Origin: Thermoanaerobacterium xylanolyticum LX-11
Lineage (GTDB): Bacteria > Bacillota > Thermoanaerobacteria > Thermoanaerobacterales > Thermoanaerobacteraceae
Direction of reading: 5' to 3'
Length of the DNA: 64,000 bases
Assembly (NCBI RefSeq): GCF_000189775.2
Contig: NC_015555.1
Location: 376,001-440,000, forward strand
Position 1 is the first letter of the stretch. Each line of letters starts with the position of its first letter. The translations under genes and the position numbers were made by a program. The notes beneath the pieces are model-generated. The model was not told the DNA's origin. It saw nothing but the letters and a program-made list of their open reading frames with translations, and made no database searches. This document shows positions 1 to 64,000 of this stretch, in pieces.

Positions 1-694
1 AAAATAAACGGGGCTAAAACATGCCACCGAAGCTACGGATTCTAAAGAAAGAATGGTAGGGGAGCGTACTGTACAGGACGAAGGACAAGCGAAAGCGAAT
101 CTGGACAGTACAGTAGAGAGAATGCCGGTATAAGTAACGAGAGTAAGGCGAGAAACCTTACCGTCGAAAGCCTAAGGATTCCTGGGGAAGGATAATCCGC
201 CCAGGGTAAGTCGGGACCTAAGCCGAGGCGAAAGCGTAGGCGATGGAGAACCGGTAATAAATCCGGTACCACCGAAATCCGTCAAAAGAGAAGCAAGGAC
301 GCAGCGAGATAAGAAAAGCGTGCGGTTGGTAGAGCACGTCCAAGCAGCGACGAAAAGAGCTTTGAGTGAAGTACCAAAGCTCATAAGAGCTGTGAAGGGG
401 AGCCGAAAGGCGAAGTTTCGAAGGGGCTGCCAAGAAAAGTTGCTATCGAGGATAAGGTGCCCGTACCATAAACCGACACAGGTAGGCGAGGAGAGAATCC
501 AAAGACGAGCGGGAGAACCCTCATTAAGGAACTCGGCAAAAAGACTCCGTAACTTCGGGAGAAGGAGTGCCGAAAGGCCGCAGAGAAGAGGCCCAAGCGA
601 CTGTTTACCAAAAACACAGGTTTCTGCTAAGTCGAAAGACGAAGTATAGGAGCTGACGCCTGCCCGGTGCTGGAAGGTTAAGGGGAAGGGTCAT

Positions 695-1001
695 CCGGCA
701 CTCAACTATACCTATTAGGAGTGAAAGAAATGTATTATGTCTATATAATAAAGAATGAAGATGGAGGCATATATACAGGCTATTCAGAGAATATAAAGAA
801 AAGAGTAGAAGCTCATAATAAAGGACTAAACAAATACACAAAAGGGCATAAATGGGAACTAATCTACTATGAAGCATATAAAGCAAAAGAAGATGCCCAA
901 AAGAGAGAAAAGCAATTAAAAAAATCTCATAATGCAAGAAGATGGTTAAAAGAAAGAATAGCCAAAAGCATAAACTCTTAGTAGATAGAGTTGAGTGCCG
1001 G
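695..1001 (+). other. 23S rRNA intervening sequence 1 (helix 68 loop), encodes a GIY-YIG protein
   Basis: The usual short loop of helix 68 (CATCC, short loop, GGAGAAGCTCTGAA in Bacillus) is replaced by a 307-nt insertion. It starts CCGGCACTCAACTATACCTA and ends TAGATAGAGTTGAGTGCCGG. The arms form 13 uninterrupted base pairs, then a small internal loop, then more pairs. Such rRNA intervening sequences are normally cut out by an RNase III-type enzyme, leaving a fragmented 23S. Almost the whole interior is an ORF (730-981). The ends are nearly identical to those of the second insertion at 1921-2014. Confidence 0.9.
730..981 (+). CDS. GIY-YIG domain protein encoded inside the 23S rRNA
   Basis: An 83-aa protein made almost entirely of a GIY-YIG nuclease domain of the small YhbQ/UPF0213 type. 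It has YYVYII at the N-terminus, IYTGYSENIKKRVEAHN as the second core strand with its conserved Arg, then KYTKGHKW, YYEAY, and the basic REKQLKK and RRWLKER helices. I chose ATG 730 because AGGAG lies 8 nt upstream; GTG 721 overlaps that ribosome-binding site. The gene has its own Shine-Dalgarno although it lies within an rRNA transcript, so translation would have to use the precursor or the excised fragment. GIY-YIG proteins include homing endonucleases, so a role in spreading the insertion is attractive but unproven. Many free-standing YhbQ-like proteins have no known function. Confidence 0.88.
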   Translation: MYYVYIIKNEDGGIYTGYSENIKKRVEAHNKGLNKYTKGHKWELIYYEAYKAKEDAQKREKQLKKSHNARRWLKERIAKSINS

Positions 1002-1014
1002 AGAAGCTCTGAAC

Positions 1015-1109
<95 letters not shown>

Positions 1110-1360
1110 CTTGGGCGCTGTCTTGAAGGGGGACCCGGTGAAATTGTAGTACTCGTGAAGATGCGAGTTACCCGCGACAGGACAGAAAGACCCCATGGAG
1201 CTTTACTGCAGCTTGTCACTGAATTTTAGTAATATCTGTACAGAATAGGTGGGAGGCAGAGAAATATGGGCGCCAGCCTATATGGAGCCAACGTTGGGAT
1301 ACCACCCTGATATTACCGAAATTCTAACATAGGAGCCGTAAACCGGCATATGGACACTGA

Positions 1361-1398
<38 letters not shown>

Positions 1399-1604
1399 AG
1401 TAACGGAGGCGTCCAAAGGTTACCTCAGCGCGGAAGGAAATCGCGCGAAAGAGTGCAAAGGCAGAAGGTAGCCTAACTGCGAGAAAGACAATTCGAGCAG
1501 GGACGAAAGTCGGGCTTAGTGATCCGGCGGTAGAGAATGGGATTGCCGTCGCTCAACGGATAAAAGCTACCCTGGGGATAACAGGCTGATCTCCCCCAAG
1601 AGTC

Positions 1605-1748
<144 letters not shown>

Positions 1749-1920
1749 TCGCGGGCGCAGGAAATTTGAGAGGATCTGCCCTTAGTACGAGAGGACCGGG
1801 GTGGACAAACCGATGGTGTACCAGTTGCAAAGCCATTTGCACAGCTGGGTAGCCAAGTTTGGAAGGGATAAACGCTGAAAGCATCTAAGCGTGAAACCCA
1901 CCTCAAGATAAGATTTCCCA

Positions 1921-2014
1921 TCTGGCACTCAACTATACTTACTGAAGGGAAAAAGCACTATGTACAAATGTTAGGGAATAAAATAGATTGCAGTAGGTAG
2001 AGTTGAGTGCCAGA
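1921..2014 (+). other. 23S rRNA intervening sequence 2 (helix 98), no ORF
   Basis: The helix 98 hairpin near the 3' end of 23S is extended by about 94 nt. It begins TCTGGCACTCAACTATACTTA and ends AGTAGGTAGAGTTGAGTGCC followed by AGA. Its 5' arm matches the helix 68 insertion at 17 of 18 positions (GGCACTCAACTATACYTA). The 3' arm matches at 19 of 20 (AGTAGRTAGAGTTGAGTGCC). The interior, about 50 nt, has no ORF. It looks like a short, non-coding relative of the first insertion. Confidence 0.88.
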
Positions 2015-2158
2015 GTAAGACACCTTGAAGAAGACGAGGTAGATAGGCCGGAGGTGTAAGAGTAGAAATACTTTCAGCTGACCGGTACTAATAAGTCGAG
2101 GACTTGACCTTTAGCATTGTGCAGTATTCAAAGTTCATTAAAGAAAATGAACAAAAGA

Positions 2159-2271
2159 TTTCCGGTGGCAATAGCGGAGGTTAAAAACCCGTTCCCATAC
2201 CGAACACGGAAGTGAAGCCCTCCAGCGCCGATGGTACTGATTACTCGGGAGAGTAGGTCGCTGCCGGATAA
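2159..2271 (+). rRNA. 5S ribosomal RNA
   Basis: A typical 5S rRNA follows the 23S after a spacer of about 45 nt. The CCCGTTCCCATACCGAACAC core is present, and the terminal stem pairs TCCGGTGGC with GCTGCCGGA. The ends were set from the terminal helix and are accurate to 1-2 nt. Confidence 0.95.
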
Positions 2272-2276
2272 TATAT

Positions 2277-2351
2277 TCCTCAGTAGCTCAATGGTGGAGC
2301 AACCGGCTGTTAACCGGTAGGTTGTAGGTTCGAGCCCTACCTGAGGAGCCA
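2277..2351 (+). tRNA. tRNA-Asn (GTT)
   Basis: A cloverleaf with acceptor TCCTCAG/CTGAGGA, anticodon loop CTGTTAA and encoded CCA. It is first in the tRNA cluster of the rRNA operon. Confidence 0.97.
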
Positions 2352-2357
2352 ATACGT

Positions 2358-2432
2358 GGCCCCGTGGTCAAGTGGTTAAGACATCGCCCTTTCACGGCGG
2401 TAACATGGGTTCGAATCCCGTCGGGGTCACCA
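2358..2432 (+). tRNA. tRNA-Glu (TTC)
   Basis: Acceptor GGCCCCG/CGGGGTC with a G-U pair, anticodon loop CTTTCAC, T-loop GGTTCGAATCC and encoded CCA. Confidence 0.97.
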
Positions 2433-2440
2433 TAAATCGA

Positions 2441-2516
<76 letters not shown>

Positions 2517-2534
2517 TAAGTTAATAGATATTGC

Positions 2535-2611
2535 GGCCCAATAGCTCAGTTGGTTAGAGCGCCAGCCTGTCACGCTGGAGGTCGAGGGTTCGAGCCCCTT
2601 TTGGGTCGCCA
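2535..2611 (+). tRNA. tRNA-Asp (GTC)
   Basis: Acceptor GGCCCAA/TTGGGTC, discriminator G, anticodon loop CTGTCAC and encoded CCA. Confidence 0.97.
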
Positions 2612-2633
2612 TTATTATACATAATTTTAATAC

Positions 2634-2706
2634 GCCTCGATAGCTCAGTCGGTAGAGCAAGGGACTGAAAATCCCTGTGTCAGTGGTTCGATTCCACTTC
2701 GAGGCA
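2634..2706 (+). tRNA. tRNA-Phe (GAA), CCA not encoded
   Basis: Acceptor GCCTCGA/TCGAGGC, discriminator A, anticodon loop CTGAAAA. The sequence after the discriminator is TTA, so CCA must be added after transcription, unlike the four tRNAs before it. The tRNA ends directly against the operon terminator. Confidence 0.96.
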
Positions 2707-2759
2707 TTAATGAAAAAAAGAGTTTCAGCATTTGTGTTGAAACTCTTTTTTTCATTAAT
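2707..2759 (+). terminator. rRNA/tRNA operon terminator
   Basis: A long perfect inverted repeat (TTAATGAAAAAAAGAGTTTCA and its complement) with a 10-nt loop directly after tRNA-Phe. The stem includes A and T tracts on both sides, so it may work in both directions. Confidence 0.9.
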
Positions 2760-2924
2760 ATCATTAACCTATAAAGAATTTCATCTTTTGTAAAGATTTT
2801 TTAGTTTTTTTATATCAAATACAGATTATTTTTATTCGCATTTTCTTATTTCTTTCTTTGAGTTACAAATTCATTTATGAAGCTTGTTGCTAATGATTTC
2901 TTAGTTTCGCATATATTTTGTATA

Positions 2925-2958
2925 CAAAAAAGGGCATCGATAAAATCTCAATACCCTT
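2925..2958 (-). terminator. terminator of tRNA-Thr
   Basis: Read on the minus strand, AAGGGTAT pairs with ATGCCCTT (one G-U) and is followed by a run of T. It lies about 20 nt beyond the tRNA-Thr 3' end. Confidence 0.75.
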
Positions 2959-2976
2959 AAATCCTCCAAAATCCAG

Positions 2977-3049
2977 AGCTGGCAAAGGGACTTGAACCCT
3001 TGACCTGTTGATTACGAATCAACTGCTCTACCGACTGAGCTATGCCAGC
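2977..3049 (-). tRNA. tRNA-Thr (CGT), CCA not encoded
   Basis: On the minus strand: acceptor GCTGGCA/TGCCAGC, discriminator T, anticodon loop TTCGTAA. CCA is not encoded. It is a single-gene transcription unit converging on the rRNA operon. Confidence 0.96.
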
Positions 3050-3203
3050 ACCACACTAATATAATATATCATGAAAATTGATTTTTATCAAGTATCTATT
3101 TTGATAAAACGAAAGTGTAAATTAGAAAATTACTAATGTAATTTATAAATAGATTAATACAAAATAGATAATTATTATTGGTTGATAAAAAATGTTCGAT
3201 TTC

Positions 3204-3232
3204 TTGACTTTTAAAATTTAAAGTATCATAAT
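3204..3232 (+). promoter_or_regulatory. sigma-A-type promoter of the alcohol dehydrogenase gene
   Basis: TTGACT and CATAAT are separated by 17 bp, about 50 bp upstream of the start codon. No convincing Rex operator was seen. Confidence 0.6.
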
Positions 3233-3283
3233 AGATATTGGGATAATTATAAATGAATTAAAAATCAGAGGGGGTCTATATAG

Positions 3284-4465
3284 ATGAAAACTAATTTTAC
3301 TTATTTTATGCCAACAGAAATTATTTTTGGACCAGGTACACTGGAAAAGTTGGCTACCGTTAAATTGCCGGGCAAGAAAGCCTTATTGGTCATAGGTAAT
3401 GGCAATTCAATGAGAAAGCATGGTTATCTGGATAGAGTTGTTAATTACTTAAAGCAAAATGGTGTTGATTATGTCGTTTATGATAAGATATTACCTAATC
3501 CAATCGCAGAGCATGTTGCGGAGGGAGCAAAAGTAGCAAAGGACAATGGATGCGATTTTGTCATAGGATTAGGAGGCGGTAGCACAATAGATTCATCAAA
3601 AGCAATAGCTGTGATGGCTAAGAATACAGGTGATTATTGGGATTATGTTTCAGGTGGCAGCGGAAAAGGAATGGAAGTTAAAAATGGTGCATTGCCTATC
3701 GTTGCTATTCCTACGACTGCCGGTACTGGCACAGAGTCTGATCCGTGGGCTGTCGTGACAAAGACAGAGACAAATGAGAAGATTGGGTTTGGATGTAAGT
3801 ATACATATCCTACACTTTCCATCGTTGATCCTGAATTGATGGTTTCAATTCCACCGAAATTTACTGCTTATCAAGGCATGGATGCATTTTTCCACTCTGT
3901 GGAAGGATATTTGGCAACTGTCAACCAGCCAGGAAGTGATGTTTTAGCACTTCAATCCATAAGTCTTATTACTGAGAATCTTCCTAAAGCTGTAGAAGAT
4001 GGCAGTGATATTGAGGCTCGCACAGCGTTAGCGTGGGCAAGTACTGCTGCAGGTATAGTAGAATCATTGTCATCATGCATTTCCCATCATTCGTTAGAAC
4101 ATGCTTTAAGTGCATACCATCCAGAGATACCACATGGTGCTGGACTTATAATGCTTTCGGTGTCTTACTTTAGCTTCATGGCTTCAAAAGCTCCTGAAAG
4201 GTTTGTAGATATAGCAAGAGCAATGGGCGAGGAGATAGTTGGAGATACTGTAGAAGAACAAGCCATGTGTTTTATAAACGGTCTTAAAAAATTGATTAAA
4301 AATATAGGAATGGAAGATTTAAGTTTGTCAAGCTTTGGAGTAACTGAGGATGAAGCTACAAAATTAGGGAAAAATGCTATGGATACAATGGGTGGCTTGT
4401 TTAATGTGGATCCATACAAGCTATCATTAGATGAGGTAGTATCCATATACAAAAATTGTTTCTAA
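3284..4465 (+). CDS. iron-containing alcohol dehydrogenase
   Basis: A 393-aa group III (Fe-dependent) alcohol dehydrogenase that interconverts aldehydes/ketones and alcohols with NAD(P)H in the cytoplasm. The N-terminal dinucleotide domain has GLGGGSTIDSSKA near residue 95, and PTTAGTGTESD follows near 147. The metal-binding domain has DAFFHSVE near 198 and HHSLEHALSAYHPEIPHG near 266, supplying the Asp and His ligands. Length is normal for the butanol-dehydrogenase-like branch. ATG 3284 is preceded by GAGGGGG. It is monocistronic, with its own promoter and terminator. Substrate (butanol, ethanol, propanediol) cannot be told from sequence. Confidence 0.93.
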   Translation: MKTNFTYFMPTEIIFGPGTLEKLATVKLPGKKALLVIGNGNSMRKHGYLDRVVNYLKQNGVDYVVYDKILPNPIAEHVAEGAKVAKDNGCDFVIGLGGGSTIDSSKAIAVMAKNTGDYWDYVSGGSGKGMEVKNGALPIVAIPTTAGTGTESDPWAVVTKTETNEKIGFGCKYTYPTLSIVDPELMVSIPPKFTAYQGMDAFFHSVEGYLATVNQPGSDVLALQSISLITENLPKAVEDGSDIEARTALAWASTAAGIVESLSSCISHHSLEHALSAYHPEIPHGAGLIMLSVSYFSFMASKAPERFVDIARAMGEEIVGDTVEEQAMCFINGLKKLIKNIGMEDLSLSSFGVTEDEATKLGKNAMDTMGGLFNVDPYKLSLDEVVSIYKNCF

Positions 4466-4473
4466 CTGTGTTT

Positions 4474-4508
4474 AAAAGCCGACTTAGGAATAAAGGCGGC
4501 TTTTTGCT
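4474..4508 (+). terminator. terminator after alcohol dehydrogenase
   Basis: A GCCG/CGGC-closed hairpin followed by TTTTTGCT, 9 nt after the stop codon. Confidence 0.8.
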
Positions 4509-4601
4509 CTTATTAAAGAGATAATTTCCTATCTATACTTGACAATATGTTATATTTATTATAAAATAAAAAAGTCGTTGCTGAAATTAGCAGATAATTT
4601 T

Positions 4602-4686
4602 GGAGGGATACCCAAGTGGCTAAAGGGGGCAGACTGTAAATCTGTTGGCATTGCCTTCGATGGTTCGAATCCATCTCCCTCCACCA
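4602..4686 (+). tRNA. tRNA-Tyr (GTA)
   Basis: Acceptor GGAGGGA/TCCCTCC, anticodon loop CTGTAAA, a long class II variable arm and encoded CCA. Confidence 0.97.
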
Positions 4687-4690
4687 TTGT

Positions 4691-4766
4691 GACCCATTAG
4701 CTCAGTCGGCAGAGCACCTGCCTTTTAAGCAGGGTGTCCCGCGTTCGAATCGCGGATGGGTCACCA
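4691..4766 (+). tRNA. tRNA-Lys (TTT)
   Basis: Acceptor GACCCAT/ATGGGTC, anticodon loop CTTTTAA and encoded CCA. It lies 4 nt after tRNA-Tyr and is presumably cotranscribed with it. Confidence 0.97.
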
Positions 4767-4792
4767 TTTTTACTTTAAGAAGATATGGATGA

Positions 4793-4824
4793 GAGGAGCT
4801 TTGAAGCTCCTTTATTTTATTTTT
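4793..4824 (+). terminator. terminator of the tRNA-Tyr/Lys unit
   Basis: AGGAGCTT pairs with AAGCTCCT across a very short loop, followed by a T-rich tract. Confidence 0.8.
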
Positions 4825-4828
4825 AGTG

Positions 4829-4857
4829 TTACAAATTTCACTATTTTACGATATAAT
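4829..4857 (+). promoter_or_regulatory. promoter of the ThyX-like gene
   Basis: TTACAA and TATAAT with 17-bp spacing, ending about 33 bp upstream of the start at 4891. Confidence 0.65.
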
Positions 4858-4890
4858 TTATATATGATTAAGTTCGAGAGGAGTTTTAAA

Positions 4891-6408
4891 ATGTTAATGA
4901 GAAAGTTGACTGAGGCTGAAGAAAACTTATTAAAAAAGTTCGTTACTAATTTATATGGGCCTGTTTATTTTATACATTCACTGCCAGAATTTATAATACC
5001 TCCTATTAATTCAAAGGTAAGCAGAAAAGACACCAGTTGGAGGTTAAACATATTAGAATCGTTGACATCGGGGGATCTTGATATAAGTGATTTTTTAACG
5101 ACATCAGATATTCCACTTGATGAGGCAATGCAAAAGGCAAAAGCTTTTCATGAAAAATGGGTGGAAAGATTCGGACATTCGTCTATAGCAGAGCAGAATT
5201 TGATGCACTTGTGCATAGAAGATACTTCCAGATTTTTGTCCGGCGATATAGAATTGATGAATAAAAGACCGTCTTACATAGAGTGGAGCCAGAGATATCA
5301 AAGACCTAATAGGGATAGATTTGTAATACCCCCGGAACTTGAAAATTATCCGGAGTTAAAAGAGAAATTTATAAAAGTATGGAATGTATCTTTTGACGCA
5401 TATGAGACGCTTGTAAGTAAACTCACTGATTATTTGAAGTTAACTGTTGAGAAGAATAAACATGAAAGCGATAAAGCATATATGGGGAGGATAAGCAAGA
5501 TAGCTTTTGAGGATGCCAGATACGCTTTGCTGCTGTCTGCAAAGACCAGCTTTGCTGTGGCGTTAAATGCCCTTGATTTGCAAGATATAGTCAGAAAATT
5601 GCAATCCCATGGCACAAAAGAAGCAGAAATACTGGCAAGAAATATAATTGACGAGGCAGAAAAAATTGCGCCAAGCATGATGAGGCATTTGAGCCCATCT
5701 AAATATCAATTGACTGTAAATAAAGAGATGGAAGATTTAGTCAATGGATATGATTTAGAGAATGCTTCCGTGGATTCAGATGTTGAGTTGATTGATTTCA
5801 CAGGTAAAAACGGTGATATGACTTTCCTTGATATACTGACTATGCATATTATTTTTTCTTACACAGGGAAACCACTGGAAAGAATTAAAGATTTGGTTAT
5901 GAAGTTGGGAATGGAAGAGAAAGCAATCATCGTGAAATCAGCTTCTTCTAAGATGGATCAGTTTGATCATCTTATAGAACCTTTTAGATCTGTAAGGTAT
6001 AAATTTCAATTGAGATTAAGTGAAGCTGCGTGGCATCAACTGTTAAGGCACAGAATGATTAATTTTAATGCTTATAAGCCGACTATAGAGAATGGGTATA
6101 CAGTACCTCCAAATATTGAAAAAGCTGGGTGTACAGATGTATTAAAGAGAGCGATTGATGAAGCTGAAAAATTATATTTGGAGCTACATGAAAAATTACC
6201 AGAAACAAGCTCATATGTGGTTACGAATGCCCATAAGCGGATTGTTTTAATGGATACAGATTTGTGGGCTTTTGATCACTATGCCAATTTAAGGTGTACG
6301 CCTGAGGCTCAATGGGATATAAGGAATATTTCATTTAAAATGCTTGATTTGATAAAAGAATCGACACCGGAAGTGGCAGAATTTCTGGCGCGAAGAAAAC
6401 AGTCGTGA
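4891..6408 (+). CDS. tandem ThyX-like (FAD-dependent thymidylate synthase family) protein
   Basis: A 505-aa protein, about twice the length of classical ThyX (roughly 220-260 aa), that reads as two ThyX-type halves. The first half has FGHSSIAE near residue 94 and a signature half, S-Y-I-E-W-S-Q-R-Y, near 128-136, but no RHR. The second half has LLRHR near 384-388 followed by a diverged stretch ending in TVPP, and the C-terminal NLRCTPEAQWDIR near 466-478, which resembles the ThyX Arg...AQWEIR segment. ATG 4891 follows GAGAGGAG; an upstream in-frame ATG at 4756 lies inside tRNA-Lys and is rejected. ThyX methylates dUMP with FAD and folate. Because the signature is split between the halves, whether this protein is a synthase is open. 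A MazG-like gene follows 9 nt downstream. Confidence 0.85.
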   Translation: MLMRKLTEAEENLLKKFVTNLYGPVYFIHSLPEFIIPPINSKVSRKDTSWRLNILESLTSGDLDISDFLTTSDIPLDEAMQKAKAFHEKWVERFGHSSIAEQNLMHLCIEDTSRFLSGDIELMNKRPSYIEWSQRYQRPNRDRFVIPPELENYPELKEKFIKVWNVSFDAYETLVSKLTDYLKLTVEKNKHESDKAYMGRISKIAFEDARYALLLSAKTSFAVALNALDLQDIVRKLQSHGTKEAEILARNIIDEAEKIAPSMMRHLSPSKYQLTVNKEMEDLVNGYDLENASVDSDVELIDFTGKNGDMTFLDILTMHIIFSYTGKPLERIKDLVMKLGMEEKAIIVKSASSKMDQFDHLIEPFRSVRYKFQLRLSEAAWHQLLRHRMINFNAYKPTIENGYTVPPNIEKAGCTDVLKRAIDEAEKLYLELHEKLPETSSYVVTNAHKRIVLMDTDLWAFDHYANLRCTPEAQWDIRNISFKMLDLIKESTPEVAEFLARRKQS

Positions 6409-6417
6409 GGTGATTAA

Positions 6418-6732
6418 ATGGAGACTGAATACAAAGCAATTAGTTTGCCTAAGTTAAATAATCTAAAACCTTCTTTGGAATCGACGGCTTTGAAACTTAT
6501 GGAGGAAGCAGGAGAGCTGGCACAAGCTATAGGTAAATTTAGGGGTCTTAATGGGGAAAGCGTAAAAATGTCAAACAAGGATGTGGCTGAGAAAATATCT
6601 GAAGAGCTTTTGGATGTGGCACAAGTGGCAGTATCGATGATGTTTGTTTTAGAGGACCAGTACAACATAAGCATTGATGAGAAGCTAAAAGAACATATTG
6701 AAAAATTGAAGAAAAAAGGTTATATAAAATAA
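6418..6732 (+). CDS. MazG-like nucleotide pyrophosphohydrolase
   Basis: A 104-aa all-alpha MazG/dCTPase-type protein. It has the first metal-binding motif EEAGELAQA near residue 30 and the second EELLDVAQ near 62, which coordinate Mg2+ for (d)NTP to (d)NMP hydrolysis. ATG 6418 has GAGGTGA 6 nt upstream. It lies 9 nt after the ThyX-like gene, so the two probably form a nucleotide-metabolism operon. Substrate is unknown. The hairpin ATACGGCAATGCCGTAT plus a T run ends the unit. Confidence 0.83.
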   Translation: METEYKAISLPKLNNLKPSLESTALKLMEEAGELAQAIGKFRGLNGESVKMSNKDVAEKISEELLDVAQVAVSMMFVLEDQYNISIDEKLKEHIEKLKKKGYIK

Positions 6733-6734
6733 TA

Positions 6735-6763
6735 TTATACGGCAATGCCGTATATTTTTTTTT
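6735..6763 (+). terminator. terminator after the MazG-like gene
   Basis: ATACGGC/GCCGTAT stem followed by nine T residues. Confidence 0.88.
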
Positions 6764-6809
6764 CATGTGCACATATTAAATTTGAACGATCATGAAAGGA
6801 GGAATTAAG

Positions 6810-6995
6810 TTGCAACAAATTTCCAGCAAAGAATTGATGTACATTGATGACGTGCTTTCACTTCAAGAACACATGATTAAATGCTTAAATGACAGTGCTT
6901 CAAGGCTTAAAGATCAACAGTTAAAGGCAATGTGTCAAAATTTAGCAGATAGGTGTCAAAACAGTTTTAACTCTATAGTGAAAAATTTAGGATAG
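6810..6995 (+). CDS. small putative spore-coat-associated protein
   Basis: A 61-aa helical protein. I chose TTG 6810 because AAAGGAGG sits 7 nt upstream; the in-frame ATG at 6792 overlaps that site. It is rich in Gln and Leu, has two Cys (near residues 25 and 43) and no signal peptide. It resembles the small partner proteins found next to CotF-family genes in clostridia, and the next gene, 11 nt downstream, is a clear CotF-family member. The link to spores is inferred from this context. Confidence 0.65.
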   Translation: MQQISSKELMYIDDVLSLQEHMIKCLNDSASRLKDQQLKAMCQNLADRCQNSFNSIVKNLG

Positions 6996-7006
6996 GAGGG
7001 ATACAT

Positions 7007-7282
7007 ATGATGGGTAGTACAGGAATGACGGATAAGGATATAATGATGGGCGTCTTAGGAGATTACAAACTTGCCATAGAGGTCCTTTCACATGCTGCAA
7101 CAGAAGCAGCCAATGAAAGCCTCAAAAAGGATTTTATCAATGCATTAAATTCTACGTTCGAAGAACAAAAACAAGTTTGGAATGCCATAAGTCAGAGGGG
7201 TTGGTATTCAGTAAAACCGGCACAGATGCAAGACATACAAGAAGCAAAAAATAAATTTAGACAACCAGCAGGCGTTATGTAA
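7007..7282 (+). CDS. CotF-family spore coat protein
   Basis: A 91-aa Coat F-domain protein. MTDKDIMMGVLGDYKLAIE, the HAATEAANESLKKDF helix and the C-terminal RGWYSVKPA are the family hallmarks. AGGAGG precedes the paired ATG codons (7007 or 7010). CotF-type proteins are found in spore coats and, in some anaerobes, in vegetative cells. It is the second gene of a pair with the 61-aa protein and is probably sporulation-controlled, although I could not identify a sigma-E or sigma-K promoter with confidence. Confidence 0.82.
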   Translation: MMGSTGMTDKDIMMGVLGDYKLAIEVLSHAATEAANESLKKDFINALNSTFEEQKQVWNAISQRGWYSVKPAQMQDIQEAKNKFRQPAGVM

Positions 7283-7300
7283 AAAGAAAAAAATGTGGTA

Positions 7301-7337
7301 CAATAATGGAAGTAGTGAAATACTACTTCCATTATTG
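7301..7337. terminator. perfect 16-bp hairpin between cotF-like gene and trxB
   Basis: CAATAATGGAAGTAGT and its exact complement flank a 5-nt loop. Only a weak T tract follows (TATTGTTT), and the hairpin ends about 25 nt before the trxB start. It is probably the terminator of the coat-gene pair, but it could act in the trxB leader. Confidence 0.6.
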
Positions 7338-7362
7338 TATTGTTTAAAGGAGTGATTATTGT

Positions 7363-8271
7363 ATGTACGATTTGATTATACTGGGTGGCGGCCCAGCGGG
7401 ACTTGCGGCAGGTCTCTATGCTTGCAGATCTAAATTAGATACTGTAATGATAGAGCAAATGTATGTGGGAGGACAGATAGTGACCACATACGAAATAGAG
7501 AATTACCCGGGATTTGACGGTATTAGCGGCCCTGATCTTATAAACAAAATGGAATCTCAAGCTAAAAGGTATGGGCTGCAGATTTACAATGAGGAGGTTG
7601 TGGGGTTAGACATCACAGGCAACGTAAAAAAAGTCACCACCAACAAGAAGACTTATGAGGCGAAAGCAATAATAATAGCTACAGGTGCTACACCTAAAGA
7701 GTTAGGATTTGATAAAGAGAGAAAATTCAGAGGCTCAGGTGTTTCATATTGTGCTACGTGTGATGGGGCATTTTATAAGGATCAAGTAGTTGCTGTTGTA
7801 GGCGGTGGCGATACTGCAATGGAAGACTCAAACTACCTTACGAAATTTGCTAAGAAGGTATATGTAATTCATAGGAGAGATAAATTAAGGGCTTCTAAAA
7901 CCCTTCAAGATAGAGCTTTTGCAAATCCTAAGATAGAGTTTATCTGGGACACTGTTGTGAAGGATATACAAGGAGAATATGGTGTTGAAGGATTAGTCTT
8001 AAAAAATGTGAAGACGAATGAAGAAACCACATTAAAAGTTGATGGTGTATTTATTGCCATAGGATTAAGCCCAAATTCGGAATTAGTAAAAGGCATCGTC
8101 GATACAGATGAGTATGGTTACATAATAACCGATGAAGACATGAAGACAAATGTTCCGGGTGTTTTTGCTGCGGGAGATGTTAGGAAAAAGACATTGAGGC
8201 AGGTAGTGACAGCAACGGCAGATGGTGCTATTGCTGCTTATGTAGCTGAAAAGTATATAGATAGCCTTTAA
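7363..8271 (+). CDS. trxB: thioredoxin-disulfide reductase
   Basis: A 302-aa low-molecular-weight thioredoxin reductase. It passes electrons from NADPH through FAD to thioredoxin in the cytoplasm. The FAD site GGGPAGLAAG is near residue 9, the redox-active CATC near 135, the NAD(P) site GGGDTAMED near 152, and the second FAD motif GVFAAGDV near 267. HRRDKLRAS near 172 fits an NADPH-type loop. Length is normal. The start follows AAAGGAGTGATT. No thioredoxin gene is adjacent. The gene ends in a bidirectional terminator shared with the convergent LysM gene. Confidence 0.95.
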   Translation: MYDLIILGGGPAGLAAGLYACRSKLDTVMIEQMYVGGQIVTTYEIENYPGFDGISGPDLINKMESQAKRYGLQIYNEEVVGLDITGNVKKVTTNKKTYEAKAIIIATGATPKELGFDKERKFRGSGVSYCATCDGAFYKDQVVAVVGGGDTAMEDSNYLTKFAKKVYVIHRRDKLRASKTLQDRAFANPKIEFIWDTVVKDIQGEYGVEGLVLKNVKTNEETTLKVDGVFIAIGLSPNSELVKGIVDTDEYGYIITDEDMKTNVPGVFAAGDVRKKTLRQVVTATADGAIAAYVAEKYIDSL

Positions 8272-8304
8272 AAAAAGACCATCCATTAATGGATGGCCTT
8301 TTCT
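8271..8304. terminator. bidirectional terminator, trxB / LysM gene
   Basis: GACCATCCATTAATGGATGG-type hairpin with A6 on one side and a T-rich tract on the other, placed between convergent genes. Confidence 0.85.
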
Positions 8305-9178
8305 ATTCCTGATTTTCATCTTCTTTTTTATCGTCTTTCTTTTCATTTTCTTTGGTTTCATCGTCATCGCTTTGTGTTTTAGTGTCATTGCTGATTTCAG
8401 ACTCTTTCAAGGTAGGTATTATTATTCTCTGTCCAGGGTATATGAGGGAAGGATTTTGAATGTCAGGGTTAGCTCTTAATATTGCATCGACTGTAGTATT
8501 GAATCTTGCAGCAATATTGTAAAGTGTATCGCCAGGTTTTACCACGTACACCATTCTGCCTTCTTTATGATGTTCAAACGGTGGATTATAAGGCATAGTA
8601 GGAGATGTTTTTGGTGGACACGGTATGACGACAGTCTGACCTGGATAAATCATGTTTGGGTCCATAAAATAGTTGGCTCTTAATATCTCATCAAGAGGAA
8701 CGCCGAATTTGTTTGCTATGCTCCATAATGTATCGCCAGGCTGAACGATGTAATTTGTTGGACATGGCATATTGTACATTAGCGCTGCCGGTATGTTGTG
8801 TATTTCACCGAATGATCCTGTATAAGTGTTATGAGCATAAGACATTTCAGGTGCTGACTGCATAGGAATATTTCCGCCTGGTATAAAAAGCATTTGTCCT
8901 GGATAAATTGTGTATGGGTAAAGTATGTTATTTACATAAATGATCGATTCATAAGGGATGCCAAATTTTTGGCCTATTAGGTAAATTGTATCGCCAGGCA
9001 TGACTGTATAATAGACTCCAGTAACTGGCACTATTAATGTTTGGCCAGGATATATAAGCGATGGATTGATGATGTTGTTTCTCGAAATAATGGCTTCCAC
9101 AGAAGTATTAAACTTTTTTGCAATTGAGAATAAAGTATCTCCGGACTTTACGACATACGTAAATTCCAATGTAACCAT
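8303..9178 (-). CDS. protein with four LysM repeats
   Basis: A 291-aa protein with four LysM domains, each with the pattern V-x-x-G-D-T-L-x-x-I-A and ending YPGQ-x-x-x-IP. They sit near residues 7-52, 56-101, 139-185 and 210-257. The C-terminal tail of about 30 residues is almost all Asp, Glu, Lys and Asn. ATG 9178 follows AAAGGAGGAG. No signal peptide or membrane segment is visible. LysM proteins without a signal are typical of spore coat and cortex proteins (SafA/YhbB-like) in Firmicutes, which fits the neighbouring cwlD and coat genes. That role is inferred. Confidence 0.85.
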
Positions 9179-9298
9179 ATTTATACTCCTCCTTTCCATA
9201 TTCATAATATGTATTTTGAAGTTTATGGTGACATAGTTGCGTCTATATTTGAATATTTTATATTGTGGCTTTTTAATAAAAGTGGAGGAGAAATTCAG

Positions 9299-9973
9299 AT
9301 GAAACGGTATAGATATTTTTTCTTTATCGTCATAGCTTTAATGTTTATTGCTCTATTGAGTTTTTTAAGCAAAACTGTTGAGACAGTAAATCAAATTCCT
9401 TTGATGAATAAGATCGTTATAATCGATGCTGGTCACGGAGGAAGTGATCCGGGTAAGCCCGGCAAATATGGAGAAAACGAGGATAAATTAAATCTTAAAA
9501 TAGCGTTAAAGCTTAAAGACTTAATAGAGGAAAGCGGTGGAATAGCACTTATGACGAGAGAAGATGACACATTGTCAGATAAAGACATAATGAAGGATTT
9601 AAAAAATAGAGTACATGCTGGCAATGATGTAAAAGGCGATATTATGTTAAGCATTCACCTAAATAGTTTTCCTGATCCAAGGTATAAAGGGGCACAGGTT
9701 TTTTATCAAAAAGATTCAAAGGAAGGCAAACTTTTAGCAGAAATAATCCAAGATGAGCTTAGAAAGACGTTAGATCCCAACAATGACCGAATGGCCAAAG
9801 AGACAAGTACATTCTATATTTTGAGGCATGCAAAAATGCCTGCTGTGATAATAGAGTGTGGCTTCATGTCCAACCCTGAGGAAGAGAGGCTTTTAAATGA
9901 TGAAAACTATCAATATAAGATAGCGTGGGCCATATACAAAGGTGTAAATAGGTATTTTAAAGAAAAATCTTGA
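9299..9973 (+). CDS. cwlD: germination-type N-acetylmuramoyl-L-alanine amidase (CwlD-like)
   Basis: A 224-aa Amidase_3 protein with an N-terminal membrane anchor (about residues 5-23). The zinc-site motifs are [12 protein letters not shown] near 42, E near 57, SIHLNS near 117, and the catalytic [12 protein letters not shown] near 184. CwlD removes stem peptides from spore-cortex muramic acid so that muramic delta-lactam can form. ATG 9299 follows AGTGGAGGAG; the in-frame ATG 90 bp upstream lacks a ribosome-binding site. Size and single-domain form match CwlD rather than vegetative amidases. A GerS-like lipoprotein, which activates CwlD in Clostridioides difficile, is encoded at 46605. Confidence 0.85.
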
Positions 9974-10001
9974 GTCCTTGTTTAAGGGATCTTTTTTTTG
10001 T
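9974..10001 (+). terminator. probable terminator after cwlD
   Basis: An imperfect TCCTT/AAGGGA hairpin followed by eight T residues directly after the stop codon. Confidence 0.6.
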
Positions 10002-10077
10002 ATACTTAAAGTAAAGAAATCATACAAATTGGGCAAAATATTTGTGTATAACATTTATTTGAAACGATGGAGGAATT

Positions 10078-11016
10078 ATGGAGATCATAAATAAAATTAT
10101 TGATAACGTAAATAAAGTTATAGTGGGCAAAGCCGAAGAAGTAAAGCTTGTCCTTACAGCGCTTTTATCTGGTGGACATGTTCTTATAGAGGATGTTCCT
10201 GGAGTTGGAAAGACATCATTAGTAAAGGCATTGGCTAAATCCATAAGTGCAGATTTTAAGAGGATTCAATTTACGCCGGATTTATTGCCGTCAGATGTCA
10301 TTGGAGTTTCCATATATAATCCTGAAAAAGGTGTCTTTGAATTTAAACAAGGTCCTATAATGAGCCAAATTCTTTTGGCAGACGAAATAAATAGAACATC
10401 TCCTAAGACACAATCAAGTCTTTTAGAAGCTATGGAAGAAAGGCAGATTACTGTTGACGGAAATACTTATCATTTGCCTCGGCCATTTATGGTAATTGCC
10501 ACGCAAAATCCGATTGAATACGATGGAACATACAGATTACCTGAAGCGCAGTTAGACAGATTTATGATTAGAATAAGCTTAGGGTATCCAGATGTGAAGC
10601 ATGAAATAAACATGCTTAAGATGTTTGAAGTTTTAGATCCACTGGAAGATTTAAAATCAGTAGTATCAATTAGAGAGATTTTGAAGATGCAAGATGAAGT
10701 AAAATCTGTATATGTTGATGACAACATATTGATTTATATTATAGACATAGTAAATAAGACGAGAAATTCAGATATGGTTCTTTTAGGTGCAAGTCCAAGA
10801 GCGGCTTTAAATTTGATGAAGGCAGCCCAAGCAAAGGCGTTTATAGAAGGGCGCACTTACGTATTGCCTGATGATGTAAAATATTTATGTGTGCCAGTTT
10901 TGTCTCACAGGATAATATTAAAAAATGAGATGAGATTTAATAAAGTAGATGAAAAAAGCGTCATAAAAGACATTTTGAATACGGTAAAAGTTCCGGTGGT
11001 AAGAAAGTATGCGTAA
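10078..11016 (+). CDS. MoxR-family AAA ATPase
   Basis: A 312-aa MoxR ATPase. Walker A is EDVPGVGKTSLVK near residue 39, Walker B LLADEINR near 103, sensor 1 VIATQNPIEYDGTYRLPEAQLDRF near 140, and the arginine-bearing GASPRAAL near 240. MoxR proteins act as chaperones that mature or activate partner proteins and are almost always encoded with DUF58 and transglutaminase-like proteins, as here. ATG follows GGAGGAATT. Its stop overlaps the DUF58 start by 8 nt. Confidence 0.92.
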   Translation: MEIINKIIDNVNKVIVGKAEEVKLVLTALLSGGHVLIEDVPGVGKTSLVKALAKSISADFKRIQFTPDLLPSDVIGVSIYNPEKGVFEFKQGPIMSQILLADEINRTSPKTQSSLLEAMEERQITVDGNTYHLPRPFMVIATQNPIEYDGTYRLPEAQLDRFMIRISLGYPDVKHEINMLKMFEVLDPLEDLKSVVSIREILKMQDEVKSVYVDDNILIYIIDIVNKTRNSDMVLLGASPRAALNLMKAAQAKAFIEGRTYVLPDDVKYLCVPVLSHRIILKNEMRFNKVDEKSVIKDILNTVKVPVVRKYA

Positions 11017-12163
11017 CTTCATTTTATTATTGTCATTTACCATTGTTTCTTTTCTTTTTGCGGTTTTTACCAGCGGTGAAATATTGTATTATATTTCCTT
11101 TGTAAATGTGGCTTTATTGTCGCTAAGTTTTTTATATGCCGCAATAGGCATTTTATCTGTATCAATAGAAATTTATATTGACAGCACCGAAATCTATGTT
11201 GACGATAAGGTCAAGTACAGCATAAAGATTAAAAACAAATTGTTTTTGCCACTGGCATTTGTGTCAATTGACGAAAATAATAAAAACTTTTTTCCTATTG
11301 CGACAAATTTGAATCCATTTCAGAAAAAAGTTATTAAAAGAAACGTTTTGTTTAAAAAAAGAGGGATATATACTGTTGGCCCGATTACAGTAAAGATAAA
11401 GGATCCTTTCAGCATATTTCAAATGAAGAAGACGGTCAATAGACGATATAATATAGTGGTGTATCCTAAGGTATACGATATTGCTTTTGATTTGCCCTTA
11501 GCTTTAGACATAGGTGGATTCGCAAGTCGTGCCAAGCAGTTTGAAGATTACACAAATTTGGCGAATTTAAGAGAATATGTGGACGGAGATAGTCTTAAAA
11601 AGGTTCATTGGCGGATATCAGCAAAGTTGCAAAAATTATATGTAAAAGAGTACCAGCATACGGCTTTAAGTGAAGTTGTTGTGTTGTGGGATTTGTACAA
11701 GAATCATTATAAAGCAGATGACGGGACTATAGATGAGATGACGGCAGAGTGTGTGCTTTCACTAGTAAAATATTGTCTTACAAATGGGATCCCTGTACGG
11801 CTTATTGATTACGATACGAATAGGTCGTTAGCACAGTGTAGCAGAGTAAAGGATTTTAGTATAATTAAACTTTTGACTTTAAAGTTGTTTCCTATTTATG
11901 AAATGGATTTTGGCAAAAAATTGTTTGAGTACGTAAGTGGCCTTCCACGAGATTCTACGATGGCTGTTGTTACTCCATCCGTTGATGAAACATTATTGAA
12001 AGTTTTGGCTCAAGTCAATATTAATCAAAACATTGCAATCTTTTATACCAATAAAGATAGATTGGATGAAAAAACGAAAAACAGACTGGAAAATTTAGGG
12101 ATAAAAATAACATCTTGGAGAGATATGTATGAAGGTGTACACATGGAAGTTCAATATAATTGA
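11009..12163 (+). CDS. DUF58 domain membrane protein
   Basis: A 384-aa protein. Two N-terminal membrane segments (about residues 5-22 and 28-48) are followed by a beta-rich region. The DUF58 core contains GDSLKKVHWRISAKLQKLYVKEY near residue 193 and a VWA-like fold after it. It overlaps moxR by 8 nt and the next gene by 35 nt, so translation is probably coupled. In this operon type the MoxR ATPase is thought to act with the DUF58 VWA-like domain. No substrate is known. Confidence 0.9.
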   Translation: MRNFILLLSFTIVSFLFAVFTSGEILYYISFVNVALLSLSFLYAAIGILSVSIEIYIDSTEIYVDDKVKYSIKIKNKLFLPLAFVSIDENNKNFFPIATNLNPFQKKVIKRNVLFKKRGIYTVGPITVKIKDPFSIFQMKKTVNRRYNIVVYPKVYDIAFDLPLALDIGGFASRAKQFEDYTNLANLREYVDGDSLKKVHWRISAKLQKLYVKEYQHTALSEVVVLWDLYKNHYKADDGTIDEMTAECVLSLVKYCLTNGIPVRLIDYDTNRSLAQCSRVKDFSIIKLLTLKLFPIYEMDFGKKLFEYVSGLPRDSTMAVVTPSVDETLLKVLAQVNINQNIAIFYTNKDRLDEKTKNRLENLGIKITSWRDMYEGVHMEVQYN

Positions 12164-14279
12164 GTATATTATGACGTCTTTATTGACAGTAATTCTGTCT
12201 CTCTCGGTATTTGTCGGCTTGAATTTTAAAGTAGACATTGTAGAAGTGACTTCTTTGACTTTGGTGTTTGTAGCGCTTTCGACTATTTTCTTAAAGAGAC
12301 CTCAGCTTGTAGTCACTTTTTTGTCAACTTTCATATTAGTTGATTTGTATTATTTTTACATGAGAAAAGATGTGCTTACAAAAGTCGTATTAGAAATTGA
12401 TAAATACGTCAATTGGCTTTATATATACATGAGTGAGCCAAACTGGCCTGAAGGATTTAGTCGGTTGACAAACAAATACTTTTTTACAACAGTCTTGTTG
12501 AGTGTTTTTTTGATTTCGCTTGTTATTACTTTTTTAAACAGGATTTTAAAAAGTTATTTCTTGACTATGCTGTTTGGCATACTTGTATTAGTTTTTCAGT
12601 GGTACAATTACGTAGACAAAGCATATGCTTTTTTAGTATTCTATGTAGCAGCAAGTTTTATAAACATGTCAGTAATCAACTATCAAAAAGCGGGAAATGG
12701 AAAAGCTTCCATCGCAAGTCTTTTGGTTATCGCAATTTTGTTTTCATCTATAAGCACGGCTATTGCATACACGGCGCCGAAAAATTTTCACCCTTTAGTG
12801 TGGCAAACATTAAATGATAAATTTTACGCTGCATTTCCATTTACAAAAACATGGAGAAATGGCATAGGAAGTACAAGTGATGCAAATAGCTTTACAACAG
12901 ATTTTAGTTCATTTTCTCAAGATTTAGGCGGACCAGAAACTGTAAGCGATCAAGTAGTAATGAGGGTAAAAGCTGATGAGAGTCTGTACTTAAGAGGTGA
13001 AGTGTTTGATACTTATGAAAACAACAAATGGACTAATTCAGTAGTTCAGCACAGTTTTGGGAGGGATAATTACTTTCAACCGGAATTTGATAAAAATATT
13101 AAATACACGATAAAAAGTGTGGAGATTTACCCTGTTGCAATGGATACCAATATTATTTTTTCGCCTTGGCAGCCTTACCATGTAAATATCAGCAATATAT
13201 ACGATAGAAGTACGTTAGCCATGACGACAGCAGGTAGACATGTGAAAAGCGGGTACACAGTACAGTATTACAAGACGGAAATAAGTGCAAGTTCTCTGGA
13301 GAAGGACAAGGTAGTAAATAGCAGTGACATGAGCATGTACTTACAGTATCCTTCTAATCTTCCAGAGAGGGTGAAAGAACTTGCATTAAGCATTACAAAG
13401 GACAAGAAAACTGATTATGACAAAGTAAAGGCTATCGAGCAGTACTTGAGAAATACTTATAAATACAATCTTGATGTCCCTGATACGCCACAGGGAAGAG
13501 ATTTTGTTGATTACTTCCTTTTTGACTTAAAACAGGGGTATTGCACATACTTTGCAACATCAATGGTTATAATGCTTAGGACAATAGGGCTACCTGCCAG
13601 ATATGTTGTAGGATTTAAGATGCCTTCACAACCTGTATTAGGTAGTGAATATGACATAAAAGAATCTTATGCACATGCATGGGTGGAGGTGCCTTTTCAA
13701 AACAGCGGTTGGGTGACGTTTGAGCCGACGGCAATTTATCAAGAAACTTATGCAGGTGCATCTTCAGTTAATAATAGCGATGTGTCAGCAGTACAGCAAA
13801 AGAATGATAGTAGCACTGTTCCTCTTACTAAGTCAAATGCCAACCAAAATTCGGTACAAAATAAACCTATAGGGGGTTTATCCAAAAATAACACATCCAA
13901 CAAAAATACGCATAGAATGGTACTATTTGTTGCTTTGCTTCTTTTATTAGCCATATTTGCAGCTATCAGATATGTTTTATTAAAGAGACATCTTAGTTCA
14001 AGAAGAAGTGCCTTTTTGTACTACTACAATAAAATTTTAAAAAGGCTTAAAAGGAGAGGATTTAAAAGATATGACAGTGAAACCACTGTAGAGTTTCAAA
14101 ATAGAATATTGGATATGGGCTTTTCTGACTTCGACAAGATTACAAAAATTTATAATGATTTAGTGTATGGCAACATGGAACCATCAGAAGAAGATATCAT
14201 TTATATAAAGGAGTATCTTAAGAAAAATATGGGGTATAAAAAGTTTAGTGGTAGTAAACCGGGTGATTTGATTAATTGA
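12129..14279 (+). CDS. transglutaminase-like membrane protein (TgpA type)
   Basis: A 716-aa protein. About six N-terminal membrane helices (to residue 210) precede an extracellular transglutaminase domain. The catalytic triad is visible: Cys in QGYCTYFATS near 474, His in YAHAWVEV near 516, and Asp/Glu in WVTFEPT near 533. A Ser/Asn/Gln-rich linker, one more membrane helix near 595-615 and a cytoplasmic DUF4129-like tail follow. ATG 12129 lies in the DUF58 gene; ATG 12171 is a possible alternative. TgpA-type proteins are thought to act in the envelope. The triad is intact, so activity is likely, but the substrate is unknown. Confidence 0.88.
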   Translation: MKVYTWKFNIIEYIMTSLLTVILSLSVFVGLNFKVDIVEVTSLTLVFVALSTIFLKRPQLVVTFLSTFILVDLYYFYMRKDVLTKVVLEIDKYVNWLYIYMSEPNWPEGFSRLTNKYFFTTVLLSVFLISLVITFLNRILKSYFLTMLFGILVLVFQWYNYVDKAYAFLVFYVAASFINMSVINYQKAGNGKASIASLLVIAILFSSISTAIAYTAPKNFHPLVWQTLNDKFYAAFPFTKTWRNGIGSTSDANSFTTDFSSFSQDLGGPETVSDQVVMRVKADESLYLRGEVFDTYENNKWTNSVVQHSFGRDNYFQPEFDKNIKYTIKSVEIYPVAMDTNIIFSPWQPYHVNISNIYDRSTLAMTTAGRHVKSGYTVQYYKTEISASSLEKDKVVNSSDMSMYLQYPSNLPERVKELALSITKDKKTDYDKVKAIEQYLRNTYKYNLDVPDTPQGRDFVDYFLFDLKQGYCTYFATSMVIMLRTIGLPARYVVGFKMPSQPVLGSEYDIKESYAHAWVEVPFQNSGWVTFEPTAIYQETYAGASSVNNSDVSAVQQKNDSSTVPLTKSNANQNSVQNKPIGGLSKNNTSNKNTHRMVLFVALLLLLAIFAAIRYVLLKRHLSSRRSAFLYYYNKILKRLKRRGFKRYDSETTVEFQNRILDMGFSDFDKITKIYNDLVYGNMEPSEEDIIYIKEYLKKNMGYKKFSGSKPGDLIN

Positions 14280-14348
14280 CATTAATATGTTATCGAATAT
14301 ATAATATATTTGGAGTTGTTATTATTTCTCCTGATAGGAGGCTTGCTG

Positions 14349-14762
14349 ATGGTTTTAAGTTACGAGCCTGGAGTAAAAAGCAGAATTATGGTTTGCGTTA
14401 CTCCGCAAAAGAGCTGCCAAAGGCTTGTTGAAAGAGGAGCAGAGAGGGCGAAAGAGACAAATGGGGAATTTTGTGTTGTGTATGTGAATAAAAACAATGA
14501 TATATATAAAGATTTGAAGGAACACAAGATCTTAGTCGAACTCTTTGAGATGGCTCAGAAATTAGGTGGCAGAGTATCCATATTGGTTGGAAAGAAGATT
14601 TCAGATGCTTTAGCTGAATTTGCTGCTGAAAACGATATTACAGAGATAATAGTAGGCAAATCATTGAGATCTGCCTTTGACGTATTGATTCATGGAGATG
14701 TGATAAATCCTCTCATAAAGCGGGTTGAGGAGAAGAATATAATCGTTGAAGTCATAGAATGA
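14349..14762 (+). CDS. universal-stress-protein-like domain protein
   Basis: A 137-aa protein with a UspA/KdpD-type alpha/beta fold: RIMVCVTPQKSCQRLVERGAERA near the start and EIIVGKSLRSAFDVLIHGDVINPLIK near residue 100. ATG 14349 has AGGAGG 7 nt upstream; a TTG 39 bp further up lacks a site. The typical GxxGS-type nucleotide loop is altered to GKSLRS, and the family resemblance is to the Usp domain of KdpD sensors. It stands between the transglutaminase operon and cdaA, with a strong terminator overlapping its stop codon. Confidence 0.72.
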   Translation: MVLSYEPGVKSRIMVCVTPQKSCQRLVERGAERAKETNGEFCVVYVNKNNDIYKDLKEHKILVELFEMAQKLGGRVSILVGKKISDALAEFAAENDITEIIVGKSLRSAFDVLIHGDVINPLIKRVEEKNIIVEVIE

Positions 14763-14785
14763 CTGTCATTCTATGACTTTTTTCT
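14749..14785 (+). terminator. terminator after the Usp-like gene
   Basis: AAGTCATAGAATGA and its exact complement, a 3-nt loop, then six T residues. The left arm covers the last codons and the stop of the gene. Confidence 0.92.
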
Positions 14786-14895
14786 TTATTTAATCCACTA
14801 AGTTTATAGGATTTTCCGAATTATTAGTGTATAATTATTATGAGCAAGTACTAAAATTATATTAGTTTACAATTTTGCCTCAAGAGGTGAGCTTT

Positions 14896-15729
14896 TTGTT
14901 CAATGGCCTTATAGAAATAATAAAGACTATGAGAGTAAATGACATCGTAGATATAGCGATAATAGCTTATGTAACGTACCGCCTTATATTAGTCATACGA
15001 AAAACCAGAGCTGAGCAACTATTTAAAGGAATTATAATTCTTTTAATACTTACAAAATTAAGCGAGTGGCTGCAGCTTAGGACAGTCAATTATATTTTAA
15101 GCAATGCAATGACTGTTGGCGTTATAGCACTTTTAATAGTATTTCAGCCGGAACTGAGGAGAGCTTTAGAATCTCTCGGTAGAAGCGAGTTTATTAAAAG
15201 AAACTTTTTCATAATAAACGATGAAGTCCAGGATATAGCCGATGTCATAAGTGAGATATGTGATGCTGTTCAATTCTTGTCCAGATCTAAAATAGGTGCT
15301 TTGATTGTTTTGGAAAGAAATACTGGTTTAAATGAATTGATAGAAACCGGCATTTCACTTGATTCTAAAATATCCAGTGAGCTTCTCATAAATACCTTTA
15401 TACCAAATACCCCCCTTCACGATGGAGCGGTTATAATAAGAGGCGATAGGATAATGGCCGCTGGATGTTTTTTGCCACTTACTGACAATCAAAATTTAAG
15501 CACTGAGCTTGGTACGAGGCATAGAGCTGCCATAGGTGTGACTGAAGTGTCAGATGCTGTATCAGTCATAGTTTCAGAAGAAACTGGTACTATATCACTT
15601 GCTCAGAACGGAAGAATATCAAGGCATTTGGATATAAAGACTTTAAAAGAAGTTCTTTTAAGTATGTTCAAGGTGAAGGACAGCAAAGGCTCTAACTGGT
15701 TCAAATGGGGGAATAAACATGCTGAGTAA
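14896..15729 (+). CDS. cdaA: diadenylate cyclase CdaA
   Basis: A 277-aa membrane-bound diadenylate cyclase that makes c-di-AMP from two ATP. Three N-terminal helices (about residues 12-85) precede the DAC domain, which carries the active-site motifs DGAVII near 179 and GTRHRAAIG near 209. TTG 14896 follows GAGGTGA with good spacing; an in-frame TTG at 14875 lacks one. The next gene, cdaR, overlaps by 11 nt, as in Bacillus where CdaR regulates CdaA and GlmM inhibits it. c-di-AMP controls potassium and osmolyte balance and wall homeostasis. Confidence 0.95.
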   Translation: MFNGLIEIIKTMRVNDIVDIAIIAYVTYRLILVIRKTRAEQLFKGIIILLILTKLSEWLQLRTVNYILSNAMTVGVIALLIVFQPELRRALESLGRSEFIKRNFFIINDEVQDIADVISEICDAVQFLSRSKIGALIVLERNTGLNELIETGISLDSKISSELLINTFIPNTPLHDGAVIIRGDRIMAAGCFLPLTDNQNLSTELGTRHRAAIGVTEVSDAVSVIVSEETGTISLAQNGRISRHLDIKTLKEVLLSMFKVKDSKGSNWFKWGNKHAE

Positions 15730-16909
15730 AAACCTACCTATAAAAATACTTTCGGTTGTAATAGCTTTTATATTGTGGCTTTATGTGATGGGTGAGAAGA
15801 ACCCAGAGATATCTTATGATGTAGGCAATATTCCTGTAAATATAGTGAATGTCAATACGCTTGACAAGAAAGGATTGACGCTTATAGGAGATAAAAATTT
15901 CTCGGTGACAGTCAGGATTAAAGGACGAAGAAGCGATGTGATGAATGTAAGACCTTCAGACATACAGGTTGAAGCAGACGTCAGCAGGATAATAACAAAG
16001 GGGATAAATGTCGTGCCTATTGAAGTAAGTTCACTTCCTAAAAATGTGACATTTGTTTCTGCAAATCCTTCAGAGGTAAAGCTTGATGTAGACAAAGTTT
16101 CAAGAGTACAGATGCCAGTGCACGTAAAGGTCAATGGAGCTGTAATGGATGGCTTTGCTATGAAGCCTGCCGTGGTGACTCCTGGTGAAGTAGTGATTAC
16201 CGGTCCTGAAAGCAAAGTGAATTTGATAAAAGATGTTGTAGCACAAGTTGATATGACTAATAAATCAAAGGATGTAAGCATATCTGTCCCTGTTGAACCG
16301 GTAGACAGAAATGGCAACGAAGTCAAAGGCGTAGATGTGAATCCTGGATATATTAAAGTGGATATAGATGTGAACAAGGCCATAAGAGTACCTGTAAATG
16401 CAAAAATATTTGGCAAACCTATGGATGGATATGATGTTGCACAAGTAAGTGTCTTGCCTGAGTACGTTTATGTGACGGGAGATGATGCTGTATTAAATAC
16501 CATCAAAAGCGTTGACACTAAGCAGATAGACATATCGGGCAAAAACACGTCTGTCACCGAAAGCGTGCCTTTTGACCTTCCAAATGGTATGAGCCTTGTG
16601 AAAAGTGATAGCACTGCAAAAGTTTTTATAGATATTGAAAAAATCGTTACAAACAACATCACACTAAGTAGTATAGATGTTAAAGGTGGCGACAACAAAA
16701 ATGTCACTATTCTAAATCCTAACATAGTGATAACAGTCACTGGTCCGGAGAATGTGGTAGATTCAGCTACTTCCAGCGATTTTAATGCTTATGTAGATGC
16801 TACAAATGCAACTACAGGTACACAGACATTGCCAGTAAATGTGACTACAAATTTGAATCTGAAGATAGTTAAAGTAAATCCACAATCTGTGGATGTCAAT
16901 ATTCAATGA
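15719..16909 (+). CDS. cdaR: YbbR-domain regulator of CdaA (CdaR)
   Basis: A 396-aa protein with one N-terminal membrane helix (about residues 7-23) and about four extracytoplasmic YbbR repeats. Repeat hallmarks include PVNIVNVNTLDKKGL near 38, VKVNGAVMDGFAM near 139, AKIFGKPMDGYDV near 224 and a last degenerate copy near 305-395. It is strongly beta-predicted and rich in Val, Asp and Asn. ATG follows GGGGGAATAAAC inside cdaA. CdaR binds CdaA and tunes its cyclase activity. In Bacillus glmM comes next; here five other genes and plsC intervene before glmM. Confidence 0.92.
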   Translation: MLSKNLPIKILSVVIAFILWLYVMGEKNPEISYDVGNIPVNIVNVNTLDKKGLTLIGDKNFSVTVRIKGRRSDVMNVRPSDIQVEADVSRIITKGINVVPIEVSSLPKNVTFVSANPSEVKLDVDKVSRVQMPVHVKVNGAVMDGFAMKPAVVTPGEVVITGPESKVNLIKDVVAQVDMTNKSKDVSISVPVEPVDRNGNEVKGVDVNPGYIKVDIDVNKAIRVPVNAKIFGKPMDGYDVAQVSVLPEYVYVTGDDAVLNTIKSVDTKQIDISGKNTSVTESVPFDLPNGMSLVKSDSTAKVFIDIEKIVTNNITLSSIDVKGGDNKNVTILNPNIVITVTGPENVVDSATSSDFNAYVDATNATTGTQTLPVNVTTNLNLKIVKVNPQSVDVNIQ

Positions 16910-16939
16910 TCTTTATTTTATAGTAGAAGGATGATCACA

Positions 16940-17614
16940 ATGGACTTTAAACGACTTACCGTAGTTCTTGGACATTATGGCACAGGCAAAACAGAAATAG
17001 CCATAAATTACGCAAGGTATATAAAGACATGCGGATATGATGTAGACATAGTAGATCTTGATATAGTAAATCCCTATTTTCGCCCAAGGGAGGTGAGAAA
17101 GGAACTTTTAGATAAATGGGGCATAAAAGTAATTGGTGTGGATGAAAAATACATGAATGCTGATATGCCGGCCTTATCCAGAGATATATACAGTGTCATA
17201 CAGAATGAAGAGAAGTATGCTGTATTTGATATAGGAGGCGACGATGCAGGAGCAATCGCGTTTGGGCAATATCACAATATATTAGCCGATAAAGATGTAG
17301 ATGTGCTTTTTGTAATAAATATAAACAGGCCGTTTACAAAAGATGTAGAATCTGCAATAAAATACATGACTCTTGTAGAAAATGCGGCAAGGATAAAAGT
17401 GACACACCTTGTAAATAACACACATCTGTCGTGCGAGACGACAGCAGACGATGTAATAAGAGGGATTGAAGTAACGGAAGACGTATCAAGGAAGACAGGC
17501 ATTCCTATAAAGATGACAGCCGCCAAGAAAGATGTAGCTGAAAAGCTTAAAAATATGGGATATGACGTTTTTCCTATAGATCTTTATATGAAAACACCTT
17601 GGAATAAAATATGA
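16940..17614 (+). CDS. P-loop ATPase (MinD/ParA-like fold)
   Basis: A 224-aa protein with Walker [14 protein letters not shown] near residue 11, [13 protein letters not shown] near 38 as switch I, and DIGGDD near 97 as Walker B. VININRPF near 128 and HLVNNTHLS near 155 match the ParA/CobQ-type fold. ATG 16940 has AGAAGGA 8 nt upstream. The stop overlaps the ferredoxin-subunit ATG (ATGA), so it is translationally coupled to the oxidoreductase operon. It could be a maturation or metal/cofactor-loading ATPase for that enzyme. No direct evidence fixes its role. Confidence 0.75.
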
Positions 17615-17841
17615 TGGAGATGATGAGATTGAAGCAAGTCATATTTAACGAAAACTTGTGCAAAAGCTGTGAACTATGTGTTGAAGCATGCCCAAGACAC
17701 ATAATAGAAATGGACAAAGACAAATTAAACATAAAAGGATACCACCCAGCCATGATAAAAGAAGAAAACATAGAAAAATGCATAAGCTGCGGATTTTGTG
17801 CAATAATGTGCCCAGACACAGTCATAACAGTTATAAAATAA
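17611..17841 (+). CDS. 2-oxoacid:ferredoxin oxidoreductase, ferredoxin-like delta subunit
   Basis: A 76-aa protein with two 4Fe-4S motifs, [12 protein letters not shown] near residue 17 and [12 protein letters not shown] near 56. This is the ferredoxin-type subunit of VorDBAC/KorDABC enzymes and carries electrons from the thiamine-diphosphate centre to external ferredoxin. It is the first gene of the D-A-B-C order seen here. Its start overlaps the upstream ATPase stop. Third codon positions become rich in A and C from about 17640. Confidence 0.92.
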
Positions 17842-17854
17842 GAGGGGGATAGAT

Positions 17855-18919
17855 ATGGCAAAAGTACTCATGAAAGGAAATGAAGCGCTGGCTGAAGCTG
17901 CAATACAAGCCGGGTGCAGGCATTATTTCGGATATCCAATAACACCACAAAACGAAGTAACAGCGTACATGGCAAAAAGAATGCCAGAAGTAGGAGGAGT
18001 ATTCTTACAAGCAGAAAGTGAAGTATCAGCAATAAACATGGTATACGGAGCAGGAGGAGCGGGAGCAAGAGTCCTTATCACATCATCAAGCCCAGGGATA
18101 AGCCTAATGCAAGAAGGAATATCATATATAGCAGGGGCAGAAGTACCATGCGTAATAGCCAACATAATGAGAGGCGGACCAGGATTAGGCGGAATACAGC
18201 CATCCCAATCAGACTACTTTCAAGCCACAAAAGGCGGAGGACATGGAGACTACAAACTCATAGTCTTGGCACCATCAACAATACAAGAAATGGCAGAACT
18301 AGTACAACAAGCATTCCACATAGCTGACAAATACAGAAACCCTGTAATGATATTAGGAGACGGCATGTTAGGGCAAATGATGGAACCAGTAGACTTTGAC
18401 ATGCTAAAAAAAGAAGAAAACAAAATAGAAGAAAAACCATGGGCCACAACAGGCATGGGAATGAGAAACAAAAGAAACATCATAAACTCATTAGAATTAG
18501 ACCCACAAATATTAGAAAAACACAACATAGAAATATTCAAAAAATACGAAAAAGCAGCAAAAGAAGAAGTGCGATATGAAATGACAAACTGCGAAGAAGC
18601 AGAAATAATACTAGTAGCATACGGCACGATAGCAAGAGTCGCCAAAAACGTAATCGAACTAGCAAAAAGAGAAAACATCAAAGTAGGCTTAATAAGGCCA
18701 ATATCACTGTGGCCATTTCCAGAAGAACCATTCAAAAAAACAAAAGACCACGTAAAAGCCTATTTAACAATAGAAATGAGCATGGGACAGATGGTAGAAG
18801 ATGTAAAACTAGCAGTCAACGGACAAAAAGAAGTCCACTTTTACGGAAGAGTAGGAGGAATGGTACCAGAACCCATGGCCATATTAGAAGAAATCAAGAA
18901 AATAAGGGGGAAAAAATAA
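17855..18919 (+). CDS. 2-oxoacid:ferredoxin oxidoreductase, alpha subunit (VorB type)
   Basis: A 354-aa protein of the POR/KOR alpha family. It starts KGNEALAEAAIQAGCRHYFGYPITPQNE, the pyrimidine-binding part of the thiamine-diphosphate site with the conserved YPITPxNE, and has GGAGARVLITSSSPGISLM near residue 70 and MRGGPGLGG near 108. The length, near 350 aa, fits the VorB type (branched-chain 2-oxoacid) or a KorA-like enzyme without the CoA-binding extra domain of pyruvate enzymes. Exact substrate is undecided. Start follows AGAGGGGGATAG. The stop overlaps the next ATG by one base. Confidence 0.9.
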   Translation: MAKVLMKGNEALAEAAIQAGCRHYFGYPITPQNEVTAYMAKRMPEVGGVFLQAESEVSAINMVYGAGGAGARVLITSSSPGISLMQEGISYIAGAEVPCVIANIMRGGPGLGGIQPSQSDYFQATKGGGHGDYKLIVLAPSTIQEMAELVQQAFHIADKYRNPVMILGDGMLGQMMEPVDFDMLKKEENKIEEKPWATTGMGMRNKRNIINSLELDPQILEKHNIEIFKKYEKAAKEEVRYEMTNCEEAEIILVAYGTIARVAKNVIELAKRENIKVGLIRPISLWPFPEEPFKKTKDHVKAYLTIEMSMGQMVEDVKLAVNGQKEVHFYGRVGGMVPEPMAILEEIKKIRGKK

Positions 18920-19668
18920 TGGCAGTAGTATTTCAAAAAACAAAAGGACTAACAGACACACCATTTCACTACTGTCCAGGATGTACACATGGCATAGTCC
19001 ACAGACTTGTAGCAGAAGCAATGGAAGAATTAGGAGTATTAGACAAAGCAATAGGTGTAGCACCAGTAGGATGCGCCGTATTCGCCTACGAATACTTCAA
19101 CTGCGACATGCAAGAAGCAGCCCATGGAAGAGCACCAGCAGTAGCAACAGGCATAAAAAGAGTACACCCCTACAAAATAGTATTCACATACCAAGGAGAT
19201 GGAGACTTAGCAGCAATAGGAACAGCAGAAACAGTACACGCAGCAGCAAGAGGAGAAAACATAACAGTAATATTCATAAACAACGCCATATACGGCATGA
19301 CAGGAGGCCAAATGGCACCAACATCACTGATAGGGCAAGAAACCCTCACAACCCCGTACGGAAGAAAACCAGAAACAAACGGATATCCCATAAAAATGTG
19401 TGAAATGCTATCAACATTAGAAGGAGCAGCATACATCGAAAGAGTATCAGTGTACGACGTAAAACACGTATTAAACGCCAAAAAAGCAATCAAAAACGCA
19501 TTCAAAGCCCAAATAAACAAAAAAGGATTTTCAATGATAGAAGTCCTGTCAAGCTGTCCAACAAACTGGGGTATGTCACCGAATGAAGCATTAAAATGGA
19601 TAAAAGACAAGATGGAGCAATACTATCCATTAGGTGTATACAAAAACACCTTGGAGGAGGAAAAATAA
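18919..19668 (+). CDS. 2-oxoacid:ferredoxin oxidoreductase, beta subunit
   Basis: A 249-aa thiamine-diphosphate-binding subunit. HYCPGCTHGIVHRL near residue 17, GCAVFAYEYFNCDM near 52 and the Mg/TPP motif GDGDLAAIG near 97 with NNAIYGMTGGQMAPTS near 124 are all present. It catalyses oxidative decarboxylation of a 2-oxoacid to acyl-CoA with reduction of ferredoxin. ATG 18919 overlaps the alpha stop (TAATG). A longer upstream reading from 18709 is read-through of the alpha gene in another frame. Codon use is strongly A/C-biased, as in the alpha gene. Confidence 0.93.
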   Translation: MAVVFQKTKGLTDTPFHYCPGCTHGIVHRLVAEAMEELGVLDKAIGVAPVGCAVFAYEYFNCDMQEAAHGRAPAVATGIKRVHPYKIVFTYQGDGDLAAIGTAETVHAAARGENITVIFINNAIYGMTGGQMAPTSLIGQETLTTPYGRKPETNGYPIKMCEMLSTLEGAAYIERVSVYDVKHVLNAKKAIKNAFKAQINKKGFSMIEVLSSCPTNWGMSPNEALKWIKDKMEQYYPLGVYKNTLEEEK

Positions 19669-19669
19669 A

Positions 19670-20221
19670 ATGAATGAAAAGATAATATTTGCAGGATTTG
19701 GTGGACAGGGCATCATGTCGATGGGGCTTATAATGTCATACGCAGGAATGATGGATGGGAAAAACGTATCGTGGCTGCCGTCGTATGGACCAGAGATGAG
19801 AGGAGGCACAGCCAACTGTCATGTTACCATATCTGATGAACCAGTAGGCTCCCCCATAATAAACGAGGCAACTGTAGTTGTTGCAATGAATAGGCCTTCT
19901 TTAGAAAAGTATGAGCAAGATATTGTAAAAGGTGGATTGCTGCTTATAAATAGCTCATTGATTACTATAGAACATAAAAGAAAGGATATTGAAGTATACA
20001 GAATTCCTACAAACGATATTGCAAATCAACTTGGGAATCTCAAAGTGGCCAATTCAATCATGATTGGGGCTTTGATTGGTTTAAAAAACATGATCAGCGA
20101 GGCTGCTATTAAAAGTGCCTTCAACAAGGTTTTTGAAGGCAAAGAAAATCTCATACCTTTAAATATAGAAGCATACGAAAGAGGCAAAGAATTTATATCT
20201 TCTCAGCTTGTGGTAAAATAA
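19670..20221 (+). CDS. 2-oxoacid:ferredoxin oxidoreductase, gamma subunit
   Basis: A 183-aa gamma subunit starting IIFAGFGGQGIMSMGLIMSYAG, the family GxGGQG motif. PSYGPEMRGGTANCHVTIS near residue 39 is the second signature. It completes the four-subunit enzyme. ATG 19670 follows GGAGGAGGAAAAAT. Base composition returns to that of the surrounding genome after roughly the first 60 codons. A terminator follows 1 nt after the stop. Confidence 0.92.
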   Translation: MNEKIIFAGFGGQGIMSMGLIMSYAGMMDGKNVSWLPSYGPEMRGGTANCHVTISDEPVGSPIINEATVVVAMNRPSLEKYEQDIVKGGLLLINSSLITIEHKRKDIEVYRIPTNDIANQLGNLKVANSIMIGALIGLKNMISEAAIKSAFNKVFEGKENLIPLNIEAYERGKEFISSQLVVK

Positions 20222-20251
20222 ACCTCCCATTGTGGAGGTTTCATTTTTAAA
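20221..20251 (+). terminator. terminator of the oxidoreductase operon
   Basis: AACCTCC/GGAGGTT hairpin with a 6-nt loop, followed by TTCATTTTT. Confidence 0.8.
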
Positions 20252-20296
20252 GAACTTTTTTTACTGTTTTGTCTATTATAGTAATAGGTGATATGA

Positions 20297-20908
20297 ATGG
20301 TGTTGTATTATTTTATTAAGACCATTACTTTAGCGATTATGTCCTTATTTTTTGGATTCAACGTAAATTTGTTGGGCAATTTGCCGGATGAACCCTGCAT
20401 ATTTGTGGCTAATCACAAAAGTATCTTAGATCCAATAGCACTTATGGACGCTATCGATAGGAGAGTTTTTTTCATAGCCAGCAAGGATTTATATAGGATG
20501 CCTATTTTGAGTTTGATTTTAAATGCATTAGAAACAATACCTATCAAAAAAAATTCCGCAGATGTAAGTGCGTTAAAGAAAGCTATCAAGATGCTTGATG
20601 ATGGGAGATCCATCGCTTTGTTTCCAGAGGGAGGAATATCACTTGACAAAAGTGTAATAAAAATTTACAAAGGTGCAATGTATCTCTCATGCAAAACAGG
20701 ATGTCCTATTGTGCCTGTAGGCATAAATGGAACTGATGTTGTATTGCCTATGGGAGAGTATCTTCCACATGCAGGAAGGATTTCTGTAACGATAGGCAAA
20801 AGCATATACCCAGATGTATCGATGGATAAAGGCGATTGCTTGGATAAAATGGCTCATGAAGTGTTAAATTCATTAAATAGCCTTATAAATAATCGGGATT
20901 TAAAATAG
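20297..20908 (+). CDS. plsC: 1-acyl-sn-glycerol-3-phosphate acyltransferase
   Basis: A 203-aa PlsC-type acyltransferase with the catalytic NHKSILD near residue 39, the glycerophosphate-binding FPEGGIS near 113, and PIVPVGINGTD near 140. An N-terminal hydrophobic stretch anchors it to the membrane. It makes phosphatidic acid. ATG 20297 follows AGGTGAT. It lies between the oxidoreductase terminator and glmM and starts its own short unit. Confidence 0.9.
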   Translation: MVLYYFIKTITLAIMSLFFGFNVNLLGNLPDEPCIFVANHKSILDPIALMDAIDRRVFFIASKDLYRMPILSLILNALETIPIKKNSADVSALKKAIKMLDDGRSIALFPEGGISLDKSVIKIYKGAMYLSCKTGCPIVPVGINGTDVVLPMGEYLPHAGRISVTIGKSIYPDVSMDKGDCLDKMAHEVLNSLNSLINNRDLK

Positions 20909-21029
20909 CTGTGAGGGATTGTGCTAAATTATTCATAGAATTAAGCATACCTACGGTAAATTGCATTGGGCCATATAGTATGATAAAATATTATCGTATG
21001 ATTTTTTGATACTGAAAGGAATGGATTTT

Positions 21030-22373
21030 ATGGCTAGATTATTTGGCACAGATGGTGTAAGAGGGATTGCCAACAAAGATCTTACGCCACAACTTGCATT
21101 TGAGCTTGGAAGAGCTGGCGCGTATGTTTTGACGGAATGCTCAAGAAGACCTAAAATTTTGATAGGGCGTGACAGCAGAGTATCTGGAGATATGCTTAAA
21201 AGCGCATTGACGGCAGGACTTACGTCTGTTGGAGCAGAGGTCATAGACGCTGGTATCATACCTACACCTGCTGTTGCATATTTGACAAGACATTATAAAT
21301 TAGATGCTGGTGTCGTCATTTCAGCGTCACATAATCCTGTTGAATACAATGGCATCAAATTTTTTAATAAAGATGGATATAAGCTTCCTGATGAAGTAGA
21401 AGACAAAATAGAGAAGATAATAAATGAAAAAAGCCAGTTGCCAACACCTACAGGATTGGATGTTGGAAATGCAGTGGAAAGTGAGAGTGCACAGAGGGAT
21501 TACATTGAATTTTTGAAATCTACTATAGATTGTGATTTAAAGGGACTTAGAGTGGTTTTAGATTGTGCATATGGAGCAAGCAGCACAGTTGCACCGATAC
21601 TTTTTCACGAATTAGGGGCAGACGTGATATTATACGGTTCACATCCAAACGGAGAAAAAATAAATGTCAAATGTGGATCTACAAATCCTAAAGTGCTTCA
21701 AGAGATCGTGGCTGGAACAGGTGCTGATGTAGGATTTGCTTTTGACGGCGATGCAGACAGGCTTATTGCGGTTGATGAAAATGGCGATGTTGTAGATGGA
21801 GATCATATAATGGTTATGTGTGGTATACATCTTAAAAATACAGGAAAACTAAATAAAAATACAGTTGTCGTCACGGTTATGAGCAACATAGGATTAGACA
21901 TAGCATTAAAACGAAATGGAATAGATGTAGTAAAGACAAAAGTTGGAGATAGATATGTCTTAGAGGAAATGGTGAAAAATGGTTACTCAATAGGCGGTGA
22001 ACAATCGGGACACATAATTTTCCTCGATCACAATACAACAGGCGATGGTGAGATAACTGCTCTGAAAGTAGCAGAATTGCTCGTTAAAAGTGGTAAAAAG
22101 ATGTCTCAATTGGCCAATGTCATGGTTTCATATCCGCAAGTTTTGATAAATGCAAAAGTCAAAAATGAGCTGAAATATAAATACATGGATGATGAAGATA
22201 TAGCAAGAGAGATAGAAAAACTTGAAGAAGAGATGAAAGGAGAAGGTCGAGTCCTTATAAGACCTTCAGGGACAGAGCCATTAGTAAGAGTGATGGTAGA
22301 AGGCAAAGATCAAGAAAAGATAGAATCAATGGCCAGGGAGTTGGCAAATTTGATTGAAAAGAAGTTAGGATAA
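21030..22373 (+). CDS. glmM: phosphoglucosamine mutase
   Basis: A 447-aa GlmM that converts glucosamine-6-phosphate to glucosamine-1-phosphate for peptidoglycan precursors. It has GTDGVRGIAN at the start, the phosphoserine loop SASHNPVEYNGIKFF near residue 100, the Mg-binding DGDADR near 239, the substrate loop GGEQSGHI near 323, and the phosphate-binding RPSGTEPLVRVM near 411. ATG 21030 has AAAGGA upstream. GlmM also binds and restrains CdaA in Firmicutes, which explains its usual place in the cda cluster. Here it is 4 kb from cdaR. Confidence 0.96.
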   Translation: MARLFGTDGVRGIANKDLTPQLAFELGRAGAYVLTECSRRPKILIGRDSRVSGDMLKSALTAGLTSVGAEVIDAGIIPTPAVAYLTRHYKLDAGVVISASHNPVEYNGIKFFNKDGYKLPDEVEDKIEKIINEKSQLPTPTGLDVGNAVESESAQRDYIEFLKSTIDCDLKGLRVVLDCAYGASSTVAPILFHELGADVILYGSHPNGEKINVKCGSTNPKVLQEIVAGTGADVGFAFDGDADRLIAVDENGDVVDGDHIMVMCGIHLKNTGKLNKNTVVVTVMSNIGLDIALKRNGIDVVKTKVGDRYVLEEMVKNGYSIGGEQSGHIIFLDHNTTGDGEITALKVAELLVKSGKKMSQLANVMVSYPQVLINAKVKNELKYKYMDDEDIAREIEKLEEEMKGEGRVLIRPSGTEPLVRVMVEGKDQEKIESMARELANLIEKKLG

Positions 22374-22585
22374 TGCATGATTGAGTGATTTCGGAAACTA
22401 ATTTCCAACGTCATACTATGGCATAAATTAAAAATTAGATACAGAAAATAACAAAGCCTTTGCGATAAAATACTGAAAAGAGGAAAGAAAATGTAAAATA
22501 ATGAAAATCAATTTAAAAAAAGAGTATAAGAAATAAAGCCTAATAAAATAGGTTTAAAAATTAACAGTATATGGAATCTCAATAT

Positions 22586-24097
22586 TTATGCTACTCTACC
22601 TAATAATCCATCAAGCATAGAAATAAAATCAAACTTAGATTTTTTCAATCTAGCATCAAGATGGATATTAATAGAGTGTATCATAATCCAGAAAGACCAA
22701 CGCTTTTTGCCTCTGGTTTTAGATAGCTCCAACTCATAGTCATTAAGAAGCCTTTTGTTAACACGCTCAGAAGAAGTTCGCTTTTTCATCTCGCCTTTCC
22801 ATTCATCAGAACCACGTGGAATGACGGTAAACAAGCGAGGATCAGATGAAGGCTTCGTATAAACGGTTCTACCATAATCAGAAGAGGAGCACTTATCTTT
22901 ACAATTACATGAATCAACTTTACCAGTCGCAAAAGGACAGCGCCATTTAATTCTGTTACGGTCTTTCATAAAACCATTGTAAACCATAGATAATCCTGCC
23001 ATACAGACAGGAATACCATTTTCATTGATTTTAATAGTACCTTGGTACTTGCTGTTGTTTTTATTCTTCTTATTTAGCGGAATTACAGGTTTAATATTCC
23101 ACTTATTAAGAAGATGATAAGTAGGGTAATTATCATGAGCACAATCACCAATAAATTTATCAAAAACGAAATCAGGATACAAAGCCCTTGCTTCAGACAA
23201 AGCAATAATAGCAGTAACACCATCATAACGAGGAGCCTCAACCAAGCGAAGATAAATCGGAATATCAGATTTAAGCTCTTCGTTGTATGTCACTAAAAAA
23301 TAACCAGAATAACCATAAAACCATGTCTCATGATAACTATCCCAACCATAGCGAGCATCGGGGTCAGAGAACTTGCGATGGCAGTCACAATTAAATATAC
23401 CCTTATTAGCACAATCACAAGTTCTAATACCGAAAGGACTTCCGCCGGTTTTAATGCAAGTACCGTCACCAGAAATAGTAAGTTTTTCAATATCACCGAG
23501 GATGCCAGCATTGGCGGAAGGCCTAACAGCAACATCGGCAAAAATTTGTTGAAGAAGCTTCTCAGGTCTTGACTCAAAAATTTTACCCTGTAAAGCCAAA
23601 TCAACAAATTTCTGTATAATACCAGGGTGGCGTGGTGGAAGCTTCTGATTTTTAGCAAGTTTTTTACGTGGTTTGCGTTTAAAAGGATGGAGAGAATCCT
23701 GTCGGTCTTTTTCAATATCAGGATCCTCAAGCCATAACCTGTTAATCAAGTCATAATGAGTACCAACACCAGGAATATTATCAGGAGACACGCCAATCAT
23801 GTAACACAAAAGGTCATCATGATGAAGCATGTAAACCCATTTAGTAATACTGTGACATTTAAGAAGAGACATAAGTACAAAAGACCGAAAAACTTCAGGC
23901 TGATTTTTGGCTGGAGAACCAGTATTAGAGTAATAAGGTTCCAGTACAAGTTTAAGAACATCAAGATCTAAATTATAGAGTTTAGATAAAGCTTCAGAAA
24001 ATTGAAGGACACGATTTTTATCTGAAGCATAAATGGGTTGAATATTTTCGACAAGGAAAGACTGATAATCAGAATGCGAACGCCATGCGCCCAACAT
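22586..24097 (-). CDS. DDE-type transposase, family not assigned
   Basis: A 503-aa intact transposase on the minus strand between glmM and glmS. It has likely catalytic Asp residues in ISGDGTCIKT near 209 and FIGDCAHDNYPTYHLL near 314, a helical N-terminal DNA-binding part, and several Cys pairs (CDCANKG...CDCH near 225; CNCKDKC near 397) that may bind metal. I do not recognise the family with certainty; it resembles IS4/IS1182-superfamily enzymes of about 500 aa. Terminal inverted repeats could not be resolved by eye. The IS occupies roughly 22400-24290. The RBS GAGGTGAT lies in a predicted hairpin (24099-24161). Confidence 0.8.
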   Translation of the reverse strand: MLGAWRSHSDYQSFLVENIQPIYASDKNRVLQFSEALSKLYNLDLDVLKLVLEPYYSNTGSPAKNQPEVFRSFVLMSLLKCHSITKWVYMLHHDDLLCYMIGVSPDNIPGVGTHYDLINRLWLEDPDIEKDRQDSLHPFKRKPRKKLAKNQKLPPRHPGIIQKFVDLALQGKIFESRPEKLLQQIFADVAVRPSANAGILGDIEKLTISGDGTCIKTGGSPFGIRTCDCANKGIFNCDCHRKFSDPDARYGWDSYHETWFYGYSGYFLVTYNEELKSDIPIYLRLVEAPRYDGVTAIIALSEARALYPDFVFDKFIGDCAHDNYPTYHLLNKWNIKPVIPLNKKNKNNSKYQGTIKINENGIPVCMAGLSMVYNGFMKDRNRIKWRCPFATGKVDSCNCKDKCSSSDYGRTVYTKPSSDPRLFTVIPRGSDEWKGEMKKRTSSERVNKRLLNDYELELSKTRGKKRWSFWIMIHSINIHLDARLKKSKFDFISMLDGLLGRVA

Positions 24098-24098
24098 A

Positions 24099-24161
24099 AA
24101 ATCACCTCAATAACAAGTAGTATGGTAAAAACACCATCCATTTCGATTATTGGGGCGATTT
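24099..24161 (-). promoter_or_regulatory. hairpin covering the transposase ribosome-binding site
   Basis: In the minus-strand RNA, the segment at 24146-24161 pairs with 24099-24114, which contains GAGGTGA just before the start codon. I count 13 Watson-Crick pairs, 2 G-U pairs and 1 mismatch. Confidence 0.55.
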
Positions 24162-24418
24162 AAAAAAGTCAAGATAGAATGTAACCATATATGTTAAATA
24201 AAGGGAAATATAAAGAAAAAATCTTACAATGTAAATAAAGATGTAAATGAATTGGAAATCGAAAAAGGATTTCAGAATGAAATTTTGGGGGATAAATTTA
24301 AAATATGTCTCCTGAAATTCAGATATATCAGGCAACAGAAGTTGCCGAGAATATTCTGATTAATAAAGGAGGTATTATTACTTCCTTATTAATATTATTA
24401 AATACTTTGAAAGGGGGA

Positions 24419-24445
24419 ATGCCCATGAAACACACAACTGAATAA
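24419..24445 (+). CDS. possible leader peptide just before the glmS ribozyme
   Basis: A tiny ORF, MPMKHTTE or MKHTTE, with AAAGGGGG upstream. The second ATG (24425) has the better spacing, 7 nt. Its TAA ends 2 nt before the ribozyme cleavage site. It may be chance. If translated, a ribosome at the stop codon would sit on the ribozyme 5' end. Confidence 0.3.
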   Translation: MPMKHTTE

Positions 24446-24446
24446 A

Positions 24447-24592
24447 AGCGCCTGGGCTTAGGGGAAACTCTAAGTTGACGAGGACAGGGTTAATCGAGTT
24501 ATCGGCGGATGCCCTGCGGCTTCCTGCGGTCGATAAAAAACCGGGAAAACCATGGGTGACCATTGGCATAGAGCGGTTTGAGCAGGATAACT
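24447..24592 (+). ncRNA. glmS ribozyme / glucosamine-6-phosphate riboswitch
   Basis: The sequence matches the glmS ribozyme core: AGCGCC at the cleavage site (predicted between A24447 and G24448), AAGTTGACGAGGACAGGGTT, ATCGAG, TCGGCGGATGCC, and the P4 part with GGGTGACCATTGGCAT. When GlcN6P binds, the RNA cuts itself and the downstream glmS mRNA is degraded, giving feedback control of amino-sugar synthesis. It sits 30 nt upstream of the glmS start. Its 5' leader (24300-24446) has two further hairpins, GGCAAC/GTTGCC and TTAATAAGGA-type. Confidence 0.93.
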
Positions 24593-24622
24593 TAATAAAA
24601 ATACTGAGAGGAGACATTTACT

Positions 24623-26449
24623 ATGTGTGGAATTGTTGGATATATTGGTGATGAACAGGCGACACCAATATTAGTAGAAGGACTTAAAAAGTTGGAGTAC
24701 AGAGGATATGATTCAGCAGGAATAGCTGTGATAAATGACGGCAACATAAATATAAAAAAGGCAAAAGGCAGAATAAGCCAGCTTGAAGAATCATTAAAAA
24801 AAGAGAATCTTTTTGGTTCCATTGGAATTGGACATACCAGATGGGCAACACATGGAGAGCCATCCGATATAAATTCACATCCACACCTGTCACAATCGGG
24901 TATAATAGCTGTCGTCCACAATGGCATAATCGAGAATTATCTGCCGCTTAAAAAGAGACTTATAGAAGAAGGTTACACATTTAAGTCAGAAACAGATACA
25001 GAAGTGGTGGCAAATCTTCTCGAGTACTATTACAATGGAGATATTGTGGAAGCTGTCATGAAAGTTCTTGACAGGATTGATGGCTCGTATGCATTTGGAG
25101 TGTTGTCAAAGGACCATCCAGACATGATTGTGGCAGCCAAGAAAGACGCTCCACTTATCGTAGGACTTGGCGATGGGGAAAACTATATTGCATCAGATAT
25201 ACCAGCAATACTAAAATACACCAGAAAAGTTTACTTTCTTGATGATAAAGAAATTGCGATAATAAAAAAGGACAGCATCAAAGTCATAGATGCATTTGGA
25301 AAAGATGTTGAAAAATCTGTGTTTGAGGTAAAATGGGATGTAGAATCAGCCGAAAAAGGCGGTTATGAGCATTTCATGTTGAAAGAAATCCACGAACAGC
25401 CAAACGCTATAAAAGACACATTAAGAGGACGTATAGTCAACGACAACGAAATAGTTTTGGATAAGGTAAATATAACAAAAGATGAAATAGATAAAATCGA
25501 TAAGATATTCATAGTCGCTTGTGGAACGGCATACCATGCTGGTGTAGTAGGTAAATATGTGATTGAAAAGTTTGCCAGGATACCAGTAGAAGTCGACATA
25601 GCATCAGAATTCAGGTACAGAGAACCTATTATAAACGAAAAGACATTGACAATAGTAGTCAGTCAATCAGGTGAAACTGCAGATACTATTGCTGCTTTAA
25701 AAGAAGCCAAAAGAAATGGCTCAAGAGTTATAGCAATTACAAATGTTGTAGGTAGCTCCATATCAAGAGAAGCTGATGATGTCATATACACTTGGGCAGG
25801 ACCTGAAATTGCCGTTGCATCTACAAAAGCTTATACGACACAGCTTGTTGCGTTATACCTAATTGCTTTGGATTTAGCACTCAAAAAAGGAACAATAGAT
25901 AAAGAATACGCTAAAGCCATTTGCGATGAATTAAAGCAGCTTCCAGATAAAGCAAAGCACATACTGGATTATAAAGATGAGCTTCAAGAATTTGCGTCAA
26001 ATCATTTTAATTCAAAAGATGTCTTCTATTTGGGAAGAGGTCTTGACTATGCTGTTGCAATGGAAGGCTCACTAAAGCTAAAAGAAATATCATATATACA
26101 CTCAGAGGCTTACGCGGCAGGCGAGTTGAAACATGGCACATTGGCTCTTATTGAAGATGGTACATTAGTCATAGCATTAGCAACTCAAGAACACCTTTTT
26201 GAAAAAATGTTAAGCAATATAAGAGAAGTTACGACAAGAGGCGGATACGTCCTTGCTTTTGCGATGGAAGGCAACAATCAATTAGAGGGTATAGTAGAAA
26301 AAGTCCTTTATATACCAAAGACAATGGAAGAAGTTGCTCCAATAATAACGGTAATACCGCTGCAGCTTTTAGCATACTACATGGCAGTTGAAAAAGGCTG
26401 TGATGTCGACAAACCAAGAAATCTCGCAAAGAGCGTGACAGTTGAATAA
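24623..26449 (+). CDS. glmS: glutamine--fructose-6-phosphate aminotransferase (isomerising)
   Basis: A 608-aa GlmS that makes glucosamine-6-phosphate from fructose-6-phosphate and glutamine. The N-terminal glutaminase begins CGIVGYIG with the Cys2 nucleophile after Met removal, and has GHTRWATHGEPS near residue 73. Two SIS domains follow, with VACGTAYHAG near 299, SQSGETADT near 346 and STKAYTTQ near 397. The C-terminus ends PRNLAKSVTVE as usual. Start follows GAGAGGAG. It is controlled by the upstream ribozyme. Confidence 0.97.
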   Translation: MCGIVGYIGDEQATPILVEGLKKLEYRGYDSAGIAVINDGNINIKKAKGRISQLEESLKKENLFGSIGIGHTRWATHGEPSDINSHPHLSQSGIIAVVHNGIIENYLPLKKRLIEEGYTFKSETDTEVVANLLEYYYNGDIVEAVMKVLDRIDGSYAFGVLSKDHPDMIVAAKKDAPLIVGLGDGENYIASDIPAILKYTRKVYFLDDKEIAIIKKDSIKVIDAFGKDVEKSVFEVKWDVESAEKGGYEHFMLKEIHEQPNAIKDTLRGRIVNDNEIVLDKVNITKDEIDKIDKIFIVACGTAYHAGVVGKYVIEKFARIPVEVDIASEFRYREPIINEKTLTIVVSQSGETADTIAALKEAKRNGSRVIAITNVVGSSISREADDVIYTWAGPEIAVASTKAYTTQLVALYLIALDLALKKGTIDKEYAKAICDELKQLPDKAKHILDYKDELQEFASNHFNSKDVFYLGRGLDYAVAMEGSLKLKEISYIHSEAYAAGELKHGTLALIEDGTLVIALATQEHLFEKMLSNIREVTTRGGYVLAFAMEGNNQLEGIVEKVLYIPKTMEEVAPIITVIPLQLLAYYMAVEKGCDVDKPRNLAKSVTVE

Positions 26450-26486
26450 AATTTTAAATAACTTGTATTAAGTGTTGTATAATACA

Positions 26487-26820
26487 AATAAACTCCACTC
26501 CATGATAATAAAGTACGCTCTATAAAAATAAAGTTCGTTCCAAAATTCCGTAGTAAGTGCAAGAGAAATCTTCATTTGCTGCGGGATTTGCTTTTTTATT
26601 GAGGTTAGGGTTAAGGGGTAAGGAAAAGGCTAAAGGAATTGATTTTAAAGGTATTGAAAGACTTTACCCTACTTTTCTTGCACTTTACCCCTAAAAAGAA
26701 CTGACTTTATTTTAAAAGTTGTTTAGAGCGGACTTTCTTATCTGGAAATAAATAGGGAAATAGGTTCGAGGTGAGAAAGGATAAGGGTTTGAGGGATTTC
26801 GGTTTGGAGCGGAGTTTATT
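26487..26820. mobile_element. 334-bp non-coding element with six 15-bp end repeats (IS21-like ends)
   Basis: Six copies of a 15-mer (consensus RGARCGGACTTTATT) flank a non-coding core. Three lie in the complementary orientation at 26487, 26507 and 26527, an exact 20-bp period. Three lie in direct orientation at 26697, 26725 and 26806. The outermost copies, AATAAACTCCACTCC and GGAGCGGAGTTTATT, form the terminal inverted repeat. The core has no ORF; it holds another inverted repeat, TAAGTGCAAGA/TCTTGCACTTT-like. Multiple subterminal repeats are typical of IS21-family ends, so this may be an internally deleted, transposase-free derivative. That family link is inference. Confidence 0.6.
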
Positions 26821-26972
26821 TTAAATATACATAGTTAGTAATAAGGATTTTTAGGGATAAGGAATAAGGAATAAGGATTATATTATAAAACTAAAACTTC
26901 GCACATAAATAATTACTCTGTTCCTTGAAAACTTAATGCTTTGCCAGAAAAAAGTAATAGTAATTTACACAA

Positions 26973-28346
26973 TTATGCACACTTCGGAAGTCTTTCCTTA
27001 AGTTCTTTGGGAATCGCAGCCATAAAAGCATCAAGTAATTGGTCCAGCTGTTCTGAAGATAACGATAGTTTATCTGTTATTGTATCTATGAATACTTGCA
27101 TAAGTAGATGAAAAGCCTGAATCAGCGTAATATCGGACATTTCATCCTGTATGTAGTAAAATATCTCTCCCATTGTTCGTAAATCTGATGATCGACGGTT
27201 CTCTAGTGCAAGCATCATGTATCTGGTAAATACGATTGCTGTATGTGCTGTCATCGCATCGTAAGATAATGAATTGCATTCCTTGCTGAGCTTCAAGTAT
27301 GATTTACACACTTTGAAAAAGACTTCTATATCCCAGCGCTTCCCGTATATACGAATGATTTCGTCCTCGTTAAGGTTCATATCCGTGGTAATAAGTGCCA
27401 GATAGTCTTTTCGATTATTCCTGTTTCTGACAAATACAATTCGAGCAGGAATAGATTTTCCGTCTTTTTCAATGGAAACTTCCACGGATAACAGGTATCT
27501 AGACCTGCCTCTTCTTTTTCTGTTCTGCTTGTATATTTCTGTTAACGGCTGCATTATTCCATTATATAGGTAATGCATCTTTGATGTTTTCTTTGCCATT
27601 GCAATAACATCATAGCCTATTTCTTTAATAGCAATCAAAGAAGAGGGAGAACAGAACCAAGTGTCAAACAATACATAAGATGCTGGAATCATTGCTTTTT
27701 TAGCGGTCTTTATTAATTCCAGAGCTACGGCTGTTGCTTTAGTTTGGGATAGATTCCTTCTTAAATACCCGGCGGAACGCTTGTCCACAGGTATAGCTTC
27801 ATTGATACGATTCTTTTGATTCTCAGTAGATAAAAGACATCCATTGACTGGGATAAAAGTATTTCCATCTGACCATCCGAGTGTAAGTAGGCGAAAGCCA
27901 TATTTGTATGTTTTTTTAGCATGGTCATATACTTTTGCTAGTAGTTCTACTTTTTTAGAGCTAGAGCGTTCGAATAAAGAGTCATCAACAATAAGAACAT
28001 TTACGCGTTTGTCACTTGTTAACCCAGTAATTGTCTCATTTATAATCTGTGCACTAAGCCAAGTGGTAAACCGAATCCAATTAATATGAATAGAGTTTAA
28101 GAATCTGTAAACCGTGTCTTTCTTAAAACCAACCTGATTTGTACCCATTAGCATATTCATATACATAGATCTATTGGTAAAGATCATACAGAATAAGTAC
28201 TCGAAAATAGAAATAACGGGAATACCCTTGCTTTTGTAAGCATTCGATAACCTTAAAGCAGCCGAAATTCTATATTTTTTGAAGAAACTTTTAATCGAAG
28301 TAGAAACCTTATTATCAATTTGGTAATTTTGTGTTATACTATTCAT
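26973..28346 (-). CDS. IS4-family transposase
   Basis: A 457-aa DDE transposase. The IS4 signature Y-x2-R-x3-E-x6-K is present as YGKRWDIEVFFKVCK near residue 335. The first catalytic Asp is in VLIVDDSLFERSS near 115, and the second in VLFDTWFCSP near 228. ATG 28346 follows TTGGAGG with an 8-nt spacer. The ribosome-binding site can be buried in a hairpin formed with 28397-28414. The gene is intact and may be active. Confidence 0.9.
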   Translation of the reverse strand: MNSITQNYQIDNKVSTSIKSFFKKYRISAALRLSNAYKSKGIPVISIFEYLFCMIFTNRSMYMNMLMGTNQVGFKKDTVYRFLNSIHINWIRFTTWLSAQIINETITGLTSDKRVNVLIVDDSLFERSSSKKVELLAKVYDHAKKTYKYGFRLLTLGWSDGNTFIPVNGCLLSTENQKNRINEAIPVDKRSAGYLRRNLSQTKATAVALELIKTAKKAMIPASYVLFDTWFCSPSSLIAIKEIGYDVIAMAKKTSKMHYLYNGIMQPLTEIYKQNRKRRGRSRYLLSVEVSIEKDGKSIPARIVFVRNRNNRKDYLALITTDMNLNEDEIIRIYGKRWDIEVFFKVCKSYLKLSKECNSLSYDAMTAHTAIVFTRYMMLALENRRSSDLRTMGEIFYYIQDEMSDITLIQAFHLLMQVFIDTITDKLSLSSEQLDQLLDAFMAAIPKELKERLPKCA

Positions 28347-28414
28347 AGCATGAGCCTCCAATTGGTTTATTTTTTGATAATTCAATTATACCAAAAATGG
28401 AGGTCTCATGCTAT
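28345..28414 (-). promoter_or_regulatory. hairpin covering the IS4 transposase ribosome-binding site
   Basis: ATAGCATGAG-CCTCCAAT (28345-28362) and ATGGAGGTCTCATGCTAT (28397-28414) are complementary except for one bulge and a minor mismatch. In the minus-strand RNA the stem includes GGAGG and the start codon. Confidence 0.65.
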
Positions 28415-28480
28415 TTTATAGCCAAATAATATTGAATTATCAAGGTACAGAGCTACTTTTATAAGTGCGAAGTTTGAGTT

Positions 28481-28646
28481 ATTAATTGATAAAGCAAAGG
28501 AAAGTAAGCAAATAAATAAAATTATAGCGATTATAGACCCCAATAACATTGCTTCCAGGAAAATATTAATTAAGAATGGATTTACCACACATATGATATG
28601 CGAAATGGATGGATTGCCTGGAGAAATATTAAGCATGAAAATCTAG
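28481..28646 (+). pseudogene. truncated GNAT acetyltransferase (C-terminal part)
   Basis: Translation directly beyond the IS4 element reads ...NKIIAIIDPNNIASRKILIKNGFTT... and stops at 28646. This is the C-terminal strand-helix of a GNAT acetyltransferase (IDPNNxxSxxxLxKxGF). The N-terminal half is absent, replaced by the IS and the repeat element upstream, so the gene was cut by insertion or deletion. Confidence 0.8.
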
Positions 28647-28805
28647 ATGATATCGTCAAAAACTCCTGCAATGAAAAAGCAAGTCCTTCAACGGAGCAGG
28701 AAAGTCGAAGCAAAAAACGACATCTGTTAAATAAAAATCAAGGGTATGAGTCGAATTTAGTGACAAAACTTTTGACAATACTATGTTGTAGGAGGGGCTA
28801 AAGCA

Positions 28806-29314
28806 TGAGTGAATTAATCGATACAAAGATTGAAAAGTTTAAATTAAGATTTGCGGAAAAAAGATGTGGCATTAGTCTTAAGCTTTATCAAAGAGTTGGC
28901 TGAATATGAAAATATGTTGCATGAGGTTGTGGCGACGGAGAAATTATTGAAAGAATCATTGTTTGACCGTAAAGCCGCAGAAGTTATTATCGGTGAGTAT
29001 GAGGATAAACCTGTAGGATTTGCATTATTCTTTTATAATTTTTCCACTTTTTTAAGGCGGCCGGGGATATACTTAGAAGATCTGTATATAAAGCCTGAGA
29101 TGAGAGGTAAAGGACTTGGTAAAATAATGCTATCATTTTAGCAAAGTTAGCTGCAGAAAGAAATTGTGGCAGACTTGAATGGAGTTGCCTTGATTGGAAT
29201 GAACCATCTATTAAATTTTATAAGTATCTAGGGGCAGTTTCAATAGATAAGTGGACTGTGTATAGAATAAATGACAAAGCTTTGACTGATTTGGCAAAAA
29301 GCTTTGATGATTAA
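28806..29314 (+). pseudogene. frameshifted GNAT acetyltransferase, paralogue of 35674-36195
   Basis: The DNA is close to the intact GNAT gene at 35674 (about three quarters identical by eye), but the frame breaks twice. An A6 run near 28857 is one base too long and a T4 run near 29136 is one base too short by comparison with the paralogue. Correcting both gives a continuous protein of about 170 aa containing SFIKELAEYE, RPGIYLEDLYIKPEMRGKGLGKIM and LEWSCLDWNEPSIKFY. The start ATG 28806 has TAGGAGGGG upstream. Both breaks are in homopolymers, so sequencing error must be considered. Confidence 0.8.
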
Positions 29315-29460
29315 GTTAAAATTTGTGATGCGTTTTAGTTGGGAATATTGTTTCCGTCAATAAGTTTTTATGGAATAGGGAAGTCGTGAGAAAAACGATG
29401 GAATTACTTTTTTGTTTATACATGTGAATAAAACATGAAGAAGTTATTTTTTATTTAAGT

Positions 29461-29520
29461 ATGTAAAGTTAACTTGACATTTGACAAATGAATCGATAAA
29501 ATAGAAATGTAAAGTAAACC
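29461..29520 (+). promoter_or_regulatory. promoter with flanking direct repeats upstream of the XRE regulator
   Basis: TTGACA (29474) and TAAAAT (29497) with 17-bp spacing. The promoter is bracketed by ATGTAAAGTTAAC at 29461 and ATGTAAAGTAAACC at 29507. The repeats are candidate operators for the XRE protein encoded just downstream. Confidence 0.5.
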
Positions 29521-29544
29521 TTCCATAAAAGGGAGTGATAATTT

Positions 29545-29745
29545 TTGAAAAACAGGCTGGAAGAAATACGAAAGCAGCGTGGTATTAGGCAGGAAGAACT
29601 TGCTGATGCGTTAAAAGTATCAAGACAAACGATAAGTTCTCTTGAGAATGGGCGATATAATCCATCAATCATATTGGCATTTAAGATAGCTCGATATTTT
29701 GATATGCGGATTGAAGATATTTTTATTTATGAGGAGGAAGAATAA
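29545..29745 (+). CDS. XRE-family transcriptional regulator
   Basis: A 66-aa single-domain Cro/CI helix-turn-helix protein: RLEEIRKQRGIRQEELADALKVSRQTISSLENGRYNPS, then the helix ending IEDIFIYEEEE. TTG 29545 follows GGGAGTGAT. The stop codon overlaps the ATG of the next gene, a membrane protein. Such compact XRE regulators paired with small DUF2178-like membrane proteins are common in Firmicutes. Their joint role is not known. Confidence 0.9.
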   Translation: MKNRLEEIRKQRGIRQEELADALKVSRQTISSLENGRYNPSIILAFKIARYFDMRIEDIFIYEEEE

Positions 29746-30170
29746 TGACTAATAGAAGATTGTTATTTATATTTATGTTGGTAGTAGGGCTGTTATTATT
29801 GCTTTTGGGAGGTTTTGTATTCACATCAAAAGAATTAAAAATGGTTTCCAGCTTGTGTATTGGTTTTGGCACTGCAATATCTGTATTAGGGATTGGCAAT
29901 TTGTTGGGCTCTTTTATGGTATCAGCAGTGGAAGATAAAAGAATAAAACAATTAATAGAGATAGAGGTAAATGATGAACGTAATACAAGAATCAGAGAAA
30001 AGGTTGGTTATATGACAAGCAAAATTATGAATTATGTGATTTTAGTTTTGGTTATGGCATTAGGATTTATGAATGCCGATAAAAAGATTTTATTCATGGT
30101 TGCTTCACTACTTTTAATAGAATTTGCATTGGTTATATTCTTTTCAAATTATTTTTCAAAGAGAATGTAA
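29745..30170 (+). CDS. small membrane protein (DUF2178-like), partner of the XRE regulator
   Basis: A 141-aa protein with four predicted membrane helices (about residues 7-25, 34-58, 93-109 and 113-134) and a charged cytoplasmic segment between helices 2 and 3 with IEVNDERNTRIREKVGYMT. That segment is typical of DUF2178-type proteins found beside XRE regulators. It is coupled to the regulator by a TAATG overlap. Function unknown. Confidence 0.75.
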   Translation: MTNRRLLFIFMLVVGLLLLLLGGFVFTSKELKMVSSLCIGFGTAISVLGIGNLLGSFMVSAVEDKRIKQLIEIEVNDERNTRIREKVGYMTSKIMNYVILVLVMALGFMNADKKILFMVASLLLIEFALVIFFSNYFSKRM

Positions 30171-30210
30171 AAAATGAGCTATAATTTCATTCTCTTTAAT
30201 TTTTGATTAA

Positions 30211-31977
30211 GGTGTCAAAAGTATTTTTTCATCCATGATAAACTGAAAATATGGTAAAATAGAAATATAAACAAAAAGAAATAGAAGGAGCGATACATAG
30301 CCATGGCATTCAAACCAAACGAATATCAACAAATCACAATGGATGACAGATTCTTAAACTTGGATGAAAGGACAAGAAAGTTTGTTTTAAACTCATGGCA
30401 AAAGGCTTTGCTGAAATCATATTTCCAGCAATCAATGAAAAACGCTTTTCCGTATTGTACAGTGACAATCCCGCTTCCCGTCCAAACAGTCCTGTAAACG
30501 CAATAATTGGAGCCCTAATACTAAAAGAAATGTTTAATCTTACAGATGATGAACTATTAGCAAGCATCCTATGTGATGTCCGTTTTCAATACGCCCTTCA
30601 CACTACAAGCTTCAAAAGTCAACCTTTCAGTGATAGGACTTTTAGCCGTTTCCGTGAAAGGCTATATCTTTACAATCTGGAAACAGGAAGAGATCTTCTT
30701 CATGAAGAAATGGAAGCCATGGCAAACGTATTTGTAAAATACTTTGATATAAATCCATCAGTAAAAAGAATGGACAGCATTATGGTATCATCCAGTTGCA
30801 AAAAAATGTCCAGATTAGAGATACTATACACATGCGTAGCAAACATGGTCAAGGCAGTATACAAAACAGGAGAATATGATCATCTCAAAAACATGGAACA
30901 TTACCTAGACGAAGACGATAGAAACAAAACAATCTATCATAGAAAAAACGAAGAAATAACAAAAAGACTTCAAGAAATAATTGAAGATGCCTATACACTA
31001 ACAAAAGAATTAGGAGAAGCATACGCTGAATTACCAGAATATCAGCTATTACAGCGTGTACTAAAAGAACAAACAGAAATAACAGAAGAAGGCAAAATAG
31101 TGCCAGTAGAAAAAGAAAAAATAAGCCCAGATAGTCTCCAAAACCCAAGCGATCCAGATGCAACATATCGCAAAAAAGCAGGAAAAGACCATAAAGGCTA
31201 TGTAGCTAACATAGTAGAAACAATAGACGAAAAAGGCTCCATAATAACCGGCTATGACTATGATGTAAACACACACAGCGATAGCATCTTTTGCAAAGAA
31301 ACGATAGAAAAGCTTGGGAAACAAGAAAAAGAAATAACAATAATAGCAGATGGAGCTTACAGCAGCATTGAAAACATAGAACTAGCAGATAAAAATAATA
31401 TCGAACTAATAACAACAGCCCTTATAGGGAAATTACCAGAAGAAATACAAAGTGAATTTGAATTAAATGAAGTAACGCATGAAGTAGTCAAATGTCCAAG
31501 AGGAGAAAAACCATATAAAACAAGATACTATGAAAAAAGTGGATTATATAGAGCATCCTTCAATAAAAAAACATGTGAACATTGTCCACTAAGAGAAAAA
31601 TGTGGAGCGAAGCTACAAAAGAAATCAGCGTATGTATTGATAACAGCAAAAACAATACAAAGAGCAAGCTACTTAAAAAAGATGTCAACAGAAAAATATA
31701 GTGTACTTCAAAAGATAAGAAATGGAGTAGAGGGTATACCATCAATACTAAGGCGTAAATATCATGTAGATGTGATACCTGTAAGGGGATTAGTGCGCTC
31801 AAAAATCTGGTTTTCATTCAAAATAGGAGCCATAAATGCAAAAAAAGCACTAAAAATGGCAGCAGAGATGGCTGCGGTTTTTTACAAAAATATCAAAGTC
31901 AGATTTATTCTTACAAAATCAGGTAAAAATCGAGCAAAGTTATCATTAGTAGCTTAAAAAATGCTTCTTATGACACT
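30211..31977. mobile_element. IS1182-type insertion sequence, transposase frameshifted
   Basis: The inverted ends GGTGTCAAAAGTATTTTTT (left) and AGTGTCATAAGAAGCATTTTTT-like (right, reverse-complemented) bound about 1.77 kb carrying a transposase reading frame in two pieces. Base composition is A-rich. No target duplication was evident. Confidence 0.7.
30303..31957 (+). pseudogene. IS1182-family transposase with a frameshift
   Basis: The first frame (30303 onward) gives MAFKPNEYQQITMDDRFLNL... up to VLNSW. The second frame then continues AKGFAEIIFPAINEKRFSVLYSDNPASRPNSP... to 31957. One missing G in TCATGGCAAAA would account for the break near 30397. The remainder has FNLTDDELLASI, the Asp-bearing MDSIMVSS and ADGAYSSIENI motifs, and the Cys-rich CEHCPLREKCG. 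I see no slippery heptamer that would suggest programmed frameshifting. The second piece alone lacks a ribosome-binding site. Confidence 0.8.
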
Positions 31978-32065
31978 CAAATCATTTTTTTATTTAGATT
32001 TTTTATAATAAAGTTTAGTGTATAATGGTAAAAGAATACTATTTAATTATGGGGGAAAGCAGAAA

Positions 32066-32530
32066 ATGTTTAAAGAAATGAGAAGAAAAGATAGATCTAT
32101 TGATGACGAACAGGCTATTGAACTGTTAAGAAAAGGACAATATGGAGTGTTATCTACAGTAGGTGAAAATGGATATGCCTATGGAGTTCCTCTAAACTAC
32201 ATATACCATGAAGGAAACATTTATTTTCATTGTGCTGCTGAAGGAAGCAAGCTGGACAATATTGTTTATAACAATAAAGTTTCTTTTTGTGTGGTTGGCA
32301 ATACTGAACCAATACCTGATAAGTTTAGTTATAGGTATGAGAGTGTAATAGTGTTTGGACGTGCGGTGGAAGTATATGATAAGGAAAAGGAGGATGCATT
32401 GGTTGCGCTAATTCAAAAATACTCTGGCGAGTTTATGGAGAAAGGGATGGAATACATACGAAAGAGTGACATTAAGGCAAAAGTCATTAAAATTAATATC
32501 GACCATTTGACGGGAAAGGCAGGGAAGTAA
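32066..32530 (+). CDS. pyridoxamine 5'-phosphate oxidase-like flavoprotein (NimA/FMN-binding split barrel)
   Basis: A 154-aa protein of the family that includes 5-nitroimidazole reductases. It has AIELLRKGQYGVLSTVGENGYAYGVPLNYIY near residue 15, HCAAEGSKLDNI near 57 and KVSFCVVGNTE near 72. It probably binds FMN. ATG 32066 follows GGGGGAAAG. The in-frame ATG 48 bp upstream has no site. It lies at the edge of the acetyltransferase/Nudix island. Activity on nitro drugs is only a family possibility. Confidence 0.85.
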   Translation: MFKEMRRKDRSIDDEQAIELLRKGQYGVLSTVGENGYAYGVPLNYIYHEGNIYFHCAAEGSKLDNIVYNNKVSFCVVGNTEPIPDKFSYRYESVIVFGRAVEVYDKEKEDALVALIQKYSGEFMEKGMEYIRKSDIKAKVIKINIDHLTGKAGK

Positions 32531-32608
32531 CGGTTGATTAAATGAGAGATACACTGTTTAGCCAAATTTATTTTCTTTAAAAATAATTATACGTGGGCGG
32601 GGGTTATT

Positions 32609-33004
32609 GTGTATCCTAATTATCGAATTTCCGTTGAAATTATTTTGTTGCATGAGGGAAAGGTTCTATTGACAAAACGTGCAGGACATTGTAGGGTTGC
32701 TCCGAATGTTTGGAATGTTCCTGCCGGGAAAGTAAAATATGACGAAATTCCCACTCAAGGCCTGTATCGAGAGGCAAAAGAGGAAATTAATTTGGATATA
32801 GAATTGTTGGAGGAGCTATCAGTTAGGAATCTAAAAAGTAAAAGTGGAGATGAAGATATATACAGGGTTGTGTTTACATATCTTGTTAAACCTAAAAACG
32901 ATGATATTTCTTCACTCAAATTGAATGATGAACATTCCGAGTTAGCTTGGATTACAAAAGAAGAACTCAATAATCCAAGATATGAAACGCTCACACTGAT
33001 ATAA
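32609..33004 (+). CDS. Nudix hydrolase
   Basis: A 131-aa Nudix protein. The Nudix box reads G-x5-E-x7-REAKEEINL (near residues 41-63), with the usual final Gly replaced by Asn. The fold begins RISVEIILLHEGKVLLTKRAG. GTG 32609 follows GGGCGGGGG. Nudix enzymes hydrolyse nucleoside diphosphates linked to another moiety. Substrate unknown. Confidence 0.87.
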   Translation: MYPNYRISVEIILLHEGKVLLTKRAGHCRVAPNVWNVPAGKVKYDEIPTQGLYREAKEEINLDIELLEELSVRNLKSKSGDEDIYRVVFTYLVKPKNDDISSLKLNDEHSELAWITKEELNNPRYETLTLI

Positions 33005-33251
33005 GAAATATTCTTTTAACAAAAGTGTTTAAGTAAAGATAAAATTTTTATTTAGTGATAATAGTTTTAAATATGCTGCTATAGATGAAGAAATCAATTC
33101 AAACTAATTGCCATAATTAAATTTACGCGAAAAAATTTCCTAAAAATTGACTCACGAAATACGAGTTAAAAGTAGGAAATATAGGGATTAATTTTATTTA
33201 AGGGAGTATATAAAAAGTTCAAGAAAAGTAAAATGAGATTGGGGTATAAAT

Positions 33252-34364
33252 ATGGAGATAAAGTTTTACAAGATATGTGAAGTAAGCAATACTCAGCTTA
33301 ATTTTGCTGTTATATTTGCTACTTATAAAGGAAAATGGATATTTGTAAGGCATGAGGACAGAAATACGTGGCAAGTTCCTGGCGGTCACAGAGAAAAGAA
33401 TGAAGATATTAATGTAACTGCTTCGAGGGAGTTGTTTGAGGAAACAGGGGCATTAAATTACGAGATTGAGCCCGTATGTGATTACTCTGTTACCATAGAT
33501 GGGATAACTACATTTGGGAGATTGTTTTATGCAAAAGTAGATGAAATGGGACCTTTGCCACATAGTGAGATATGCGAAGTAAGCTTTTTTAAAATGATGC
33601 CAGATTATCTTACTTATGCGGATATACAGCCTATTCTTTTAAGGAAGGTATTAGATTTTTTAAGTGGCAAGATATTAAAACTGCTTGAAAAAGACAAAAC
33701 AAGAAATATTAATATCATCAACTTTATTAGAAATTATCCTATTTATACCTTTGAAACAGTTGGAGATTCAGTACTTGTTAGAGGAAGAAGCGATGAAGAT
33801 TGGGTTTATATTAGCAGTAAATCCTATGATGAGTTCTTCAAACTTATTTACGTATTGGATGGAGATGACAAATGTTTTGCAGCCATTGAGGACTGGATGC
33901 TCCCACATATTGCGAAAAATAGGAAAATAAAGTCACGACTGACCAGTATGAAACTAGTCTATGATTCTAATGTACCACTGCCGACCGTAAAATCACATGT
34001 TGTTGACTTATCAATTGCAGATGCTCCATATATATTCGAGAATTCCAAGTATAAAGAGTATATATCAGTTGAATATATTGAAGATAGGATAAAAAATGGC
34101 ATTGGTCTTGGCATCGAAGATGAAAAATTAGTGGCATGGGCGATAACACATGATGATGGAGCTATAGGTTTTTTGAATGTATTGGAAAATTACAGAAGGA
34201 AAGGATATGGCATGGATGTAACTGTTGCAATGATAAAGAGGCTTCTGGAACTTGGCCAACTGCCATTTGTACATATTGAAGAAGATAATGTAAAGTCTAT
34301 GAACCTGGCATTAAAAGCAGGATTTAGAAAGGATAGGAGGGTACATTGGATAAAATTAAATTAG
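33252..34364 (+). CDS. fusion protein: Nudix domain + GNAT acetyltransferase domain
   Basis: A 370-aa two-domain protein. Residues 10-140 are a Nudix domain with a complete box, GGHREKNEDINVTASRELFEETGA. The C-terminal part, about 255-370, is a GNAT domain with the acetyl-CoA loop ENYRRKGYGMDVT and the HIEEDN-xx-SMNLALKAGF C-terminus. A linker of about 110 residues containing RGRSDEDWVYISS resembles the N-terminal half of some two-part GNAT proteins. RBS GATTGGGG precedes ATG 33252. Neighbouring free Nudix and GNAT genes suggest these functions travel together. Confidence 0.87.
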   Translation: MEIKFYKICEVSNTQLNFAVIFATYKGKWIFVRHEDRNTWQVPGGHREKNEDINVTASRELFEETGALNYEIEPVCDYSVTIDGITTFGRLFYAKVDEMGPLPHSEICEVSFFKMMPDYLTYADIQPILLRKVLDFLSGKILKLLEKDKTRNINIINFIRNYPIYTFETVGDSVLVRGRSDEDWVYISSKSYDEFFKLIYVLDGDDKCFAAIEDWMLPHIAKNRKIKSRLTSMKLVYDSNVPLPTVKSHVVDLSIADAPYIFENSKYKEYISVEYIEDRIKNGIGLGIEDEKLVAWAITHDDGAIGFLNVLENYRRKGYGMDVTVAMIKRLLELGQLPFVHIEEDNVKSMNLALKAGFRKDRRVHWIKLN

Positions 34365-34589
34365 GATTGGGTGTTTCATGAATTTCAAAAAAGACATTTT
34401 TGATCTTAAATTGCAATATTAAATGCAATACCCAAAAAAAGTCATATGGCGATTATTTGGAATTATAAGAGAATACAAAGATATTGTATATGCTTATGAT
34501 GGAATAACTATAGAAGTGTAGATTAAATTTTATGGATGATTAATTGAAATAAATATACAAAATGGTTGACAGAGCACAGAAAGGATGTA
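34365..34589. other. short gap with possible gene remnants
   Basis: 225 bp. Two tiny frames (about 14 and 32 codons; the second has WRLFGIIREYKDIVYAYDG) are present. They are not preceded by a clear ribosome-binding site. They may be debris of a lost gene; nothing else was seen. Confidence 0.3.
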
Positions 34590-35081
34590 ATGAATATGCA
34601 CATTAAACCAATATCGATTGATGATCGCCAACGCATAAATGATTTTATAAAATCTCGCTGGTCTTCAACTGAAATGGTCGTTCGCGGTGAAATAGTCGAT
34701 ATGACAAAATTAGAAGGCTTTATTGCGTATGAAAATGATGAAATTATTGGGTTAGTGACATATAGGATTAAGGATAGTGAATGTGAAATCATGTCTTTAG
34801 ACAGTTTGAAGGAAAATCAGGGCATTGGGACTACTCTTTTAAATAAGATCATTGAAGAGGCAATCAATAAAAAATGTACAAAAATAAAATTGATTACTAC
34901 AAATGACAATATCAACGCAATTCGTTTTTATCAAAAACGCGGATTTGATATGATTAAAATACATCACAATGCTGTTGATGTTGCGAGAAAATTAAAGCCG
35001 TCGATACCAATATTAGGTGATTTTGGCATATCAATCAAACATGAGATTGAGTTTGAAATGGATTTAAGTAAAAAATCATAA
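34590..35081 (+). CDS. GNAT-family N-acetyltransferase
   Basis: A 163-aa GNAT protein. The acetyl-CoA loop is LKENQGIGTTLLNKI near residue 81 and the C-terminal signature TTNDNINAIRFYQKRGFDM near 109. RHNxVDxARKLKPSIP-like sequence follows, as in a common clostridial GNAT subgroup. AAAGGA lies 4 nt before ATG 34590 and 10 nt before ATG 34596, so the exact start is uncertain. Substrate unknown. Confidence 0.87.
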   Translation: MNMHIKPISIDDRQRINDFIKSRWSSTEMVVRGEIVDMTKLEGFIAYENDEIIGLVTYRIKDSECEIMSLDSLKENQGIGTTLLNKIIEEAINKKCTKIKLITTNDNINAIRFYQKRGFDMIKIHHNAVDVARKLKPSIPILGDFGISIKHEIEFEMDLSKKS

Positions 35082-35102
35082 AGAAGAACGGAGAAGCTAT
35101 AT

Positions 35103-35654
35103 ATGGAAAAGGTCTATGAAACGGAAAGATTGGTGTTAAGAGTACTGGATAAGGCTTATGCGGAATTAGTATTAGATTACTATTTGAGAAATAGGACTTT
35201 TTTACAAGAGTGGGAACCTTTAAGAGATGAGATGTTTTACACAAAGGAGTATCAGCAGGAAAATCTGACGAAGGAATTGACAGGCATCGAAAATAAAGAT
35301 TTGCTTAGACTGTGGATATTTAAAAAGAATGTTGACAGCAAAATAATCGGCATAATATGTTTTAACAACATCGTAAAAGGCGCATTCTTATCATGTCATT
35401 TGGGGTACAAATTAGACAAAGATGAAATCAAAAATGGGTATACTACTGAAGCGGTTAAAAGAGGAATTAATATAATTTTTGACGATTTTAAGTTGCACAG
35501 AATTGAAGCGAATATCATGCCAAAGAATAAACCATCATTAAAAGTAGTTGAAAAATTGGGATTTTACGATGAAGGAATAGCATATAAGTATCTGAAAATT
35601 AATGGTAAATGGGAAGACCATATACACATGGTTTTATTAAACGACAAAGTATGA
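35103..35654 (+). CDS. GNAT-family N-acetyltransferase (RimJ/RimL type)
   Basis: A 183-aa protein starting YETERLVLRVL, typical of RimJ/RimL-like acetyltransferases. GYKLDKDEIKNGYTTEAVK near residue 103 stands in for the acetyl-CoA loop, and EANIMPKNKPSLKVVEKLGF near 140 is the C-terminal signature. It could modify an N-terminal amine or a small molecule. RBS CGGAGAAG. The next acetyltransferase gene starts 19 nt downstream. Confidence 0.88.
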   Translation: MEKVYETERLVLRVLDKAYAELVLDYYLRNRTFLQEWEPLRDEMFYTKEYQQENLTKELTGIENKDLLRLWIFKKNVDSKIIGIICFNNIVKGAFLSCHLGYKLDKDEIKNGYTTEAVKRGINIIFDDFKLHRIEANIMPKNKPSLKVVEKLGFYDEGIAYKYLKINGKWEDHIHMVLLNDKV

Positions 35655-35673
35655 TTAGGAGGTGCACAAAATA

Positions 35674-36195
35674 ATGAAAGATTTGGCAGACAGAAAAGGT
35701 GATAGATTCAAAATAAGATTTGCAGTAGAAAATGATGTGACACTTATATTAAACTTTATAAGGGAGCTGGCGGAATATGAAAAACTTTTGTCAGAAGTTG
35801 TGGCGACAGAGGAATTATTAAGAGAATCTCTATTTGAACGTAAAGTGGCAGAAGTTATCATAGGGGAATACGATGGAGAACCTGTAGGATTTGCATTGTT
35901 TTTTCACAATTTTTCTACATTTTTAGGGCGACCTGGTATTTATCTTGAGGACTTGTATATAAAGCCTGAGATGAGAGGCAAAGGATTTGGAAAAATAATG
36001 TTGGCGTTTTTGGCTAAATTAGCCTTGGAAAGAAACTGTGGCAGGCTTGAATGGAGCTGTCTTGACTGGAATGAGCCGTCTATTAAATTTTATAGGCAAA
36101 TAGGTGCTGTGCCTATGGACGAGTGGACTGTATACAGAGTACATGATAAAGCATTGGTAGATCTTGCAAAAAGATTTTATGACTTCTTTACGTAA
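35674..36195 (+). CDS. GNAT-family N-acetyltransferase (intact paralogue of the pseudogene at 28806)
   Basis: A 173-aa diamine-acetyltransferase-like GNAT (SSAT/PaiA-like layout). It has RFAVENDVTLILNFIRELAEYEKL near residue 13, RPGIYLEDLYIKPEMRGKGFGK near 88, and LEWSCLDWNEPSIKFYRQIGA near 126. ATG 35674 has AGGAGG at 9-10 nt; GTG 35662 is part of that site. The frameshifted copy at 28806 shows the pair arose by duplication, now separated by an IS and five genes. Confidence 0.88.
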   Translation: MKDLADRKGDRFKIRFAVENDVTLILNFIRELAEYEKLLSEVVATEELLRESLFERKVAEVIIGEYDGEPVGFALFFHNFSTFLGRPGIYLEDLYIKPEMRGKGFGKIMLAFLAKLALERNCGRLEWSCLDWNEPSIKFYRQIGAVPMDEWTVYRVHDKALVDLAKRFYDFFT

Positions 36196-36228
36196 GTTTT
36201 TAGTTTTTAAATTGTATAGATAAATTAA

Positions 36229-36278
36229 AAGAGGTCTCAGATGAGTATTTGAAATATACTTCTGAGGTTTTTTGATTT
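36229..36278 (+). terminator. terminator after the acetyltransferase genes
   Basis: CTCAGA and AGTATTT pair with AATACT and TCTGAG around a short loop, followed by GTTTTTTG. Confidence 0.75.
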
Positions 36279-36398
36279 TCAAGCTATAAAGCTTTCCGTT
36301 TTGGAATTGTGTGATATATTATGGAAATCGCGGTTTGTATATACTAATGACATATAAAAATATATATTATATAATATACCGGAAAGGGGGAATGCGGT

Positions 36399-37655
36399 TT
36401 GCGCAAGATTAAAATGTTATTTTTATATCTATTAATGTTAGCTGTAGTTTTCGTGCCTGTCATATCATACGGTGATAGCGGACTTCCACAATTTCAGTTT
36501 GGTTCAAGGCTTTTATACACAGGGACTTACGGTACTGATGTATCGGAGCTACAAAGCATATTAAATAGCATTGGATTTAGCACGGGTGCTATTGATGGTG
36601 TTTTTGGCAACAACACATTAAATGGAGTGTTGGCTTTTCAAAAAGCAGAAAACTTGGTTGCAGACGGGATTGTAGGACCTAATACTTACAATGCTATTCA
36701 AAATGCTTCGTGGGAAAATCCAGTCGTCTATTATGTACAACCAAATGACAATATCTATTTTATAGCGAAGAAATATGGAACATCCATTCAAGATATTCTG
36801 GATGAAAACGGATTGAGTGACAACGCATCTTTATATGTTGGCGAAAAGCTGCTTATACCACATCCGCCGGTAACAGTACCGCAACAGCTTGACAATGCTT
36901 CTAATTATCAGGAACTTAAAGACAATATTGAGACACTGCTTAGCCAGCATACAGGAAATTACGGGGTATATTTCATAGATTTAAACTCTGGCGAGACATT
37001 TGATATAAATGGTTATGATTCTTTTATTGCTGCCAGTACCTATAAAGTTCCTCTAAATTTTTACGTGTATACGCTTATAACTGAAGGGAAATTAGATCCA
37101 AATATGGAAGTCCAGTATACGTCGCAGGATTATGAAGGCGGCTCTGGCTCTATACAATACGATCCTGTTGGAACTTATTATACAATTAGGGAGCTTTCAA
37201 AAAAATCTATAGAAGAAAGCGACAATATAGCATCAAATATGTTGATGAGAGTCGTAGGATATGACAATTATTTGAATTTTATAGAAAGTTTAGGTGCTTA
37301 TGTCATACCATATTCAGATAATGTCACATCCCCAAGGGATTTAAGCATCTACATGGAGGATATATTAAATTATGCAAATGCGCACAGCAGTACGGCAGGA
37401 GAGCTTCTAAGTTATCTTGAAAATACTATTTATAACGATAGGATCTCATATCCTTTGCCAAGCAATATAACCGTTGCTCATAAAATTGGAAATCTATCAA
37501 ATGTAGTAAATGATACAGCTATTGTTTTTTATACGCAAAAACCGTATATTTTGACCATCATGGGCAACAATGTAGATGGATCTGATAATTCGGATGCGTA
37601 TACTGTAATAAGGGAAATATCAAAGATGGTATACGACTTCCAGGGCAGTCATTAA
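36399..37655 (+). CDS. secreted PG-binding + LysM + class A beta-lactamase-like serine hydrolase
   Basis: A 418-aa protein with a signal peptide (about residues 1-24, ending near SYG). A PG_binding_1 domain follows (TYGTDVSELQSILNSIGF...DGIVGPNTYNAI, near 42-105), then a LysM domain (VYYVQPNDNIYFIAKKYG...LIP, near 110-153), then a penicillin-recognising serine hydrolase. In the last, SxxK is STYK near 210, the SDN element is ESDN near 274, and the third motif is HKIG near 366 in place of KTG. I could not place the class A omega-loop Glu with confidence. TTG 36399 is chosen because GGAAAGGGGG precedes it and the ATG 7 bp earlier is out of frame. It probably acts in the wall or spore cortex. 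Confidence 0.85.
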   Translation: MRKIKMLFLYLLMLAVVFVPVISYGDSGLPQFQFGSRLLYTGTYGTDVSELQSILNSIGFSTGAIDGVFGNNTLNGVLAFQKAENLVADGIVGPNTYNAIQNASWENPVVYYVQPNDNIYFIAKKYGTSIQDILDENGLSDNASLYVGEKLLIPHPPVTVPQQLDNASNYQELKDNIETLLSQHTGNYGVYFIDLNSGETFDINGYDSFIAASTYKVPLNFYVYTLITEGKLDPNMEVQYTSQDYEGGSGSIQYDPVGTYYTIRELSKKSIEESDNIASNMLMRVVGYDNYLNFIESLGAYVIPYSDNVTSPRDLSIYMEDILNYANAHSSTAGELLSYLENTIYNDRISYPLPSNITVAHKIGNLSNVVNDTAIVFYTQKPYILTIMGNNVDGSDNSDAYTVIREISKMVYDFQGSH

Positions 37656-37684
37656 AAAAGCCGGGATTACCGGCTTTTTTAAAA
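37654..37684. terminator. bidirectional terminator between convergent genes
   Basis: AAAAAAGCCGG/CCGGCTTTTTT hairpin with a 5-nt loop, between the secreted hydrolase and the HAD phosphatase. Confidence 0.9.
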
Positions 37685-38482
37685 CTCATCGCGTATGATT
37701 TTTTCTATTACATCGCTGACACCATCTTCTAAATTGGATTTTGCTACATAGTTGGCGTTTCTTTTTATGGCGTCATCAGCGTTTCCCATGGCGACGCCAA
37801 ATCCTGCTTTGATTATCATTTCTTTGTCATTGTCTTGATCGCCTATTGCTACAACCTGATTAATGTCTACGTTGAGAATATCACATAATTTTATGAGTGC
37901 GGATCCTTTTGTAATGCCATAAGGGAGAATTTCTATAAAATATTCATCTGACTGTACGCACGTAAAAGGCTCGTTTGATGATTGCCTTATTTCGTCTACA
38001 AGCTCTAAAGATGTGTCCCTATTTCCTCTGAAAAGTACCTTTATAATTTTATCAAGTTTGCTGAGATCTTCGATTAAATCACATTTTACGTGTTCTGTTT
38101 CCATGTATGATTTGATGAAATCGGATATCTTATTTATGTATATACCGTCTATACTGTATACAAGAATGTCTACATTGTATTTTCCTTCTTGCCATTTTTT
38201 CGCTATAAGCTTGTACAAATCATCAGAGAGATAATTTTCATGCAGTATTTTTTTATTTATATGATCGTATATTACACATCCGTTAAAAAGTATAACAGGT
38301 ACATCAATATCAAGTTCTTTTATGTATGGTGTTGCTGATATGATGCCTCTACCTGTTGCTAATGTGAAAATGCCTCCCATATTGCGAAACTTTTTTACAC
38401 TATTTTTCGTGGCTTCAGAGATCTTTTTTTTATCGTCTAATAAAGTCCCATCTGCGTCTGCTACAACCATTTTGTATTTCAT
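37679..38482 (-). CDS. Cof-type HAD-superfamily phosphatase
   Basis: A 267-aa HAD IIB (Cof) protein. Motif I is DADGTLLDD near residue 8, motif II TLATGRG near 40, the Lys motif KGSALIKL near 193, and motif IV GDQDNDKEMI near 216. Such enzymes dephosphorylate sugar phosphates or cofactors. Motif I has Ala where most have Leu or Met (DADGT), still functional in the family. ATG 38482 follows GGGGTGATC. Confidence 0.92.
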   Translation of the reverse strand: MKYKMVVADADGTLLDDKKKISEATKNSVKKFRNMGGIFTLATGRGIISATPYIKELDIDVPVILFNGCVIYDHINKKILHENYLSDDLYKLIAKKWQEGKYNVDILVYSIDGIYINKISDFIKSYMETEHVKCDLIEDLSKLDKIIKVLFRGNRDTSLELVDEIRQSSNEPFTCVQSDEYFIEILPYGITKGSALIKLCDILNVDINQVVAIGDQDNDKEMIIKAGFGVAMGNADDAIKRNANYVAKSNLEDGVSDVIEKIIRDEF

Positions 38483-38623
38483 ATGATCACCCCAAATAAT
38501 ATTTACACCGTATCTATTATACAATTTTTTCGATTTTAAGACCAGTGAAAAATTTTTTATGAGATATTGTTCGCAAATCGTATATATGTTAAAATTATAA
38601 AAAAATTATGGGGAGGAGATATA

Positions 38624-39019
38624 ATGATAACTTGGAAAGAAGATTTTAGGCTTGGCATTGACGAGATAGACAAGCAGCATAAGAGACTTTTTGATATTGC
38701 AAACGAAGCGTACGATTTATTGAAGAATGAATTTGCCATTGATAAATACGATCATATCGTAGAAATAATAAAAGAGTTGAAGGACTATACGATTTACCAT
38801 TTTGACTATGAAGAAGACTACATGAAAAGCATAGGCTTTAAAAAGTTGCTTTCACATAAAGTGCTGCACGATGACTTTAAAGAGAAGATTAACAACATAG
38901 ATTTAGATAAGATAGATCAAAATCAAGATGAATACATAAAAGACATTTTAAACTTTTTGGTGGATTGGATTGAGAAGCACATATTGAAAGACGATAGGTT
39001 ATATGCAGAAAAGCAATAA
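38624..39019 (+). CDS. bacteriohemerythrin
   Basis: A 131-aa hemerythrin with the di-iron ligands in order: IDKQHKRLFD near residue 15, YHFDYEEDYM near 60, HKVLHDDF near 78, and WIEKHILKDD near 116. It binds O2 reversibly and in anaerobes may scavenge or sense oxygen. ATG 38624 follows GGGGAGGAG. It converges on a second hemerythrin-type gene. Confidence 0.94.
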   Translation: MITWKEDFRLGIDEIDKQHKRLFDIANEAYDLLKNEFAIDKYDHIVEIIKELKDYTIYHFDYEEDYMKSIGFKKLLSHKVLHDDFKEKINNIDLDKIDQNQDEYIKDILNFLVDWIEKHILKDDRLYAEKQ

Positions 39020-39021
39020 AA

Positions 39022-39055
39022 AACAAGGTGGCACTGTGTGGTGCCACCTTGTAAA
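39022..39055. terminator. bidirectional terminator between the two hemerythrin-type genes
   Basis: CAAGGTGGCAC/GTGCCACCTTG, 11 bp with a 6-nt loop, flanked by A-rich sequence on the left. Confidence 0.85.
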
Positions 39056-39808
39056 TTACTTTAACGGTGTAAATGGGCAGTATCCTATTTCATCGCATCT
39101 ATTTTTCATGTCAGCCCATAGTTTATCATCTTCAATTGCCTCATAGGCCGTTGGATATAGGATGTAATTTTCTTTAAAGATATGATCTCTCATGTTGAAT
39201 ACGATGTAGCTTGATAGTTCTTTCGCTCTGTCTTTAAAATCTGCAAAATCGATGTAGTCGACGTTATTTGCAAGCTCTACCAAACTTCTTTTTCTCAATC
39301 GTATCTCGTCATGCTCAAGACGCATTATCCTTGTTGGACCTGTTATACCCAGTTTTTCCAGTTCAGGGAACAATACGTCTTCTTCTCTTTTGTGGTGCTT
39401 TTCGGCGCTTAAAATGCCTTCTGCAGTTTCTTTTAAATCTGATAACAAGGCTCTGTCTTCCTGTGGTGACGACATTTTCTGTATCTTTATGTTTAAAAGC
39501 TCTAATTTGTCAAGTAGCTTTAGTATTTCATCGTGTTCCAATATAAGTGTTTGCAGTACGTGATCGTCGGATAATGATTCTTTCAAGCCGTTTAACTGTC
39601 CTTCCAGCATCTCCATGTGGACCGAACAAAGCCCTCTTAGTTCCTCTGCTTTCATTCCTTCATCAACTAATTTTTGTTCTGCTAAAGATAATTCTTCGGC
39701 AGTAAGGTCTTCTATCAATTCCTTTGCTTCGCCTTTTACCGTCTCAGGATCTTCGCTATTATTAAGCCTTCTAAGTACGTCAGCTAGTTTATCAACTCTA
39801 TTTTCCAT
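39056..39808 (-). CDS. DUF438 + HHE hemerythrin-domain protein
   Basis: A 250-aa protein. Residues 1-75 are DUF438 (VDKLADVLRRLNNSEDPETVKGEAKELI...). An HHE cation-binding helical bundle follows with EHDEI near 98, KHHKREEDVLFPELE near 142, RLEHDEIRLRK near 166, and MRDHIFKENYILYP near 211. These proteins are related to the YtfE/ScdA iron-centre repair group, but I see no PAS domain, which longer DUF438 proteins carry. ATG 39808 follows AAAGGAGGATG. A TATACT -10 (39836-39841) and a perfect palindrome centred 41.5 bp upstream of the predicted start of transcription suggest CRP/FNR-type activation. Confidence 0.88.
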   Translation of the reverse strand: MENRVDKLADVLRRLNNSEDPETVKGEAKELIEDLTAEELSLAEQKLVDEGMKAEELRGLCSVHMEMLEGQLNGLKESLSDDHVLQTLILEHDEILKLLDKLELLNIKIQKMSSPQEDRALLSDLKETAEGILSAEKHHKREEDVLFPELEKLGITGPTRIMRLEHDEIRLRKRSLVELANNVDYIDFADFKDRAKELSSYIVFNMRDHIFKENYILYPTAYEAIEDDKLWADMKNRCDEIGYCPFTPLK

Positions 39809-39835
39809 GATATACATCCTCCTTTTTCTATTTCC

Positions 39836-39888
39836 AGTATACAAGAAACTACATCAAAATACTGTGATTTAAATCACAGTATTTTGAT
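39836..39888 (-). promoter_or_regulatory. CRP/FNR-type operator and -10 box upstream of the DUF438 gene
   Basis: A perfect 36-bp palindrome spans 39853-39888. Its core TGTGATTTAAATCACA (39863-39878) equals the CRP consensus TGTGA-N6-TCACA. On the minus strand TATACT at 39841-39836 is a good -10. If its first base is -12, transcription starts at 39829 and the palindrome is centred at -41.5, the class II activator position. There is no good -35, as expected for an activator-dependent promoter. The palindrome is also 82 bp upstream of the divergent DUF1294 gene. Confidence 0.75.
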
Positions 39889-39970
39889 TGGAATAAAATT
39901 TTTATTCATTTTATTTTTTTGTAGTTTTGTTTTAAAATAAAATTAAACTTAGAAAAGGCGGATGAATATT

Positions 39971-40252
39971 GTGAAGGTATTTTGGTTAATTATCTTTGTG
40001 TGGAATATCATTACGTTTGCCACTATGGGTGTAGACAAGTACAAAGCCACTCATGGAAAGTGGAGGATTAAAGAAAGAACTCTTTTTCTTTTGTCATTTT
40101 TGTTGGGAGGTATTGGCGTTTTTTGTGGTATGTATATATTCCACCATAAGACAAAGCACATAAGCTTCAAGGTTTTAGTACCTTTGGCGGTATTTACAAA
40201 CGCAATGTCTATATACTTTTTGTACAAGATTTTAAACATCAATCATTTTTAA
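39971..40252 (+). CDS. DUF1294 membrane protein
   Basis: A protein of 93 aa (GTG 39971) or 96 aa (ATG 39962). The AAAGGCGG site sits right against the ATG and 10 nt from the GTG, so GTG is preferred. Three hydrophobic helices are visible, with the DUF1294 pattern MGVDKYKATHGKWRIKERTLFLLSFLLGGIGVFCGMYIFHHKT. Function unknown. It is divergent from the DUF438 gene and shares its palindromic operator region. Confidence 0.87.
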   Translation: MKVFWLIIFVWNIITFATMGVDKYKATHGKWRIKERTLFLLSFLLGGIGVFCGMYIFHHKTKHISFKVLVPLAVFTNAMSIYFLYKILNINHF

Positions 40253-40385
40253 GAAAGATATTTTATATGCTAACATGTAATTCACATTGACAACAATTGA
40301 ATTTCAGTTATTAACAAACTTATCCACAATATCCACAGAAAATATATCAACATTACTAATCGAAGTCTTAAAAGGGAGTGGTAAA

Positions 40386-42608
40386 ATGGAGCAAACCAAT
40401 GATTATCAATTGGAGTTGATGTACCTTAATAGGACTATCGATTTTATCGAAGATGAAATATACAGATTGAAACAGATGATTATGGTAGAGAAATCAGATA
40501 TAAGAAAGCTTAGAGAAGAAGTTTTAAATTATGCACCGAGTACACCTGACAATTTTGATAGATTAGTAGAGGTGAATCCATATATCAATGAGCTTAAAAA
40601 CCATATTGTGTACTATAATGAGATTTTGAAAAACCTTAAATCATTGAATAAAATGGTTAGTTCTCCTTACTTCGGCAGATTTGATTTTATAGAAAACGGT
40701 TCAGATTCATTAGAAAAAATATATATAGGGCTTAAGACTTTAAGAGATCCAAATACATTCGATATTATCGTATACGATTGGAGAGCGCCCATATCAAGTG
40801 TGTTTTACAGGTTTGAAAAAGGCAGAGCTTTTTATAAAGCTCCTGACGGAATTATAGAAGGAAACGTAGTGCTAAAGAGGCAGTACAAGATTGAGAATCA
40901 AAAGCTAAAATATTACTTTGACTGCAATGTAGTAATAGACGATGAGATTTTAAAAGAAGCCTTAGGACGTAATTCTACGGCAAAGATGAGGACAATTGTT
41001 GAGACTATTCAAAAAGAGCAAGACAAGATAATAAGAGATGTAGATGGCGATGCTTTAGTAGTTCAAGGTGTTGCAGGAAGCGGGAAAACGTCCATAGCAC
41101 TGCACAGGATAGCGTATTTGCTTTATTTTGAAAGAGATAAAAATTTAAAGAAGGATGATATACTCATAATTTCTCCTAATAAAATTTTTAGTCAGTACAT
41201 AAAAAATGTGCTGCCAGAGTTAGGTGAAGAAAATGTAAATGAAATTATCTTTGAGGACTTTGTAAAAAATGCCATAGGAGATGTAGTACATGTTGAGGAA
41301 AGGTCCGATTATGTAGAAAGGCTTTCATCGTGTGAAGACAAAGTCATGTTGGATTCTGCAAGACTTAAAAATTCTTCAGAATTTATTGTGGTTTTAGACA
41401 GACTTTTATCATATTATGAGAGGAATGTGATAGAGTTTAAAGATGTGTATTACGATGGCAAAGTAGTGTACAGCAGGTATGATTTAAAGAATGAATTTTT
41501 AAATGACAAGATGAAAAGACCAATGAAAAAAAGACTTGAAAGATTAGAGATGAAGATATTTGATAAGATCCATTATCTTAGAAAAGGAAGGCTTTCTAAA
41601 ATTGAAAGGTTTGTTGAAGATCGCAAAGGACATGAATTTGAAATAAAGGCATACAGCCGCCTTTTGTCCATAAAAGAAATGAGGAGGATTAAAAATCAAT
41701 TAAATAGTTTTACAGATGTAAATTTCTTATATATTTATAGATTGCTGTTTTCTGATAAAGATTTGTTTAAAAGGCTTTCATACGGACTAAACATAGATTT
41801 ATCTGAAAATTTTTTTAAGATAGCTGAATTGACTTGTAAAAACATAGATGATGGAAAAGTATATTACGAAGATATCGGGCCGTTATTATATTTGAAGTAC
41901 AAAGTGGAGGGATTTACGGCTTACAAAAAAATAAAACACGTTGTGATAGATGAAGCACAAGACTATTCACATATTTTTTATGAGATATTTAAATTGATGT
42001 TTTATGATGCTAAATTCACTGTATTGGGAGATGTGAACCAAACACTTGACAGAGGAATAAATGAGGCTTTTTACGATCTTATTGATGAAGTTTTTGCCGG
42101 AAGGAAAATAAAGAAGTTTTTCGTAGAAAATAGTTACAGATCTACTTATGAGATAAATGAATTTTCTATTGGACTGCTTAAACATCCTCCAAAGATAAAG
42201 CCATTTGAAAGGCATGGTGACAAACCGCAATTAGTGAGTAGAGGCAGTTTTGAAGAAATATGCATAAATATAGCAAATAACGCTTCAGAACTTTTTGCAG
42301 ATGGATATAAGACGATTGGTGTCATTGCAAAGACAAAAGATGAAGCGAATAAAGTCTACGGCACAATGAAGAATTTTATCAATGTGAAACTTTTAAACTC
42401 AAAAGACGACGAAGTGATAGAAGGCATAAACATACTTACGCCTTATGAGGCTAAAGGTTTAGAATTCGACGTTGCGTTTGTCTTTAATGCATCGAATGAA
42501 AATTACAAAACCGAATACGACAGAAATCTTTTGTACATTGCATGTACGCGAGCGCTGCATAGGCTTATAATATATTCTTTGGGGGATTTCTGTAAGTTTA
42601 TAGGATGA
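40386..42608 (+). CDS. HelD-like superfamily 1 helicase (RNA polymerase recycling type)
   Basis: A 740-aa UvrD/Rep-like protein of the HelD group. A charged N-terminal coiled-coil arm (residues 1-75) comes first, then the HelD-specific DWRAPISSVFYRF near 162. Walker A is QGVAGSGKTSIALHR near 224, and Walker B is HVVIDEAQDYS near 518. The C-terminal motifs are VENSYRST near 579 and TPYEAKGLEFDVAFV near 683. HelD binds RNA polymerase and frees it from stalled or nucleic-acid-bound states. ATG 40386 follows AAAAGGGAGTG. An upstream extension to 40287 has no site. Confidence 0.9.
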   Translation: MEQTNDYQLELMYLNRTIDFIEDEIYRLKQMIMVEKSDIRKLREEVLNYAPSTPDNFDRLVEVNPYINELKNHIVYYNEILKNLKSLNKMVSSPYFGRFDFIENGSDSLEKIYIGLKTLRDPNTFDIIVYDWRAPISSVFYRFEKGRAFYKAPDGIIEGNVVLKRQYKIENQKLKYYFDCNVVIDDEILKEALGRNSTAKMRTIVETIQKEQDKIIRDVDGDALVVQGVAGSGKTSIALHRIAYLLYFERDKNLKKDDILIISPNKIFSQYIKNVLPELGEENVNEIIFEDFVKNAIGDVVHVEERSDYVERLSSCEDKVMLDSARLKNSSEFIVVLDRLLSYYERNVIEFKDVYYDGKVVYSRYDLKNEFLNDKMKRPMKKRLERLEMKIFDKIHYLRKGRLSKIERFVEDRKGHEFEIKAYSRLLSIKEMRRIKNQLNSFTDVNFLYIYRLLFSDKDLFKRLSYGLNIDLSENFFKIAELTCKNIDDGKVYYEDIGPLLYLKYKVEGFTAYKKIKHVVIDEAQDYSHIFYEIFKLMFYDAKFTVLGDVNQTLDRGINEAFYDLIDEVFAGRKIKKFFVENSYRSTYEINEFSIGLLKHPPKIKPFERHGDKPQLVSRGSFEEICINIANNASELFADGYKTIGVIAKTKDEANKVYGTMKNFINVKLLNSKDDEVIEGINILTPYEAKGLEFDVAFVFNASNENYKTEYDRNLLYIACTRALHRLIIYSLGDFCKFIG

Positions 42609-42671
42609 ATTTTATTTTCACAAGTAAATTTGCTATAATTTTATAAAATAATGAAGAAAGTAGGTGGTTCT

Positions 42672-43058
42672 ATGGAAGCTATTAAAATCGATACGCCCTC
42701 AAGAGAGGCTATTATTGATATAACTGATGAAGTGAGAAAAATTGTAAAAGTAAGTGGCATAAAAGATGGCATTTGTTTCATCCATGTGCCACACACTACG
42801 GCAGGTGTGACGATAAACGAAAACGCTGATCCCGATGTAAAAGAGGATATATTGAGAGGTCTTAATGAAATCATTCCTCAAATAAGATTCAAGCACATAG
42901 AAGGAAATTCAGATGCCCACATAAAATCTGTCTTGGTAGGGACAAGCATTAATTTGATGATAGAAAATGGGGATATACAGTTAGGCACATGGCAAGGTTT
43001 ATACTTCTGTGAATTTGATGGTCCAAGGCATAGAAAGGTGTACGTTAAAATAGTGTAA
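42672..43058 (+). CDS. YjbQ family protein (UPF0047; secondary thiamine-phosphate synthase type)
   Basis: A 128-aa YjbQ protein with IHVPHTTAGVTINENADPDVKEDI near residue 40, HIEGNSDAHIKSVLVG near 78, and a C-terminal GTWQGLYFCEFDGPRHRKVYVKI. E. coli YjbQ has weak thiamine-phosphate synthase activity; the physiological role is unclear. ATG 42672 follows GTAGGTGG. It starts a likely pair with the DUF815 ATPase 20 nt downstream. Confidence 0.92.
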   Translation: MEAIKIDTPSREAIIDITDEVRKIVKVSGIKDGICFIHVPHTTAGVTINENADPDVKEDILRGLNEIIPQIRFKHIEGNSDAHIKSVLVGTSINLMIENGDIQLGTWQGLYFCEFDGPRHRKVYVKIV

Positions 43059-43078
43059 GGATAAGGGGGATAATTGTT

Positions 43079-44329
43079 GTGACCAAAGAGCATTTAGCTG
43101 AATTGGTAGATGGTTTAAAAAATATCATTATATACAAAAAGGTAATGAAAGATGCTACAGTAGACAAAGCTATAAAAATTTTAAATTTACTCGTCAGTGA
43201 AAAAATAGATGAAGGCAAAGTCTATGAGCTGTACAGCGATTTATTTTCGGATTTATCGAATTATGCTGTGGAAAATAATGTGTATTCCGAGATTTGGGAA
43301 TCGAAAATAGATGAATTAGCGAGAGTCGATGAAAATATATTTAGCATGTTAGCTGAGAAATTTGAACAAGGTTTAATTGATGAAACATTGAAGATGGCTG
43401 CAAAAAGAGAGCTTGAATACTTAAAAAAACTTTCTGAAGTGGATTTTGCGGATTGTCTTAGAGAGTGTTTGAAATTTAATGCAATTTCGTGGGAACATCT
43501 TATCACATTATCTGAAGGTGATAAACAATATTTGTTAGACTGTGATAATGCTGATGATATAGTAAAATACTATGGGGAAAATGGTTGTGGCATATATGGA
43601 GTGTATAGAGCCTTTAGATGGCTTGATGGAAAGATTGTTGGTGTAGAAAATCCCGATCCTGTTGAGTTTGAAGATTTGGTAGGATATGAAAATGAGCACA
43701 GAATTGTCATAGATAACACAGATAGGTTTTTGAGGGGTTTGCCAGCCTCAAACATTTTGCTTTATGGAGATAGAGGAACTGGCAAATCCTCAACTGTAAA
43801 GGCTGTATTGAATATGTACTATAAAAGAGGTCTTAGGCTTATTGAGGTAAATCGCCAAGATCTTTTGGATTTAAACAAAATTATAAGTGTCATAAGCAAA
43901 AGAGGACTTAGGTTTATTCTGTTTTTGGATGATTTATCGTTTGAAGAAAATGAGACTGAATATAAAATTCTAAAATCGACACTTGAAGGCGGTATAGAGA
44001 AGCTTCCTACCAATGTTTTAATATATGCTACTTCAAATAGAAGGCACATGATAAAAGAGTATTTAACTGATAACGTACAAAGTGAAATTCATTCATTAGA
44101 TACAAAGCAAGAAAAACTTTCATTGGCAGATAGGTTCGGAATAACTGTTACTTTCCAATCGCCTGGCAAAGAAGAATATTTAAAGATAGTTGAGTTTTTA
44201 GCTCAAAAGTACCATATTGATTTAGACAGAGATACATTGATAAGAGAATCGATGAGATGGAGTTCTTGGCATAATGGCATGTCACCAAGAACTGCCAGAC
44301 AATTTATCGATCATTTAAGAACTTGCTGA
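43079..44329 (+). CDS. DUF815 AAA ATPase
   Basis: A 416-aa protein. The N-terminal 190 residues are helical and charged. The C-terminal AAA domain has FEDLVGYENEHRIVIDNTDRFLRG near 198, Walker A YGDRGTGKSSTVKA near 230, Walker B FILFLDDLSFEENE near 279, and an end with SPRTARQFIDHL. GTG 43079 follows AAGGGGGATAA. DUF815 ATPases are widespread and uncharacterised. Confidence 0.9.
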   Translation: MTKEHLAELVDGLKNIIIYKKVMKDATVDKAIKILNLLVSEKIDEGKVYELYSDLFSDLSNYAVENNVYSEIWESKIDELARVDENIFSMLAEKFEQGLIDETLKMAAKRELEYLKKLSEVDFADCLRECLKFNAISWEHLITLSEGDKQYLLDCDNADDIVKYYGENGCGIYGVYRAFRWLDGKIVGVENPDPVEFEDLVGYENEHRIVIDNTDRFLRGLPASNILLYGDRGTGKSSTVKAVLNMYYKRGLRLIEVNRQDLLDLNKIISVISKRGLRFILFLDDLSFEENETEYKILKSTLEGGIEKLPTNVLIYATSNRRHMIKEYLTDNVQSEIHSLDTKQEKLSLADRFGITVTFQSPGKEEYLKIVEFLAQKYHIDLDRDTLIRESMRWSSWHNGMSPRTARQFIDHLRTC

Positions 44330-44361
44330 TGGGATTTCAAAATCCCTTTATTTTTTTATTT
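44330..44361 (+). terminator. terminator after the DUF815 gene
   Basis: GGGATTT/AAATCCC hairpin with a very short loop followed by TTTATTTTTTTATTTTT. Confidence 0.82.
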
Positions 44362-44624
44362 TTGCAAAAAAAAATTTTCGACATAATTTGCCTTTATTCA
44401 GTATAAAATGCTTGGTTTTATAACTTTAAAGGCGTGTAATTGGCTATTTATGTGGTGTTAAATGTTTACGGATGAAATATTATATCATTTTCTGTCGATA
44501 AAAAATATTCCAAAAAAAAGAAGGATTTTTGAGGGATAAATAGAATATTATAATAGAATTTTTACTTTAATAGTAAATTTTTGATAAAAATTCAAAGCTT
44601 AGAACGAATTAAGGGGGTAAAATT
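44362..44624. other. AT-rich intergenic region
   Basis: About 260 bp of very AT-rich DNA before the 120-aa gene. It probably contains that gene's promoter; several TATAAT-like boxes occur, but none has a clear -35. I saw no ORF, structured RNA or repeat. Confidence 0.5.
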
Positions 44625-44987
44625 ATGTATTACAAAAGAGTAAGCGAGTACGTATCGACAATAAACTATGGTGACAAGACGATAGTGAGAAAATACGCTG
44701 TAGTAAAATCAGAGGTAAAAGTATTTAATGGCGGCGAAAATGTTGATGTGCCGTCGTACGGAATCGAAATTGCGGAGCAAATAACCGAGAAGGGTATAGT
44801 AAAGGAAGAGCTTGGTGATGTAATAGTTCATGTAAGTCCATACAAAGACAAAGTGGAAGATATGGCAAAGAGATTTTGCATCGATGACTTATCACCGCTG
44901 CATTTGTCAGACATAATGGATGATTTATATTATCAATACATAGATGATTACGATGAATATGCAAAGGAATGCAAAATTGCAATATGA
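44625..44987 (+). CDS. conserved small protein (DUF6514-like)
   Basis: A 120-aa acidic cytoplasmic protein with YGIEIAEQI near residue 45, FCIDDLSPLHLSDIMDDLYYQYIDDYDEY near 85, and no signal or membrane helix. It resembles the small DUF6514 proteins of clostridia, which have no known function. The start follows AAGGGGGTAAAATT. A terminator follows the stop codon, so it is monocistronic. Confidence 0.7.
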   Translation: MYYKRVSEYVSTINYGDKTIVRKYAVVKSEVKVFNGGENVDVPSYGIEIAEQITEKGIVKEELGDVIVHVSPYKDKVEDMAKRFCIDDLSPLHLSDIMDDLYYQYIDDYDEYAKECKIAI

Positions 44988-45013
44988 GGGCTTAAAGCCT
45001 TCTTTTTTTATTG
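44985..45013 (+). terminator. terminator after the 120-aa gene
   Basis: GAGGGCTTAAAGCCTTC hairpin followed by seven T residues. Confidence 0.85.
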
Positions 45014-45064
45014 CAGTTTTAAGTTTATAATAACATTAATAGAACGATAATGGAGATGATGTTT

Positions 45065-46591
45065 ATGAAGATCGTATCAAATGGAGAAATGAGAGAAATA
45101 GAATCTATAGCCATAAATTCTCTTGGGATACCATCTGTGTGCCTTATGGAAAATGCCGGCCGCGTTGTGGCAGAACATGCTTCAGAATACCTGTTTAGTT
45201 GTAAGAGAAATAATGTGGTGATTTTGTGCGGTAAAGGAAATAATGGCGGAGATGGTTTTGTTGCTGCAAGATACCTTTTCAACAGAGGTTTTGATGTGAA
45301 GGTCTTTGTAGTATCAAGTATAGGATTGATTTCTGGTGATGCAAAGAAAAACCTCGACATAATAATCAATATGGGGATTTACGTAGCGGAAATTCTTCAA
45401 AAAGAGCAACTAAAATTTCTTGAAAAGAGCATCAAAGAATCTGATTTAGTCATAGATGCGCTATATGGAACAGGTCTCGATAGAGAAGTGTCTGGTATAA
45501 GTAGAGACATCATAGATATTGTGAATGGATCTGGCAAATACGTCATATCTGTCGATATACCATCAGGAATAAATGGTGACAATGGGCATGTAGAGGGTTG
45601 TGCTATAAAAGCAAATGCCACGATAACGATGCAATTTCTGAAAAAGGGGATTGCTGTATATCCGGGTGTAGACTACGCTGGGAAAGTGGTTGTGGCAGAC
45701 ATAGGCATACCGAATAATTTAGTGGATAATATTAAGTGCAGATACAATATGATTTCGCAGGACGATGTTGCATTGCCGAAAAGGATGAGGAATACCCATA
45801 AAGGAGATTATGGCAAGCTTTTGATTGTAGCTGGTTCAAAAGACATGACTGGTGCAGCAGCTTTGTGCGCTATGAGCGCAATAAAGACAGGATGTGGCAT
45901 AGTTAAATTAGCTGTGCCAAAGGCTATACAGGGAATTATGCAAAGCAGTTTGAAGGAAATCATAACGTATGGATTGAATGACAAAGATGGGGCATTTTAT
46001 TTAGGCTCAGTTGGTGAAATATTAGAATTGGCGAATACTGTAGATGCTGTGGCAATAGGACCTGGGCTTACATGTAGCGGCGATGTAAAAGAGTTTGTCA
46101 AGGAAGTCATATTAAGGCTTGAAAAACCATTAGTTCTTGATGCGGATGCGTTGAATGCAATATCTGATTCAGTGGATATGATAATCGGCAAAGATGTCAT
46201 TTTGACACCACATATGGGTGAGATGTCGAGATTATCAGGTGTTTCTGTTGATGATATAAATAATAATATATACGAAACTGTTGAAAAGTTCATTTCAAAG
46301 TATAAAGTGACACTTGTGCTTAAAGGTTCAAGAACAGTAATAGGAAACGATACTGAAGGCATATATATTAATTGTACAGGGAATCCGGGTATGGCTACGG
46401 CAGGCTCTGGAGATGTCTTGACAGGCATGATATCGTCATTTTTGGTTCAGAGATTAAAAGGAGTAAAAGCGGCCATTTACGGAGTTTACTACCATGGAAA
46501 AGCAGGTGATATGGCTTCAGAAAAGTATGGAGAATACGGACTTACTGCGACAAACATACTTGAATATATTCCATATGCAATGAAAATGTAA
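45065..46591 (+). CDS. nnr: bifunctional NAD(P)H-hydrate repair enzyme (epimerase + ADP-dependent dehydratase)
   Basis: A 508-aa YjeF fusion. The N-terminal epimerase half has MENAGRVVAEH near residue 30, GKGNNGGDGFVAARYL near 60, and DIPSGINGDNGHVEG near 163. The C-terminal ribokinase-like dehydratase has MRNTHKGDYGKLLIVAGS near 242, AIGPGLTCSG near 326, and GNPGMATAGSGDVLTGMI near 440. It repairs damaged NADHX and NADPHX. ATG 45065 follows GGAGATG. It begins a run of co-oriented genes leading to alr. Confidence 0.95.
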   Translation: MKIVSNGEMREIESIAINSLGIPSVCLMENAGRVVAEHASEYLFSCKRNNVVILCGKGNNGGDGFVAARYLFNRGFDVKVFVVSSIGLISGDAKKNLDIIINMGIYVAEILQKEQLKFLEKSIKESDLVIDALYGTGLDREVSGISRDIIDIVNGSGKYVISVDIPSGINGDNGHVEGCAIKANATITMQFLKKGIAVYPGVDYAGKVVVADIGIPNNLVDNIKCRYNMISQDDVALPKRMRNTHKGDYGKLLIVAGSKDMTGAAALCAMSAIKTGCGIVKLAVPKAIQGIMQSSLKEIITYGLNDKDGAFYLGSVGEILELANTVDAVAIGPGLTCSGDVKEFVKEVILRLEKPLVLDADALNAISDSVDMIIGKDVILTPHMGEMSRLSGVSVDDINNNIYETVEKFISKYKVTLVLKGSRTVIGNDTEGIYINCTGNPGMATAGSGDVLTGMISSFLVQRLKGVKAAIYGVYYHGKAGDMASEKYGEYGLTATNILEYIPYAMKM

Positions 46592-46604
46592 AGAGGTGAT
46601 GTGA

Positions 46605-47588
46605 TTGAGGAGACTTTTGTTTGTGCTATTGCTTATATTGACTATTTTTTTGTCAGGATGCATAAAGAAGTCTCGCTTAGATGTGCCTTCAAATGTAAAA
46701 AAAGCAATTCAAAGTTTAAAAGGCTATACTTCAGATGTTGAGGTTCAGCTTAATAATAATAAAAATGTCAAGAGATACACTATGAAACAGTTTTATAAGG
46801 ATGGAAAGTACCGCATGGAGATATACGATGAGTCCAATAAACCTGATAAAGTTATCGTGTACGACGGTAATAGAAGTTACATATATTTTTCGAAAATAAA
46901 TCAGACATTTATAGAGGATGATAGCCAAAATATACCTGCATATTCCCTTTTTTCATCATTTATAGACAATTTTAAAAAAGCCGGAGAGATAAAAGAAAGC
47001 GAAGACGGTGAATTTTATCAAATTGATGTTCCGATTTTAAACGGAAACACTTTTATGTACAATGAATCGGCTGAATTTTCAAAAAAAGATTATAAACCGG
47101 TATCTATGAAGATTTTCGACATAAATGGGAAGGTTTTTGCTGAGATGAAATACGCAAATTTCGTGTATAATCCAGAGTTAGATGATGGTCTTTTTACTCA
47201 AAAAGATATTTCTACATTCAGCAGATACTTCCGTACTGATATTAATATGTCTGTAGATATAAAAGATGTATATAAATACTCAGGTATAAATCCAGTATTT
47301 CCTGAATACATGCCTAAAGGTTATGCTCTTGAAAATATAAGCATAGATATGTCAAATAATAATTCAATTAATTTAACATATTTAAACGGTAATGATATAA
47401 TAAAAATTGTTGAAAGTGTTAGCGCTTTTGATGGGAAAGGCTTTGATAAAGAGCGCATTGGAAATACTATTTATTATAAAAAAGGGAATAGATATATTTT
47501 AGATAGAAATGGTCTCATTGTTGATTTGATGATTAATGAAAAAGTCAGTTCTGACGAAGCACTGATGATTTTAAATTCTTTAATGTGA
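46605..47588 (+). CDS. LolA-like lipoprotein, GerS-like
   Basis: A 327-aa lipoprotein with signal and lipobox LSGCIKKS (Cys near residue 19) followed by a LolA/LppX-type beta-rich domain. That domain has VKKAIQSLKGYTSDVEVQLNNNK near 32, KYRMEIYDES, and PVFPEYMPKGY near 240. TTG 46605 follows AGAGGTGATG. It lies 13 nt after nnr and 13 nt before alr. In Clostridioides difficile the lipoprotein GerS is encoded in an operon with alr2 and activates the cortex amidase CwlD. The same neighbourhood here suggests a GerS homologue, but sequence alone does not prove it. Confidence 0.75.
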   Translation: MRRLLFVLLLILTIFLSGCIKKSRLDVPSNVKKAIQSLKGYTSDVEVQLNNNKNVKRYTMKQFYKDGKYRMEIYDESNKPDKVIVYDGNRSYIYFSKINQTFIEDDSQNIPAYSLFSSFIDNFKKAGEIKESEDGEFYQIDVPILNGNTFMYNESAEFSKKDYKPVSMKIFDINGKVFAEMKYANFVYNPELDDGLFTQKDISTFSRYFRTDINMSVDIKDVYKYSGINPVFPEYMPKGYALENISIDMSNNNSINLTYLNGNDIIKIVESVSAFDGKGFDKERIGNTIYYKKGNRYILDRNGLIVDLMINEKVSSDEALMILNSLM

Positions 47589-47601
47589 TTTGGAGGTAAT
47601 T

Positions 47602-48768
47602 ATGCTTAATTTGTATAGACCAACATGGGCAGAAGTTAATTTGGATAATATAATTCACAACTACAAAGAGATAAGAAAAATCACTGATAAAAATGCTGGC
47701 ATAATGGCAGTAGTCAAGGCGAATGCCTATGGGCATGGTTCGTATGAAGTGTCGAAGGAATTGATAAATTGTGGTGTAGATTATCTGGCTGTTGCAACAA
47801 TAGACGAGGCTCTGGAACTAAGAGAGCAGGGTATATCAAAGCCAATACTCATTTTAGGATATACTCCAGCAAAGTTTGCTGATGTGATTGTAAAGCACGA
47901 TATTACTCAGACAGCATTTGAGCTAAGTTACGTAAAAGAGGTAGCAAAGGTGGCTCAAAAGCTTGGTAAAGATGCTAAGATTCATGTTAAGATAGACACA
48001 GGGATGGGTCGCATCGGCTACAATGACATGAATAAAGCTTATGAGGAGATTTTAACCATGTCAAATCTTGCTGGAATCAACATTGAAGGCATATTTAGCC
48101 ATTTTTCGTCATCAGACGAAAAAGACAAGGAATATACGTTAAGACAGCTTGAGATCTTTTTAAATCTTATAGAAAGGCTTAAAAAGTCGGGCTTATACAT
48201 TCCTATTAGGCACATAGCAAACAGTGCTGCAATATTAGACATGCCGGAAACACACCTTGACATGGTAAGACCGGGGATTATACTTTACGGCAGTTTCCCT
48301 TCAAGTGAAGTTAATAAAAAAATCGATTTACTTCCAACTATATCATTAAGATCTAAAGTCGTCTATGTTAAAGATGTGGGTGAAGGAGAATATATAAGCT
48401 ACAACAGGACGTATAGGACAAACAGAAAAAGCCGCATAGCAACTTTGCCTATAGGATATGCGGATGGCTTAAATAGGCTTTTATCAAATAATCACAATGT
48501 CATAATAAATGGCAAATACGCTCCTATAGTTGGTAAAATATGCATGGATCAATGTATGGTTGATGTGACAGAGATTGAAGATGTTAAGGAAGGAGATGTT
48601 GCTACTATTATGGGAGAAGCAGATGGCAAATTCATAAGCGCTGATGAAATTGCAAATAAATTAAAAACTATCTCTTATGAAGTATATTGTGGAATATCCA
48701 GACGGGTACCAAGAATATATATATTTAATGGAGAGATAACAAAAGTAGAAAATTATTTAAAATGTTAA
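47602..48768 (+). CDS. alr: alanine racemase
   Basis: A 388-aa PLP-dependent alanine racemase that supplies D-alanine for peptidoglycan. The PLP lysine is in MAVVKANAYGHG near residue 37, MGRIGYN near 135, the PLP phosphate site HIANSAAILD near 199, and the catalytic Tyr region YISYNRTYRT near 262 with CMDQCMVDVT near 311. ATG 47602 follows TTGGAGG. It lies just upstream of ndoAI-ndoA, as in Bacillus, although that pair has its own promoter. Confidence 0.96.
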   Translation: MLNLYRPTWAEVNLDNIIHNYKEIRKITDKNAGIMAVVKANAYGHGSYEVSKELINCGVDYLAVATIDEALELREQGISKPILILGYTPAKFADVIVKHDITQTAFELSYVKEVAKVAQKLGKDAKIHVKIDTGMGRIGYNDMNKAYEEILTMSNLAGINIEGIFSHFSSSDEKDKEYTLRQLEIFLNLIERLKKSGLYIPIRHIANSAAILDMPETHLDMVRPGIILYGSFPSSEVNKKIDLLPTISLRSKVVYVKDVGEGEYISYNRTYRTNRKSRIATLPIGYADGLNRLLSNNHNVIINGKYAPIVGKICMDQCMVDVTEIEDVKEGDVATIMGEADGKFISADEIANKLKTISYEVYCGISRRVPRIYIFNGEITKVENYLKC

Positions 48769-48793
48769 ATATTATGTATAAAAATAATAAAGA

Positions 48794-48823
48794 TTGACAT
48801 TAATATATATAGCAGTATATAAT
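48794..48823 (+). promoter_or_regulatory. promoter of ndoAI-ndoA
   Basis: Consensus TTGACA and TATAAT with 18-bp spacing, 33 bp upstream of the antitoxin start. Confidence 0.75.
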
Positions 48824-48855
48824 AAATTATATAAGTGTGTTAGGAGGTCATAATT

Positions 48856-49131
48856 GTGGGCGAGACAAAAAGAATACTCGTCAGTTTGCCGGAAAGCTTA
48901 CTGGAAGAAGTTGATGTACTTGCAGCTATGGAAAATAGAAACCGCAGTGAATTTATAAGAGAAGCCATGAAATTGTACATTAAAGAGAGAAAGAAGATGA
49001 AGATAAGGGAGAGCATGAAGAAAGGGTACCTTGAGATGGCGGCTATAAATGCAGAACTTGCGGAATTGGGCCTAACCGCTGACAACGAATGCTTTAACGG
49101 ATACGAAAAGAAATTGAAAAAGTGTGATTGA
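48856..49131 (+). CDS. ndoAI: antitoxin EndoAI (ribbon-helix-helix)
   Basis: A 91-aa CopG-type protein. The ribbon-helix-helix is [38 protein letters not shown] at residues 5-42, followed by a C-terminal toxin-binding tail. GTG 48856 follows TAGGAGGTC. It neutralises the EndoA RNase encoded 1 nt downstream and probably represses its own promoter. Confidence 0.93.
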
Positions 49132-49132
49132 T

Positions 49133-49483
49133 ATGATTGTAAAGCGTGGAGATATTTTATATGCTGATTTAAGCCCTGTCATAGGCTCAGAACAGGGTGG
49201 TGTTAGGCCCGTACTTGTAATACAGAACGATATCGGCAATAAGTACAGCCCTACAGTTATCGTGTCAGCAATAACATCTCAGATAAACAAGGCTAAATTG
49301 CCGACACATGTTGAGATAAATGGAACGGAATATGGTCTTAATAAAGATTCGGTTATTTTATTAGAGCAAATAAGGACTATAGATAAAAAGCGGCTAAGGG
49401 AAAAGATAGGCCATTTTGACCAAGATATGATGGAAAAAGTAAATGAGGCATTGCAGATAAGCCTTGGATTGATAGATTTTTAA
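49133..49483 (+). CDS. ndoA: mRNA interferase EndoA (MazF family)
   Basis: A 116-aa MazF/PemK toxin: [31 protein letters not shown] at the start, then [15 protein letters not shown] and the C-terminal [17 protein letters not shown]. The catalytic Arg and Thr/Ser region (GGVRPV, SAITS) is intact. Bacillus EndoA cuts RNA at UACAU. ATG 49133 is 1 nt after the antitoxin stop. A hairpin terminator follows. Confidence 0.95.
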
Positions 49484-49516
49484 GGACAGCTTAGAAAAAT
49501 GTCCTTTTATTTTTAT
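49482..49516 (+). terminator. terminator after ndoA
   Basis: AAGGAC/GTCCTT stem with a 14-nt loop, followed by TTATTTTT. Confidence 0.75.
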
Positions 49517-49600
49517 GGCATTTTTCGCGATTTAAAGAGATTTTTGTTGAAATATGCGAATTTTTTGTATAAAATAAAACTAAAGAAGGGGGCTTAGCTT

Positions 49601-50047
49601 GTGAAGAAGATTTATGGATTGATATTGGTATTTGTTGTGATGTTAGCTGTAATTGGAATTGTGTACGCTGATTCGACTCAAGATCCTGGTAGTCAACAGG
49701 ATCCGATAGTCACAAAAAGCTATGTAGACAGCAAGTACGATGATTTAAAAAGCTACATAGATAGCAAAGTAGGTACATCAAGCAGCAATTACGACATAGT
49801 TGAGCTAAAACCTGGTGAAAGCATTACACTTTATCAAGGATCTGAGGCTATAGTCAGAACAGATAATACATCAACGATTGTCACCAGCACTGATGGTGTA
49901 TCGGATTTGACGGGTGGAAAAGATTTAAAAAACAATGCATTGATACCAGCAAATCATCTGCTGCTTTTCCCACGGTCAGATGGCAGAGGAATAAAGGCGA
50001 AAGCTGATACTATAATCGTGGTAATGGGAAAATACACAAAAAATTAA
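49601..50047 (+). CDS. secreted protein of unknown function
   Basis: A 148-aa protein with a signal peptide (about residues 1-23, cleavage after VYA). A YVDSKYDDLKSYIDSKVG coiled stretch follows near 40, and then a beta-rich domain with LKPGESITLYQGSEAIVRT near 68 and NNALIPANHLLLFPRSDGRGIKA near 114. It has no Cys. GTG 49601 follows AAGGGGGCTTAG. I recognise the type from other Thermoanaerobacterales genomes, but no function is known. Confidence 0.75.
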   Translation: MKKIYGLILVFVVMLAVIGIVYADSTQDPGSQQDPIVTKSYVDSKYDDLKSYIDSKVGTSSSNYDIVELKPGESITLYQGSEAIVRTDNTSTIVTSTDGVSDLTGGKDLKNNALIPANHLLLFPRSDGRGIKAKADTIIVVMGKYTKN

Positions 50048-50076
50048 AATGCGCTTTAAAGCGCTTTATTTTTTTC
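50046..50076 (+). terminator. terminator after the secreted protein gene
   Basis: Self-complementary GCGCTTTAAAGCGC within AAATGCGCTTTAAAGCGC, followed by TTTATTTTTTT. Confidence 0.8.
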
Positions 50077-50159
50077 TAAAATATGGTATTGCTCAAGGTT
50101 ATATTAAAGTGATATAATTCAAGTGATACAATACTAAAATAATGAAGGAGAGATATTCT

Positions 50160-52181
50160 TTGAGTCTAAAGAAAATACTCGTATTTTTTGTAGCACTATC
50201 ATTAGCAGTTTCTGCAATTGTAGATGTATCCAGAATTAGCGTTGAAAATAAGTACAACACGGTGGAAACCGTGGCTGACCTTTATAACTTTGAAAATTTG
50301 GCTGAGAATACGGGAATGAGCGTACAGGACGTTTTGACGACATTTAAAGAGAACGACTTAAAAGGAGTGGCAGTACCTGAAGTCACATTAAACAGGCTTC
50401 AAGAAATCGGTAAAATATCCCTTTACAAGATGTCGGATGTGGAAAATATTTATAACCTTAAGAATACTACTGGCAATTCTGCGTTGACGTCATACCTTAA
50501 AAGTTTAAGCGATAGCCAAAAAAGGATCGAGAAGGATTATATTGTTGCAACTACAGATGATGTTTCGACTTATGATTTCTTGAAGTCATCTTTGACTAAA
50601 AGGGTACCGTCTGACAAGTTGACCATTTTAAAAAATGGGAATAACTATGCATTTATTTTAAACGAAGACATGGATACTTTTGCTGACCAGGGCTTAGGTT
50701 TTGACAAAAATGATTTGGACATGGTAAAATCATTGGGTCTTGATATAATACCAAGGGTTGAAAATTACAATGGCATAAAAGACAAAGACATACAAAACTA
50801 CGTAGAGCTTTTAAAACATTACGGCGTGAAGACAGTAGTGTTTGGCGGAAATGATGTATTGGGAAACCCTGATAAAATATCGTATGCAGCATCTTTATTT
50901 AAAAAGAACGGAATCGCCATCGGAATTATTGATACACCTATGGGCAAAAGCTTACAAGCTGGAACAGAAAAGTTTACGAAATTTGATGGTTATAATGGAG
51001 CTAAAGTTTACGGCCTTTCTGAAGCTGAGACAGCTAAGTACGATACAAGTGGAATAGTTGACAGATGGTACAGATCTATCATAGAGAGAGATGTGCGAAT
51101 TGTATATATCAGGGCAAAAGTCGATACGACTAAGTCTCAAAATTACAATTTGAAGCAGAACATATCCATGTTAAAAGAGATAAATGACCTTGTGAATTAT
51201 GCAGGACTTAATTTAGGCGTAGTCAGGCCTTTAAGCCCGATTCATCAATCAAAGATAATGGAATTGTTGATTGCATTAGGTGTTGTTGCAGGTGGAATTC
51301 TCCTCTTAATGCTTTTTGGACTTAGAGAAAGGTACTCTTTAATACTTACGATTTTAGGCATCGTCATATCGTCGCTTTTGATTTTAACAAAGTACAATGA
51401 CCTTGGCATCAAATCAGTAGCTTTGTTGTCATCTATTATATATCCATCGCTGGCTATAGGGTATTTTATCGATGGCAGCAAAAAGATTATCGAGAACGGA
51501 GAAGATGGCCATTATGTGAGAGATTCGCTTTACATTTTCTTCAAGACTGTTTTAATATCTTTAGCCGGTGGGCTAATAATTGCAGCAATTATGGCAGACA
51601 GCAAATACATGTTGAAATTAGACTACTTTAGAGGCGTAAAACTATCATTTACGGTACCGGTGGTAGTGTATATAGCGTATTACGGCTATAAAGTGTGGAA
51701 TATAAATACATTTAAGAAATTGACTGATGCTTCCATTAAAATACTAAATACAGAAATTAAAATATGGCATGTATTAGCTGTTTTGATAGCTGGTTTTGTA
51801 GGAATTGTATATATTTCGCGAACAGGCAATTCACCAGTCATAAAGCCTACATCTATAGAGCTTAAGTTTAGAAGCTTGCTTGAACATTACCTTGTGGCAA
51901 GGCCAAGGACAAAAGAATTTTTAGTTGGATATCCTGCTTTGATATTAAGCATATACGCTGCCAAGAAGAAATCAAAATCAATGAATTTTATATTTGGAAT
52001 ACTGGCATCTATAGGAATACTATCTATGCCTAATACCATGAGCCACGTGGAAAGTGTGCTTAAAATTGCATTAGAACGTACTGTAATAAGCTGGGTGTTT
52101 GGACTTATAATAGGATTAGTTGCATTAAAAGTTGTTGATATTTTTATGAGATATATAAATGTGAAGAATGTTCACAATTGA
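50160..52181 (+). CDS. DUF5693 membrane protein of the wall-polymer cluster
   Basis: A 673-aa protein. One N-terminal membrane helix is followed by an extracytoplasmic domain of about 350 residues (TIM-barrel-like pattern with VKTVVFGGNDVLGNPDKI) and about nine C-terminal membrane helices from residue 370. TTG 50160 is chosen because AAGGAGAG lies 9 nt upstream; the ATG at 50142 overlaps that site. It is followed by csaB and tagA, an arrangement seen in many Firmicutes, which points to a role in secondary wall polymer or S-layer anchoring. The biochemical role is unknown. Confidence 0.82.
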   Translation: MSLKKILVFFVALSLAVSAIVDVSRISVENKYNTVETVADLYNFENLAENTGMSVQDVLTTFKENDLKGVAVPEVTLNRLQEIGKISLYKMSDVENIYNLKNTTGNSALTSYLKSLSDSQKRIEKDYIVATTDDVSTYDFLKSSLTKRVPSDKLTILKNGNNYAFILNEDMDTFADQGLGFDKNDLDMVKSLGLDIIPRVENYNGIKDKDIQNYVELLKHYGVKTVVFGGNDVLGNPDKISYAASLFKKNGIAIGIIDTPMGKSLQAGTEKFTKFDGYNGAKVYGLSEAETAKYDTSGIVDRWYRSIIERDVRIVYIRAKVDTTKSQNYNLKQNISMLKEINDLVNYAGLNLGVVRPLSPIHQSKIMELLIALGVVAGGILLLMLFGLRERYSLILTILGIVISSLLILTKYNDLGIKSVALLSSIIYPSLAIGYFIDGSKKIIENGEDGHYVRDSLYIFFKTVLISLAGGLIIAAIMADSKYMLKLDYFRGVKLSFTVPVVVYIAYYGYKVWNINTFKKLTDASIKILNTEIKIWHVLAVLIAGFVGIVYISRTGNSPVIKPTSIELKFRSLLEHYLVARPRTKEFLVGYPALILSIYAAKKKSKSMNFIFGILASIGILSMPNTMSHVESVLKIALERTVISWVFGLIIGLVALKVVDIFMRYINVKNVHN

Positions 52182-52218
52182 TTTTACTTACTTTTATTAA
52201 GCCATGGAGGTTAAAATA

Positions 52219-53298
52219 ATGAAAATTTTGATATCGGGGTATTATGGCTTTGAAAACACTGGCGATGATGCTGTTTTAGAATGCATCGTCGCTGGACTTA
52301 AAGAAAAAGGTATATATGATGTAACGGTGCTTTCAAATGCACCTTATGTTACTTCATCTAAGTACGGTGTAAAATCTATAAATCGAAATTCATTTAAAGA
52401 TATTTTTAATGCAATAAAGAATGCTGATGTCATTATAAGCGGTGGTGGAAGTTTAATACAAGATGTAACAAGTAGTAAAAGTTTATGGTACTACTTATCT
52501 ATAATTTTTTTAGGAATTTTACTGAGAAAAAAAGTATACATTGTAGGACAAGGAATTGGACCGATACACCGAAGATACAATAAAGTTCTTGCTAGTTTTT
52601 TGTTAAAAAGGGTAGATATGATTACAGTAAGAGATGAAGATTCTTTGTCTGTTTTAAAAGAACTTAATATCGATAAAAATGTCATTCTTGCTGCAGATCC
52701 CGTCGTCAACTTAAATGTCTGCAGCGATGAAAGAATAGAGAAAATATTGAAAGACGAGGGAATCGATAAGAATAGGTACATAGTTGTATGTACCAGAGAG
52801 TGGGGAAATAATGAATTATCGCGGGTAGAGCTTGCCAAAGCGATTGATGCCATATCTATGAAATATAACTTAGAAGTTGTTTTTTTGCCTTTTTACTATA
52901 AAAAAGATGAATTAGAGAGTCAGAAAGTAGCTAATTACTTAAAATCTCCTTATAAGATCGTAAGAGGTAAGTACGAGCCCAATGAGATATTGGGAATAAT
53001 AAAAAAATGCAGTTTACTTATTGGGGTAAGACTTCATTCACTGATATTTGCTTTGGTGGCATTAGTGCCATTTATAGGCATATCTTACGATCCGAAAATT
53101 GATGGGTTTTTGAAGTCAGTCGATTCAAAGATTTTTAAGATAGACAAGTTTTCTTCAGATGAGATAGCCAACTATGCTGAATCTATCTTAAACCATAGAG
53201 ATAAGTTTATAGAGAATTTAAAAATTCATCTTAAATCATTAAGAGAATTGTCTAAAAACAACTTCGTATATTTAAAAAATAATGATGACGAGGTGTAA
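52219..53298 (+). CDS. csaB: polysaccharide pyruvyl transferase CsaB
   Basis: A 359-aa CsaB. It has ISGYYGFENTGDDAVLE at the N-terminus, ISGGGSLIQDVTSSKSLWYY near 75, VGQGIGPI near 112 and the C-terminal LLIGVRLHSLIFALVA near 272. It adds pyruvate ketals to secondary cell-wall polysaccharide, to which S-layer proteins with SLH domains bind. ATG 52219 follows TGGAGGTTAAA. It is 2 nt from tagA. Confidence 0.93.
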   Translation: MKILISGYYGFENTGDDAVLECIVAGLKEKGIYDVTVLSNAPYVTSSKYGVKSINRNSFKDIFNAIKNADVIISGGGSLIQDVTSSKSLWYYLSIIFLGILLRKKVYIVGQGIGPIHRRYNKVLASFLLKRVDMITVRDEDSLSVLKELNIDKNVILAADPVVNLNVCSDERIEKILKDEGIDKNRYIVVCTREWGNNELSRVELAKAIDAISMKYNLEVVFLPFYYKKDELESQKVANYLKSPYKIVRGKYEPNEILGIIKKCSLLIGVRLHSLIFALVALVPFIGISYDPKIDGFLKSVDSKIFKIDKFSSDEIANYAESILNHRDKFIENLKIHLKSLRELSKNNFVYLKNNDDEV

Positions 53299-53300
53299 AT

Positions 53301-54032
53301 ATGGCTGAAAGGTTTGTGATTTTCGATGTGCCAATTGATAAAGTTAATATGAAACAAGCTGTTGATACTGTGGAAAAATTTCTATCTGAAGATAGACTTC
53401 ATATGGTTGCCACTCCAAATGCTGAAATTGTAATGATGGCACAGAAAGACCCTGAGTATAAGGAGATTTTAAATAAGACAGATTTAAATGTTCCTGATGG
53501 CAGTGGTGTCATTTTTGCATCAAAGATTTACAAGGAAGAGCTGCCGGAGAGAGTAGCGGGATTTGACTTGATGATGGAGCTTATTAAAGTTGCATCTGCA
53601 AAAAAGTATAAGATATATCTTTTAGGTGCTAAATCTGATGTGGTGAAAGCTGCATATCTTAATTTGAAAAGGCAGTACAGTGAAATCGACATAGTTGGAT
53701 TTCACGATGGATATTTTAGCAAAGATGATGAAGATGAAATCATACATGATATAAATGAGAAAAATACAGATTTGTTATTTGTCGCATTAGGCGCACCAAA
53801 ACAAGAAAAATGGATATATGAGAATAGAAATAAATTAAAAGCAAAAGTGGCAATTGGCGTTGGTGGAAGTTTTGACGTAATAGCAGGGAAAGTCACTCGC
53901 GCGCCAGAAATATACAGGAAGTTGGGATTAGAGTGGTTTTATCGCCTTTTGAAAGAGCCATGGAGATATAAGCGAATGATGGCATTGCCTAAGTTTGCGG
54001 TTAAGGTGCTTTTTTCAAAAAAACCAAAGTGA
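53301..54032 (+). CDS. tagA: WecG/TagA/CpsF family glycosyltransferase
   Basis: A 243-aa N-acetyl-glucosaminyldiphosphoundecaprenol N-acetyl-mannosaminyltransferase type enzyme. Motifs are VATPNAEIVMMAQKDPEY near residue 36, the catalytic-Asp VPDGSGVIFASK near 64, VALGAPKQEKWI near 161, and GVGGSFDVIAGKVTRAPE near 184. It acts on undecaprenyl-linked precursors at the inner face of the membrane. ATG 53301 follows GACGAGGTG within the csaB end. Confidence 0.93.
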   Translation: MAERFVIFDVPIDKVNMKQAVDTVEKFLSEDRLHMVATPNAEIVMMAQKDPEYKEILNKTDLNVPDGSGVIFASKIYKEELPERVAGFDLMMELIKVASAKKYKIYLLGAKSDVVKAAYLNLKRQYSEIDIVGFHDGYFSKDDEDEIIHDINEKNTDLLFVALGAPKQEKWIYENRNKLKAKVAIGVGGSFDVIAGKVTRAPEIYRKLGLEWFYRLLKEPWRYKRMMALPKFAVKVLFSKKPK

Positions 54033-54617
54033 TGTAAGAAAGGATACGTTTTTATGAGCGAAAAGGTAAAAAAGATCGTAATGGATTTTATTTGGATCAC
54101 AATAGGAACACTTTTACTTACTTTATCACTTGATTTATTTTTGATACCAAATCAAATTGCTCCTGGTGGTGTAAGCGGTCTTGCCATCGTTTTAAATTAT
54201 ATTTTTAAGTGGCCTGTTGGAGCCGTTACACTTCTTATAAACATTCCTCTTTTTTTAATATCGATTAAAGTTTTAGGTTCGGTCTTTGGAGCTAAGACGC
54301 TGTACTCAACGTTGCTTCTTGGTGTTTCAATTGACGCACTATCATTTTTAAAGCCTATGACGCATAATCCAATGTTGGCGGCTGTCTACGGCGGCCTTAT
54401 AATGGGTTTGGGATTGGGGATTGTTATAAAGTACGGTGCTACGACAGGTGGCACTGACCTTGCGGCAATGACACTTCACAAGTACACAGAGATTTCGCAT
54501 TTAAAAAATTATAGAGTGATAAACACGTTGATTTATATAATTTAACTAAGAGCAGCTAGAAATATGTGATTTTCCGTTTTTTACTGGAAATTGAAAGAAA
54601 AAAATTTGCAAAATAAA

Positions 54618-54667
54618 AGCATCCTTTCTATAATATGTTTTGCGAAAACCTAAATAGAAAGGATGCT
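54618..54667 (+). promoter_or_regulatory. hairpin covering the transposase ribosome-binding site
   Basis: AGCATCCTTTCTAT (54618-54631) is the exact complement of ATAGAAAGGATGCT (54654-54667), which contains the AGAAAGGA site before ATG 54674. Confidence 0.7.
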
Positions 54668-54673
54668 GATAAA

Positions 54674-55926
54674 ATGAACAAAAGTTATTTAAAACAAATG
54701 CTTATTTACTTCTCTAAGATATACCATCTTGGAGAAAAAATCAATACCCTAAAAGATAAAAGAGCAAAATCTTCAGTAAAAATTTCAACAGTTACCTTTG
54801 TAGTATTATTTGGATTTATGCTTCAAATAAGGAGTTTTAATAGGTTGGAACATTGGCTTAAAAAAGGTAAATTTAAAAAAGTATTACCTAAAAAGACTAA
54901 AATTCCTCGTATTGACACTATTAGGCGTGTTTTAAGCAATTTTGATTTAGATGGCTTAAATGAACTTAATAATAGTATAATCAAGACAAGTACAAAAAAT
55001 AAGGTTTTTAGAAAAGGAACTATAGATGGACTAAAAGTTGTTGCAATAGATGGTGTAGAGTTATTTGAAAGCACTAATAAGTGCTGTGATAATTGTCTTA
55101 CACGAGTCCAAAAGGACGGGATTACTCATTACTTTCATAGGTCAGTAATATGTGCATCTGTAGGTTCTGATCCACATCTTATCATAGGTCAGGAAATGCT
55201 TGAACCAAAAGAGATGCTTCAGATAAAGACGAAGGAGAAATCACAGCAGGCAAGCGTCTAATTAGAAAATTGCATAAAGAATTTCATCATTTTGCAGACA
55301 TTATAGTAGCTGATGCATTATATTGCAAATCTACTTGGATTAAAGAAGTATTATCAATAGGGATGGATGCAGTAGTAAGGGTTAAAGATGAAAGACTTAA
55401 TATAGTTAAGGATGCACTTGGTTTATTCAAGTGTCGAGAAGCAGATAAAGAATGGACTGTTAAGAAAAAAAGTAACAATTATATTAAAATAAAGGCCTGG
55501 GACGAAGACAATTTTCAAATGCCTAATTCCGACATAGAAGTAAGGTTTATAAAATTTATAGAGGAGATACATAGCTCAAGCAAAGTAGAAACAAAAGAAT
55601 CATGGATAATAACTACCTCTAAAGTTACTTCAGTAGAAACTTTATGGAAAATAATACATAAAAGATGGGAAATTGAAAACAATGCTTTTCATCAATTAAA
55701 AACAGAATGGCACTTAAATCACTGTTTTATGCACAGTCCTGAGGGTGTAGAAACTGTGTTAATGTTTATAATAATAGCATTTAATTTGATGCAATTATAT
55801 TTCTTCAGGTGTATAAGAAATTTTAGGGAAAAGCATATGCTTCAAATAGATATTATTGAAGATATAAAAGATGAGATATTTATCATAGAAACTGGATGGA
55901 GTAATCCACTGTTTGTGAAGACATAA
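54674..55926 (+). pseudogene. frameshifted DDE transposase (IS4-superfamily-like)
   Basis: The first frame runs from ATG 54674 to a stop at 55261 and includes VVAIDGVELFEST. The second frame includes DEGEITAGKRLIRKLHKEFHHFADIIVADALYCKS and RWEIENNAFHQLKTEWHLNHCF, ending at 55926. Reading CAGATAAAGACG with one extra G (CAG GAT AAA GAC) would join the two, so a single-base deletion near 55224 is likely. The Asp-Asp-Glu layout (AIDG, VADALY, RWEIEN) fits a DDE_Tnp_1 protein of about 417 aa. Confidence 0.83.
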
Positions 55927-56516
55927 TTTGAAACAAAACTGGAAATTCATTATTAAAATTCATGGGGTAAGGGGAAAGTATAACTTTTTTAGCATCTAAA
56001 TGGATTTACTATTACCATATATTCAACTAGATGTAAAATATAAAAATTCTTGTAAAGATAAATTTTTTGCTGGAATTTTGATGCGAAATCTCTGACAAGT
56101 ACATACCTTTTTTGACAGTTGGCAGGATTTTGCTTATCATAGATTTTATAATAATTGCATTAGCGGGAATCGAGTTTAGTCCAGAGCTTGCTTTATATGC
56201 ATTAGCGACAGAATTTATCGCGATAAAGGTCATAGATGTCATTCAAGAAGGAACCGATTACGAAAGAATTGCTATAATTATCTCAGATAAATACGAGGAA
56301 ATAAGCCATTCTATACTGTACGATATGGATAGGGGCGTTACGGAGTTAAAAGGTGTTGGGGGATATTCTAAACAGGAAAAAAACGTTTTGCTTGTGGTTG
56401 TAAATAGAAGTGAAGTAACTACATTAAGAAATGTGGTCAAAAAAATAGATCCAAAAGCTTTTGTGATTTTGTCTACAGCCCATGAGGTTTTAGGTGAGGG
56501 ATTTAGAAACATGTAA

Positions 56517-56551
56517 GAAGGACATGGTTAGGTTATGCCATGTCCTTTAAT
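56517..56551. terminator. bidirectional terminator, yitT remnant / DUF2148 gene
   Basis: AAGGACATGG/CCATGTCCTT, 10 bp with a 10-nt loop, between convergent genes. Confidence 0.85.
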
Positions 56552-57067
56552 TTATCTATCAAAATATATGTTTTTCCCCGTGGCTGACAATGGTATGCCT
56601 ACTACGATTTCACCATCTATAAGATTTAATCTTTTTGCGCTTATGCCGATCCTGTACATTATACGGTTGTCTACGTTTAGCATGCTGGCAGTCTTTACTG
56701 CAGATCCTATTGCAATGCCCAGATCGATAAGCCTCCAAGCGCACATAGGTCCGTCAAATTCTGTTCCATTTTTAAAATCTGGCAGTTCGTCACACTTGTT
56801 GTATCCGCAAGCTCCACAGTTTAAACCAGCTTTTTTAGGTTTGTTAAGAGAAACAAGCAGTACGGCTCCAGATCTTTCGACATTTTTGCCATCCCTATCG
56901 AAATTTTTCTTTCCAGATTCTATTCCGTATTTAACCATATCTTCATTAAGCCTTTTTAAATCGTCTCCGGTTATGACTTTTGTCTCTATAAAGTCTTGAC
57001 CGGATGCTTTTGGTGCTGTTCTTGCAGACAAAGCCATGAGTTCTGCTGTTAATTCGATAACATTCAT
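56552..57067 (-). CDS. DUF2148 ferredoxin-like domain protein
   Basis: A 171-aa protein with the cluster motif CGACGYNKCDE near residue 84 and CAWRLIDLGIAIGSAVKTAS near 109. Start ATG 57067 follows GGAGGGATTTCA. DUF2148 proteins are found in anaerobes and are expected to carry an iron-sulfur cluster. No activity is known. Confidence 0.88.
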   Translation of the reverse strand: MNVIELTAELMALSARTAPKASGQDFIETKVITGDDLKRLNEDMVKYGIESGKKNFDRDGKNVERSGAVLLVSLNKPKKAGLNCGACGYNKCDELPDFKNGTEFDGPMCAWRLIDLGIAIGSAVKTASMLNVDNRIMYRIGISAKRLNLIDGEIVVGIPLSATGKNIYFDR

Positions 57068-57297
57068 TGAAATCCCTCCATTTATATTTATCACAACAAT
57101 ATTATATTACTATTTTCTTGTCATACAAAATCATGCGGCGCAATGTTTTAGTATATATAAAATTTTTAGTTGGCATATAAAGTGCTCTTTTATAAGACAA
57201 TATTAGTATCCAATTAAGAACTATATTGAATGTATATACTTAGTGTAAAATTTTTTTAGGTGAAAAAGCAGGAAAATAGCGATGAAATGTAGAAATA

Positions 57298-57354
57298 AGA
57301 CCTCACCATCCTCCCAAAAGGATGAGTTAGAAAATAAATAGGAAGGTGAGGTCT
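57298..57354 (+). promoter_or_regulatory. hairpin covering the ISLre2 transposase ribosome-binding site
   Basis: AAGACCTCACCATCCT at the left tip of the IS pairs at 15 of 16 positions with AGGAAGGTGAGGTCTT, which contains the ribosome-binding site and ends at the ATG. The terminal repeat itself is the anti-Shine-Dalgarno arm. Confidence 0.75.
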
Positions 57355-57355
57355 T

Positions 57356-58765
57356 ATGAAAATAATTCAACATACACTTCAAAAATTCCTGCTTGTTGTA
57401 GAAAAAATTATTGGATTACTTGATGGAAAATATACCTATTTGGAATTTGAAGAAGAACTTAAAAAAATTCTAAATGAATTAGGAAAAGAGATTTGTGCAG
57501 ATGTACTTCATGAACTTGATCAAAGCATATATAAAGATAAATACAAAAGGAAAAACTGGGTGGTAGTCCAAAAAGATTGTGAAAGGACAATAACAACTGC
57601 ATTTGGAGATATCACATACAAAAGACGATACTATAAAAACAAAGAAACAGGAGAGAAGGCATATCTCGTAGATAAAGCTGCTGGCATCCAAAAATATGAA
57701 AGAATAGATGCTGAGCTTAAAGCTGATATAACGGATCTTTCTACAATACTCTCATATCAAAAAACCACTCAGGAACTTAAAAGAAATGGAGCTAACTGCA
57801 ATGTAAGCCGGCAAACAGTAATGAACACATTAAGAAAAATAGACAACCTTCAAACATATGAAAAGCCAAAGACTAAAAAAGAAATAGAAACTTTATACAT
57901 AGAAGCTGATGAAGACCATATACATCTTCAAAACGGCAAACCAGACATTGTAAAATTAATATACGTACACGAAGGAAAACAAACAATAACAAAAGGCAGA
58001 AATGAACTAAAAAATGCCGTATACTTTTCAGGTGTATACGAAGGAGAAAAAGTAGAAGAGTTATGGAAAGAAGTATGGGAGTACATTGTAAACACATATA
58101 ACGAAGACAAAATAAAACGCATATACGTATCTGGAGATGGAGCAGAATGGATAAAATTCGGAGTAAAATATCTGCCTAATGCCGTATACGTATTAGACCT
58201 ATTTCATCTACAAAAATACATAACAGCTGCAATAAAAGAAGATAAAAAAACAAAGAGAGAATTATGGAAAGCCATATTTAAAGCAGACAAACAAAAAGTC
58301 AATGAGCTTTTAACACAAAAATACAAAGAACTAGAATTAAACGGAACAGAAAATCCCGTAATGAAGTGCCAAACCTATATAAATAACAATTGGGATGGAA
58401 TAAATTCATACAGCCTTTACAAAAAAGAAATAACAGGATGCAGTGCAGAAAGTCATGTAAGTCATGTACTTTCAGAGAGGCTATCAAGCAGACCAATTTC
58501 ATGGAGCAAGGTTGGGGCTCACAAAATGGCAAAATTAAGAGCAATAAAAGCAAGCGGTATATCACTGAAAGATGTCGTATTAAAACAGCAATATGAAAGC
58601 TTAAAGCCAATAGAAATACCAAAGCAAACAGTGTATAAAGCGAAACAACAACTAAAGAAAATAAGATCAACTTATGAAAACATAATAAGCTTGCCAATAT
58701 TGCAAAATAAAAAAACATTAACAAGTCAGGCTATAAAATCATTACTATTGAGAAATGCCATTTAA
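57356..58765 (+). CDS. ISLre2-family (UPF0236) transposase
   Basis: A 469-aa protein of the UPF0236/ISLre2 group. It has TAFGDITYKRRYYKNKETGEKAYLVDKAAGI near residue 85, the predicted catalytic EADEDHIHLQ near 184, VSGDGAEWIKFG near 259, and LDLFHLQKYI near 281. SAESHVSHVLSERLSSRPISWSK near 366 is a family hallmark. The gene is complete. Translation may be limited by a hairpin over its start. Confidence 0.92.
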   Translation: MKIIQHTLQKFLLVVEKIIGLLDGKYTYLEFEEELKKILNELGKEICADVLHELDQSIYKDKYKRKNWVVVQKDCERTITTAFGDITYKRRYYKNKETGEKAYLVDKAAGIQKYERIDAELKADITDLSTILSYQKTTQELKRNGANCNVSRQTVMNTLRKIDNLQTYEKPKTKKEIETLYIEADEDHIHLQNGKPDIVKLIYVHEGKQTITKGRNELKNAVYFSGVYEGEKVEELWKEVWEYIVNTYNEDKIKRIYVSGDGAEWIKFGVKYLPNAVYVLDLFHLQKYITAAIKEDKKTKRELWKAIFKADKQKVNELLTQKYKELELNGTENPVMKCQTYINNNWDGINSYSLYKKEITGCSAESHVSHVLSERLSSRPISWSKVGAHKMAKLRAIKASGISLKDVVLKQQYESLKPIEIPKQTVYKAKQQLKKIRSTYENIISLPILQNKKTLTSQAIKSLLLRNAI

Positions 58766-59073
58766 AAGTATGCATATATATTGAAGATTGTAGTTTTAGT
58801 TATTATTATGGGGAGCTTATTTGGGTTACCTATCACATGTAAAATTCATGAATAAATAGCATTGATATACATGATGGCTTCTTTGAAGAGCGTGAGAATC
58901 TGAGAATGAGTGAGATATTAAAAGAAAATCAAAGATTATAGAGTGAGTGGCGATTTTATGCTATCAAGAAGTTAAGAGACTTCAACACTAAAAAACTTTT
59001 CTTAAAATCCAGCTATCAATACTCATCCTTAGAGTGATAGTGAGGTCTTTTTTTCAAAAAAACCTAAAAATAC

Positions 59074-59103
59074 TTGACACGATCGTATATACAGCATTAT
59101 AGA
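59074..59103 (+). promoter_or_regulatory. promoter of the nadABC operon
   Basis: TTGACA and TATAGA with 18-bp spacing, 24 bp beyond the ISLre2 end. A NiaR-type operator could not be identified by eye. The IS lies immediately upstream and may have replaced older regulatory DNA. Confidence 0.6.
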
Positions 59104-59158
59104 CAATAAACTATACAAGTGCTAAAATATTATTAAATTTATAAAAGGGGAAATACAA

Positions 59159-60067
59159 ATGGATAAAGACATTTTAAATAAAATAGACAAGCTTAAGAAA
59201 GAGCGAAATGCAGTTATATTAAGTCACTTTTATCAAAGACCAGAGATTCAAGATATTGCTGATTTCATTGGAGATTCACTGGAATTATCCAGGAAAGCGG
59301 CGGAGACGGATGCAGATGTAGTCGTATTTTGCGGTGTCCACTTTATGGCTGAAACCGCCAGCATACTGTCACCTGATAAGATGGTGCTTCTTCCAAATAT
59401 AGGTGCAGGCTGCCCTATGGCCGAAATGGCTGACTATGATGGACTTTTAAGGCTAAAAGAACAACATCCAGATGCTTATGTGGTAAGCTATGTCAACACT
59501 ACTGCAGAAGTAAAAACGTTAAGCGACATATGCTGTACATCTGCCAATGCTGTAAAAGTAGTGAATACAATACCTAAGGAAAAAGAGATTATCTTTGTCC
59601 CAGATAAAAATTTAGGACATTACGTGGAAAAGATGACAGGAAGAAAGATGATAATTTGGCAAGGGTACTGCAATACCCACAATAAATTGTCAAAACTTGA
59701 AGTCCAATTGACGAAAGAAAAATATCCTGAAGCATTGGTATTAGCCCATCCGGAGTGCAGAGAAGATGTTTTGGATATTGCAGATGGGGTATTTTCTACA
59801 TCTGGCATTATAAAATTTGTAAAAGACAGCAATGCCAGTGAATTTATAATATGCACAGAAGATGGCATACTACATCAATTGCAGAAGAAATATCCTGATA
59901 AAAAATTCATACTTCCTTCTAACAAGCTGGTATGTCCAAACATGAAGAAGACGAAAATTGAAGATGTTTTGTATAGCCTTGAGAATTTGCGGTCAGAGGT
60001 AAAAGTCCCTGACGATATTAGACAAAAAGCTGTTATTCCAATTAGAAGGATGTTAGATGTAAAATGA
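59159..60067 (+). CDS. nadA: quinolinate synthase
   Basis: A 302-aa NadA that condenses iminoaspartate and dihydroxyacetone phosphate to quinolinate using a 4Fe-4S cluster. It has ILSHFYQRPEIQDIADFIGDSLELS near residue 20, CGVHFMAETASILSP near 59, GCPMAEM near 83, YVNTTAEVK near 111, LAHPECREDVLDIAD near 195, and NKLVCPNMKKT near 257. The three cluster Cys lie in GCPM, the CCTSAN region or PEC, and VCPNM. RBS AAAAGGGGAAA. Its stop overlaps nadB (ATGA). Confidence 0.96.
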   Translation: MDKDILNKIDKLKKERNAVILSHFYQRPEIQDIADFIGDSLELSRKAAETDADVVVFCGVHFMAETASILSPDKMVLLPNIGAGCPMAEMADYDGLLRLKEQHPDAYVVSYVNTTAEVKTLSDICCTSANAVKVVNTIPKEKEIIFVPDKNLGHYVEKMTGRKMIIWQGYCNTHNKLSKLEVQLTKEKYPEALVLAHPECREDVLDIADGVFSTSGIIKFVKDSNASEFIICTEDGILHQLQKKYPDKKFILPSNKLVCPNMKKTKIEDVLYSLENLRSEVKVPDDIRQKAVIPIRRMLDVK

Positions 60068-61668
60068 GCTACAGCGTAAATTTTGATTCTAATAAAGTAG
60101 AAAGTTACACGAGCGATTATGTAATAGTTGGCAGTGGCATAGCTGGTCTTAATGCGGCTTATTTGGCAAAGAATTATGGAGAAGTTTTTTTGTTGACCAA
60201 AGATAGACTTTCCCATTCAAGTTCATCATTGGCACAGGGCGGTATAGCCTGTGTAATATCTCAAGTAGATAGCTTTGAGTCCCACATAAAAGATACGATT
60301 TATGCAGGTGCAGGATTATGCGACAGAGAAGCTGTGGAAGTCTTAGTTAAAGAGGCGCCATCTAATATCAAGCGCCTTATCAATTTAGGCGTTAAGTTTG
60401 ATAAAAGGGATGGTGAACTTGAGCTTGGAAGGGAAGGAGCACATTCTTCCAATAGGATAATACATGCAGGAGATTACACTGGTAGAGAAATAATAAATGG
60501 ACTTATATCTGTTTTAGATGGTGTTAAAATTTTTGAAGGTACTTTAGTGCTTGATTTGCTTGTAGAAGATAATATTGTGAAGGGTGTTTTGGCAAAGAAC
60601 TTGATTTCAGATCAATTTTTTATCGTGTGGGCAAAAGTGGTTATACTGGCAACAGGAGGTGCCGGAAATCTTTTTTTAAATACAACAAACCCTGACACAT
60701 CAACGGGTGATGGCATATCACTTGCAGCAAGACAAGGTGCAGTGTTGAAAGATATGGAATTTATGCAGTTTCATCCGACTGCACTGCATGGCAAGGATGG
60801 GGAAAGGTTTCTTATTACTGAAGCTATAAGAGGTGAAGGCGGCATACTTAGAAACGAAAAAGGTGTAAGGTTTATGCCGTTTTATCATGAGTTAAATGAA
60901 CTTGCGCCACGGGATGTAGTATCAAGAGCAATTTTAGGCGAAATAAGTAAGAGCAAAATAGATTATGTTTACTTGGATGTTTCAAATATAGACAAAAGTT
61001 TATTTAAGAGGCGCTTTCCTTCTATATTTGAAAAAATTGAAAAAATGGGTATTGACATTGAAAAAGATTATATACCCGTATCACCTGCTGCACATTATTA
61101 CATGGGTGGAATTGCTACAGATCTAAACGGAGAAACTACTATAAAAGGGCTTTACGCTTGTGGAGAATGTGCATGTACTGGCGTACAAGGAGCTAATAGG
61201 CTTGCCAGCAATTCATTGTTGGAAGGTTTGGTTTTTTCTACAAGGGCTGTAAATAATTCAAAAAAATATTTAAACAATAAGATTGCACCTTCTCATTTTT
61301 ACAATTATGATAAGATTTATATGGAAATAGATGTAAATAAACTGAGGCATAAGCTGCAGCATCTTATGGAGGCGAATGTTGGCATTATAAGAAGTGAAAG
61401 CAGCTTAAAAACAATGCTCAATTGGCTAAAACTTCATGAAGATATACTTTACATGAATGCAGATGATAGGGCGAAAAGCGAACTTTTAAGTTTATACATT
61501 TTAAGCAAGTACATGACAATATCTGCTCTTTTAAGAAAGGAAAGCAGAGGAAGTCATTTTAGAACTGATTATCCGGAAAAAAATGAAATGTACAGAAGAC
61601 ATATATTGATAAAAGGAGATGAAATTTACTTTGATGGACAGGATGATAGCACAAAGATTGATAGATAA
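60064..61668 (+). CDS. nadB: L-aspartate oxidase
   Basis: A 534-aa FAD enzyme making iminoaspartate for NadA. FAD motif VGSGIAGLNAAYLA is near residue 22. Active-site and FAD parts include SSSLAQGGIACV near 53, ATGGAGN near 197, EFMQFHPTALHG near 232, PRDVVSRAI near 280, PAAHYYMGGI near 342, and CACTGVQGANRLASNSLLEGL near 370. Start is coupled to nadA by a 4-nt overlap. In anaerobes fumarate can serve as electron acceptor. Confidence 0.96.
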   Translation: MSYSVNFDSNKVESYTSDYVIVGSGIAGLNAAYLAKNYGEVFLLTKDRLSHSSSSLAQGGIACVISQVDSFESHIKDTIYAGAGLCDREAVEVLVKEAPSNIKRLINLGVKFDKRDGELELGREGAHSSNRIIHAGDYTGREIINGLISVLDGVKIFEGTLVLDLLVEDNIVKGVLAKNLISDQFFIVWAKVVILATGGAGNLFLNTTNPDTSTGDGISLAARQGAVLKDMEFMQFHPTALHGKDGERFLITEAIRGEGGILRNEKGVRFMPFYHELNELAPRDVVSRAILGEISKSKIDYVYLDVSNIDKSLFKRRFPSIFEKIEKMGIDIEKDYIPVSPAAHYYMGGIATDLNGETTIKGLYACGECACTGVQGANRLASNSLLEGLVFSTRAVNNSKKYLNNKIAPSHFYNYDKIYMEIDVNKLRHKLQHLMEANVGIIRSESSLKTMLNWLKLHEDILYMNADDRAKSELLSLYILSKYMTISALLRKESRGSHFRTDYPEKNEMYRRHILIKGDEIYFDGQDDSTKIDR

Positions 61669-62461
61669 TTACATTTTAGAAGATTTAACATGGGGCGACA
61701 TTACTACAGATTTGCTTATAGCTAAAGGTGCAAAAGCAAAAGGATATTTATACGCAAAGGCTGACGGTATAATAGCTGGTATTGATGTTTTTTTGATGGT
61801 TTTTAATGCTTTTGATAAAGATATAGAGCATGTAAAGTATTTTAAAGATGGTGATGCTGTTAAAAAAGGTGATTTGATATTAGAAACTTATGGTGAACTG
61901 AATTCTTGCCTTAAGGCAGAACGAGTCGCACTAAACCTTATGCAGAGGATGTCAGGAATAGCCACATACGTCAGGATGCTTAAGGACATAATAAGTGAAA
62001 CTAAGGCTCAATTGACAGATACGCGAAAAACGATGCCTGGCTTAAGGTATTTTGATAAATATGCAGTTTTGGTAGGCGGTGGTATTAACCATAGGTACAA
62101 TTTATCCGACGGAATTTTAATTAAAGATAATCACATAAAAGCAGTTGGAGGAATTAAAAACGCATTGACTATGATCAAAAATAGCGTTTCCCATACTAAG
62201 AAAATAGAAATAGAGGTGGAGACGATCCACGAGCTGAAAGAAGCGTTGAAATACGGGGCAGATATTATAATGCTTGATAACATGACTATTGGTATGATGA
62301 AGGAAGCTGTTGAAATAACTGATGGTAAAGCCATATTAGAGGCATCTGGAAATATTAACGAAGACAATATATTGCAAGTGGCTAAAACAGGTGTTGATAT
62401 TATATCAGTTGGTGCAATAACACATTCAGTAAAAGCACTTGATATAAGTTATGATTTATAA
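61634..62461 (+). CDS. nadC: nicotinate-nucleotide pyrophosphorylase
   Basis: A 275-aa NadC that converts quinolinate and PRPP to nicotinate mononucleotide. It has EDLTWGDITTDLL near residue 16, AERVALNLMQRMSGIATY near 96, DTRKTMPGLRYFDKYAVLVGGGINHRYNLSDG near 132, and EASGNINEDNI near 236. The start is uncertain: ATG 61619 touches the AGGAG site, while TTG 61631 and ATG 61634 have longer spacing; I chose ATG 61634. It overlaps the nadB 3' end by 35 nt. Confidence 0.93.
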   Translation: MDRMIAQRLIDNYILEDLTWGDITTDLLIAKGAKAKGYLYAKADGIIAGIDVFLMVFNAFDKDIEHVKYFKDGDAVKKGDLILETYGELNSCLKAERVALNLMQRMSGIATYVRMLKDIISETKAQLTDTRKTMPGLRYFDKYAVLVGGGINHRYNLSDGILIKDNHIKAVGGIKNALTMIKNSVSHTKKIEIEVETIHELKEALKYGADIIMLDNMTIGMMKEAVEITDGKAILEASGNINEDNILQVAKTGVDIISVGAITHSVKALDISYDL

Positions 62462-62498
62462 AATATGTTGAGTGGAACAATAACCATGAGGTGATATC

Positions 62499-63203
62499 AT
62501 GCAAAAATTTTGGGAAGGTTACGGCGACCTTACATTGACCTCATGGGTTTTAAGAGCTGTCACTGCTTACGTTTTACTTTTATTTCTTATAAAAATAATG
62601 GGGCAGAGGACTCTTTCTAATATGAAGATGAGCGATTTTGTCATATCTATAGCTTTTGGAAACATCATTGCTCATCAACTTTCTGACAGCAGTTTAGGTT
62701 TGAGAGGTCCTGTGATTACAAGTGTGACATTTGCTGTTTTGTACATTCTGTTTAATTTTTTGATGCTGAAATACACTAAATTAAGGAAAATGGTTGATTT
62801 GGATGTCATACCGCTTATATATGAAGGTGAAATAATAAAAAGCGGATTAAAAAAAGGCAAAATAGACTTAGATTTACTGATGACAGAGCTTAGACTCCAC
62901 AATGTTTTAAGCGTTAGAGATGTTCATGCGGCATATCTCGAAAGCAATGGGAAAATAAGCATAATAAAGAATGTAGACAATCAAAGTGTGACATTGAAGG
63001 ATCTGGACATAAGAAAGGCTCCTATACATGCTCCTATAGCTGTCATTGAAGATGGAATAGTGTTGCACAAGAATTTAGAGATGATTGGGAAAGACGAGAA
63101 ATGGCTTATAGAAAATTTGCACGCTTACAACATAACAAATTTTAAAGATGTTTTTCTTGCAGTGTATGAAGCAAATGATATACTATACGTTACAAAAAAA
63201 TAA
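62499..63203 (+). CDS. DUF421 (YetF-family) membrane protein
   Basis: A 234-aa protein with three N-terminal membrane helices (about residues 15-36, 48-65 and 70-90). The C-terminal cytoplasmic DUF421 domain has IMGQRTLSNMKMSDFVISIAFGNIIAH near 33, MTELRLHNVLSVRDVHAAYLESNGKISII near 125, and PIAVIEDGIVLHKNLEMIG near 174. YetF/YrbG-type proteins are linked to the envelope and stress and some are sporulation-controlled. RBS GAGGTGATATC. It is 37 nt downstream of nadC and may be cotranscribed. Confidence 0.92.
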   Translation: MQKFWEGYGDLTLTSWVLRAVTAYVLLLFLIKIMGQRTLSNMKMSDFVISIAFGNIIAHQLSDSSLGLRGPVITSVTFAVLYILFNFLMLKYTKLRKMVDLDVIPLIYEGEIIKSGLKKGKIDLDLLMTELRLHNVLSVRDVHAAYLESNGKISIIKNVDNQSVTLKDLDIRKAPIHAPIAVIEDGIVLHKNLEMIGKDEKWLIENLHAYNITNFKDVFLAVYEANDILYVTKK

Positions 63204-63226
63204 GGAGCACTCGCTCCTTATTTTTA
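63202..63226. terminator. terminator after the DUF421 gene
   Basis: AAGGAGC/GCTCCTT hairpin with a 5-nt loop followed by ATTTTT; it abuts the rubredoxin stop codon on the other strand. Confidence 0.8.
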
Positions 63227-63382
63227 TAGCTTCTCAAACTGATCCTTTCCTACACCACAATCAGGGCATACCCAATCATCTGGCAAATCTTCAAACTTAG
63301 TTCCTGGTGGTATATTTTGCGTTGGGTCGCCAACTTCTGGATCATATATGTACCCGCAAACTGTGCATTCCCATTTTTCCAT
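63224..63382 (-). CDS. rubredoxin
   Basis: A 52-aa protein read on the minus strand: [20 protein letters not shown], then the [16 protein letters not shown] segment and [11 protein letters not shown]. The two C-x2-C-G pairs (CTVCGY near residue 6, CPDCGV near 39) bind the single iron. It is an electron carrier for oxygen and peroxide detoxification in anaerobes. GAAAGGG lies upstream of ATG 63382. It is short enough to be missed by length filters. Confidence 0.96.
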
Positions 63383-63554
63383 ATTTCTCAACCCTTTCTT
63401 TTTTTATCTATAACTATATTATATCAGCTAAGAATAGCCAAAATCAATATTGAAAATGATTTTATTCCATATTTTGCACAAGCATATCACAATTGGTATA
63501 AAATGGATTTGATTTGGCATATAATTTAATAAAAAAACGAAAGGTTGTTCAATA

Positions 63555-64000
63555 ATGAGAAAAATAGCTGTGTTAGTTATTTTGGTATGTGCAATTCTTG
63601 TGTCGTGTGGGAAAGCAAAACCTGTTGAAAATAGCGTTAAAACGGTCAACACAGTAAAAAGCAAAGAAGTTAATAAAATGGAAATAAATTACAAAAAATT
63701 GTACGACGGACTTCCTGAAGTTAATCTTCCTCAGTACAATTTTGTTTACTCAAATGCAGAAGACAATGCTTATAAGAAAATTGTATTTGCAAATTACGAC
63801 AAGCTTCTTATATACGATGGAAAAGCTTTGGTACTTTTTAGAAATAAAAAGTTTTACGAGGTAATAGATGCAGAAAAATTCAATTTAAAGTATTTCCAAG
63901 GCAATAAATCGACAAAATTTATATTCAGTCCTTATGGAAATTTTGCGGTAGGAGGCAATAGTTTGTCGGATGATGAAATATATTTAATAAATGTTAATAC
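63555..64000 (+). CDS. lipoprotein, runs off the window
   Basis: An open frame from ATG 63555 to the end of the window (148 codons seen). The signal peptide ends in the lipobox ILVSCGK (Cys at residue 18). The mature part has YDGLPEVNLPQYNFVYSNAEDNAYKKIVFANYDKLLIYDG and SPYGNFAVGGNSLSDDEIYLIN, a pattern that suggests beta-propeller-type repeats. AAAGG lies 10 nt upstream. The C-terminus is outside the window and I do not recognise the family. Confidence 0.8.
   Translation, partial: MRKIAVLVILVCAILVSCGKAKPVENSVKTVNTVKSKEVNKMEINYKKLYDGLPEVNLPQYNFVYSNAEDNAYKKIVFANYDKLLIYDGKALVLFRNKKFYEVIDAEKFNLKYFQGNKSTKFIFSPYGNFAVGGNSLSDDEIYLINVN

Follow-up and report, generated by a model that had tools for sequence, protein, structure and literature searches.

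Features of the locus

The window, that is, the whole stretch of 64,000 nucleotides analysed here (G000:C1:376001-440000, from a genome of 2,534,358 bp in a single contig), carries a perfect palindrome of 36 bp between two divergent genes (Table 1). Its arms, ATCAAAATACTGTGATTT and AAATCACAGTATTTTGAT, are 18 nt long, adjacent and 100% complementary with no loop between them, and both half-sites, TGTGA and TCACA, are exact, as given in the preliminary description. No perfect palindrome in the window is longer, and it has about twice the length of the next ones (half-arms of 9 and 8 nt); 40 sequences of 64 kb simulated with an order-1 Markov model of the same composition contained no half-arm above 11 nt. 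About 1e-4 perfect 36-mers of such symmetry are expected per 2.53 Mb genome. A pattern search of the genome, with up to 3 mismatches allowed, found no further copy. The palindrome is real, single in the genome and well past chance.

Table 1. Features at the palindrome locus, in window positions
Feature	Position	Strand	Basis
DUF438 and hemerythrin HHE protein, 250 aa	39056..39808	-	Pfam PF04282, PF01814; alignment
Ribosome-binding site AAGGAGG	39818..39824	-	sequence
Predicted -10 hexamer TATACT	39836..39841	-	sequence; conserved spacing
Perfect palindrome 18+18, no loop	39853..39888		complementarity, copy search, simulation
Predicted operator core TGTGATTTAAATCACA	39863..39878		identical in 8 Thermoanaerobacterium species; motif also at hcp, frdX, asr
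Divergent DUF1294 gene, 96 aa	39962..40252	+	PF06961; not supported as target

In the alignment of the DUF438-hemerythrin protein, the His and Glu residues typical of di-iron binding in hemerythrin are invariant. The protein is weakly related to the YtfE/RIC repair proteins, with scores far under the cut-offs for those families, and the corresponding proteins of the nearest named relatives, MAG Bu65 (Thermoanaerobacterium) and T. saccharolyticum NTOU1, are 95% identical to it. Positions 38624-39019 of the plus strand hold another hemerythrin gene, of a single domain (PF01814, 131 aa) and convergent with the DUF438-HHE gene, and no operator of the CRP/FNR type was found before it.

Eight Thermoanaerobacterium species, the present one included, have the DUF438-HHE gene, and the 16-bp core of the palindrome is identical in every one of them. 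The -10 hexamer begins exactly 29 nt from the operator centre, which gives a predicted transcript start at 39829 and places the centre at -41.5, the class II position. This geometry, originally deduced from TATACT, holds and is kept at five promoters of the genus and across Clostridium; every promoter site has its -10 at exactly 29 nt, the starts being predicted throughout. The core is therefore described here as a predicted and conserved operator of a CRP/FNR-family activator for the DUF438-hemerythrin gene.

Predicted regulon in the genome and in sister species

A genome-wide scan for the motif, as proposed along with the preliminary description, yielded five promoters. The exact sequence TGTGAN6TCACA occurs eight times, four times within genes and four times upstream of genes. 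All four intergenic sites have a good -10 hexamer (TATACT, TATAGT, TATAAT, TAAAAT) exactly 29 nt from the centre, and a good -10 at the expected place accompanies none of the four intragenic sites. The genes behind the exact sites are those for the DUF438-hemerythrin protein, a double-cluster ferredoxin of 121 aa that is FrdX-like by resemblance, hcp (hydroxylamine reductase family, E 1.2e-221; operator TGTGATATTTATCACA, -10 TATAAT at 29 nt) and the asr sulfite-reductase locus, whose AsrB model score of 4.9e-80 is slightly under the cut-off on an incomplete reading frame. Operator, 21 nt and TANNNT, searched genome-wide with zero mismatches, returned just these four promoters. Allowing one pyrimidine added a site with one weaker half-site (L213, G000:C1:71561-71603) and a -10 at class II spacing before a gene that is pyruvate formate-lyase-like (pflB) by resemblance. 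This site is present in all five searched sister species that have the wider regulon (G001, G002, G003, G004 and G006), and the gene is a probable fifth target.

At two mismatches the composite pattern was at background (39/47 vs 36/34), and the looser TKTGATN4ATCAMA with one mismatch gave 88 matches vs 28 in the control, most of those listed resembling background. Some of the TKTGATN4ATCAMA matches belong to a repeated element. The sequence TTTAATAGCAATCAAA, with about ten genomic occurrences including one near position 27624 of the window, is probably part of a repeated element.

The asr locus (L099, G000:C1 ~135000-136540) has its operator and -10 intact. Its asrA and asrB genes look truncated and fused in this genome and asrC is split across frames; the asrA reading frame is intact in G001 and G003. 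Because the asr genes are broken, the asr part of the regulon is not functional here. In most sister species, the core and the -10 at -41.5 are conserved at hcp, the FrdX-like ferredoxin gene, asrABC and pflB; G005 is missing the DUF438-HHE gene and the sole site that it keeps is that of hcp.

The outcome is a compact listed regulon for Thermoanaerobacterium, with five promoters and one regulator. It connects the DUF438-hemerythrin protein with Hcp, and hence probably with nitrosative stress or the protection of iron centres. The regulator is of an already known kind and probably switches on this small group of iron-protein and nitrogen-stress genes. In the literature searched, which took in few of the subscription journals and regulon databases, no earlier description of a Thermoanaerobacterium regulon or of the Clostridium operator was found.

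Regulator protein and comparison with known systems

The CRP/FNR-family regulator that had been postulated is present as exactly one gene, on which the sensor-domain model and the HTH model agree; four further matches in the HTH-model search were all under the cut-off. The gene (G000:C1:2508158-2508832, minus strand, 225 aa) adjoins dnaB, and its product scores 2e-25 with PF00027 and 1.6e-18 with PF13545, both beyond the cut-offs, which makes it a member of the CRP/FNR superfamily. There is no cysteine in the protein, which excludes a cluster of the FNR type with its four conserved cysteines. In E. coli CRP the sensor motif contains an Arg that contacts cAMP; the sensor domain here has AESLLFIGGKYPATAEA, without the Arg of the cAMP-contacting Arg-Ser, and so falls outside cAMP-CRP. 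The CRP-like recognition helix, GTSRENMTR (R-E-x-x-x-R), has R180, E181 and R185 by CRP numbering; these three residues are kept in nearly all aligned relatives, and residues 180 and 181 correlate with the TGTGA motif (PMC1274295). The regulator gene adjoins none of its predicted targets in this genome. In Thermoanaerobacter G011, G013 and G016 an ortholog lies directly upstream of hcp, and the orthologs in the hcp-linked Thermoanaerobacter cases are 62-67% identical to the regulator described here. In G009 a CRP homolog went undetected and the operator site is absent too.

The CRP-like operator before hcp, the FrdX-like ferredoxin among the predicted targets, and R180 with E181 in the helix are all features of an HcpR-like/Crp2 regulon. 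In T. tengcongensis a crp2-hcp arrangement with a CRP-like site before hcp and a Crp2-type regulator has been predicted (Rodionov et al. 2005, PMC1274295). The present system resembles it in the site before hcp and in the single Crp2-type regulator, and differs from it in that the regulator lies next to dnaB instead of hcp, the regulon is larger (DUF438-HHE, frdX, asr and pflB), and one operator is a 36-bp palindrome. With Desulfovibrio HcpR/HcpR1 (PMC1274295, PMC5701242) it shares the TGTGAN6TCACA motif, the R, E, R helix, and hcp and frdX as targets. These two genes are the HcpR core regulon (PMC1274295), so that their predicted co-regulation bears out the earlier suggestion of an HcpR-like sensor; hemerythrin-like genes, too, are often found in HcpR regulons (PMC1274295, PMC5701242). 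Desulfovibrio belongs to a different order; heme and a response to NO were shown there, and an NO/nitrite signal and a heme cofactor would apply here by analogy with studied HcpR proteins (PMC12750200, PMC5701242).

HcpR2 of Clostridium, Bacteroides and Thermotogales is likewise a cysteine-free CRP/FNR protein that regulates hcp, but it has the motif GTAACnnnnGTTAC and Pro181, whereas the operators here are TGTGAN6TCACA and residue 181 is Glu. The class II promoters of E. coli CRP/FNR are alike in the centre at -41.5, the dispensable -35 and the TGTGA half-site; unlike in E. coli, the regulator lacks both the cAMP-contacting Arg and the FNR cysteines, and its regulon consists of nitrosative/redox genes. 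By motif, helix, targets and the hcp linkage seen in Thermoanaerobacter, the putative regulator matches the predicted Crp2-hcp arrangement and the CRP-like motif of Desulfovibrio HcpR; by sequence it is not HcpR2, FNR or cAMP-CRP.

Proposed mechanism and alternative explanations

The operator, its spacing, the regulon, its conservation and the single regulator gene were established computationally. Our main reading, to which we give a probability of about 0.85, is that the core is the class II operator of the sole CRP/FNR regulator, which activates the DUF438-HHE, hcp, frdX-like, asr and pflB genes. A Crp2/HcpR-like dimer on the core, centred at -41.5, would substitute for the -35 contact and activate the sigma-70 promoter of the DUF438-hemerythrin gene, with transcription beginning at about 39829. 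Operators of identical geometry would let this regulator also activate hcp, pflB, the asr locus and the gene for the FrdX-like ferredoxin, in a small regulon that would counter nitrosative/redox stress and protect iron centres. As the make-up of the regulon and the HcpR proteins studied elsewhere suggest, the signal may be NO or nitrite, perhaps via heme, a route that is perhaps suggested because the regulator has neither a cysteine nor the cAMP-contacting Arg.

Whether the full 36 bp matters, with outer arms that add another binding site or extend the core to one of high affinity and thereby distinguish this promoter, was considered in view of the chance of about 1e-5, at local composition, of ten extra symmetric pairs and of the perfect 18-nt half-arm kept in three of eight Thermoanaerobacterium species (this one, G002 and NTOU1). 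The perfect half-arm is, however, 15 and 14 nt in two further species and 8 nt, the bare core, in G001, G006 and T. butyriciformans, all five retaining core and -10; other regulon operators pair at 5, 2 and 3 of the 10 outer positions, and the Clostridium sites are without these pairs. This explanation is therefore unlikely, and the tight control formerly read from the long half-site is not sustained. The outer 10-bp arms would be a lineage-specific extension and not what the regulator needs, and the unusual length looks like a local quirk instead of a requirement. The long symmetry may have arisen through template switching that corrected a quasi-palindrome. As a generally required operator, the full 36 bp was rejected, the arms decaying in sister species and missing at other regulon sites.

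Sites of the form T[TG]TGAN6TCA[CT]R followed by a gene were collected from the surroundings of the orthologous gene in Clostridium and related loci. The operator there is a related form at the same spacing, e.g. TTTGATTTAAATCACA, and the genes behind it, named by resemblance, encode DUF438-HHE, RIC-type iron-centre repair (CCGG motif), flavodiiron-type and other proteins. Of 51 unique Clostridium-type sites, 45 have a strict -10 at offset 29, and the second most frequent offset accounts for 5; because sister and Clostridium sites share ancestry, such counts do not represent independent events. The offset-29 spacing recurs before non-homologous genes. No -35 hexamer was present in 70 unique promoter sequences (best 3/6), as expected if an activator replaces that contact. 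It is rather improbable that the same regulator at the same site instead represses, blocking polymerase from -41.5 until stress frees the promoter: the operator overlies the -35 region, repression is within the repertoire of CRP/FNR proteins, and HcpR2 of Desulfovibrio desulfuricans has been modelled as an hcp repressor (PMC5701242), but the exact -41.5 at every target and the missing -35 hexamer fit activator-dependent promoters, and a repressor needs no fixed spacing. Fixed spacing and the lack of a -35 favour activation over repression, and we infer that the regulator binds the core and activates from it.

Control of the divergent DUF1294 gene as well, earlier offered as a 'perhaps', is about as improbable as repression. 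The site lies between both genes and TTTTAT (4/6) stands in this genome where a class II -10 for DUF1294 would be, but the hexamer is lost in G003, so that no -10 is conserved on that side, and the gene is absent beside the Clostridium operators. In the core-only species (here G001, G006 and G007), moreover, just DUF1294 codons 59-90 remain near the operator, the N-terminal half being gone, and yet the core and the hemerythrin-side -10 are intact. Because of this N-terminal loss, the unconserved TTTTAT and the intact core and -10, the operator most likely serves the hemerythrin gene.

That the palindrome is a terminator, a mobile-element remnant or a random repeat with no link to a regulator, as its length, its inverted symmetry and its AT-rich intergenic setting might suggest, is highly improbable, and for the core a terminator or mobile repeat was rejected, since the palindrome is single-copy and lies between divergent genes, where a terminator is unexpected, and the core is conserved at fixed spacing from the -10, also before orthologs in other orders.

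Possible sensor types at the operator

A CRP/FNR gene related to the regulator lies within a few kb of DUF438-HHE in 27 of 48 clostridial loci. These Clostridium neighbour regulators form a separate tree group (100/100), the placement of which is made less sure by long branches. Like FNR, they have C-x2-C-type cysteines at the N-terminus and one invariant cysteine in the central part. Operator and spacing would thus be common to two sensor types, one cysteine-free and one FNR-like. In Clostridium the FNR-type gene is encoded near DUF438-HHE, RIC, flavodiiron and hcp genes. We tentatively suggest, at somewhat short of even odds, that a TGTGATTTAAATCACA-like operator locked at -41.5 was kept across Clostridia and that the sensor was swapped, a cysteine-free Crp2 in Thermoanaerobacterales standing against a cysteine-bearing FNR-type protein in Clostridium. 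If so, similar regulons would answer different chemical signals via one operator design, and the Clostridium comparison makes such an exchange under a fixed operator testable.

In Clostridium relatives (L008-L056) class II operators are more numerous: they precede RIC, flavodiiron-type, DUF2249-like and DUF438-HHE genes, and an FNR-like gene is frequently close by. In Thermoanaerobacter G012 and G015 (L078/L085), a decayed operator, TGTGATATACGTTACA, lies before another DUF438-HHE gene, which is longer, 33% identical and, in G015, interrupted by an internal stop.
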